A stretch of DNA of 44,608 nucleotides from an uncultured bacterium (GTDB taxonomy: Bacteria > Patescibacteriota > Minisyncoccia > Phycocordibacterales > CAIZLB01), in contig CAIZLB010000024.1 in assembly GCA_903933735.1 (NCBI GenBank), forward strand, positions 1 through 44,608, read 5' to 3'. Of the stretch, positions 1-44,608 are shown piece by piece. A program made the position numbers and the translations under genes. The notes under the pieces are model-generated. The model made no database searches and was not told the DNA's origin. It saw nothing but the letters and a program-made list of their open reading frames with translations. Within the stretch, counting starts at the first letter, position 1, and each line of letters starts with the position of its first letter.

Positions 1-1250
1 ATCTGAGGAACAGTTCCATTACAATTTGTCCAGGTAGCAATAGATGACCACGCTCCTGTTGCATTGGATTGACAAGAAAATATCGGATCAACAATGTAAT
101 CAATATCAACATCACCTACAATTTTCAAATCAAAAGTGTCGGTTGGTATTTCCAAATTAGTAAGTAAAATCTTATAGACATTTTCATCTGCCACATCATT
201 GAATGTAGCAATCAATGATCCCTCTATCTTATTTCCATCCTCATCTGTATAAACTGGATACACTTCAATTGTAGCTGACTGTTCTATGTTTGTAGATTTT
301 GCATAGAGTGTAATATCTTTTGTACTATCTAAAACTTTAGCAAAAGTAGTTATAATGTATTGACCATCTGTAAGTGAAGCATAATTTCCATCTTGAGTTT
401 TAACTGTGTCATAAATATCTGCGATAATATTTTGATCTTGATCTAATTGAAAGGCTTTGGAAATAAAAATGATTTCAAATATCTGAGTCGAAAGATGTGG
501 AATAGTCCATTCTATATAATCCAGATACCCGTCTCCGTTTGTATCGAAAGAACTAAACTGCATCGCTTGATTGTCATTATTTTTCCATTTAATTTGAATC
601 CTGCTTTCTTCACCAACTTTATATATTTTAGGTATTGTTGTAGAAGCCAAAACATCAACAAGTGGAGCTTCAGGATTTTCATCTGGAGATGAAACTGTAA
701 TGAGCTTTCCTGTATCTGTAATTAGTTCACTAACTTCAATAGTTGCAGTGGTTGAAGTTGCTTCAATAATAATCTCTGGAGTTGATGTTCCTGTGATTAC
801 ATCTGTAATATTATCTATTACATTAGTTACAGAATCTGTGATCTGATCACTAATACCTGTTACGGTGTCGATAATATTTTCAAAAAAATCAGTTGATGTA
901 GCTTGTGTAGTATTATCTGTAGCAATACTAGATGTGGCGGTAGATGTAATATCAACAACTTCTGGAGTTATTGGAGCAGTAGCCAAATCAATATTCTCAA
1001 CTGACACTGTCTCTGGTTCTGTAACGATACTATTTACAGTAGCCGAATCTACAATACCAGCATCAATCAAACTAACACCTGAATTGATATTGATATCATT
1101 GTTTTCTATAGGAATTACAGCTTCTACAAGTGGAAGATCTACAGTCTGTGCACTCAACACACTCCAAGTAAAAATGAATAACAATAATGTTGTATACAAA
1201 AAAAATCTGGTGGAATCTGATTTATATTTTGGTCGGAAAGGGTTAAACAT
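1..1250 (-). CDS. Secreted/surface protein, C-terminally truncated by the window edge
   Basis: Reverse-strand frame open from ATG at 1250 to the window edge: MFNPFRPKYKSDSTRFFLYTTLLLFIFTWSVLSAQ (signal-like N-terminus), Thr/Ser/Asp-rich region, then SSFDTNGDGYLDYIEWTIPHLSTQIFEI. Not in the ORF track because it has no stop in the window. Confidence 0.85.
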   Translation of the reverse strand, partial: MFNPFRPKYKSDSTRFFLYTTLLLFIFTWSVLSAQTVDLPLVEAVIPIENNDININSGVSLIDAGIVDSATVNSIVTEPETVSVENIDLATAPITPEVVDITSTATSSIATDNTTQATSTDFFENIIDTVTGISDQITDSVTNVIDNITDVITGTSTPEIIIEATSTTATIEVSELITDTGKLITVSSPDENPEAPLVDVLASTTIPKIYKVGEESRIQIKWKNNDNQAMQFSSFDTNGDGYLDYIEWTIPHLSTQIFEIIFISKAFQLDQDQNIIADIYDTVKTQDGNYASLTDGQYIITTFAKVLDSTKDITLYAKSTNIEQSATIEVYPVYTDEDGNKIEGSLIATFNDVADENVYKILLTNLEIPTDTFDLKIVGDVDIDYIVDPIFSCQSNATGAWSSIATWTNCNGTVPQ

Positions 1251-1376
1251 CTTTTTATTATTATCTATTATTTTAACATAAAAACACCCTAAATACACTG
1301 AATATTTTGAATATTTTTCTATTGAGAGTATAATACTTAAATAATTAAAAATAATCGCAAACTTACATAAATAAAA

Positions 1377-1655
1377 ATGAAATTTACAAAGATTAAAGAG
1401 ATGAGTGTATCAACATCTATTATATTATCAGGATTGATTATAGGATTTTCCATTTTCTTAACAACCTGGATTTTCTTTGGGGGAGATAACAATAAACAGA
1501 AGCTATCGTCACCAACACCAGCTTCGATAAACAAAAAAGCTGGACAAAATAATGCCAATAACCCGACCTCAGAACAACTTCAATTAATTCAACAACAGAG
1601 ACAGCAAAATCAACAAGTTAACCCAACCTCAGTGATAAAACCAGTTACAGAATAG
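1377..1655 (+). CDS. Small single-TM hypothetical protein
   Basis: 92-aa ORF with N-terminal TM segment and Gln/Pro-rich tail; promoter-like TTGAAT-N16-TATAAT at 1307-1334. Confidence 0.65.
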   Translation: MKFTKIKEMSVSTSIILSGLIIGFSIFLTTWIFFGGDNNKQKLSSPTPASINKKAGQNNANNPTSEQLQLIQQQRQQNQQVNPTSVIKPVTE

Positions 1656-1660
1656 ATTTG

Positions 1661-2623
1661 ATGAAATCAAAACCCAAAATCATAACCATACTCGGTCCTA
1701 CAGCTATAGGTAAATCAGATCTGGCTGTGAACATTTCCATATATCTTAAAGAAAAATATAATATAGAATCCCATATAATATCTGCTGACTCGAGACAGGT
1801 ATACAAGCATCTTGACCTTGGTACTGGAAAAATAACAGATGAAGAAATGAAAGGGGTCAAACATCACATGTTAGATGTTTTAAATCCAGATCAAGAATAC
1901 AGTGTTTATCAATACTATCAAGAGGCAGATAAGATCATACAAGAATTACTAAATAAAAATATATTACCCATCATATGTGGTGGTACTGGTTTGTACATAG
2001 ATGCTTTACTTTTCGAAAATGCAGGTGCTGGAGCTTCGCAAAACCCAGAACTTCGAGACGAACTCGAAAATGAAGACTTAGAAAATTTACAAAATAAACT
2101 GAAAGTTTTATCGCAAAAATATCAAGCTGATATAGAAAATATAGATATAAAAAATAAAAGACGAGTTATAAGAGCGATAGAAATATTAACTGAATTAAAA
2201 ACTATACCCGAAAAAAAATATATAGATAAATACGACAATCTCATAATAGGTCTAGATACTGATTATGAATTTTTACAAAATAGAATAAAAATAAGAATAG
2301 ATAAGAGATTAAAAATCGGCATGATTGAAGAAGTTGAAAACTTATTAAAAGAAAATAAGATAAACCACCCGAAACTTCAGAAACTTGGATTAGAATATAA
2401 TTTCATTTCTGATTATTTGACAGGAATATTGACGATGGAGGAGTTTAAAGAAAAGTTATATTTTGCAATATGTCATTATGCAAAGAGGCAGAAAACTTGG
2501 TTTAAAAATAGTAAGAATCTAAATAATAACGATAATCATATAGATTGGTTTGATATACAGGATGTAGGGTTTGAGAAGGATGTTCTTAAAAAAGTTACCA
2601 CTTTTATTAACTCTTCCATCTAG
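1661..2623 (+). CDS. miaA: tRNA dimethylallyltransferase
   Basis: GPTAIGKSDLAV P-loop, SADSRQVYKHLDLGTGK, GGTGLYIDALL. ATG at 1661; the track start at 1658 is TTG. Confidence 0.95.
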   Translation: MKSKPKIITILGPTAIGKSDLAVNISIYLKEKYNIESHIISADSRQVYKHLDLGTGKITDEEMKGVKHHMLDVLNPDQEYSVYQYYQEADKIIQELLNKNILPIICGGTGLYIDALLFENAGAGASQNPELRDELENEDLENLQNKLKVLSQKYQADIENIDIKNKRRVIRAIEILTELKTIPEKKYIDKYDNLIIGLDTDYEFLQNRIKIRIDKRLKIGMIEEVENLLKENKINHPKLQKLGLEYNFISDYLTGILTMEEFKEKLYFAICHYAKRQKTWFKNSKNLNNNDNHIDWFDIQDVGFEKDVLKKVTTFINSSI

Positions 2624-3485
2624 CAACAATACCACAAGGCAGGTATCTATCTTGATCATCTTTCATCAATAATTCCTTACTTTCCACTTCCCCATTTTTA
2701 TCAAAAATCATCTCGAGATTTTGTTTATATGCTATATGAGAGTAACCACTAGCATAACCGTTGACTATGAAAAATAAAGCATCAGGCGCTAAGAGTCTAG
2801 CTGTTTCCTCCACGAATTCAACAAATTGTTCTTCCAATTTCCAAACTTGCCCCGCTGCCCCACGCCCGAAAGCTGGTGGATCCATGATAATACCTTGATA
2901 TGTATTCCCACGTCTCAATTCTTTTTTAACAAAAGCAAAAGCATCATCAAGTATCCATCTTATAGGGGCGTCTTTAAGACCTGAGAGTTCGGCATTTTTC
3001 ATACCAGCACCAATAGATGGTTTTGACGCATCAACATGAGTGACTTCAGCTCCGGCAGCAGCTGCGACTAAAGATGCACAACCTGTATAGCCAAAGAGGT
3101 TTAAAACTTTTATTGATCTATTTTTATCTTTTGATTTTTCTTTTTTTACAATCTTATCTATAAACTGCCAATTGTCATATTGCTCTGGGAAAATACCAGT
3201 ATGTTTGAATGGATTTAATTTTATATTACATCTCAAATCTCCATAAAACTGAATAGAAAAATCTTCAGGTAAATCTTTATAGGTTTTCCATATCCCCCTC
3301 TCATCTCTTTTAGTATTGTTACTGTCATCGATAAAAACAGCATCAACTTTTTTCCAGATGTCAGTTGATAGTTTTTTAGGCCATAGAGCTTGAGGATCTG
3401 GTCTGTCGATAATATAACCGTTGTATGATTCAAGCTTTCTTTTGTCTCCAGTGTCTATGAGGGAGTATTGTAAGTCTTTATGCAT
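2607..3485 (-). CDS. Class I SAM-dependent (RlmI-like) methyltransferase
   Basis: VLNLFGYTGCASLVAAAAGAEVTHVDASK and IIMDPPAFGRG motifs; convergent 17-bp overlap with miaA. Confidence 0.88.
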   Translation of the reverse strand: MHKDLQYSLIDTGDKRKLESYNGYIIDRPDPQALWPKKLSTDIWKKVDAVFIDDSNNTKRDERGIWKTYKDLPEDFSIQFYGDLRCNIKLNPFKHTGIFPEQYDNWQFIDKIVKKEKSKDKNRSIKVLNLFGYTGCASLVAAAAGAEVTHVDASKPSIGAGMKNAELSGLKDAPIRWILDDAFAFVKKELRRGNTYQGIIMDPPAFGRGAAGQVWKLEEQFVEFVEETARLLAPDALFFIVNGYASGYSHIAYKQNLEMIFDKNGEVESKELLMKDDQDRYLPCGIVARWKS

Positions 3486-3560
3486 GAGGATATGTTAACA
3501 CAAAAATGAAAATAAAAAACCACTATTTACAAAGTAATATTATTATGATAATTTAATTTC

Positions 3561-3851
3561 ATGGCTAAAACATCAGCACCTTGGGTGGCATTGTTGTGCG
3601 ATAAGTGCGGGCAACCAGTGTCAGAAAATAACAGCGTAGCAAAAGTTGAATTACACGCCTTCGGTAACGGGGGTGCGGCGATAGCTCGTGGTGACAGACA
3701 CCTTAACCCTGTAATAGGAGAACACCCTTGTGAAGGATCACCTTCTAGAGTCCAAAAGTTCAGAGATATCCGTAGTGGTGGGCGTGATACAGGATTCATT
3801 AATACCAGCCTCATGGGTCATTGTATTGACCCTGAACCAGATATTCAATAA
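3561..3851 (+). CDS. Small hypothetical protein with one CxxC
   Basis: 96-aa ORF (LLCDKCGQPV); promoter TTTACA-N17-TAATTT placing +1 at the ATG; followed by an intrinsic terminator. Confidence 0.65.
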   Translation: MAKTSAPWVALLCDKCGQPVSENNSVAKVELHAFGNGGAAIARGDRHLNPVIGEHPCEGSPSRVQKFRDIRSGGRDTGFINTSLMGHCIDPEPDIQ

Positions 3852-3876
3852 CTTTTTTCAGCGAAAAACTAGATAC

Positions 3877-3905
3877 GAGCCCTTCGAGAGTCGGGCTCTT
3901 TTTTT
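3877..3905 (+). terminator. Intrinsic terminator of the 3561 gene
   Basis: GAGCCC-loop-GGGCTC followed by T-tract. Confidence 0.85.
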
Positions 3906-3930
3906 ATTTTATAAAAATCAAGATTGAAAT

Positions 3931-4141
3931 CGGTGCCGCGTCGTCGGAATCGAAGCTTACAGCTTCAGTATACCTTTACCATTTTCTCGGACCTAAGGTC
4001 CTCAAAAATATACCGCAGGGGTATTTCTATTTTGATAAATCAAAATAAGTCAGGTAAAGCTTTTCGATGTCCTACACGCAAGCAAAACTATTTGCTTGCT
4101 TAGTGTCACATTAAAAAAACGTATCTCACGATACGTTTTTT
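3931..4141 (+). ncRNA. Candidate multibranched structured RNA, no family recognised; strand provisional
   Basis: Long-range pairs 3938-3941/4076-4079, 3949-3953/4064-4068 and CTTTACC 3974-3980 / GGTAAAG 4053-4059 enclose three hairpins (3989-4001, 4010-4024, 4028-4047). Then hairpin 4078-4099 and terminator AAAAAACGTATC-TCAC-GATACGTTTTTT 4114-4141. Confidence 0.55.
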
Positions 4142-4145
4142 CTTG

Positions 4146-4217
4146 TGCCACTAGTAGGAATCGAACCTACATCTATCCCTTAGGACGGGACTGTTCTATC
4201 CATTGAACTATAATGGC
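4146..4217 (-). tRNA. tRNA-Arg(CCU)
   Basis: Reverse strand GCCATTA...GTTC/GAAC D-stem, GTCCC-GTCCTAA-GGGAT anticodon arm (CCT), GTAGG-TTCGATT-CCTAC T-arm, TAGTGGC acceptor; CCA not encoded. Confidence 0.93.
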
Positions 4218-4241
4218 GACTGACCAAAAGTCAGTATAAGA

Positions 4242-4754
4242 TTATCTACCTGTAGTGGTTGTAGCAGAGGTACTAGAAGCTGCCTCTTTAGCTTGCTGCT
4301 CAGCGATCATACGCTCCGCATCAGCTTTTGGTATAACCTCAACAACTTCTACATCAAATATAAGTGTAGAGTCTTTTGGTATAATAATCTCGCCTGTATT
4401 TGGATTCTTTATCTCTTGACTTCCATAACCTTTATCAGCAGGTATCTTAAGTGTTTTTTTATCACCTCTTTTAACTCCAACTAAACCCTCATCCCATCCT
4501 TTTATAACTTGACCAACACCTAATTGAAATACAAACGGCTGATTCTTTGTATATGAACTATCAAACTCTTTTCCACTTTCAAGTTTACCTACATAATGTA
4601 TAACTATAAAATCTCCAACCTCGGCTGTCTTAACGGTTTGTTCTACTGGTTGTTTATTTTTATCTTTATTATTTTGTATCATAGAAAATGAGATTACTGC
4701 TATTAATAATATTACCAATACTGCTATTATGTATCCAATGGTTTTATTTTTCAT
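4242..4754 (-). CDS. FKBP-type peptidyl-prolyl cis-trans isomerase, membrane-anchored
   Basis: N-terminal TM; GDFIVIHYVGKLESGKEFDSSY, VIKGWDEGLVGVKRGDKKTLKIPADKGYG. Confidence 0.93.
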   Translation of the reverse strand: MKNKTIGYIIAVLVILLIAVISFSMIQNNKDKNKQPVEQTVKTAEVGDFIVIHYVGKLESGKEFDSSYTKNQPFVFQLGVGQVIKGWDEGLVGVKRGDKKTLKIPADKGYGSQEIKNPNTGEIIIPKDSTLIFDVEVVEVIPKADAERMIAEQQAKEAASSTSATTTTGR

Positions 4755-4765
4755 ATTTTTATTTT

Positions 4766-5026
4766 TTATTTTATATTTAATAATTCATTAACTTTTTCAA
4801 CATCATAACCTACAACGATGTGACCATCTATATCAGACACAGGAACACCTCTTTGCCCACTTTTTTCCCTGATCATCTGTGCAGCACTTGCATCAACACC
4901 CACATCCACATATTCATATTCAAAACTTTTTTCTTTTAAATAATCTTTAAGTAGATGACAATATGAGCAAGACTCTGTGCCGTATACTATTATTTTATTT
5001 TTTTGTACGTTTTCTGTTGTGTTCAT
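4766..5026 (-). CDS. Glutaredoxin-like protein
   Basis: YGTESCSYCHLLKDYL CxxC and GQRGVPVSDIDGHIVVGYD. Confidence 0.9.
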   Translation of the reverse strand: MNTTENVQKNKIIVYGTESCSYCHLLKDYLKEKSFEYEYVDVGVDASAAQMIREKSGQRGVPVSDIDGHIVVGYDVEKVNELLNIK

Positions 5027-5046
5027 AAGGCTATTATATCATGTAT

Positions 5047-5367
5047 TTATTTTTTATCTATTATCTTTATTATTTTCTCATCTTCTTTGGAAACATCAAG
5101 TTTTTTTCTGATCTCATAATCCAAACCTTGTTCTGTTTTAAGTCTTTCTATATCCTTATTAAGCTGTATTTCACGAGCTTTAAGATCTTCATATGTCTTA
5201 ACCTCTTTATCATTCTTATCTTTGACATAAAAATAGTTTTTTATGATTCTGATATTACCTCTTATTAAGAAAAATAGGGCTATAAGTAGTATGAAAAAGA
5301 CCCACTTAGAGTTAAATGTTCTATTGATTGAGGCTTGTTGTTTTTTATGCTCTTGAAATTCTCTCAT
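5047..5367 (-). CDS. Septum formation initiator (FtsB/DivIC-like) protein
   Basis: Single TM followed by coiled coil (LKAREIQLNKDIERLKTEQGLDYEIRKKLDVSKEDEKII). Confidence 0.75.
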   Translation of the reverse strand: MREFQEHKKQQASINRTFNSKWVFFILLIALFFLIRGNIRIIKNYFYVKDKNDKEVKTYEDLKAREIQLNKDIERLKTEQGLDYEIRKKLDVSKEDEKIIKIIDKK

Positions 5368-5386
5368 TTACTGCTATATTTATATC

Positions 5387-5497
5387 ATGTTTCTAAATCC
5401 AAAGCATCGTCAAAAATTACAATTTATATGGGCTATTGTTGTCGTCTTAATAATCATAAGTATGCTACTTGCATATGTCATGATGTTGATTGCATAA
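5387..5497 (+). CDS. 36-aa single-TM microprotein
   Basis: MFLNPKHRQKLQFIWAIVVVLIIISMLLAYVMMLIA*; promoter TTGAAA-N16-TATATT with extended -10 TGC predicts +1 at the ATG. Below the ORF-track length cutoff. Confidence 0.6.
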   Translation: MFLNPKHRQKLQFIWAIVVVLIIISMLLAYVMMLIA

Positions 5498-5509
5498 AGT
5501 CTATATATT

Positions 5510-7288
5510 CTAACCATTTTTCATCATTTTCAAAAAGACTTCGTGAGATATACTTACCTTGCCTCTTTCTGCCATCTTCTTCTTACCTTTTTTCTGTTTT
5601 TCTAAAAGCTTCATCTTACGAGTTATATCCCCTCCATACAGATATCCTGTAACATCTTTTCTCATAGCTGATAAAGTTCTTGATGCTATGATGCGACCAT
5701 TGGCCTTGGCCTGTATCTTTGTAGTGAACATCTGTTTTGGTAAAACTCCATAAAGTTTATCAACGGCTTTATTGGCCTCTTCATCAACTCGTCTCTGTGC
5801 CACGACTCTCGTAAAGGCTTCCACAACCTCATCAGCAACCATGATATCCATACGAGTCACTTCAGCATCTTGCATGGCAAAAAACTCATACGACAAAGAT
5901 GCATATCCAGATGACACACTTTTCAATTCATCGAAAAAATTTCTCATAAGTTCACGCAGTGGCATGAGTATAGATAAAGACAATCTATCATTACCAAAGT
6001 TGTTAGTCTCTACAAGTTCACCTTCATGATCATAGAGCAACTGATAAATATTACCAGAATATGATCCTGGTGTAATAATCTTTACATTGACCCAAGGTTC
6101 ACGAACTTTTAAGACCTGTCCATGCTCTGGAAATAAAGATGGTGAATATATCATCTTTACAGTTTGTTCTTTATCTTTAAAAGTAACTTCATAAGTTATA
6201 CTTGGAGTAGCTATAATCAAAGCTAGATTGTATTCTCTTTTCAATCTCTCTGTAATAATCTCAAGATGAAGCAAACCTAAAAAACCACAACGAAAACCAC
6301 GACCCATGGTTCCAGATGATTCTTCTTCGAATGAATATGATGAATCTGATAATGATAATTTACCAAGTGATTGTTTCAAAAGCTCAAAGTTATCAGCATC
6401 TTCTGGATAAATAGAAGCCCAGACAACAGGATCAGGCTTCATATAACCCGAAAGTGCAGGTAAAGAATTTCTAAAACCGGTAACAGTGTCTCCTACCGTT
6501 GCAACTCCTGATCTTTTGATACCAGTTACAACATAACCAATAGAACCTTTAGTCAAAACATCAACAGATCTTTCCTCAGGTGCAAATATTCCAACATCCA
6601 ATGCAAAAAACTTTTCATCAGCTATGGAGAAGATGAGTTCATCTCCTTTTTTTATTTCCCCATCCATGACTCTTATAAAAACTATAACCCCTTTATGATT
6701 TGAATATTGAAAATCAAAAACCAAAGCTCTGGGATCCTTTCCTTCAAACTCTGATATAGGTGCGGGTATCTTTTTTATAATTTCATCAAGTAGCATGTCA
6801 ACCCCTTGTCCAGTTTTACCTGAAGTTTCAAGTATATCTTTTTCATCACAATCTAAAAGTGATGAGACTTCTTTTTTTATATCATCAACTCTGGCTATCG
6901 GTGAATCTATCTTAGATAAAACAGGTATGATAATGAGTCCTGCCTCACGAGCAGAGTTCAAAGTCGTAAGTGTTTGAGCCTGAACACCTTGTGTTGCATC
7001 AACCAAAAGAATACATCCCTCAACAGCCCGAAGAGCACGTGAGACTTCATAAGAAAAATCAATATGACCTGGAGTATCGATAAGATTTAAAGTATAACCT
7101 TTATATTCCATCTTTACAGGTCTCATCTTTATGGTTATACCCTTCTCTTTTTCAAGCTCCATATCGTCAAGAACTTGATTAGTCATCTTTCTTTTTTCAA
7201 CAGTTTGAGTCAACTCCAACATACGATCAGCCAGAGTTGATTTACCATGATCTATATGAGCGATAATACTAAAATTTCTGATTTGCAT
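5510..7288 (-). CDS. lepA: Elongation factor 4 (LepA)
   Basis: IRNFSIIAHIDHGKSTLADRMLE, DTPGHIDF, GFRCGFLGLLHLEIITERL. Confidence 0.97.
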   Translation of the reverse strand: MQIRNFSIIAHIDHGKSTLADRMLELTQTVEKRKMTNQVLDDMELEKEKGITIKMRPVKMEYKGYTLNLIDTPGHIDFSYEVSRALRAVEGCILLVDATQGVQAQTLTTLNSAREAGLIIIPVLSKIDSPIARVDDIKKEVSSLLDCDEKDILETSGKTGQGVDMLLDEIIKKIPAPISEFEGKDPRALVFDFQYSNHKGVIVFIRVMDGEIKKGDELIFSIADEKFFALDVGIFAPEERSVDVLTKGSIGYVVTGIKRSGVATVGDTVTGFRNSLPALSGYMKPDPVVWASIYPEDADNFELLKQSLGKLSLSDSSYSFEEESSGTMGRGFRCGFLGLLHLEIITERLKREYNLALIIATPSITYEVTFKDKEQTVKMIYSPSLFPEHGQVLKVREPWVNVKIITPGSYSGNIYQLLYDHEGELVETNNFGNDRLSLSILMPLRELMRNFFDELKSVSSGYASLSYEFFAMQDAEVTRMDIMVADEVVEAFTRVVAQRRVDEEANKAVDKLYGVLPKQMFTTKIQAKANGRIIASRTLSAMRKDVTGYLYGGDITRKMKLLEKQKKGKKKMAERGKVSISHEVFLKMMKNG

Positions 7289-7329
7289 TGATGTGATAAT
7301 ACATTATTTTCGGGTTTTTGGCTATGGTA

Positions 7330-7358
7330 TTGACTATTATAGAATATTTAAGTATAAA
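7330..7358 (+). promoter_or_regulatory. Sigma70-like promoter of the 7429 gene
   Basis: TTGACT-N17-TATAAA; 5' stem-loop GGGGT-ATGC-ACCCC at 7375-7388. Confidence 0.75.
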
Positions 7359-7428
7359 TTATAGGTCGAACTCTGGGGTATGCACCCCGCAAACAACAAA
7401 ATAAACACTGAACATTACCAACAAGATT

Positions 7429-8250
7429 ATGAACGAGCAAGCAGCGATTGTAGACCCTATTAAAGCATATATCGATTTCTTTAATTTTTATATGACGGAC
7501 CCCACTTTGGCGACTACTGTAGCAAAAGGCTGGAAAAATCCAAAATGCACGCCGGGATTACTTAGCTTTATTCACCAATCGCATCCCGACAATTTTATCA
7601 AGGCAGCATGTCTGTTATTGAAACAAGTTCCTGTTACAGATATCGATTTCAGAACTGTTATTGAGATCTTTACAAAATCCGAAAGTGATCGAATTATATT
7701 ATCTTCTCTGATACCTATACTGGAACTGATTCCTGAAGGCCCAGATGGAATTAGTATTCCCGATACTGTATCAGTAGCAGTATTATTAACTAAACTTCAC
7801 AGCATATTATCAGATCCAGATTATCACGGACTTGCAGACCTTGAAATTGCAACAAGAATTATTATTAAATTAATTGGTATGATACCAGATACGCATTTAA
7901 ACTATAGAGGCACTCTGAGATTTCTAACCAGCGAACATTCAACAATAGTACAGGATCAAGTTAAAAATGTAAACGACAGAATACCAATCAATCATCTTAA
8001 TCTAGGACTTTTACTAGATGATCTCATCGAACACCCAGCAGGTACACTGATATCACAGGAGATCGAGCGTATTATCGAAAGAATACCGTCTGATCAACTA
8101 GACTATGATAAAATCATGGCGCACTATAATCATGAAAAAGCACAAGAGTCTCACAGGAGTCACGCGCTGCAACTATTGAAAAAGATGGACCAGGGCATTC
8201 TGATAGTAAAAGGCCATCAAATCCTCGCGGCGCTGAACAGCCTAACGTAA
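7429..8250 (+). CDS. Orphan alpha-helical hypothetical protein
   Basis: 273-aa ORF between a consensus promoter and a 13-bp terminator; quasi-repeated helical pattern (IPxxHLNY / IPSDQLDYDKI). Confidence 0.8.
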   Translation: MNEQAAIVDPIKAYIDFFNFYMTDPTLATTVAKGWKNPKCTPGLLSFIHQSHPDNFIKAACLLLKQVPVTDIDFRTVIEIFTKSESDRIILSSLIPILELIPEGPDGISIPDTVSVAVLLTKLHSILSDPDYHGLADLEIATRIIIKLIGMIPDTHLNYRGTLRFLTSEHSTIVQDQVKNVNDRIPINHLNLGLLLDDLIEHPAGTLISQEIERIIERIPSDQLDYDKIMAHYNHEKAQESHRSHALQLLKKMDQGILIVKGHQILAALNSLT

Positions 8251-8267
8251 ATCCCATCCACTACCCA

Positions 8268-8309
8268 CCCCTGGACCGTCACATCACGACGGTCCAGGGG
8301 TTTATTTTA
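8268..8309 (+). terminator. Intrinsic terminator
   Basis: CCCCTGGACCGTC-ACATCAC-GACGGTCCAGGGG then T-rich tract. Confidence 0.95.
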
Positions 8310-8984
8310 TTTACCATCTATCACCCCATCTTTCATCTCTATAACCCTATCTGCAGTTCTTGCATACTCTGCTTCATGAGTCACCATAACTATAGTCTGA
8401 CCTTTTGCATGTATTTCTTTAAAAATTTTCAAAACTAAAAGTGAAGACTCTATATCCAGGTTAGCTGTTGGCTCATCGGCAAAAAGTATCGCCGGATCAT
8501 GTGCCAAGGCACGAGCAATAGAAACTCTCTGCTGTTGACCACCTGATAGTTTGGCTGGAATACTATCATATTTACCCTCCAAACCTACTTGATCCAAAAC
8601 TTCCATAGATCTTTTATAAGCATGTTTTTTATCCATACCCTGCATAAGTAAAGGTAAGGCCACATTTTCAACAGCAGTTAGATCTGGTAACAAAGCATAA
8701 TCTTGAAAAACATAGCCCAATTTATTCAAACGAAAAGTTGTTCTTTCTTCATGTGACAAATCATGTACATCAACACCGTCGATTACAATCTCACCTGAAG
8801 TTGGCCTATCAAGTAAACTTATCTGATAAAGTAGAGTCGATTTACCAGCTCCAGAGCGCCCCATAATAGCCACGAATTCTCCTGCCAATATCTCCATATC
8901 TATACTCTTCAAGACAGTGGTTTGTTTATCACCATCTGTAAAAGTCTTTGTTAGTTTTTTTGTTTGTATTATTATCTCTTTCAT
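8307..8984 (-). CDS. ABC transporter ATP-binding protein (MacB/LolD-like)
   Basis: GRSGAGKST, LSGGQQQRVSIARAL, ILFADEPTANLD. Confidence 0.95.
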   Translation of the reverse strand: MKEIIIQTKKLTKTFTDGDKQTTVLKSIDMEILAGEFVAIMGRSGAGKSTLLYQISLLDRPTSGEIVIDGVDVHDLSHEERTTFRLNKLGYVFQDYALLPDLTAVENVALPLLMQGMDKKHAYKRSMEVLDQVGLEGKYDSIPAKLSGGQQQRVSIARALAHDPAILFADEPTANLDIESSLLVLKIFKEIHAKGQTIVMVTHEAEYARTADRVIEMKDGVIDGK

Positions 8985-8998
8985 ATTTTTTAAAATTA

Positions 8999-10270
8999 TT
9001 ATCGACCCAATATAGAATCTAAAGTATTTTTATTTACTATCATACGAGCAGGTATATAACCAGCTATAATAGTTGTGACGAAGAGTGCTAACACTCTCCA
9101 CAAAGTTCCACTAAGTGGTGCATATAAGATACCATCAGAGAATGGAAAATTTATAGGATGTTTGTCTATAAACGGGACCAAAAATCCATACAAAACAAGC
9201 ATGCCTAGTATTGCACCAAGAATGGCATAAAATGCTGATTGTATTATGTATGAATATTCTATTGATTTTGACGTTATACCAATACCTTTTAATATTCCTA
9301 TAAACTTACGTCTTGTTAATGTGTTAACAAATATCACAATAAACACAGTTATAGAGGCCACAACCAGACCGATACTACCCATAAGAGTTCCAAGTAGTCC
9401 GAAAAGATCTTTCATGTCTTTCAAGAATTTAGGTTCAGCTTCTTTTGCAGTTTGTATCTTTGCATCAAAATCATAACCGTTAGCTATGAGAATATTTTTA
9501 ACACGTACGGCATCTTCTTCAGTACTTCCGGGGGTTAATTTTACAGCGATCTCAGAAACATTTGTATCACTACGACCTATAAGTTTACGAAGCTCTGATT
9601 GTGTCATTATGATCCTTGCATCTATATTATCAATCTTTGACTTTAAAATACCTCTTAGATAAACTTCTTTACTGTTATTACCTATTGTTAATTTTAGTCT
9701 GTCACCAACTTTTATATTACGAAGTTGTGAAAAACCAATAGAATCTATTGGTGTTAATTCATTGATCAAAAAAGCTCCAACCAAAACACCGTCTCTATCC
9801 TCATCATCAAGATAGGTACCATCTATAACATAATTAGATAAACCAGTAACCTTATCTTCTTCAGATGGAATAATCCCTGATATGTTAGTAGAGGCCTGAT
9901 TTGGAGTCTCTTCGGGCTTTAAAAGCCTTCTATAGTCAGCTTGTATAGTTCCGCCCGCGAGTACACGAGGAACTATACCTGTGACATTTTGAAGATTCTT
10001 GAGCACACTCTCGATCTCGCTACTGTTCTCTATGATGGATTTTTGTCTAAGAGTAGAGATGATAACCTTACCAGAATACCTATCTTCAGATGCCTCTATA
10101 GAACTTTCAATAAGACCAACAAGTATTCCATTGACCACAACTAAGTTTAAAAAAGTTAACATCATCACGACGACAATTAAACCTGTAGTCCAAATACTGG
10201 CATGTTTTAATTGTCTAAATGCCAAGAAAAACCCAATTTTTATATTGTGAATTTTTTTATTTTTTACCAT
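8999..10270 (-). CDS. ABC transporter permease (FtsX/MacB-like)
   Basis: N-terminal TM, large extracytoplasmic domain, C-terminal three-TM region; operonic with the ATPase. Confidence 0.9.
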   Translation of the reverse strand: MVKNKKIHNIKIGFFLAFRQLKHASIWTTGLIVVVMMLTFLNLVVVNGILVGLIESSIEASEDRYSGKVIISTLRQKSIIENSSEIESVLKNLQNVTGIVPRVLAGGTIQADYRRLLKPEETPNQASTNISGIIPSEEDKVTGLSNYVIDGTYLDDEDRDGVLVGAFLINELTPIDSIGFSQLRNIKVGDRLKLTIGNNSKEVYLRGILKSKIDNIDARIIMTQSELRKLIGRSDTNVSEIAVKLTPGSTEEDAVRVKNILIANGYDFDAKIQTAKEAEPKFLKDMKDLFGLLGTLMGSIGLVVASITVFIVIFVNTLTRRKFIGILKGIGITSKSIEYSYIIQSAFYAILGAILGMLVLYGFLVPFIDKHPINFPFSDGILYAPLSGTLWRVLALFVTTIIAGYIPARMIVNKNTLDSILGR

Positions 10271-11834
10271 ATATGATGATCTGATTATTTTCCAAACCTG
10301 ATACTGTCTCTATGTCACCATTGTTATTTATTTCCCCTGTTTTAATATCAATCTTTTCTATACCTTTCATATTTTTAAAATTATCACTACATGAATTATT
10401 TGATACACAACTCACATCATTTAATCTATAAACTTTTTTGACACCACCTTCTAATATCAAAGCGGCTTGAGGGATAGTTAAAACTGATGGTCTTTTATCT
10501 GTTTCTATATCGATGTTTGCAGTCATACCACTTTTAACTCTTTCGTCTTTTCCAACAAACTGTATCTTTGTCCTATATGTTGAAACTCCATCTTTGATAG
10601 TTTCAGCTGGATCTATAGAGATAATAGCACCATCAAAAAATACATCACGACCATAAGCATCGAGAGATATCTTAGTTTTTTGTTCTACTTTTAATTTCGC
10701 TATATCATTCTCGGATACAAAAGTTTCTATTTGATATTCACCATCATTTAACAAACTTATAATAGGAGTATTTGGCGATGAGATCTCACCTTCTTTTATA
10801 TCTACTTTTGTTATAACACCATCAAAAGGAGCTGTTATTATGGTTTTGGCAACATAAGCTTGTGCATTGGTAAGATCAGCTCTTTGTATGTCTATTTCAT
10901 AACTTGTTCCACCACTTTTTTTAATTCTCAAATTATTTTCCGCTCTATTGATAGCAGTTATACTATTTTTATATTTTATTTCCGCTTGATTTAAAGCATT
11001 GATAGCTAAAGTAAAATTCGTACGCGCTAAAGCTATATCGGTTCTTTGTGATTGTATAATGGTGTAGTTTGAATCAGTTGATACAGATTTCTCTGAAACT
11101 ATAGATATCGCATTGTTGACACTGTTCATAAAAACCTGAACTTGAACAATATAAGCCTTGATTTGATTTATATTATTTATATCAGAATCACCATTCCATT
11201 TACTTAACAATTCACCTATTCTTATTCTATCATCAGTCAACCTTTGCTTTAGATTTGAATCCTGATCTATAGCATAATTAAACTGCGGATTAACACTACG
11301 TGGATTTGTGAAAGCATTGTCTATTTTTGATCTTATTGCCTCATCAGCTTTATTATAGACATTTGATAATTCTATCTGTAGGGCTTGTGTCGATAAATCA
11401 AAATCATTTCTCGCCCCAATCAAATCACCTTCAGCAATAGAGACCTCTTCATCTCTTGAGCCACTCTGTATTTGATCCAACTTAGCATAACTTTTTTGTA
11501 AGTTTGAAACAGCGTCGCCGTTTTGAAGAGAAGCGATAACTTGTCCTTTTTTAACTCTGTCACCGACTTTGAAGTTAACCTTATTGACACGTCCAGCGGT
11601 TTCAAAACCCATATCAACATTTTTAGCTGCGATAACTTTACCAGTCAGTGATACATTTTGGACGAATTCTTTAGCTTCAACTTTATATGTTAAGACATCG
11701 GTTGTTTTATTGTTTCCAAAGATAAAATATAAAATAATAATCAATACAATAAGGGCAGGAATCCAAACTTTTTTCTGTTTTTTATTGGCCCAGATATTTT
11801 TTAAATTTGTTAAAATTTTTGGCTTTTTAGTCAT
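10257..11834 (-). CDS. HlyD/MacA-type efflux adaptor subunit
   Basis: KVNFKVGDRVKKGQVIASLQ lipoyl-like half, coiled coil, KTIITAPFDGVITKVDIKEGEISSPNTPIISLL. Confidence 0.92.
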   Translation of the reverse strand: MTKKPKILTNLKNIWANKKQKKVWIPALIVLIIILYFIFGNNKTTDVLTYKVEAKEFVQNVSLTGKVIAAKNVDMGFETAGRVNKVNFKVGDRVKKGQVIASLQNGDAVSNLQKSYAKLDQIQSGSRDEEVSIAEGDLIGARNDFDLSTQALQIELSNVYNKADEAIRSKIDNAFTNPRSVNPQFNYAIDQDSNLKQRLTDDRIRIGELLSKWNGDSDINNINQIKAYIVQVQVFMNSVNNAISIVSEKSVSTDSNYTIIQSQRTDIALARTNFTLAINALNQAEIKYKNSITAINRAENNLRIKKSGGTSYEIDIQRADLTNAQAYVAKTIITAPFDGVITKVDIKEGEISSPNTPIISLLNDGEYQIETFVSENDIAKLKVEQKTKISLDAYGRDVFFDGAIISIDPAETIKDGVSTYRTKIQFVGKDERVKSGMTANIDIETDKRPSVLTIPQAALILEGGVKKVYRLNDVSCVSNNSCSDNFKNMKGIEKIDIKTGEINNNGDIETVSGLENNQIIIYGKK

Positions 11835-11876
11835 ATTGATGTGATTATAGCATCTTTTTCGAATAAATATAAATAT

Positions 11877-11899
11877 AACAACACCCGGGGAGTGTTGTT
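11877..11899 (-). terminator. Terminator-like hairpin after the 11904 gene
   Basis: AACAACAC-CCGGGGA-GTGTTGTT. Confidence 0.6.
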
Positions 11900-11903
11900 A
11901 TGA

Positions 11904-12344
11904 CTAAACATAACCTTCTACAAGGAGAGATCTTCTTACGACAAAAACACAGTCCTTGTCGGGGTCAAAACTTTCTTGCAAAAAACTGAGTCTTGAACTA
12001 TGTATCTTTCGTTCAAGTCTAAAAATGACCGCATAATCAATACCCTCTGTAAACATGCACATATAATTACCAAAAGTGATGTTTTCATTTTCACAAAGTG
12101 CATCATCGATAGAATCACATAGAATATCTGATGCTATTGGAAAACTATCATAATTAAATTTGGTGAATCTTAGCCCTATCTTTTTAAATGTCTTGAAATT
12201 AGGAAACGATGTCACGAGATTATTCATCAATATTTTAATAATAACCCCTGACAGTTTCAGACGTTCTTTATCTATAGTATAAACTGTTATCTCACCAAAA
12301 CGATCTTCAAATCCATCGTATCCGTAGTACAGTAATCCTGTCAT
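11904..12344 (-). CDS. Orphan hypothetical protein
   Basis: 146-aa ORF with its own promoter-like TTGCAC-N17-TCTAAT and a stem-loop at predicted +1. Confidence 0.7.
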   Translation of the reverse strand: MTGLLYYGYDGFEDRFGEITVYTIDKERLKLSGVIIKILMNNLVTSFPNFKTFKKIGLRFTKFNYDSFPIASDILCDSIDDALCENENITFGNYMCMFTEGIDYAVIFRLERKIHSSRLSFLQESFDPDKDCVFVVRRSLLVEGYV

Positions 12345-12370
12345 AATCTTGATTGTTAGGTGTTTGTTTC

Positions 12371-12396
12371 AGTCACCCTAAACCTAAAGAGTAACT
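12371..12396 (-). promoter_or_regulatory. 5'-terminal stem-loop of the 11904-12344 transcript
   Basis: On the minus strand AGTTACTCT-TTAGGTTT-AGGGTGACT, 9 bp with G.U pairs, starting at predicted +1 (12396). Confidence 0.5.
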
Positions 12397-12487
12397 ATAT
12401 ATATTAGACCATGGTACAGGGGATGGTGCAAATGTATTAAATTAAATAGATTTGGCATAAAAATATGTATTGTGATAATATATAAAA

Positions 12488-12545
12488 GTGTGATGAAAAG
12501 CGTCTGGTGCTCCTATTGAGTGTCCTGGGCGCTTTTCGCTTTTAT
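12488..12545 (+). ncRNA. Candidate small RNA / terminator hairpin, copy A
   Basis: TTGGCA-N18-TAATAT upstream; GAAAAGCG-27-nt loop-CGCTTTTC, T-rich tail. Confidence 0.5.
12500..12538. repeat. 39-nt exact direct repeat, copy A (copy B 12716-12754)
   Basis: gcgtctggtgctcctattgagtgtcctgggcgcttttcg identical at both positions. Confidence 0.95.
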
Positions 12546-12671
12546 GAAGAAATAGTTTGACTATATATAGATTTGATATATTTTATTTATCGAAATAAAG
12601 GTGTGATTCATAGCCATGACCCTTATTTTACTTAAATTTGACAACAATTATATTTTTGATATTATATAAAT

Positions 12672-12760
12672 CAGTAAGGTAAGTCCCGCGATAAAGGGCA
12701 CTACTCTTGAGAGAGGCGTCTGGTGCTCCTATTGAGTGTCCTGGGCGCTTTTCGTCTTTA
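12672..12760 (+). ncRNA. Candidate small RNA / terminator hairpin, copy B
   Basis: TTGACA(12638)-N16-TATTAT upstream; GAGAGGCG-identical 27-nt loop-CGCTTTTC, T-rich tail. Confidence 0.5.
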
Positions 12761-13448
12761 TAAAGATTCCATTTTTTAAATCAAAGACTTTTATAAAATC
12801 ATATGGATTAACCTGATTAATTTTATCTATATAGCACTCTTTAACAAATTTTCCAATATAATCACTAACTTGTACAGAATCTGAATATTCGGAATCAACC
12901 TGGGTTATTTTTTCTAACTTTGGTAGTAAATTATTTCTTCGTAAATACCTTTTTAGATTTAATTCATCACTCTCTGATTCTAAATACCTATCGAAAACAA
13001 GTTCGATATTATTTAATTCTGAATTAATATAGACTATCTCAGAGAAAATATATTCTAGACTATTTTTTAACATAAAATTCCTTATATCATTAGGAGTAAA
13101 ATTCAATGTATCATTTTCAACGTATTTTTCTTTTTCCAACAAAAAAGACATAAATAAGACATTATGTTTGTAAGCTAAATCAATGAGTACTTCAACTAAA
13201 ATCTTAAAATCTCTAACATGTCTTTTTAATTCCTTGCCTGAGTTTTTAAAGTACCTGAAAGCTGATAAATGCCTGTTTAAATGATGCAAAGAGTCTCTAT
13301 GAATAAGCGTCATGTTTAACTGAAAATAACGACTGGATGATTTATTTGAAGGATGACCAGGATCCCCTGTTTCATCAATGAAGATAAACACTCTACCTTT
13401 AGGAAAGGTTAGTCTAGGTATTTTGTTTTGATCTATTTTATGTTCCAT
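12729..13448 (-). CDS. DUF3800-like protein
   Basis: RVFIFIDETGDPGHPSNKSSSRYFQL N-terminus and SVQVSDYIGKFV C-terminal motif; stop codon lies inside repeat copy B. Confidence 0.75.
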   Translation of the reverse strand: MEHKIDQNKIPRLTFPKGRVFIFIDETGDPGHPSNKSSSRYFQLNMTLIHRDSLHHLNRHLSAFRYFKNSGKELKRHVRDFKILVEVLIDLAYKHNVLFMSFLLEKEKYVENDTLNFTPNDIRNFMLKNSLEYIFSEIVYINSELNNIELVFDRYLESESDELNLKRYLRRNNLLPKLEKITQVDSEYSDSVQVSDYIGKFVKECYIDKINQVNPYDFIKVFDLKNGIFIKTKSAQDTQ

Positions 13449-13569
13449 CCCAAAATTCTATCAAACCACACTTAAAGTTCTCATTAAGAAAACATAAAGA
13501 AAACCTGAAGAATTTATAAATATTTCCCAAACAAAAAACCACCGATCTCTCGATGATTCCTTTTAGGAA

Positions 13570-15393
13570 CTATAAAGCCCCCTTCTTCTTCGCCATCTCC
13601 CTATCTGTTTTTGTTAAATATTTCTTTCGTAGTCTTACATTGTTTGGTGTGATTTCAAGATACTCATCATCTTGCATAGTCTCAAGACCTCTCTCTATAC
13701 TTATAGTATATGGTGGAACTAACATAATCATCTCATCTGTTCCTGAAGCACGCATGTTTGTAAGCTGTTTAGCTTTAGTTGGATTAACTTCCATCTCTTC
13801 ACCTTTTGATGTATTTCCAACAACCATACCAGCATAAACTTCTGTAGAAGGAGCGATGTATAGAACACCACGAGTTTGAAGATTTCCCAATGCAAAAGTC
13901 AAAGCTTTTCCATTTTCCATAGAAACCATAGAACCTACTTCTCTTTTCTCTATAACCCCAACATGTGGTCTAAACTCTATAAAACGAGAAGATAATATGC
14001 CTTCACCTTTTGTATCTATAGTAAATTGACCACGATAACCTAGAAGTCCGCGAGTTGGCATCTCAAACACTAGTCTTGAGATATTATTTCTCTCTGACAT
14101 CTGAGTCATGATACCTTTTCTTTTTCCAAGTTTTTCTATAACCGCACCTGAGAATTCTTGAGGTACATCTATAACAACTTCTTCAAAAGGTTCATTCAAT
14201 CTTCCTTCTATCTCTTTAGTAATAACTTCTGGATTTGAAACCTGAACCTCAAAACCTTCTCTTCTCATCTGTTCTAGTAAAACAGCGATATGAAGTTCTC
14301 CACGTCCATAAACTTTGAAAGTATCTCCTGAATCATTATGATCAAAATCAACACGAAGACCAACGTTAACTTCAAGCTCTTTTTCAAGTCTATCTCTGAT
14401 CTGACGAGATGTGACATATTTGCCATCCCTTCCTGCAAATGGTGAATTGTTAACTAAAAAGTTAAGAGCAATAGTTGGCTCATCGATACCGATAGATGAT
14501 AGAGGTTCTATACCAGGATCCGATGTTATAGTTTCTCCGATGTAGATATCTGTAAGACCAGCAACCATAACTATATCTCCAACAGATGCTTTTTCTACTT
14601 CTATTTTTGATTGACCCTCGAATGAAAATATTTTTATTATTTTTCCCGCTCTTTTTTCTTTATCTTTATTTAAAATATAAACTTGTTTGTTAACTTCTAT
14701 AGAACCGTTCCAAACACGGCAAAGTGCCATACGTCCAACAAAGTTATCATATGCAAGGTTGAAAGGTTGGGCAACAAATACATCATCTTCACGTGAAGGA
14801 TGTGCAGGCTCTATATGAGAAACTATCATATCAAAAAGTGGATCCAGGTTGATGAATTCATCTGTTAATTCTTTTTTAGCAACAGCATCACGGCCGATCG
14901 CATAAACTATAGGAAAATCAAGCTGTGAATCATGAGCACCTAGCTCTATGAAAAGCTCCAAGATCTCATCATGAACTTTTGAAGGGTTGGCAGCTGGCTT
15001 ATCTAACTTGTTCATTATGATAATAGGGTTTAGACCAAGCTCTAATGATTTTTTCAAGACGAAACGAGTTTGAGGCATAGGACCTTCTTGCGCGTCAACT
15101 AAAAGTAAGACTGTATCGATAGAACGAAGTACACGTTCAACTTCAGAACCAAAGTCGGCATGCCCTGGTGTATCAACTATGTTGATCTTATGTCCTTTGT
15201 ATGTAAGTGAAGCGTTCTTAGCATATATAGTAATACCTCTTTCTTGCTCTATAGAGTTAGAGTCCATACTACCAGCATCAGCCTTTATAGCACCAGTATA
15301 ATGAAGCATGGCATCAACCAGAGTTGTCTTACCATGGTCCACGTGGGCTATAATAGCGATATTTCTTATGTCATTTGGATTTTTTTGAGTCAT
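13570..15393 (-). CDS. typA: GTP-binding protein TypA/BipA
   Basis: [53 protein letters not shown]; promoter TTGCAA-N17-CAAAAT puts +1 on the ATG. Confidence 0.97.
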
Positions 15394-15496
15394 CGCACTA
15401 TTTTGACATATTTTTTGGAAAATTGCAAAATATTGCTTTATATCAGTGTCTTTTCCACACCTTTCCTTTTATCGAAATCTAGTATATACTATAAAC

Positions 15497-15727
15497 ATGT
15501 TAACAGTTATTCTAAATATTCTACCTTACATACAGATATTGCTCGCTATACTTATGGTAATACTTGTATTGATACAACAAACAGATTCTGATGCCGGAGG
15601 TTCTTTTGGTGGTGGCGCTACTTCAAATTGGCATACACGCCGAGGAGCAGAGAAATTCATGTTTAATTTCACTATAATAATCTCTGTATTATTTGTCGCT
15701 TCTGTACTTGTTGATCTGTGGAAATAA
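15497..15727 (+). CDS. secG: Preprotein translocase subunit SecG
   Basis: MLTVILNILPYIQILLAILMVILVLIQQTDSDAGGSFGGGATSNWHTRRGAEK; start revised from 15446; -10 TATACT at 15485-15490. Confidence 0.92.
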   Translation: MLTVILNILPYIQILLAILMVILVLIQQTDSDAGGSFGGGATSNWHTRRGAEKFMFNFTIIISVLFVASVLVDLWK

Positions 15728-15813
15728 TAATAGTCTAATTGTTACTAATTATATACAAATTTTGAACTGTAACTCTTTACAGGTATTTCAAAATTACAAT
15801 TAACAATAAAAAA

Positions 15814-17856
15814 ATGAACTTAAATAACAATTTAAACAATAATCTGAGTACCAACAGAAAAGCTCCTTCGAGGGTTTACCATGGAGGTCTCAAAAAGAAT
15901 TTACCAATAAATAATAATCCAATACGTCCTATACATCCTGTTCGTCCACCAATGCGCCCTGTAGCAAGACCTAATATAACAAGAAGGCATGACAATGATC
16001 TGAACTTCAACAATACCATATCTTCGACACCTTCTGCAGGAAACTCAGCCGGAGTCGGTGCTTTGAAAATGAAGAAACCTACAAAAAGATTTAGCATGCC
16101 TAGAACTAGACCGAATATCGGTTCAGCTAGTCAGGTTAAGCATGGTGTAAAACAAATCATACCTGACGTAGGTCCTGACACTTATCGTATTATTCCACTT
16201 GGTGGAGTTGAAGAGATCGGTATGAACATGACTGTTTTTGAAAATGAACATGATATCATCGTCATAGATGCAGGTTTCAAATTCAAAGAAGAAGCTACAC
16301 CTGGTATTGACTACATATTACCAAACACAAAATACTTAGAAGAAAGAAAACACAAGATTCGCGCCATGATAGTGACTCATGGTCACTTGGACCATATCGG
16401 TGCCCTACCTTACATCATAGAAAAGATTGGTATGCCACCAGTATATACAAGAAACCTAACATCTCTTATGTTGAAAAAGCGTCAAGCGGAATTTCCTCAT
16501 ATTGCCCCACTTGATTTTAAAATAATAGAAGGTAATGAAAGTATAATAATAGGACAAACTTCAGTTAAGTTTTATGGTGTAACTCACTCTATTCCCGACT
16601 CTATGGGTATCATCATAGATACTCCTTATGGTTGGATAACAACACCTGGAGACTTCAAGCTTGATCATCTAGACGAAAAGCCAACAGCTGATGAGGAGGC
16701 TAACTATAAGATCTTCGATGGTAAAAAGGAAGTCTTATTACTTTTAGGTGAATCAACAAACATAGAAAATCCCGGGTTTTCAACACCGGAAAGTCTTGTT
16801 CATGATAACTTAGAGAAAATAGTTAAGGAAATAAAAGGAAGAATTATCATCGGTATGTTTGCTTCTCACTTTTTCCGTATAGCTAAGATAGTTGAGACTT
16901 GTGAGAGTTACAATAAAAAACTTGTCATAGAAGGTCGTAGTATGAAGAACAATATAGACATCATGATACAGGCAGGACTGCTCAATATTAAAAAAGATAC
17001 AGTGATCAATGCTCAAGATATGTCCAACTATGCACCTGATAAGATAGTTATACTTGCAACAGGGGCACAAGCTGATGAGTTCGCCGCACTTATGCGTATT
17101 GCTACAAAGCAACATAAATACATACAGATAAATGAAAGAGATACTGTCCTACTTTCATCATCAATCATTCCCGGAAATGAAAAAGCGGTCCAGAAAATGA
17201 AAGACAATATCGCTCGTTCAGGTGCAAAGATAATGCATTATCGTACATCTGATGTCTTCATACATGCCACAGGTCATGCCTATCGTGGTGAGATAGAGTG
17301 GCTACATAGAAAACTTAAACCAAAATTCTTCATGCCTATGCATGGTACTCATTATCACTTGAGACTTCATGCTGATCTTGCTAATGAACTTGGTATGCCA
17401 AAAGAAAATATCATAGTGCCCGATGACTGTAACATACTTGAGATCAGAGATAAGGGTACAAAATTTGTAAAACTAGATGTCAAGGCACCAGACAATGTTG
17501 TCATGGTTGACGGATTCACCGTTGGAGATATACAAGATGTAGTCCTACGTGATCGTCAGATCTTAGCGGAAGATGGAATCTTTGTCATCGTAGCGATGTT
17601 AAATCCTATGACAGGAAGACTTATAAAATCACCTGACATCATATCCCGTGGATCAGTTTATCTTAGAGAGTCACAAGATCTTCTACGTGAGATCAGAACT
17701 ATGGTTCGTACAACTATAGAGAAGGCGGTTTATGATACTAGAAATACTCCAGACTTGGATTATGTCAAAGATATAGTAACTGATACTTTAGGCAAGTTCA
17801 TATTCCGTGAGACAGCTAAGAGACCGATAATTATACCGGTGGTGTTGTTTGCGTAG
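15814..17856 (+). CDS. rnj: Ribonuclease J (MBL/beta-CASP)
   Basis: RIIPLGGVEEIGMNMTVFE, VTHGHLDHIGALPYI, HATGHAYRGEIEWLHRKLKPKFFMPMHGTHYH; about 120-aa basic N-terminal extension. Confidence 0.95.
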   Translation: MNLNNNLNNNLSTNRKAPSRVYHGGLKKNLPINNNPIRPIHPVRPPMRPVARPNITRRHDNDLNFNNTISSTPSAGNSAGVGALKMKKPTKRFSMPRTRPNIGSASQVKHGVKQIIPDVGPDTYRIIPLGGVEEIGMNMTVFENEHDIIVIDAGFKFKEEATPGIDYILPNTKYLEERKHKIRAMIVTHGHLDHIGALPYIIEKIGMPPVYTRNLTSLMLKKRQAEFPHIAPLDFKIIEGNESIIIGQTSVKFYGVTHSIPDSMGIIIDTPYGWITTPGDFKLDHLDEKPTADEEANYKIFDGKKEVLLLLGESTNIENPGFSTPESLVHDNLEKIVKEIKGRIIIGMFASHFFRIAKIVETCESYNKKLVIEGRSMKNNIDIMIQAGLLNIKKDTVINAQDMSNYAPDKIVILATGAQADEFAALMRIATKQHKYIQINERDTVLLSSSIIPGNEKAVQKMKDNIARSGAKIMHYRTSDVFIHATGHAYRGEIEWLHRKLKPKFFMPMHGTHYHLRLHADLANELGMPKENIIVPDDCNILEIRDKGTKFVKLDVKAPDNVVMVDGFTVGDIQDVVLRDRQILAEDGIFVIVAMLNPMTGRLIKSPDIISRGSVYLRESQDLLREIRTMVRTTIEKAVYDTRNTPDLDYVKDIVTDTLGKFIFRETAKRPIIIPVVLFA

Positions 17857-17872
17857 AAACCTTCGTAAAAAA

Positions 17873-17905
17873 AATAACTATCCCCATCCAGGATAGTTAT
17901 TTTTG
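17873..17905 (+). terminator. Terminator of the RNase J gene, within an intergenic repeat
   Basis: AATAACTATCC-CCATCCA-GGATAGTTATT then TTTTG. Confidence 0.9.
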
Positions 17906-18000
17906 TTACTCAGGTTTAGAAGAAAAGTAACAGGGATAGATATTTTTCTGTTCGGGTTTAGAGGGATGTGTATTTTTGCTTTTTTAGATTAATATAGATA

Positions 18001-18029
18001 TTGACATATCTATCTATATAGTATATAAT
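18001..18029 (+). promoter_or_regulatory. Consensus sigma70 promoter of the 18103 gene
   Basis: TTGACA-N17-TATAAT; leader stem-loop GAGTA-GAGA-TACTC at 18047-18060. Confidence 0.9.
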
Positions 18030-18102
18030 ATATAAGTCTAGAAAACGAGTAGAGATACTCAATAACAACAAAACACCTGAGAAGGAACTTAGAGATAAGA
18101 AA

Positions 18103-18528
18103 ATGAACACCGAACAAATTACCACCCGCCTACTTCAAGGATCAAGAAACATCGATAGGATGCGCGAGGAAACCCATCAATTAATTTCCATGATTATAGG
18201 GTTTGCATTAGATTCTGTGGATGGCGGAGTAGTGCTTGATGAAACCTTTGAATCTGAAAACTGTGCATGGAGGATTGATGGTGAGATCAAACCTAATGGC
18301 CTTAGTAATATCAGCGTTAGATGTCATGTTCTTATAAAAGGATCAGCTACGAGTTTCTGCTTAGCATATATCTATAACAATGATAAACACAACCTCACAC
18401 GGAGTGATGACCTTCAAGCTGTCTATGAGGTAATTCCGGTATTTGTTGAAGGAATGATCAATAAATTCCCCAATATCACAAAGGAGTGGCAATTTCTGAT
18501 CGATGCCTCAGAGGTGAGATTCCACTAA
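18103..18528 (+). CDS. Orphan hypothetical protein
   Basis: 141-aa ORF between a perfect-consensus promoter and a terminator. Confidence 0.8.
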   Translation: MNTEQITTRLLQGSRNIDRMREETHQLISMIIGFALDSVDGGVVLDETFESENCAWRIDGEIKPNGLSNISVRCHVLIKGSATSFCLAYIYNNDKHNLTRSDDLQAVYEVIPVFVEGMINKFPNITKEWQFLIDASEVRFH

Positions 18529-18549
18529 CATTCACATTCGATTCAATAG

Positions 18550-18580
18550 CCCCTCGCTTAACCGCGCAGGGGTTTATTTT
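18550..18580 (+). terminator. Intrinsic terminator
   Basis: CCCCTCGC-TTAACC-GCGCAGGGG then TTTATTTTT. Confidence 0.85.
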
Positions 18581-18586
18581 TATATC

Positions 18587-18665
18587 AAATCATCAACAAA
18601 TTCTTGATTAAATGTTTCTAGCATGATTTTAAATATTAGTTATTACAAACCACCCCCAAAACTAC
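18587..18665 (-). pseudogene. Remnant duplicate of the dnaX 3' end plus the 5' end of the 1331-aa gene
   Basis: Reverse strand carries a VLGVVCNN*-like tail, then ATG...MLETFNQEFVDDLI*; about 61/67 nt identical to 22651-22717. Confidence 0.75.
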
Positions 18666-18680
18666 AATTTACTTACCCTA

Positions 18681-21600
18681 TTACTCACCTTTCATCATCT
18701 TCTTTGCTCTCAGATAATTTATTATTGCAAATACGGCTTTAGATTCTATGGGCTCTAAAAATTTCTCAGATATCTTAAAAATCTTTTCTATTTTATTTAA
18801 AGCTTCATCAAATCGTGCATTATCTCTGTTTGCAAATCTTTTTATGAATTCTTGCACGGTTTCAAATAATCTTTTACCACTATCTAGATCTATGCCATTA
18901 GATTTTTTATTATTCTTTCTTTCTCTACTTATCTCTGAGTCAATCATTCTAGTAACTTCCACAACATTGGATATATCATCTAAATCTATTTCAGAAATAT
19001 TTAAAGGAGAATATTTTGTATTAAGTATAGATTCTACTGTATGAAGGTTATTTCTCTTTACACCGTATTTTAATAATATATTCAGAATATGTTCCAGTTC
19101 ACCATTTGATAGAGATTGTATTCTTTCTATATCAAAACTTTCAATTATTTCTTCTATTTCTTTCAATCTGCCTTCTGATTCATTAACCAAAGTCTCTGCA
19201 TCTTTTCGATTTTGATCTAACCTGTCGCGAATACTCATAGATATAGAATTACCACCTGAGGTTCCGTCTATTGTATATATTTCTGTTTTATTATACATTG
19301 ATGGCCAAACGACAAAAGATAATCCATGTGAATTAGAACTTTTAGCTGTTTTACCATCTATATTCAATCCGGTTATAACCCCAGAAACAAAGCCTGATTT
19401 GCGTAGTAATGATGTAGTCAATACAGCAAAATCAGCACAAACACCCGCAAACATTTTTCCTTGAATATCTACACCTTTACCAGATAGATTTTCTAGGCGC
19501 GACCTCATTATAGAAAGTCTTTCGTCATTACTTTTACCCAACTTCAATGCCTGAACATCTCTATTATTAAAATCATAATATGAAATCTTCCTAACATAGT
19601 CCTCTATAGCTATCAATTTTTCAATTGGTGATAGATTTGATATGGAATTAATAAAAATATTTAATTCTGGAGGTAAATTAGACACATCCTCTGTTACTGA
19701 TTTTCCATATCTAGATTCAAAATCTTCTCTAAAGAGACCATATTCTTCACCTGTAATATCACCTGGTGCTGGAGTAATGACAGGTTTTTCTTGTGAAAAG
19801 AAAATTTTATGTATGCGTTTATTTGCCTTAATGAGAACTTGTCCTAAACTATTTTTATCATAAGTAAAATCAATATCTTTCCCTTTTGAATCCAAAACCT
19901 TTATTCTCGATGTGATTATTTTACTGTCTGTAAATCTCGGTAATAAGACCTCTTTTTTTCCATGAGCTTCTATTGTAGCAGTCACATTATTTACAGGACC
20001 AGATAATTCTTCAGATATAGGAAATATGAGTTTATGCCATCTACCATCACGAGATGCACCGAGGTTTATGTTCGTTGCCAACATACCTTTTACATAAGTT
20101 TTAAATTCTATACCGACATCTTTAGCACCCTCTTCTAATGGATCAGCGTCTCTAAGTTCTAAATATTCTTGATCCCTAAAAAAATCATATTTTTCTGATG
20201 CAACATTTTCTCTTTTAAGAGAATCCAATAAACTACCGAATAGACCCTTGCGTTTACCAGATTCTTGTCTTTCTTTTTCCTGTCTTTCTTTTTCTTTATT
20301 TATCTGTATTTCTGGGAAAAATTTATCAGTAATTTGATCAACCCTCCAGTTTGGCAGTTTTTCACTTTTTGCTCGAACATCATCAAAAAATAAAGCAGGA
20401 TCTTCGTCGATAAGTGTATTTAATTGGTTGGCGAATTTATTGGATTTCGATAATTGCTTGCTTTCGTTAATAGACTTATCATCAAGTAAATCTTCTTCTT
20501 CATCTTGGTTCGGAGTTTTTATGAGATTTAATAATTGTAATTTATGTTTTTCTGCATCATTAAGTTTTAATTCTTTTTCTTTTTTTAATTCTTTTACCGT
20601 TATCGTATAGGTAACCATTTTATCAGCAATGATTCCAGCTATAAACAATAATCCAGTTTCTTTGTTGTATTCGAATAATTTTACCTCATCGAATTCTAAA
20701 TCAGGTATTTCTTTATTATCATAACTGACTATTTGTTTACCATTTTTGGTGGCAACAAAAGCCGACTTACCTTCTAAGTCTATGAGATGTCTTACTGAAG
20801 AATACATATCATAATGTTTACCATCCAACACCACCCTATGATAAGTATCGTCAGCAATTTCAGTTGTTGTAATATAAGCTGGTTTATTACCGATACTTAT
20901 GAGATTTACCATATGATAATCAGATTGACACACATCTATACCATCATAATTTACAACATATTCACCACTATCGAGTTCGGCAATAAAAGCCGGTTTACCG
21001 CCGACGTCAATTAAGTTTTCAATCTTTTTATATGCTTTAGATTCTTGTCCGTCATAATTAATTACATACAAACCATTAAACAATCTCGCAACGTAAACGG
21101 GTTTATTATCAACACTTATTAGATTATGAACCTCGCGATATTTTTTGGAATCATGTCCATCATAATTTACAAGGTGGTGACTTTTTTCATCTCTAGCAAT
21201 GAAGGCTAACTTACCATCAATCTCTTTTAAAGAACGAACGAATTCATACTCGGAAGATGTAATTCCATCATGATATGCAATCCATTTACCATTATCGAGC
21301 TGAGCAGATAAAGCTGGTTTATCATCTACTGAGATCAATTCTTTAATTTCTTTAAATTTTAAAATATTAAGTCCATCATAATTTAGATATCCTAAATTAA
21401 TGCTCTGTCTAACAAAAGCTATTTTACCTCCAATTTCTTTTAGACCCGAAATCTTACCAGGATTTTTAATTAATTCATTACCGGCATAATTCAAAGAATA
21501 AATATCAACACCTGTCTTTTCCACAAAGGCAATCTCATCTTTTATTTGCACAAGTTCACGCACATCACCCTTAATTTTTGTTTCTGTTTTACCACGATAG

Positions 21601-22676
21601 ATAACACTATCTTTTAGATTACTAGCTTTAGTCTTCGCTCTAAAAACTAATTCACCGTTTATATTTCTAAAAAAACCTAGGCCCATATAATTACCTATAT
21701 CAACCTCAGTCTTTTTAAAATTATTTACATCGAATACCTTGTCAGTTTCAACAGAAACAGGACCGTTATCCTTATTTCCACCTTCAATCTCAACAACCTT
21801 AAAACCTTCACCATCTTCAACAACTTCAAAACCATCACTGTCATAACCTCTATGAATGAGACTATCTTTTATCTCATCTTTCAATCTTTTAGTCGCCTCT
21901 TTTTTTCTTACATTATAAACTTCTAGAAGCGGTGATCTAACATATATAGCCTTGGAAGCAACAGCCCCGTCATAATCTAAACCTAATCGTGCAAATTTTT
22001 TCTTGACATCCCGTTCTGAAGTAAAAATAGATTCGAATTCTACATCTCTACCTGTCTTATCTTTTATATATTTAGCAACAAGTTCTGATTCATAATTTTT
22101 ATCAACAACAAATCTACGAGTATCAAAAGTCTCATAGGCAAGTTTTTCACCGACAGAATCATTAAGTTCATCAGCTTTTTCTCTAAATCTTTTTTGCTGA
22201 ACAAAAGGTAAATAATATTCTTTTATAGATTCATATACATCTTTTGGAACACCATTTTGTTTACCTGTTGGTACATGTAATCCACTGTTAAAAGATTCAA
22301 CAGTGTCAGTTATAAAATCAAAACTATCTTTAGATATATATTTTGGTTCAGTGGCTGTTAAATGTAAATTAATATCAGAAACCAGTCTATCCTGTTCTAT
22401 CAAACCAACTTCACCTGCCAGTACATCATCAAGTGTAACAACATGATCAGTTTTAGATGAAGATATAAAAGCTGTAAACTGATCTCTTTTATCAACACCG
22501 AGCCTGTCAGCCAAAGCAAATCCATCATTGAGTGAGTGAGAAAAAATTAAAGTCAGAACATGAACCTTAATATCCAGATTTTCGTCTTCTAAACGAGATA
22601 CCAAATCATCAACAAATTTTTGTCTTTCTTGAACAGGATCTATTGATTTTAATTCTTGATTGAATGTTTCTGGCAT
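18681..22676 (-). CDS. 1331-aa multidomain protein: helical N-terminus, tandem propeller-like repeats, C-terminal transglutaminase-like domain
   Basis: Repeats like LVNYDGHDSKKYREVHNLISVDNKPVYVARLFNGLYVINYDGQESKAYKKIENLIDVGGKPAFIAELDSGEYVVNYDG; Cys GVCADFAVLTTSLLRKSG, His SNSHGLSFVVWP, Asp YTIDGTSGG. Confidence 0.85.
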   Translation of the reverse strand: MPETFNQELKSIDPVQERQKFVDDLVSRLEDENLDIKVHVLTLIFSHSLNDGFALADRLGVDKRDQFTAFISSSKTDHVVTLDDVLAGEVGLIEQDRLVSDINLHLTATEPKYISKDSFDFITDTVESFNSGLHVPTGKQNGVPKDVYESIKEYYLPFVQQKRFREKADELNDSVGEKLAYETFDTRRFVVDKNYESELVAKYIKDKTGRDVEFESIFTSERDVKKKFARLGLDYDGAVASKAIYVRSPLLEVYNVRKKEATKRLKDEIKDSLIHRGYDSDGFEVVEDGEGFKVVEIEGGNKDNGPVSVETDKVFDVNNFKKTEVDIGNYMGLGFFRNINGELVFRAKTKASNLKDSVIYRGKTETKIKGDVRELVQIKDEIAFVEKTGVDIYSLNYAGNELIKNPGKISGLKEIGGKIAFVRQSINLGYLNYDGLNILKFKEIKELISVDDKPALSAQLDNGKWIAYHDGITSSEYEFVRSLKEIDGKLAFIARDEKSHHLVNYDGHDSKKYREVHNLISVDNKPVYVARLFNGLYVINYDGQESKAYKKIENLIDVGGKPAFIAELDSGEYVVNYDGIDVCQSDYHMVNLISIGNKPAYITTTEIADDTYHRVVLDGKHYDMYSSVRHLIDLEGKSAFVATKNGKQIVSYDNKEIPDLEFDEVKLFEYNKETGLLFIAGIIADKMVTYTITVKELKKEKELKLNDAEKHKLQLLNLIKTPNQDEEEDLLDDKSINESKQLSKSNKFANQLNTLIDEDPALFFDDVRAKSEKLPNWRVDQITDKFFPEIQINKEKERQEKERQESGKRKGLFGSLLDSLKRENVASEKYDFFRDQEYLELRDADPLEEGAKDVGIEFKTYVKGMLATNINLGASRDGRWHKLIFPISEELSGPVNNVTATIEAHGKKEVLLPRFTDSKIITSRIKVLDSKGKDIDFTYDKNSLGQVLIKANKRIHKIFFSQEKPVITPAPGDITGEEYGLFREDFESRYGKSVTEDVSNLPPELNIFINSISNLSPIEKLIAIEDYVRKISYYDFNNRDVQALKLGKSNDERLSIMRSRLENLSGKGVDIQGKMFAGVCADFAVLTTSLLRKSGFVSGVITGLNIDGKTAKSSNSHGLSFVVWPSMYNKTEIYTIDGTSGGNSISMSIRDRLDQNRKDAETLVNESEGRLKEIEEIIESFDIERIQSLSNGELEHILNILLKYGVKRNNLHTVESILNTKYSPLNISEIDLDDISNVVEVTRMIDSEISRERKNNKKSNGIDLDSGKRLFETVQEFIKRFANRDNARFDEALNKIEKIFKISEKFLEPIESKAVFAIINYLRAKKMMKGE

Positions 22677-22687
22677 AATTTTAAATA

Positions 22688-23614
22688 TTAGTTATTACAA
22701 ACTACCTCCAAAACGACATATGCATCTACAAATCTTATGTGGCGATAATTTTCTATAGCTTTTGATATAAGGTTCAAAACTTTCTCCTTATCTCCTCCCA
22801 CCCGAAGCCTCATCTTCAAACTATCAACAAATAAATCATAAACTATTTTTCCATCTGTATTATTGGATTTTAACTTATCTATTTCATCAAAAACTTTTTC
22901 TCCTTTTAATACTTTATCTATAATGTTATTTATAACTTCTGTGTTTGGTATATTTAAAATCTTTTCTATATTTTCTATCTTCTTTCCATCTATACTAGCA
23001 ATAACTTTTTGAAGAGTAGATAAAGTATCACGGAAGGATTCGTCCCCTGACAAAGCTATAAGTTTTATTGACTCATCATCTATAGTTAAACCTTCACTTT
23101 TTACAACACCTTTTATAGCCTGTGATAGCACCTCAATAGAAGGTTTTTTGAAATTATGAACCTCACAACGTGACACTATAGTGTCTAAAAGTTTATTCAA
23201 CTCAGTTGTAGCAAGTATATAGATAACATGCTTTGGTGGTTCTTCTAAACCTTTTAGGAACGCATTGAAAGCCTGTTTGGATAACATGTGCACCTCATCC
23301 AGAATATAAACTTTATAAGGTGATGACATCGGTAAAACTGTAGCATTTTCAGTAAGCTCTCGGATGTTATCAACTCCTGTTACAGAAGCAGCGTCTATCT
23401 CATATATATCAACATCATCCACACCGAGGTCTCTAGCAAATATACGGGCAATAGATGTCTTACCAACACCACGAGAACCTGTGAATATATAGGCATGATT
23501 TGGGTTTTTATTTTCTATGGCTTTTTGTAATATAGAGACTATATGATCTTGTCCTAAGATCTCAGAAAATTTTGATGGACGATATTTACGATAAAGTGAT
23601 GTGTGTTCTGTCAT
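22688..23614 (-). CDS. dnaX: DNA polymerase III gamma/tau subunit (short)
   Basis: MTEHTSLYRKYRPSKFSEILGQDHIV, GSRGVGKTSIARIFA, VYILDEVHMLSKQAFNAFLKGLEEPP, ATTELNKLLDTIVSRC. Confidence 0.92.
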   Translation of the reverse strand: MTEHTSLYRKYRPSKFSEILGQDHIVSILQKAIENKNPNHAYIFTGSRGVGKTSIARIFARDLGVDDVDIYEIDAASVTGVDNIRELTENATVLPMSSPYKVYILDEVHMLSKQAFNAFLKGLEEPPKHVIYILATTELNKLLDTIVSRCEVHNFKKPSIEVLSQAIKGVVKSEGLTIDDESIKLIALSGDESFRDTLSTLQKVIASIDGKKIENIEKILNIPNTEVINNIIDKVLKGEKVFDEIDKLKSNNTDGKIVYDLFVDSLKMRLRVGGDKEKVLNLISKAIENYRHIRFVDAYVVLEVVCNN

Positions 23615-24121
23615 ATGACAAGTATTATAACAAATTTGACAAGGTTTGGGTATTTGATAAGATATAGACATATCTGGAGAAATCCGATGATCCAGGCCTT
23701 GACCTTTTTGACCGCCTGGTGACGATAAAAAGATTCTTAGCATATCGGCTAAGGATTTTTTTAATTTCTCCAAATCTGCTTTTGATATAGTCGACTTCTT
23801 TAAATACAACCTGTTGGCTGATATAAATTTAATTTGATATAACATTGCCCTTCTCTCGCCATCATCTTCAATAAAAGTAAAGAAGTTTTTACCTTCTTTT
23901 TTCTTTGTGGTTGTTGGTATGACTATACAAGAATTCTGGGTTATTTTTCTAATAATAATCACAGGTCTTCTAAAATATCTACCCTTACCATAAGCCTCTT
24001 CACCTACATTCATACCAAAATAAGACCACCAAATCTCACCTTCTTTAAACTCTAAATCTCTAATATTTGTATCCAAATATTTCTTTTTTAAATCATTCCA
24101 TTTATCGAAATCTTTTTTCAT
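23615..24121 (-). CDS. PemK/MazF-like toxin domain, continuous in frame with dnaX (no stop)
   Basis: FKEGEIWWSYFGMNVGEEAYGKGRYFRRPVIIIRKITQNSCIVIPTTTKKKEGKNFFTF...LYQIKFISANRLYLKKSTISKADLEKLKKSLADML. Confidence 0.8.
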
Positions 24122-24243
24122 TCAAAAATACTAACAAAAAGTACATAAAATCTTCATAAAGAAAATCAAAATATTTTATAAAGATAATATTGTTAAATCC
24201 CACAAATATGATATAGTTTTCAAGTCAACCTTTAAACACAACT

Positions 24244-24564
24244 ATGAACTACCCCGTCACCATTATTGCAGCATTGATTACAATCATAGTGATCCTTATC
24301 AACAAAAATAGGAAACTATCGATAGAGAATCAAAATTTATACGTACATAACGATATAACTGTTCAATTATCGTCAGGTTCAATTGGAGTCAATTACTTTA
24401 TCAGAGTGAGAAGAGAAAAAGATTTTGACATCACTGAACAATCAGTGTTCTTATCTGTAGCACTCAAAGCTGCAGGCTTCGACTCAGATACATGGAGAGA
24501 AGCAGAATTCAGGTCATTAGCCAGACAAAGAGGTCTCGAATCGGTCATAATCGAACCTCGATAA
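24244..24564 (+). CDS. Small single-TM hypothetical protein
   Basis: 106-aa ORF; TTGTTA-N16-TATAGT promoter; strong terminator follows. Confidence 0.75.
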   Translation: MNYPVTIIAALITIIVILINKNRKLSIENQNLYVHNDITVQLSSGSIGVNYFIRVRREKDFDITEQSVFLSVALKAAGFDSDTWREAEFRSLARQRGLESVIIEPR

Positions 24565-24591
24565 TCCCGTCCCATCCGATTCATTTCCAAC

Positions 24592-24622
24592 CCCGGCATC
24601 CACCACGATGCCGGGCGTTTTT
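24592..24622 (+). terminator. Intrinsic terminator
   Basis: CCCGGCATC-CACCAC-GATGCCGGG-CGTTTTT. Confidence 0.95.
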
Positions 24623-24643
24623 ATATATGTTATTATACAAATC

Positions 24644-25903
24644 ATGAGTAAATCATTCGATTTTAAAATAGAAACAGTACCGATACCCGAAAAACCACAG
24701 GAAAGATATGGGGTGGAATTGTTCACCGATAAAATCAATCTTATGAAAAGATTTGAAGGTATCGATTCTGAAAATGTAAACGATATTATATATATGAAAG
24801 AATGGGCGAAATATATCGAAAATAAAGAATATCTCCCTTCGTTTGATACCTTATTGGATACAATATTTAATTCGAATAATAATCTTATAAAAGAATATTT
24901 TGATATTCATGAATCTGACAATGAATTTATAAGTGATTTAAATAACACAAACCAAGATCAACATGAAAGGCTTGTTATTTTATATAATAAAATAAAAAAT
25001 GGATTGACAAAATTAATATTAGTATCAATTACAGATAAAGATTCTCGAGAATTGTTAATATCTTTAATAGAGGAATACAATACCTGTTTAGATAATAGAG
25101 TTCATACATTTATAGAGAAAATACCAGAATATAAAAAAGAGTTTTTTGATAAAATATCTAATCACCTTACTCATCTTGGCAATGATTATGATTTAGAAAA
25201 AATTAAAACAATAATCTATAATACACCTATAAGATTTTCGGATTATCTTACCCCAAGCAATAATACAGGATTTATTAACCCTGATCACGTAATAGAACTG
25301 AGACTTAGTTTTGGACCATTTTACGGAACCGAAGAAAATATACACGACATAAATAGTGAAGCCTGGGATTATAGGGATAGTCACCCAAACCTTGCCAAAA
25401 GAACCATCTTTCACGAATTACTTCATGCAATAACATCAAGTAGGGAAAAAATCACCATTCAAAAAAATGAGAGTAAAAAAATTTCTATCAGAAGTACAGG
25501 TGTCAATTTTCATGTTAACAAAGATAGATTTAATTGGTTAAATGAGGCTGTAACTGAACTTATAACTCTAGACATATGTGAAGAAACTCGTATAACCGCT
25601 TATCTTGATGAAATACGACTATATGAATTAATTTTAGATAAAATACCAAACAAAGATACTTGGAGAGATTTACAGAAAACATATTTCTTTAATGCAAAAA
25701 AAGACGGTGCAGATGGTTTAGCCGAGTGGAAAGAAAATAGAAAACTAATAGAGGAATCTATTGGTGATAAAGATAGAAACTTTTTAGTTAGATTGGATAA
25801 TTGGATTGAAACTAACGGTGGCATGCCCGATGGTGTTATAAAAGCCATAGAAGTGATATCAAAATGGGAAGACGATAAACCTCAACCTGAAGATTTTTAT
25901 TAA
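24644..25903 (+). CDS. Putative zinc metallopeptidase (gluzincin-like)
   Basis: FHELLHAITSS (HExxH) and downstream NWLNEAVTELITL. Start revised from 24608; the upstream part of the track ORF is terminator. Confidence 0.75.
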   Translation: MSKSFDFKIETVPIPEKPQERYGVELFTDKINLMKRFEGIDSENVNDIIYMKEWAKYIENKEYLPSFDTLLDTIFNSNNNLIKEYFDIHESDNEFISDLNNTNQDQHERLVILYNKIKNGLTKLILVSITDKDSRELLISLIEEYNTCLDNRVHTFIEKIPEYKKEFFDKISNHLTHLGNDYDLEKIKTIIYNTPIRFSDYLTPSNNTGFINPDHVIELRLSFGPFYGTEENIHDINSEAWDYRDSHPNLAKRTIFHELLHAITSSREKITIQKNESKKISIRSTGVNFHVNKDRFNWLNEAVTELITLDICEETRITAYLDEIRLYELILDKIPNKDTWRDLQKTYFFNAKKDGADGLAEWKENRKLIEESIGDKDRNFLVRLDNWIETNGGMPDGVIKAIEVISKWEDDKPQPEDFY

Positions 25904-26949
25904 ACTCTACCCCGCAAAAACCCCAGCACCTCCTCCGCCCTCCCCATAGACATAATCGCCTCCCTTATCTCTTTCGCATCATCGAAACCTGTCATATAAG
26001 TCTTGAAAAATTTTTTCATCAAAGCAAAAGATTTTACATCCCCCAACTCCCTATCAAAAATCTCAACTTGTTTTATTAAACTTTTAATCCTCTCTTCTCT
26101 CGAAGGTGTAAATTTATCTTTAAAATCAAAATCCCCTTTCTCTATACATTCTATATCCTTAAATAACCATGGATTACCAAACATCGCCCGACCTATCATC
26201 GCTCCATCACATCCATATGTCATAGATTTTTCATAAGCATCTTTTATATCCTTCACATCACCATTTCCAAAAATAAGTGGAGCTTTTTTATCTTCATTAT
26301 TCAAAGCCCAAGCATCACGCATATTGACAACAGTCTTGACATGAGACCAATCAGCATCAACTTTGGACATTTCTTTTCTGGTTCTGGCATGTATGGTTAT
26401 GAGATCAACTTCTTGATCTAAAAGTAAAGGTATCCATGTATCGAGTTCTACGCTATTGTATCCAACACGAGTCTTCACAGTCACTGCAAAATCCGCACTA
26501 TCTCCTCCTTCACAAAAATCTCTTCTCGCGTCTTTCACTGCTTTTATCACATCGATCGCAAGATCAGGATTTTTCATCATTGCTGCCCCACTTTTTTGTT
26601 TTTCTATAGAACGATCAGGACAACCCATGTTTATATCAACGCCATCGAAACCAAGTTCTATACAAAGTTTTGTTGCTTCATACATGTATTTGTATGTAGA
26701 AGAAAATAGCTGAGCTATAATAGGCCTCTGTTTTTCCCTATCGTAAAGTAAATCTTTTTGAAGTTTGTATTTACCTGAAGCGGTTGCACGAATCAAGCCA
26801 TCAGCCGAAACAAACTCTGTCCAATATATATCAGGTGACATGGCGTCACTTATAACAGTACGAAAAGCCACATCAGTTACATCAGCCATAGGTGCCAATA
26901 CAAATAACGGTCTATTTTTTTCTTTTTTTATTTTGGAAATGAAAGACAT
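25900..26949 (-). CDS. dus: tRNA-dihydrouridine synthase
   Basis: LAPMADVTDVAFRTV, GFDGVDINMGCPDRSIEKQKSGAAMM, CDGAMIGRAMFGNPWLF. Start revised from 27021. Confidence 0.93.
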   Translation of the reverse strand: MSFISKIKKEKNRPLFVLAPMADVTDVAFRTVISDAMSPDIYWTEFVSADGLIRATASGKYKLQKDLLYDREKQRPIIAQLFSSTYKYMYEATKLCIELGFDGVDINMGCPDRSIEKQKSGAAMMKNPDLAIDVIKAVKDARRDFCEGGDSADFAVTVKTRVGYNSVELDTWIPLLLDQEVDLITIHARTRKEMSKVDADWSHVKTVVNMRDAWALNNEDKKAPLIFGNGDVKDIKDAYEKSMTYGCDGAMIGRAMFGNPWLFKDIECIEKGDFDFKDKFTPSREERIKSLIKQVEIFDRELGDVKSFALMKKFFKTYMTGFDDAKEIREAIMSMGRAEEVLGFLRGRV

Positions 26950-26954
26950 ATGGA

Positions 26955-28649
<1,695 letters not shown>

Positions 28650-28657
28650 ACTTCCAT

Positions 28658-28720
28658 AAAACTCAAATAAAAAAATAAGTCATTCTTTCCTTGAATGATC
28701 TTATTTTTTTATTTGAGTTT
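28658..28720. terminator. Bidirectional terminator between eno and the ABC exporter
   Basis: Near-perfect inverted repeat AAACTCAAATAAAAAAATAAG..CATTC-TTTCCTT-GAATG..CTTATTTTTTTATTTGAGTTT. Confidence 0.9.
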
Positions 28721-28721
28721 C

Positions 28722-30512
28722 CTATATAAACCCTCCCGCCTGTAATTCCCACAGCTTCTTATATAGACTATTTTCATTTTCTATAAGACCATCATGTGAT
28801 CCATCCTCTATCACAGCACCATCTTCTAAGACTATAATTCTATCCATTTTCTTTATAGTTGAAAGTCTATGAGCTATAACTATAGTTGTTTTACCTTTCA
28901 TCAACACATTCAAAGCATCTTGTATCAAGAATTCTGAATGCGAATCCAGACTTGAAGTAGCTTCATCAAGTATAAGTATTGGGGCATTTTTCAAGATAGC
29001 CCGAGCTATAGCAACCCTCTGTCTTTCACCGCCTGATAATTTTATACCTCTTTCGCCAACATAAGTATTATATTTATCTGGTAATTGATCTATGAATTCA
29101 TGACAATGGGCTAAACGAGCTGCTTCTACAATCTCTTCTTCTGTCGCGTCTGTTTTACCATAACTGATATTTTCCCTTATAGTTCTATGAAATAATAACG
29201 GATCCTGTGGAACTAGAGAAATATTTTTTCTCAGACTTTCTAGAGTAATGTATTTTATATCAACACCATCTATCTTTATATGACCTCCTGTAACATCATA
29301 AAATCGCAGTAGTAATCTTATTAATGTGGTTTTACCTGCACCGGACGAACCAATCAAAGCCACCTTCTCACCAGCATTTATCTTAATATTTAAATCATTT
29401 AAGATAGAACGAGTTTGATTAAATGAAAAATCAACATTTTCAAAAGATATATTACCTTGAGAAACTATTATGGGTTTAGCTACAGGTGTATCTTTAATCT
29501 CATAAGGCAATTTCATAATCTCCACCATCTCTTTAGCATCAGCAAAACTTTCATAAAAATCACGTATAATTCTAGCAAAACCCCAAAGCCGCTGACTCAA
29601 TCCCATAATATACAATTGAATCAAGACAAAAGATCCGACTGTAAAGATATTTTCTTTCCAAAATAAAATAGCGAAATAAAATACAACAAACTCTACAGCA
29701 AAAGACATAAAGGACTGTACTCCATCAAAGGCCATGTTTACATTCCAGTTTGAATTCATAATCTTTCTTTGATTGTCTGTAACTTCATAAAAGTTTTTTA
29801 CCTCTTCTTCATGTCTGGAAAATAATTCTATATTGTTTTGATTTGTAATGGTGTCAGAAAGTACCGCCGTAGTTTTTGAATCTGCAGCAGCTAATCTTAT
29901 ATTTGTCTTAACTCTAAGACTTGAATATACCTGACTAATAACCATATAGATAATGGTCCATATTATAATCAATAAGGTTAATCTAGGTTCTATATAATAG
30001 GTAACTATCAACACTCCAACAACCCGCACCACAAGAGGAACTATATCCCATGTTAAACGGTCTATCATTCTTTCAAAAGCTCTGGCGTATCTACCAAGCT
30101 TCTGGACCAAAGATCCTGTAAAATTGTTAGCAAAGAAAATATATGAATGGTGTAATAGTTTTGAATAGGCTTGTCTACGAAGATTGGTCATACCATGAGC
30201 TTGGAAATAAACATTGGCAAAAGAACCTATACGCCAAAATACCCAAGAGACTATCTCCAGACCCAATATTATTAATAATATACTCAACAACTCCGGATAT
30301 AGCAAAACCTTGTCACCATTACTTGAGATAATATCAAAAAACTTCTTATAATATATAGGTGATATGACAGCAAAACTACTTCCCAAGGCTACCATAACAA
30401 TAGTCAAAAAAAGGTAAAACTTCTTTTGACCCATACCTTGCCATAAAAAAGACAAGACATCCTTTATGTATACCTTTGGATATATATTGTTTTTATCTTC
30501 TTTTTCTTTCAT
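28722..30512 (-). CDS. ABC transporter, fused permease/ATPase (exporter type)
   Basis: GSSGAGKTTLIRLLLRFYD, LSGGERQRVAIARAI, ILDEATSSLDS; six-TM N-terminal domain. Confidence 0.95.
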   Translation of the reverse strand: MKEKEDKNNIYPKVYIKDVLSFLWQGMGQKKFYLFLTIVMVALGSSFAVISPIYYKKFFDIISSNGDKVLLYPELLSILLIILGLEIVSWVFWRIGSFANVYFQAHGMTNLRRQAYSKLLHHSYIFFANNFTGSLVQKLGRYARAFERMIDRLTWDIVPLVVRVVGVLIVTYYIEPRLTLLIIIWTIIYMVISQVYSSLRVKTNIRLAAADSKTTAVLSDTITNQNNIELFSRHEEEVKNFYEVTDNQRKIMNSNWNVNMAFDGVQSFMSFAVEFVVFYFAILFWKENIFTVGSFVLIQLYIMGLSQRLWGFARIIRDFYESFADAKEMVEIMKLPYEIKDTPVAKPIIVSQGNISFENVDFSFNQTRSILNDLNIKINAGEKVALIGSSGAGKTTLIRLLLRFYDVTGGHIKIDGVDIKYITLESLRKNISLVPQDPLLFHRTIRENISYGKTDATEEEIVEAARLAHCHEFIDQLPDKYNTYVGERGIKLSGGERQRVAIARAILKNAPILILDEATSSLDSHSEFLIQDALNVLMKGKTTIVIAHRLSTIKKMDRIIVLEDGAVIEDGSHDGLIENENSLYKKLWELQAGGFI

Positions 30513-30552
30513 AGGATATAGAACGTGTAAAAGGTTGACAGATTACAATACG

Positions 30553-30580
30553 TTGACAGGTAATACTTTTATGGTATTAT
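30553..30580 (+). promoter_or_regulatory. Promoter of the 30631 gene
   Basis: TTGACA-N16-TATTAT; predicted +1 at 30587, the first base of stem-loop GACCA-CAG-TGGTC. Confidence 0.8.
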
Positions 30581-30630
30581 CATAATGACCACAGTGGTCC
30601 GAAAGAACAAATAAAGCACCCTAACTTTTT

Positions 30631-30873
30631 ATGAAATACAAAACTGAAAGTGCAGTAAAGTGGTTAGAAACATTACTTCATACAGATAAGATTTCTGAAG
30701 CAAGAGAAGCATTTTTGCAAAGCCTAATATCAGCGCTTGGTCCAAAAGTACGCATTGTGTCTTCACAGAAAATATTCCTACTCTCGTGGTTTGATCAAAT
30801 CGAGAAAAATAGAAATATGTACAAAATGGACAAAGTGGCTGAAGTAGCCAGATGGATTCGTGAATGCGTTTAG
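30631..30873 (+). CDS. Orphan 80-aa hypothetical protein
   Basis: Own promoter, 5' hairpin and terminator CCCCG-CTTAGT-CGGGG (30908-30923). Confidence 0.75.
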   Translation: MKYKTESAVKWLETLLHTDKISEAREAFLQSLISALGPKVRIVSSQKIFLLSWFDQIEKNRNMYKMDKVAEVARWIRECV

Positions 30874-30907
30874 GTTATCGACCAAATCAACAATATCAAC
30901 TCTTCAA

Positions 30908-30930
30908 CCCCGCTTAGTCGGGGCTTTCTT
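30908..30930 (+). terminator. Intrinsic terminator
   Basis: CCCCG-CTTAGT-CGGGG-CTTTCTT. Confidence 0.8.
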
Positions 30931-30979
30931 ATTTTATAAAATTGACACCAAAACACGTCAGGAGTATCCTAAAGATGTT

Positions 30980-31225
30980 ATGAACACCCAGAGCATGATA
31001 GGCGCTTTTTATTTACAATACAAAGATCGTATAAGGCCGAGTTTTATAAACTTTATCGTAAGATTTCACGCAGGCATAAAACCAAATTCATCTATAAATG
31101 ATTACAGAGATCGTGATCGGTTGACTGATTTACTATATGAATACATGACTGCCGGTGATTATACCGACGATGCTTTAAATCGACTATATGATTCATTGGC
31201 TCAGATTGAAACCCTGACAGATTGA
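30980..31225 (+). CDS. Orphan 81-aa hypothetical protein
   Basis: Start revised from 30860: promoter TTGACA(30942)-N17-TATCCT(30965) predicts +1 about 3 nt before ATG 30980; the track's upstream part covers the previous terminator. Confidence 0.7.
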   Translation: MNTQSMIGAFYLQYKDRIRPSFINFIVRFHAGIKPNSSINDYRDRDRLTDLLYEYMTAGDYTDDALNRLYDSLAQIETLTD

Positions 31226-31247
31226 AGGGTGTTGGGGTTTTCTTATT

Positions 31248-31769
31248 TTATAAACTTATCCTCTTCAATTCCTTTCTTCTCTCCATATAATCAGGTATGG
31301 TTTCTGCGACAAGATTCCAAAACTTATGACTATGATCAAATTGTCCTAGATGACACAATTCATGAACTATAACATAATCAGCTAAATATTCTGGTATGAG
31401 AGCTATCTTGTAATTAAAATTAATATTACCTTTTCTTGAACATGATCCCCATCTAGTTTTTTGATCTTTAACGGTTATTTTATTATAAGCAAAATTATAA
31501 TGTTTATTAAATAAATCCAATCTATCTTTCGCTAATACTAATGCTTTTATTTTATGATCTTGATAATCTTTTTTACTTAATCTTGGAATAATTTTTAAAC
31601 TTTTAGATAGATGCTTATTTATCCAATCTAGTTTTCGCATGAGAAAATTTTCTAAATAAGGGATAGTAATACTTGACGGTTTAGTGACTATAATTTTCCC
31701 ATCTCTTATACGAATGGTTAGGTGTTTAGCTTTTGAATTTGAACGTATTGTATACGGTGGTAAATCCAT
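31248..31769 (-). CDS. YgjP-like (DUF45) metallopeptidase
   Basis: RWGSCSRKGNINFNYKIALIP, VIVHELCHLGQFDHSHKFWNLV. Confidence 0.93.
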   Translation of the reverse strand: MDLPPYTIRSNSKAKHLTIRIRDGKIIVTKPSSITIPYLENFLMRKLDWINKHLSKSLKIIPRLSKKDYQDHKIKALVLAKDRLDLFNKHYNFAYNKITVKDQKTRWGSCSRKGNINFNYKIALIPEYLADYVIVHELCHLGQFDHSHKFWNLVAETIPDYMERRKELKRISL

Positions 31770-31770
31770 C

Positions 31771-32604
31771 TTAATTATTTTTAAAGTTCAAATATAGCTC
31801 TAACTCTTTCCAGGTTAACATAACCTCTGGATTACCGGCGACATAAGGAGCTACCTGATATTGTCCAAATATAAACTTTATACCTTCATCGAGGATGATA
31901 AACTTTTTAAAATTCGAATCGAAAGAAAATCCATCTGTATTCTTTTTTGGATCAATTGTGATACCATCAGATTTTAATAAAGATAATCCAAGTCCTTCCT
32001 TTAACATATTCAGATTGAAATATTCATTACCTAAGACAACTTTAAGTTTTGGTTCTAATAATTTTGTAAGATAAATATCATTGTTATTTTCTTTTAATTT
32101 CAAGAAACTTTCTATCTCAACTTTACCATTTTTATCAAATGTATAGGTTTCAATAACAGTATTACCATGAGCACCTCCTGTAAAAGTATACTCCTCAAAG
32201 ACATAGGTTACTGTCTCAAGCATCTTTGATTCAAATTTCTCATAAGTTATACCTAGTAAATATTTTGTCATTGGACGATCGGGATATTTTGTAGATATCT
32301 CTTTTTCAGTATTGTAAACATCTCCATCATTTTTCCAATCTTCTTTGGCAAAATCAACCACTTTTTTTATCTCTTTTTCCATAATATGATCTTTATCCAA
32401 TGGCTCATCTGGATATACAGCATCGATATCGTAAAAATCAGTTGATTCTTTGATGGTGAATTCTGTAGTAGTGGCAACTGAATCTATTGTTTTTACAGGT
32501 TCTGTTTCTATAATTCTCTTATTTTTATTATTTACAAAATAAGCAAAAGCTAAGATAAATATAACTATTACAAATATAATATTGTTTTTTGTGAACATTT
32601 TCAT
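31771..32604 (-). CDS. DUF3298/DUF4163-like membrane-anchored extracytoplasmic protein
   Basis: N-terminal TM; YVFEEYTFTGGAHGNTVIETYTFDKNGK and GIKFIFGQYQVAPYVAG motifs. Confidence 0.8.
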   Translation of the reverse strand: MKMFTKNNIIFVIVIFILAFAYFVNNKNKRIIETEPVKTIDSVATTTEFTIKESTDFYDIDAVYPDEPLDKDHIMEKEIKKVVDFAKEDWKNDGDVYNTEKEISTKYPDRPMTKYLLGITYEKFESKMLETVTYVFEEYTFTGGAHGNTVIETYTFDKNGKVEIESFLKLKENNNDIYLTKLLEPKLKVVLGNEYFNLNMLKEGLGLSLLKSDGITIDPKKNTDGFSFDSNFKKFIILDEGIKFIFGQYQVAPYVAGNPEVMLTWKELELYLNFKNN

Positions 32605-32647
32605 GATTGTATTATAGCATTTTTCTGATGGGATGTTTACGGTTGGT

Positions 32648-32675
32648 TTGACAAAATGGATATATATGCTATAGT
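32648..32675 (+). promoter_or_regulatory. Promoter of the 32738 gene
   Basis: TTGACA-N16-TATAGT with TGC extended -10; leader stem-loop ACCTA-AGG-TAGGT at 32688-32700. Confidence 0.8.
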
Positions 32676-32737
32676 TCTTTCAACTGAACCTAAGGTAGGT
32701 GAGGTAGAAAACAAACAACGAGAACGTATAAAACATT

Positions 32738-32992
32738 ATGACGCCAGTAAATGCAAGAAAAGTAATCCAAGGATTACTCGAAAAGGGGTATACCCATGAC
32801 AAAACCACCGCCTATATCAGACGACTAATCAGATCAGTCAATGCAAAAAAGCTTATCAATGATGAACAGGTGGAGGAAATAATTGCCACCTTGAATGATG
32901 TCGATAACGAAATCCAACTTAGAATGGGTTATGGGTTACCCATTGGTCATCACCTTATGGTGGCGGATTGGATAAACCGCCTCGAACCGTAA
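32738..32992 (+). CDS. Orphan 84-aa hypothetical protein
   Basis: Promoter, 5' hairpin and a terminator with GAAA tetraloop at 33009-33055. Confidence 0.75.
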   Translation: MTPVNARKVIQGLLEKGYTHDKTTAYIRRLIRSVNAKKLINDEQVEEIIATLNDVDNEIQLRMGYGLPIGHHLMVADWINRLEP

Positions 32993-33008
32993 AGCCCGAC
33001 TCACCCGC

Positions 33009-33059
33009 CCCCGCCCCATCTGGACCGAAAGGTTCATGTGGTGGCCGGGGTGTTTTATT
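33009..33059 (+). terminator. Long terminator hairpin with GAAA tetraloop
   Basis: CCCCGCCCCATCTGGACC-GAAA-GGTTCATGTGGTGGCCGGGG (imperfect) then TGTTTTATTTT. Confidence 0.8.
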
Positions 33060-33303
33060 TTGTAAAACCAACCTCCACAACTCCACCCCTCAGCTCCCCA
33101 ATCAACCCTCTATCCTTTAAATAATTCATCACAAAACTCGGTAATACTGGACCCATAATAGAACCCTTACCGACACCAACAACAATATCGAGTTTATCGA
33201 TATCATTTCCGTCTTTTTTCAACCATTCAAAAAATTCATCCAATATAACTTTTGATTCGGACATGTTTAATCCATGTAAATCTATTTCTAAAACTTTCTG
33301 CAT
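33055..33303 (-). CDS. Smr domain protein
   Basis: LEIDLHGLNMSESKVILDEFF, IVVGVGKGSIMGPVLPSFVMNYL. Confidence 0.88.
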   Translation of the reverse strand: MQKVLEIDLHGLNMSESKVILDEFFEWLKKDGNDIDKLDIVVGVGKGSIMGPVLPSFVMNYLKDRGLIGELRGGVVEVGFTK

Positions 33304-33319
33304 CTGTATTGTATTATTT

Positions 33320-33412
33320 AAATTTATTTTATGAATAAGATCATCCGCAGGAATATTATTTTTAAAAAATAATATTACGAGGACTTTTGATCGAAATGAA
33401 TAAAATAAATTT
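33320..33412. repeat. Palindromic element 1
   Basis: 13-bp perfect arms AAATTTATTTTAT / ATAAAATAAATTT, inner GATC pair and central AATATTATTTTT/AAAAAATAATATT. Confidence 0.75.
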
Positions 33413-33578
33413 ACTCACTCCCTATCTTAAACCCTAACCATATTCCAACAAAAGAACCCAAAGCTCCAAATATCATTCCCGCAAAAGAAAAACCACCAGC
33501 ACCCCAAAGTGCTGGTATATAACTACCCGCATAGCCCCCTATTATCATTCCTCCCATTACAAGTTTTTTTCTATCCAT
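33411..33578 (-). CDS. 55-aa glycine-zipper-like membrane protein
   Basis: MDRKKLVMGGMIIGGYAGSYIPALWGAGGFSFAGMIFGALGSFVGIWLGFKIGSE*; below the track cutoff. Confidence 0.7.
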   Translation of the reverse strand: MDRKKLVMGGMIIGGYAGSYIPALWGAGGFSFAGMIFGALGSFVGIWLGFKIGSE

Positions 33579-33579
33579 A

Positions 33580-33966
33580 TTAGTCTAGATTTATTTCCCC
33601 CAAAGCTTCTGATGTCTCAAGTAGGTCTTGTTCTGCTCTTTGTAATGCATATCTACCAGCAGCAACCATAGATCTAAAACCAGCCTTTTCACCAGATTTC
33701 GCTCCTTCATAAGCTGATTGTATATAAACTAAAGCTTCTTCTATTTTTTCTATTCTTAAATTTATTGATTCTATTCTCTTTTTCATATCTGCTGTATTTT
33801 CTATATAGTGTTCTTCTTCCAAGTATGAATCATGTCCAACTTCTAAAGCAGTCTCAGCTATAGCTGAGTTCATGCCTCTATGCATCTCTGATTCTTGCCA
33901 GCTGATATCATCATCTTCTCCTTCATCTGGAATATATTTTTCTTCAAAAAAATCTTTTTCTTTCAT
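33580..33966 (-). CDS. Acidic coiled-coil hypothetical protein
   Basis: 128-aa ORF, compatible reverse-strand operon context. Confidence 0.7.
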   Translation of the reverse strand: MKEKDFFEEKYIPDEGEDDDISWQESEMHRGMNSAIAETALEVGHDSYLEEEHYIENTADMKKRIESINLRIEKIEEALVYIQSAYEGAKSGEKAGFRSMVAAGRYALQRAEQDLLETSEALGEINLD

Positions 33967-33984
33967 AAATAAATTATATCATGA

Positions 33985-34098
33985 AAATTTATTTTATTCA
34001 CTTCGATCAGAAAATTTATTTACTCCACTCCGTTTCAGTCCTCGACAGTTTCTCTAGGAGAAACTGTCTGCGAAGCACTTTGTCTAGGACAAAGTGTC
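33985..34098. repeat. Palindromic element 2 with two perfect hairpins
   Basis: AAATTTATTTTATTCACTTCGATCAG shares the arm of element 1; GACAGTTTCTC-TAG-GAGAAACTGTC and CACTTTGTC-TAG-GACAAAGTG. Confidence 0.85.
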
Positions 34099-34130
34099 AT
34101 TACGTAGATAAATTTAAATTAAAAATAAAT

Positions 34131-35666
34131 CTATACCATACTCACCCCCTTCATCCCTTCAACTTTTTCTATCTCAAACATCTTAAGTATTGTTGGTGCT
34201 ATATCAGCTAAAGTTCCATTCTCATGAACTATTTTTATATTCTTATTTGTGATAATAAAAGGTACTAAGTTTGTAGTATGAGCCACATGTTTCTTTCCTT
34301 CTTCATCTACCATAACTTCTGCATTACCATGATCTGCGGTTATAAGACACACGCCACCAATACTTTCAATATACTTAGATAATCTCTCAGTTTCTCTATC
34401 AACTGTCTCTACAGCCTTAATTACAGCCTCTATATCACCTGTGTGTCCTACCATGTCAGCATTGGGGAAATTGACGATAAGAACATCATGGGTTTTTAAA
34501 GCCTCTATTGACGCATCCACTATCTCATAGGCCCGCATCTGGGGTGCTTCATCATGGGTTTTAATATCGTTTCTGCTCTCTATCTTGGTTTGAGTTTCAC
34601 TCTCTTGAATAATATCTGATTGTCCATTCATAAAAAAAGTAACATGAGGAAATTTTTCTGATTCTGATATATGAGCATGTGTTATACCTTTTTTAGATAA
34701 TTCTTTACCTAAAGTTGTAATTATGGATTTTGGTGTGAAAGCTACATCAGTATCAAGTTCTTCTCCATAACGTGCCATAGAAACAAAATAAAGATTATAT
34801 TCATCTTTTTTATCAAGTATAGCTTTTGTTAATTGCTTAGCTCTATCTGCTCTAAAATTGAAGAAAAATATTCCATCATTTTTTGCTATTGTAAATTTAT
34901 TTATATTCTTATTATCATGTACACAGAGATGATGTTCAAAATATTCATCAATCTTTCCTGATGGATCTTTTTCTTTGTATTCATTTTCCATAAAATCAAT
35001 AATAGAAGTTTTACTTAAATCAAGCTTATTACCTTCACCTTTAAACAAAATATTCATCACATGTTCTATGCGCTCATCATTACCAGCTCTATCCATACCA
35101 TAATATCGGCCACCGAAAGAACCTATTACTCCGACACCATATTCAGACATCTTATCCTCCAGTTCTTTTATGTATCTTACAGCCGTACCCCCTGATACAT
35201 CGCGACCATCAGTGAAGACATGTAATACAACTTGTTCTTTTTGTAGACCTTGTATATGAGCCATTTGTAAAAATGCATAGATGTGGGAATTATGACTATG
35301 TACACCACCATCAGATAATAGACCTATAAGATGTATCTTTGAATTATTATCTTTAGCATGTTTTATGAGATGCAAAAAAGCTTCATTTTCAAAAAAACTT
35401 TCATCTTCTATTGCTTTTTTAATCAAAACTAAATCAGTATCTATAGCAGATCCTGCCCCTATTGTAGTGTGGCCGATCTCACTATTACCCATCTGACCGA
35501 AAGGTAAACCTACAGCCTCGCCTGAAGCCTCAAGATATGTATGAGGGTAATTTTGCAGACAATAGTCAAAAAATGGTGTGTTTGCTCTGTATATTGCATT
35601 GTTTTGATCTTCTTTACCCATACCCCAACCATCCATTATTATTAAGGCGATTTTTCTTCTATTCAT
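34131..35666 (-). CDS. gpmI: 2,3-bisphosphoglycerate-independent phosphoglycerate mutase
   Basis: ALIIMDGWGMG, GNSEIGHTTIGAG, HVFTDGRDVSGGTA, NFPNADMVGHTG, ITADHGNAEVM. Confidence 0.97.
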   Translation of the reverse strand: MNRRKIALIIMDGWGMGKEDQNNAIYRANTPFFDYCLQNYPHTYLEASGEAVGLPFGQMGNSEIGHTTIGAGSAIDTDLVLIKKAIEDESFFENEAFLHLIKHAKDNNSKIHLIGLLSDGGVHSHNSHIYAFLQMAHIQGLQKEQVVLHVFTDGRDVSGGTAVRYIKELEDKMSEYGVGVIGSFGGRYYGMDRAGNDERIEHVMNILFKGEGNKLDLSKTSIIDFMENEYKEKDPSGKIDEYFEHHLCVHDNKNINKFTIAKNDGIFFFNFRADRAKQLTKAILDKKDEYNLYFVSMARYGEELDTDVAFTPKSIITTLGKELSKKGITHAHISESEKFPHVTFFMNGQSDIIQESETQTKIESRNDIKTHDEAPQMRAYEIVDASIEALKTHDVLIVNFPNADMVGHTGDIEAVIKAVETVDRETERLSKYIESIGGVCLITADHGNAEVMVDEEGKKHVAHTTNLVPFIITNKNIKIVHENGTLADIAPTILKMFEIEKVEGMKGVSMV

Positions 35667-35688
35667 ATGTTTTTATTAAAATATTTTA

Positions 35689-36252
35689 TTAAGCGTATTT
35701 TTTTAATCTAATCATCTCTGGATTCAATATAACTAATTCTCTATTGACTCCTGATAAATTCCTCTCTATGGCCTCTAGTTTAAGTTTTAGAGATTTTACA
35801 TAAGCATCTCTTTTTGTTAGATCAGATAATAGATCTTTATCTTTTCTATCAGTCGATTCTCTATCTTGTTTTAATTTTTGAGATTTATTTTTGAGTTGCT
35901 GTAATTCAAGCTCTAAAGCATGTATTTTTCTGTTTACTTGTTCTTCCTCTTCTGTTAGATTTGTCTTATCTATACTGTATTTTTTTTCTTCTCTTAAAGA
36001 CGTCAGGGTGTCATTTTCATATTTTACGATCTCTGATTCTATTCTCTTTTTATCTAATTCAAATCTATGTTTATCAGCTGTAAATCTATCAAAATCTTTT
36101 TTCTTAATATCATATTCCATCTTGAATCTTTCCTTTTCTCTTCTATCTTTTTCTTTTTGTAAATATGCCATCTTCATATGATCTGCGGTGTTTGCATCGT
36201 AGTTTGAAGATGTTGTCGTAGATGTTCTTATTTGTCCATGAGGTTCAAACAT
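35689..36252 (-). CDS. Coiled-coil hypothetical protein
   Basis: 187-aa Lys/Glu-rich helical protein; ATG begins 1 nt after the tRNA-Thr CCA. Confidence 0.7.
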   Translation of the reverse strand: MFEPHGQIRTSTTTSSNYDANTADHMKMAYLQKEKDRREKERFKMEYDIKKKDFDRFTADKHRFELDKKRIESEIVKYENDTLTSLREEKKYSIDKTNLTEEEEQVNRKIHALELELQQLKNKSQKLKQDRESTDRKDKDLLSDLTKRDAYVKSLKLKLEAIERNLSGVNRELVILNPEMIRLKKYA

Positions 36253-36253
36253 T

Positions 36254-36329
36254 TGGAGCCGCTTCCCAGATTCGAACTGGGGACCTACTGTTTACAAAAC
36301 AGTTGCTCTACCAACTGAGCTAAAGCGGC
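36254..36329 (-). tRNA. tRNA-Thr(UGU), CCA encoded
   Basis: GCCGCTT...AGCTCAGTTGGTAGAGC, ACTGT-TTTGTAA-ACAGT (TGT), CCCAG-TTCGAAT-CTGGG, AAGCGGC-T-CCA. Confidence 0.96.
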
Positions 36330-36333
36330 AAAA

Positions 36334-36439
36334 GAGTGGGGTAAGCTGATACTGTTGTGATAGCATCTTGTCCCGATTGATACACCAGGTATCAACTCAC
36401 CCTACTCGGTATTATATACTATTTACTTTCCTATTTCAA
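36334..36439 (-). promoter_or_regulatory. Promoter and attenuator-like leader of tRNA-Thr
   Basis: TTGAAA-N17-TATAAT (36439-36411); imperfect 19-bp stem 36389-36407/36334-36352 followed by TTTT; competing hairpin TTGATAC-CTGGT-GTATCAA. Confidence 0.6.
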
Positions 36440-37010
36440 ATCTTTTAAAACGTATTATCTCTATCTTTTCCCCAAACTTTTGCATAGCATTATCTAGCAT
36501 AGTTTGCATAGTCATATCTGGATTCTTGATAAAGTCTTGGTTTAATAAAACTTGATCTTTGAAATACGAGTCCATCTTTCCTTGTAAAATCTTTTCTTGT
36601 AATTCGGCTGGTTTATCTTTTACTTCTTCAGCGAAAACTTCTTTTGCCTTTGAAGCTGTAGCTTCATCTATATCTGTTTGTTTCAAGAACTCTGGGTTTG
36701 TAGCTGTCACCTGCATCGCTATATCTTTAGCTAAAGTTTTAAATTCTACGTTGTTTGATACAAAGTCTGTCTCTGAGGCTAATTCTATAATAGAACCAAC
36801 TAAACCGTTTGTATGCACATAAGCCTCTATAACTCCCGCACCCAATTCACGATCAGCTTTTTTTGCAGCTTGTTCAGCTCCTTTCTTTTTCAAAAGAATC
36901 ATAGCTTTTGCTTCATCCCCTTCAGCTTCTTCTAAAGCTTTTTTACATTGCATAACTGATATACCAGTTTTCTCTCTAAGGGCTTTTATTTGATCTGATG
37001 TGATGTTCAT
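36423..37010 (-). CDS. tsf: Elongation factor Ts
   Basis: IKALREKTGISVMQCKKALEEAEGDEAKAMILLKKKG, ELASETDFVSNN. Confidence 0.97.
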   Translation of the reverse strand: MNITSDQIKALREKTGISVMQCKKALEEAEGDEAKAMILLKKKGAEQAAKKADRELGAGVIEAYVHTNGLVGSIIELASETDFVSNNVEFKTLAKDIAMQVTATNPEFLKQTDIDEATASKAKEVFAEEVKDKPAELQEKILQGKMDSYFKDQVLLNQDFIKNPDMTMQTMLDNAMQKFGEKIEIIRFKRFEIGK

Positions 37011-37063
37011 AGTGTTTTTATTTTAAAATTAAAAAATTAATAGATAATATGTCTATTATAGTA

Positions 37064-37729
37064 TTAACCAAGTAGCTGATGCAATATATAATCAACTGAT
37101 GACCTTGATGAATCATTAGCAACTATTGGATAGTTTATAGTTGATACTTTACAATCTGTATTTGCAATAGCGATAACTGGTATACCAAGTACACGAGCTT
37201 CTTCAACAGCGATAAATTCTTTCTTTGGGTCAACAACAATAAGTGCAGCTGGTAGAGATGTAAGATCTTTAACCCCGATGAATAATTTTTCAAGTCTTTC
37301 AACTTCTTTATCCATAAGTGATTGTTCTTTTTTTGTATATTTTTTAAGTTCACCTTTAGCTTTAAGATCAGTGATTTCAATCATACGATTGATTCTTTTT
37401 CTTATTATTTCAAAGTTTGTAAAAAGTCCACCAACCCATCTTCCTGAAATATAAGGAGAATTGAATCTCAAGGCAGCATCTTTTACAATATCTTGAACTT
37501 CACTTTTACTTGTGGCAAAAAGTATAACTTTATTGTTAGCTTTAAGATCTGCTATAAAAGCTTTAGCTTTCTCTATCTGATCTGCCGTTATATTTACATC
37601 GATAATATCTACATTGGCCTTTGTACCATATATGTATTTTTTAACTGATGGGTTACGAGAAGCACGCAAAGTTCCATAATGAACCCCTGCTTCAAACATG
37701 TCTTTTATGTTGTCGTTTTGTTGTGTCAT
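37064..37729 (-). CDS. rpsB: 30S ribosomal protein S2
   Basis: MFEAGVHYGTLRASRNPSVKKYIYG, GRWVGGLFTNFEIIRKRI, IPVIAIANTDCK. Confidence 0.97.
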   Translation of the reverse strand: MTQQNDNIKDMFEAGVHYGTLRASRNPSVKKYIYGTKANVDIIDVNITADQIEKAKAFIADLKANNKVILFATSKSEVQDIVKDAALRFNSPYISGRWVGGLFTNFEIIRKRINRMIEITDLKAKGELKKYTKKEQSLMDKEVERLEKLFIGVKDLTSLPAALIVVDPKKEFIAVEEARVLGIPVIAIANTDCKVSTINYPIVANDSSRSSVDYILHQLLG

Positions 37730-37812
37730 ATAGTCTATATGTATATCATTTTTAAGGCTTTATGGCAAGATATATAAGAGAAATCCCGGCGGTCAGTGTG
37801 GTAACCCAGGTT

Positions 37813-38805
37813 TTACTCCCCATCCTCATCTACACTCGCCTCCCCGCCATTTTCAAAATATTCTACAATCCTATCCATCATCTTAGTTATCTGCCCTTGT
37901 CCTAACATCAGACCTATACCATGCCATGACTCTTTAAGTCTATGATCTGTAATACGATCTTGTAACACGTTATATGTTCTAATCTTCTCAGATCTATCCC
38001 CTGTTCCAATCTGTAACTTTTTTTCACCTGAAAACTTTTTAGCAGCCTCTCTTTCATAAAGCTCGCCAACTTTAGCCTGCAAAACAGACAAGGCTTTCTC
38101 TCTGTTTTTAAGCTGACTTCTTTCTGATGTACAACGAACATCGAGACCTGTAGGTTTATGTATAAGACGAACAGCGGTTTCCACCTTGTTAACGTTCTGC
38201 CCGCCTTTACCACCTGCACGGGAAAACTCCATCTCAAGATCAGCTGGATCTATCTGAAATTTAACTTTTTTTCTTATAGGCAATACTGCCACAGTTGCAG
38301 TTGAGGTATGAACTCGTCCCGACTTCTCAGTTTCTGGTATACGCTGTATTCTATGTGTACCTATCTCATATGCAAAATACCTGTAAACTTCAAAACCTCT
38401 AACTTCATAAACAGCTTCTTTATAGCCACCTATACCATTTTCTGATACATCCAGAGTATCTACTCTAAAACCTTTTTCGGCACAAAATATCTTATACATG
38501 TTTGCAAGGTTGGCTGCAAATAAAGCTGCCTCATCCCCACCTACTCCCGCTCTTATTTCCAATACTATCTCGTTGGGATATTGATCCTGGACCTCTTCTT
38601 CTTTGATAATATCTTTGATCTTATCTACCATAAACTGCAATTGTTCATCTATATTTTTTATATCAGCTTCGGCCATATCTTTCATTTCTGGATCTTGCAT
38701 CATTTCCACAAGAGATTCTTTTTCTTTATTCAATCTATCGATCTCACCAGCAAAAAAACTAGTTTTGAAATCCTTTCTTAATTCTTCTAAATTTAATTCT
38801 TCCAT
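37813..38805 (-). CDS. prfA: Peptide chain release factor 1
   Basis: [41 protein letters not shown] (GGQ). Start at MEELNLEEL preferred over 38835. Confidence 0.96.
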
Positions 38806-38877
38806 ATTGTGTTTATTATTATTTATATAAAACAAAAAAGCCTTATACTAAGAGTATAACAGACTTTCTTATAAAAG

Positions 38878-39099
38878 TTATTTTGTAACTTTTTTTGTAG
38901 ACTGAGCTTTACGAGCATTGAACTTCTCGATACGTCCCGCAGTGTCAACAGTCTTCTCATTTCCAGAATAAAAAGGATGACAAGCTGAACACATCTCGGT
39001 AGTGTTTGTCTCTTTTGTTGAACCTATAGTATATTTTTCACCACATGCACATGTAAAAGTGGCATTTGGAAAATAATTTGGATGTATGTTTTTCTTCAT
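38878..39099 (-). CDS. rpmE: 50S ribosomal protein L31
   Basis: MKKNIHPNYFPNATFTCACGEKYTIGSTK...EMCSACHPFYSGNEK. Confidence 0.95.
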   Translation of the reverse strand: MKKNIHPNYFPNATFTCACGEKYTIGSTKETNTTEMCSACHPFYSGNEKTVDTAGRIEKFNARKAQSTKKVTK

Positions 39100-39117
39100 A
39101 ATATTAACGATTATACA

Positions 39118-40473
39118 CTAATTTTGAATTAAATCAATATCATTTTGTAACTTAATAACACGGGCCATAACTTGATCCCCGTATGGTTTAGTGATGCTTG
39201 TACATGATGACCCTCCCCCATAATACCTACAGGCAGCAGTTCTTTCCGCCGAAGCTGTACCGTTATCAGCCCCCAGATCAGCTAAATACATACCCGAGGC
39301 CATAAAGGCATCAGATGCAGCCCACGGGTTAGCTATTGCCCCTCCTTTGGCTTTTGATAGACGACTGGCAAATAATTGCCATGTAGAAGGTATAAACTGA
39401 GCCGGACCCATAGCACCTCCATATCCTATACTAAGTGGGCAAGATACTCGAGTCGTATAAGGATCTTTACCTAAAGATTTGGTTATGGCTAAAAATGGTT
39501 GAACATCACGACTTGGCTTCATAACACTTTTAACAGCTGCCCCACTACTGATCTTTATACCTGATCCATCATCTGGATTTTTAAGATAACAAGAACCTAA
39601 GTTTGAACCTAGATTACTTTCTTGTTGTAATATTGCCAAGATAAAGGCAGGTCTTACTCCGGAGACATTGCCTGCAGATTTTGCATATTTTACAGCATCC
39701 TCAAACTTGATAGAACCTGAATCACGTAAAGCAAAGAGTGCGTTTCTAATCTGCGTGGCTTTGGCCTGCTTATCACTTATAACAGCATTGTAATTTGTCT
39801 GTTCTTTTTTATTTAAATTCAGCAAACGTAATTTCTCAGCAGCTATTTTATCTATCTTTTGTTTTTCAACTTCAACCGCATATTTTGAATCATATTCTTC
39901 AGATCTTTTTTCATCTAATTGCTTTTTCTCACTTTCCTCATCTGTTTTGTCTTTATTAATAATACCAATAGACTCTCTTATCTTTGTGTTTATAAAACCA
40001 TATGCATCTATATCACGAAAAAAATCAGACATATCTTGATTTGATAAAAATATTTCTACAGGGGAGATGTTATCGACTTCATAGGCACTTCTAATCACTT
40101 CAGTTAAACCTATTTTATTTTTACTTATTCTTTCTTGTAATCCTATGATTGTATTTTCTTTTGATTTGATATCTTTACCAAGTTTAGCTATAGAATATTC
40201 ATGGGACTTTATCTGAAGCTTGGCCTCTTGAGCCTGTAAATCAAGAATCTTCTTATCTTTAGCTATAGAATTGGCCTCTTTTTTTATACCTTCCAATTGT
40301 TTATTTAGATTAGCTATCTCAGTCTCAGTCTTCTCTAATTCAGCTAAACAATATGTCCTATTTTCAGGCAGATTACAATCAATAGTGTCAGCCTTTAATA
40401 TAGGCATATATACTGAAGACATAACAAATAATATAGCAATTATAAAAATCATAAATCTAGAATTCATATCCAT
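39118..40473 (-). CDS. Secreted peptidoglycan hydrolase: coiled coil plus lytic transglycosylase-like domain
   Basis: Signal peptide, CwlO/EnvC-like coiled coil, FILAILQQESNLGSNLG, GGAMGPAQFIPSTW. Confidence 0.88.
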   Translation of the reverse strand: MDMNSRFMIFIIAILFVMSSVYMPILKADTIDCNLPENRTYCLAELEKTETEIANLNKQLEGIKKEANSIAKDKKILDLQAQEAKLQIKSHEYSIAKLGKDIKSKENTIIGLQERISKNKIGLTEVIRSAYEVDNISPVEIFLSNQDMSDFFRDIDAYGFINTKIRESIGIINKDKTDEESEKKQLDEKRSEEYDSKYAVEVEKQKIDKIAAEKLRLLNLNKKEQTNYNAVISDKQAKATQIRNALFALRDSGSIKFEDAVKYAKSAGNVSGVRPAFILAILQQESNLGSNLGSCYLKNPDDGSGIKISSGAAVKSVMKPSRDVQPFLAITKSLGKDPYTTRVSCPLSIGYGGAMGPAQFIPSTWQLFASRLSKAKGGAIANPWAASDAFMASGMYLADLGADNGTASAERTAACRYYGGGSSCTSITKPYGDQVMARVIKLQNDIDLIQN

Positions 40474-40488
40474 ATATTATAGCAAGAA

Positions 40489-40587
40489 AACCTTCATAAG
40501 AAAATAACTACCCCCAGTCTGGTTTCCTAAACCTGAACAACAAAAATACACATCCTGGTTGGGGATGTGTATTTTTTTGAGAAGGTT
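40489..40587. repeat. Intergenic repeat with terminator hairpin (rplY side)
   Basis: AACCTTC...GAAGGTT ends; reverse-strand AATACACATCC-CCAACCA-GGATGTGTATT-TTTG; homologous to 17858-17920. Confidence 0.85.
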
Positions 40588-40594
40588 TGTTTAC

Positions 40595-41218
40595 CTACTC
40601 TGCGTCTTCCTCTTTCTTACCCTTTTGATCTGAAACCTCTATAGCCGACATGTCGATCTCTGTTGCAACCTCTTCTTCTTTTTCTTCTTCATGTTTCGTT
40701 ACAGTAACAATAACATCTTCTTCGTTGTTTAATATCTTTACACCTTTTGGAGCTTTTATATCACCAATAGTTATATGATCATCTAATTCTTTCAAAGATG
40801 ATATGTCTATCTCTATCTCATGTGGTAGATCTTTAGCCTCTGCTTCGATCTCAACTTCAAATATGTTTTTGATAAGATCAGCACCATGTGTTTTTACAGC
40901 ATCTGAAACACCAACAAAAACCAACGGTACATTCACCTCGACTTTCTTACCTTTTTGTAGAGCATAGAAGTCAACATGTATAATGTCTCCATTTCTAACA
41001 TTTTTCTGTATATCATGTATAAGAACGTCTTGATCGGCTTTTAAACCTTTTAAGACAACCACTGATGATTCACCAGCTTCTTTATATAATTTTGTAAAAT
41101 CTTTTTGATTAATAACTAAAGATACAGGTGCATATGCAGGACCATAAACAACAGCTCTAATGCTGTTATTCATGTTTATATCTTTATTAAATTCTTGAAC
41201 ATTTAGTGTATGAGTCAT
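40595..41218 (-). CDS. rplY: 50S ribosomal protein L25 (CTC/TL5 type)
   Basis: N-terminal L25 domain VLKGLKADQDVLIHDIQKNVRNGDIIHVDFYAL and acidic C-terminal extension. Confidence 0.92.
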   Translation of the reverse strand: MTHTLNVQEFNKDINMNNSIRAVVYGPAYAPVSLVINQKDFTKLYKEAGESSVVVLKGLKADQDVLIHDIQKNVRNGDIIHVDFYALQKGKKVEVNVPLVFVGVSDAVKTHGADLIKNIFEVEIEAEAKDLPHEIEIDISSLKELDDHITIGDIKAPKGVKILNNEEDVIVTVTKHEEEKEEEVATEIDMSAIEVSDQKGKKEEDAE

Positions 41219-41276
41219 GATTGACTAGTATACACTATTTTTAATATTTATCAATATAGTAAATAAAACTAATTAA

Positions 41277-41864
41277 CTATGGAGCAAGAAGTGGTGTACG
41301 ACTCATATCAGTTTTACCAGTAGTCATATTTATATTCAACCAATCCTGATCTGCGTTTCCAAAAGTTACACCCACCAAAGTTTGATATCCATCGGCATTC
41401 TTTTTACCTTCCAAAGCTGTAGCTAAAACAGCATATCTACCAGTAGCATCTGTTATATACAAATAACAATAACCTTTTGAAGCCATAGGATCCCTATTAG
41501 GTATCGATGACAAAGTCTTAGCGGTTTTCAACGTATTAAAAAGTCCCTGAACCGCATTATCTGGCCCTCCACCCGCTGTACACAAAGTTGCAGATGTGAA
41601 TGCTGTAAAATTTAACAGCCTTGTGGGAGTAGTATCAATCCAAGAATGATATACTGACACAGGTACCATCCCATTATTACTCACCGAATACAGGTTCAAA
41701 GCCTTCTCTATATTCTTCAACTCTGCAATCCTCTGTGTATCTCGAGCTTTAGCTCTAGTAGCTGTAAGTCCAGCCATCAAGATAGAACTCATGAATCCGA
41801 TTATAGCGATCACCACCATAACTTCTATCAAAGTAAAACCTTCTTTATATTTATTATTTTTCAT
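41277..41864 (-). CDS. Type IV pilin/pseudopilin-like prepilin
   Basis: EGFTLIEVMVVIAIIGFMSSILMAGLTATRAKARDTQRIAELKNIEKALNLY. Confidence 0.92.
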   Translation of the reverse strand: MKNNKYKEGFTLIEVMVVIAIIGFMSSILMAGLTATRAKARDTQRIAELKNIEKALNLYSVSNNGMVPVSVYHSWIDTTPTRLLNFTAFTSATLCTAGGGPDNAVQGLFNTLKTAKTLSSIPNRDPMASKGYCYLYITDATGRYAVLATALEGKKNADGYQTLVGVTFGNADQDWLNINMTTGKTDMSRTPLLAP

Positions 41865-41892
41865 AGATTTAATTATTTTTTTTTAATTAGAA

Positions 41893-42168
41893 TTAATTAC
41901 TGACATTATTTGATTTTGAATCAGGGAAAGCTGGTGGTACATTTGTTGATCTGATCATAAAGAATATGCTTAATGCAACCAACAGTACGGTAATAATTAA
42001 AAGTAAAGTTGTTGCCTGTGCACTATTTTTAACTAATCCTTTATTAACCATAAACCTAACTATTGCTGGCACTTGAGGCTCACCTAATATAGATCTTGAT
42101 TTGATCGAAAAAGTTGATTCCTCAAATGACAGTGATTTGTTATTAGTTTCATTATTTTCTATTGACAT
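41893..42168 (-). CDS. Small membrane hypothetical protein
   Basis: 91-aa ORF with one TM segment; adjacent to the pilin. Confidence 0.6.
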   Translation of the reverse strand: MSIENNETNNKSLSFEESTFSIKSRSILGEPQVPAIVRFMVNKGLVKNSAQATTLLLIITVLLVALSIFFMIRSTNVPPAFPDSKSNNVSN

Positions 42169-42216
42169 GTTTATATTATTACATTTTATTTATAATAAAA
42201 TCAACATCTTATACTA

Positions 42217-42245
42217 TTGCCACTATTTATTTGTGATATTATAAT
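42217..42245 (+). promoter_or_regulatory. Promoter of the PfkB kinase gene, +1 at the start codon
   Basis: TTGCCA-N17-TATAAT ending 5 bp before ATG 42250. Confidence 0.85.
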
Positions 42246-42249
42246 ATAT

Positions 42250-43293
42250 ATGAATATAAATAATCTTTTTAGTCGAAATAAATCAATAGTTTTTTTATCC
42301 ATAGGTGATATCGCTGTAGATGCTTTTATAAAACTAAAACAAGCTGAGATAACAGAAGATGGAAATCATGAACATAAAAAGATATGCCTAGATTTCGGTG
42401 GAAAAATAGCCTTTGAATCATCGACAGAGATTACAGGTACAGGTAACAGTGCCAACTCTTCCATCTCGATATCAAGACTGGGAGTAAGTTCAGGTATATT
42501 AACACATACAGGGGGTGACCATTATGGAAACAAAAACAGAGAGATATTGTCTAAAAATAATGTTGATACAAGAATGCTCATAAATGAAGACGGTAAGAAA
42601 ACCAATTATCATTATATATTGTGGTATGATCACGAAAGAACAATATTAACCAATCATGAAAAATATGATTATAAATTACCCCAAGAATTGACATCTGTAA
42701 AAACAAAACCTGAGTATATATACCTGACCTCTCTTGGAGAAAACACTTTAGGATTCCATCAAGAACTTAACGAATATCTAAACCAGAATCCTAATATAAA
42801 ACTAATATTTCAGCCCGGAACTTTTCAGATAAAGTTTGAGGCTTCTATACTTGCTGATTTATACAAAAAAACAGAGATATTTTTCTGTAATCGTGAGGAG
42901 GCTATTTCTATATTAAAAATGAATGAGTCAGATTCGAATATAAAAAACCTATTATCGGGACTTAAAAATCTTGGTATAAAATTACCCGTTATAACTGATG
43001 GTCCTGAAGGATCATATACTTACAATGAATCCAATCAGGTTATACATCTACCAATATACCCTGACACAAAAACACCTCTAGAGAGAACTGGTGCCGGTGA
43101 TGCTTTTGCTTCAACTTTTTGTGTCGCCAAGTATCTTGGATACAACAATGAGACAGCACTCATGTGGGGATCAATAAATTCTATGTCAGTATGTCAACAT
43201 ATAGGTGCTACAGAGGGCTTATTAGCACGTGATGTATTGGAAAAATATCTAAAAGAAAAACCAATAGATTGGAATGTAAATATAATTTTGTAA
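42250..43293 (+). CDS. PfkB/ribokinase-family carbohydrate kinase
   Basis: FLSIGDIAVDAFI, GTGNSANSSISISRLGV, TGAGDAFASTFCVAKY. Start revised from 42217, which overlaps the promoter. Confidence 0.92.
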   Translation: MNINNLFSRNKSIVFLSIGDIAVDAFIKLKQAEITEDGNHEHKKICLDFGGKIAFESSTEITGTGNSANSSISISRLGVSSGILTHTGGDHYGNKNREILSKNNVDTRMLINEDGKKTNYHYILWYDHERTILTNHEKYDYKLPQELTSVKTKPEYIYLTSLGENTLGFHQELNEYLNQNPNIKLIFQPGTFQIKFEASILADLYKKTEIFFCNREEAISILKMNESDSNIKNLLSGLKNLGIKLPVITDGPEGSYTYNESNQVIHLPIYPDTKTPLERTGAGDAFASTFCVAKYLGYNNETALMWGSINSMSVCQHIGATEGLLARDVLEKYLKEKPIDWNVNIIL

Positions 43294-43294
43294 A

Positions 43295-44290
43295 CTATAT
43301 CGCCGCCTTCACAATATCAGAAACATCCATATTATAATGTTTCATCAATTCAATGGGCGTACCTGATTGTCCAAATTTATCCTGGACCCCAACTCTTTTT
43401 ACCATTTTAGGATACTTATCTGTAATAGCTTCACATATAGCACCACCAAAACCAGCTGCAATCTGATGCTCTTCGACTGTAACTATCTTATCTGACAACT
43501 CTACGTATTTATATAAAGTCTCTATATCAAGTGGTTTTATCGTATGAAAATTTATGACAATAACTTTTTGCTTATGTATTTCTTCCAATTCTTTGGCTGC
43601 CAAAAGTGCATTGTAAGTTATGATACCAGTTGAACATATAAGGGTGTTAAATTTTCTATTTTCCCCATCTGAGAATTTACTTTCATATAATATATTGGCT
43701 TTACCTATAATAAAAGGAGTTTCCTCTGTAGTTATAATAGGGCTTTTTTCCCTTGCAAGCCTAATATAGACTGGGGTATTCTGTTTATCTCCTGTAGCAC
43801 TTATAATAGCTTTTCTAGCCTCTATAGCATCACATGGTGATATAACAGTCATGTTTGGAATAACTCGCGTCAGAGCAATATCTTCTAAAGCCTGATGTGA
43901 TCCACCATCTGGACCGACAGATACTCCGGCATGACTACCTACTATAATAACTTTCCTATCGTTATAGCAGATAGTGGTTCGAATCTGTTCCCAATTGCGC
44001 CCTGGACTAAACATCGCATAAGATGTTATCACAGGTATCTTTGATAGTGCTGCCAGACCAGATGCAACTGAAGCCATGTTTTGTTCCGACACACCCATCT
44101 CTATGAATCTGTTGGAAAATAAATCAGCAAAAAGATGCATATAGGTTGATTCTTTGAGATCCGCAGTTAATCCATATATGTTTTCATTGTGTTCAGCAGC
44201 TATCACAAGACCTTCACCAAAGCCTTTTCTTGTTGGTATTTGTTCTATATCCCCTATCTTTGAGAAAATATTTGGATTTAACATATTCAT
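43295..44290 (-). CDS. Transketolase, C-terminal (pyrimidine-binding) subunit
   Basis: FIEMGVSEQNMASVASGLAAL, GSHAGVSVGPDGGSHQALEDIALTRVIPNMTVISPCDA, VTVEEHQIAAGFGGAI. Confidence 0.94.
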   Translation of the reverse strand: MNMLNPNIFSKIGDIEQIPTRKGFGEGLVIAAEHNENIYGLTADLKESTYMHLFADLFSNRFIEMGVSEQNMASVASGLAALSKIPVITSYAMFSPGRNWEQIRTTICYNDRKVIIVGSHAGVSVGPDGGSHQALEDIALTRVIPNMTVISPCDAIEARKAIISATGDKQNTPVYIRLAREKSPIITTEETPFIIGKANILYESKFSDGENRKFNTLICSTGIITYNALLAAKELEEIHKQKVIVINFHTIKPLDIETLYKYVELSDKIVTVEEHQIAAGFGGAICEAITDKYPKMVKRVGVQDKFGQSGTPIELMKHYNMDVSDIVKAAI

Positions 44291-44346
44291 ATAAAATATT
44301 ATATCATGAAAAAATAAATTATCTTTATATGATAATATAAAACAAT

Positions 44347-44608
44347 ATGCTCAATAAATTATATTCTGCAACAAAATACATATTCGTCGGTGGTATAGGT
44401 TTTTTGATTAATATATCAATATTTTGGATATTAATAAATTATACAGGTATATGGTATATATATTGCGCTATAATATCTTTTATATTATCGACTTTTGCAG
44501 GATTCAATCTACATAGAGCAATAACCTATACGGACAAAAGTGGTGTTAATAGTAAAAAGATAATATATTATTATGTGTTAAATATTATAAATATAATCAT
44601 AAATTCAT
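44347..44608 (+). CDS. GtrA-family membrane protein, truncated by the window edge
   Basis: MLNKLYSATKYIFVGGIGFLINISIFWILINYTGIWYIYCAIISFILSTFAGFNLHRAITY. Confidence 0.85.
   Translation, partial: MLNKLYSATKYIFVGGIGFLINISIFWILINYTGIWYIYCAIISFILSTFAGFNLHRAITYTDKSGVNSKKIIYYYVLNIINIIINS

Follow-up and report, generated by a model that had tools for sequence, protein, structure and literature searches.

Two kinds of described sites come close to the element reported here. The attC sites of integrons have a folded size of 57–142 nt (PMC2727003). For tRNA islands, the crossover takes place in the T-loop region of the target gene, which can also be a tmRNA gene; the 3′ fragment carried by the island keeps the target whole, and the displaced fragment marks the far end (PMC4383910). 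Horizontal gene gain in the small-genome Patescibacteria is poorly understood. The literature that we covered, with few preprints and subscription journals among it, contained no work linking integrons or attC sites, Parcubacteria or Patescibacteria, and tRNA sites.

Here, we analyzed a window of 44,608 nt (the whole stretch of DNA under study), which is contig C24 of the source genome G000, a 0.82-Mb assembly. A structured region behind one of its tRNA genes belongs to an apparently undescribed family of structured DNA elements of about 150 bases that is widespread in Parcubacteria. The evidence consists of sequence comparison, mostly of metagenome assemblies.

The structured region behind tRNA-Arg

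The region 3931–4145 folds with a minimum free energy of −64.7 kcal/mol on the plus strand, compared with a mean of −38.6 (sd 3.7) for 200 dinucleotide shuffles, none of which reached the native energy (z −7.1); the minus strand folds with −68.9 kcal/mol (z −5.6). A sequence-only reading had described 3931–4141 as an unassigned, multibranched RNA and had proposed folding it against such shuffles. Its stems are present at the positions claimed, as seen in the sequence and in folds of both strands, and its failure to recognise a known family agrees with Rfam 15, by which known RNA families were ruled out: within the window only the two tRNAs reach the gathering score, and no weak match in the region was convincing. 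Also, a tmRNA or degenerate tRNA was rejected since ARAGORN calls no gene in the window other than tRNA-Arg and tRNA-Thr, and a single-copy intergenic RNA was ruled out by 14 partial matches in the source genome (DNA search), of which all inspected loci adjoin a tRNA gene. What stands of the unassigned RNA is a conserved, covarying structure without an Rfam name; its RNA nature is not established, and hairpins with T-runs in the spacers, island-end copies far from a tRNA and presence or absence among congeners argue for a DNA integration site. The strand was corrected: the structured unit is to be read on the minus strand, in the sense of tRNA-Arg. The resemblance of this strand to the 3′ end of the adjacent tRNA is real and the key to the object, and the tRNA-derived origin that had been offered as an alternative is supported: the element repeats that end once directly and once inverted.

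All parts of the unit are given in tRNA sense, on the minus strand. The target gene tRNA-Arg(CCT) (4145–4217; ARAGORN, Rfam RF00005) ends in the 3′ tail TTCGATTCCTACTAGTGGCAC, counted from the T-loop (4145–4165). The stem at 4114–4141 that had been taken for a terminator is indeed a terminator-like hairpin with flanking A/T runs (4113–4141; sequence and folds), placed directly behind tRNA-Arg. It is followed by the inverted acceptor 3′ strand of the tRNA (4101–4110; TGTGACACTA compared with GTGCCACTA, the reverse complement of the tail), by the hairpin P0 (4078–4099; GCAAGCAAA-TAGT-TTTGCTTGC), a type of hairpin that precedes P1-left in most family copies, island ends included, and by P1-left itself (4063–4075; GTAGGACATCGAA), which is the inverted T-loop and 3′ T-strand of tRNA-Arg. 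The left strand of P2 (CTTTACC, 4053–4059), its upper part with a UGA/GAG internal loop and the terminal hairpin GGACC-UUA-GGUCC (3979–4010), and its right strand (GGTAAAG, 3974–3980) lead to the junction GTATACT (3967–3973), which has the nearly invariant family form GTRYACTG. Then comes the hairpin H2 with a GTA triloop (GAAGCT-GTA-AGCTTC, 3952–3966), 5 of whose 6 pairs show compensatory changes, and with it a directly repeated tRNA 3′ tail, TTCGATTCCGACGACGCGGCAC (3933–3954), which has partly diverged from the present tRNA-Arg.

H2 had been regarded as a competing hairpin that disrupts the closing helix, suggesting a two-state RNA. In this form, the idea found no support: H2 forms one of the arms, itself conserved, of a three-way junction, and the fold backed by covariation contains it together with the closing helix. 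A second hairpin element of about 40 nt, TGACTTATTTTGATTTATCAAAATAGAAATACCCCTGCGG, is inserted into P2 at 4013–4052, where no other copy has one. The hairpin TATTTTGA-TAAA-TCAAAATA and most of ATACC-GCAGG-GGTAT fall within it; thus, three hairpins are enclosed as had been reported, two of which belong at least partly to the insert. The insertion accounts both for this picture and for the score of the window copy, which at 51 bits in the covariance model lies below that of its relatives. Second elements of this kind (GACTTAT-stem-ATAGAARTACCCTTGTG) were observed at several tRNA-linked places in the genome, separately in the stretches L004, L005 and L006; the one inside the window copy is oriented oppositely to the one behind tRNA-Asp.

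On the plus strand, an orphan ORF of 96 aa (3561–3851) is followed by its own terminator-like hairpin (3871–3905; sequence). It has no Pfam or NCBIfam match, and none of the 147 searched genomes of the order holds a homologue, by which it was rejected as cargo common to the family; it is possible cargo of this copy, and its stretch is absent from the congener G002. Elsewhere in the window, a 273-aa ORF (7429–8250) has no Pfam or NCBIfam match.

A repeat family with arms matched to its tRNA genes

A covariance model built on nine of the 14 partial matches detected 19 copies in the source genome, 9 and 10 in two congeners, and, among the order's 147 genomes, family matches in 68, the latter probably an underestimate since the model is biased towards the source genus. 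By a strict pattern scan of GTDB genomes 47 stretches were matched, and the named matches are of Parcubacteria type (Nomura-, Kaiser-, Taylor-, Zambryski- and Yonathbacteria, Paceibacterota). In a phylum-wide model search 10 candidates were scored per genome, so that missing matches mean little; a deeper sample of the class yielded 3 weak matches in other orders. Cores resembling P2, GTGTACAG and H2 were observed in four stretches from other orders of the class. The one in L273 follows a tRNA-Pro gene, has tail copies in both orientations and bears additional arms; for those in L239, L240 and L268 no tRNA was seen within 3 kb. It is possible that the family extends beyond tRNA sites.

In tRNA sense, the family copies consist of the tRNA 3′ tail, a spacer that often contains a terminator, the inverted acceptor strand, P0, P1-left, P2, which has a GA-rich internal loop and ends in a hairpin, the junction GTRYACTG, H2 with its GTA triloop, and RANTCC with the direct tail copy. 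In the fold supported by covariation, P1, P2 and H2 meet in a three-way junction. Compensatory changes, which the sequence-only reading had proposed to look for in relatives, were found in 31 of 34 pairs; 94% of the cells are paired, compared with 68% after shuffling and no more than 58% after sliding, and the covariation score is 0.654 versus 0.176 shuffled, values taken from an alignment that was fitted to the model and leans towards that structure. Comparing the ends of H2 with the tRNAs, we would place the element boundary near C56|R57 in the T-loop.

This conservation bears on the idea that the copies are decayed attachment-site remnants of large tRNA islands or phages, structured only through common origin. 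tRNA genes are classic targets of islands (PMC4383910), and some copies do bound islands. However, the covarying structure is intact across dozens of genera, compensatory changes appear to be maintained in young insertions, and genomes hold up to 26 copies, mostly of about 150 nt and free of island relics, which makes such an origin highly improbable.

Among 106 distinct copies, 94 have a tRNA or tmRNA gene on the same strand less than 260 nt upstream, and 4 further ones lie at a sequence edge; the median gap between tRNA and element is 64 nt. The targets comprise tRNAs for Leu, Lys, Ser, Arg, Val, Trp, Tyr, Ile, Cys, Glu, Met, Gly, Phe, His, Pro, Asp and Thr as well as tmRNA. P1-left matches its own tRNA with 10.41 of 11, compared with 8.08 for permuted tRNAs (permutation maximum 8.45); the respective values are 12.0 of 15 versus 8.4 for the direct tail copy and a mean of 6.59 of 10 versus 5.41 (sd 0.09) for the inverted acceptor strand. 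The family is thereby tied to tRNA genes by direct and inverted copies that are specific for the respective tRNA. In cases of disagreement between the tRNA and the distal tail, P1-left agrees with the tRNA 45 times and with the distal tail 4 times; 8 cases are ties. It is perfect in 72% of the copies with a decayed distal tail and in 62% of those with an intact one, and a match that survives distal decay is expected if cassette and tail travel together.

The same arms would have to be explained by a MITE-like, non-autonomous transposon inserting behind tRNA genes, whose staggered cut would duplicate about 17–21 bp from the T-loop to the 3′ end, while the inverted arm would guide it by pairing with the target. 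The best argument for this alternative, which we consider rather unlikely, is that near-identical cores carry arms matched to different tRNAs. The tRNA is left intact whatever its identity, and the direct copies usually stop at the tRNA 3′ end, both of which are in its favour. Yet a single insertion, with a target duplication of the same age, would be expected to be followed by decay of both the arm and the distal copy, and only the distal copy is seen to decay, which may speak against a transposon; furthermore, islands bounded by the element are several kb long, and no transposase was identified.

The spacers provide another discriminating feature, as a hairpin with a T-run separates tRNA and element in 44 of 82 copies, compared with 2 in shuffled gaps. 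Such a separation argues against a tRNA-linked RNA switch, in which the inverted tail would pair, within a read-through transcript, either with the 3′ half of the tRNA, spoiling it, or with the downstream tail, freeing it, while P2/H2 would sense something. The three tail segments in the order direct-inverted-direct, the strong structure with its covariation, and an inverted arm that keeps its match to the tRNA despite decay of the distal copy would suit a switch. Against it, the arm is also retained in elements 1.7–16 kb away from the tRNA, copies stand in tandem, and many tRNAs of one genome, as well as orthologous tRNAs in congeners, have no element. We therefore regard a switch as unlikely; if it existed, it would represent a new mode of tRNA gene control.

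Occupied and empty sites, islands and candidate enzymes

Both occupied and empty sites were seen. In the source genome about 17 tRNAs and the tmRNA carry the element, and the remaining tRNAs are without it. The tRNA-Met/tRNA-Asp locus, aligned in three genomes, has the insert in G000 and G001 and none in G002; at the position of the tRNA-Arg of the window, the tRNA of G002 runs on to a methyltransferase, with neither element nor orphan gene in between. Behind single tRNAs, element copies were also found in tandem, and the internal tails of these arrays are not better preserved than the terminal ones (5 versus 5).

Several islands end in an element. In G113, two elements with identical core sequence flank 7 kb with a DpnII system (L197:3195–10370), with the DpnII endonuclease, two DNA methylases, a HerA-like helicase and a DDE transposase as cargo. 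On contig C5 of G002 (L187:1–16330), a stretch of 16 kb between tRNA-Ser(gct) and an element contains genes for DUF3800, a Ccr-like serine recombinase, a PLD-helicase, an Eco57I-type methylase, a ParB-methylase and a reverse transcriptase, and is likely a defence island. Further inserts with the element at the distal end are present behind the tmRNA of G002 (1.7 kb) and in the source genome, where an acyl-carrier-like gene lies behind tRNA-Glu. tRNAs at contig ends of G002 are in excess (5/36 within 130 nt versus 0.12 expected), as indirectly expected if the sites are repetitive or variable. An excess of this kind was remarked for contigs of both G001 and G002.

The source genome encodes two tyrosine recombinases, one of which is of the XerA/XerD type (XerA_Arch 230 bits, cut-off 220). 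This protein reaches 124.6 bits with TIGR02249, under the cut-off of 265, and no integron integrase (IntI) was detected in this genome. Serine recombinases were rejected as mobilisers in the source genome, which has none, and no dedicated recombinase for the element was found. Since 140 of the 147 genomes have a tyrosine recombinase, mostly in single copy, co-occurrence with the element is uninformative. Many element-rich genomes contain a single one; for G067, which has elements, there was no PF00589 match at the cut-off used. In the 7-kb and 16-kb islands inspected there is no tyrosine recombinase, the larger one having the serine recombinase mentioned above. A Xer-type tyrosine recombinase is only a candidate for the acting enzyme. 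As a separate observation, many genes of large serine recombinases in the order lie near a contig start (L247–L256, L258, L261, L263, L264) and extend as far as, or into, the 3′ end of an opposite-strand tRNA gene, which suggests serine-recombinase islands at tRNA genes in this order.

Proposed cassettes at tRNA T-loops and relation to known systems

We lean towards reading the elements as folded, attC-like recombination sites of site-specific cassettes that are integrated at tRNA T-loops and mobilised in trans. The region in the window would then be a minimal cassette integrated at the T-loop of tRNA-Arg. It would start with the tRNA 3′ tail, keeping the tRNA gene whole, continue with the terminator, the inverted tail, itself interrupted by P0, and the hairpins P2 and H2, and end next to C56 of the T-loop, with the displaced older tail copy beyond it. 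In an excised circle or a folded single strand, the inverted arm could pair with the tail to form a branched palindromic recombination site, and a recombinase supplied in trans would move such cassettes, whether or not they carry cargo, into and out of the T-loops of tRNA and tmRNA genes. The circle, its recombination and the folded strand as substrate are what we infer from the sequences.

The family copies, tRNA linkage, matched arms, covariation and empty or occupied sites all support this cassette reading, as do the tandem copies, island ends, terminators and contig-end tRNAs. Several points weigh against it: no excised circle or junction was seen in the assemblies, which are mostly metagenomic, and no dedicated recombinase turned up; simple cassette exchange does not account for almost identical cores that stand behind different tRNAs, each with a fitting arm; most copies are without a gene; internal tails of arrays are no better kept than terminal ones; and some related cores in other orders were seen without a tRNA in 3 kb. 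More doubtful is the wider proposal that Parcubacteria possess a distributed integron-like system with T-loops as platforms, tRNA-programmed folded sites, a new 3′ end plus terminator, and defence cargo. If cassettes of this kind exist, a site family of dozens of genera and most kinds of tRNA would offer a handle on gene gain and swapping, restriction systems included, and would join attC as a second natural example in which folded DNA, and not sequence, appears to define the recombination site.

Compared with REP elements and MITEs, the element is likewise small, structured, repeated and non-autonomous, but it lies strictly at tRNA 3′ ends and its arms are specific to the host tRNA. Tycheposons are tRNA-linked integrative elements able to carry cargo, as is the element family; they are large and have their own recombinase, unlike the element of about 150 nt, and we know of no comparable structured 150-nt site for tycheposons and similar tRNA-associated elements. 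With tRNA and tmRNA islands of the Islander type (T-loop/J subsite) it shares the intact tRNA, the displaced direct 3′ fragment and the T-loop crossover. In contrast to these islands, it measures about 150 nt, is mostly gene-free without an integrase in cis, uses many tRNA species per genome, and bears a conserved branched structure and, distally, the tail in inverted orientation. Although the element is read here as working like both kinds of system, we class it neither as an integron nor as a tRNA island, because neither an integron integrase (looked for in the source genome) nor an R-box consensus, an attI platform or a cis-encoded integrase turned up. It differs from the integron attC site in that no integron integrase was seen, the tyrosine recombinase of the source genome being of the Xer type, in that the targets are tRNA genes genome-wide instead of a single attI platform, and in that the R′/R″ boxes GTTRRRY/RYYYAAC are replaced by locus-specific T-loop sequences at the element ends. 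Also, it has a tRNA-specific inverted box, the extra branches P0 and H2, and mostly no gene. Like attC, it is an imperfect palindrome of comparable folded size that is conserved in structure rather than sequence, with two pairing boxes and a variable terminal hairpin. Both kinds of sites stand at cassette ends and in tandem arrays, take their terminal box partly from the neighbouring unit, and are served by a recombinase in trans, which for the element is proposed here.
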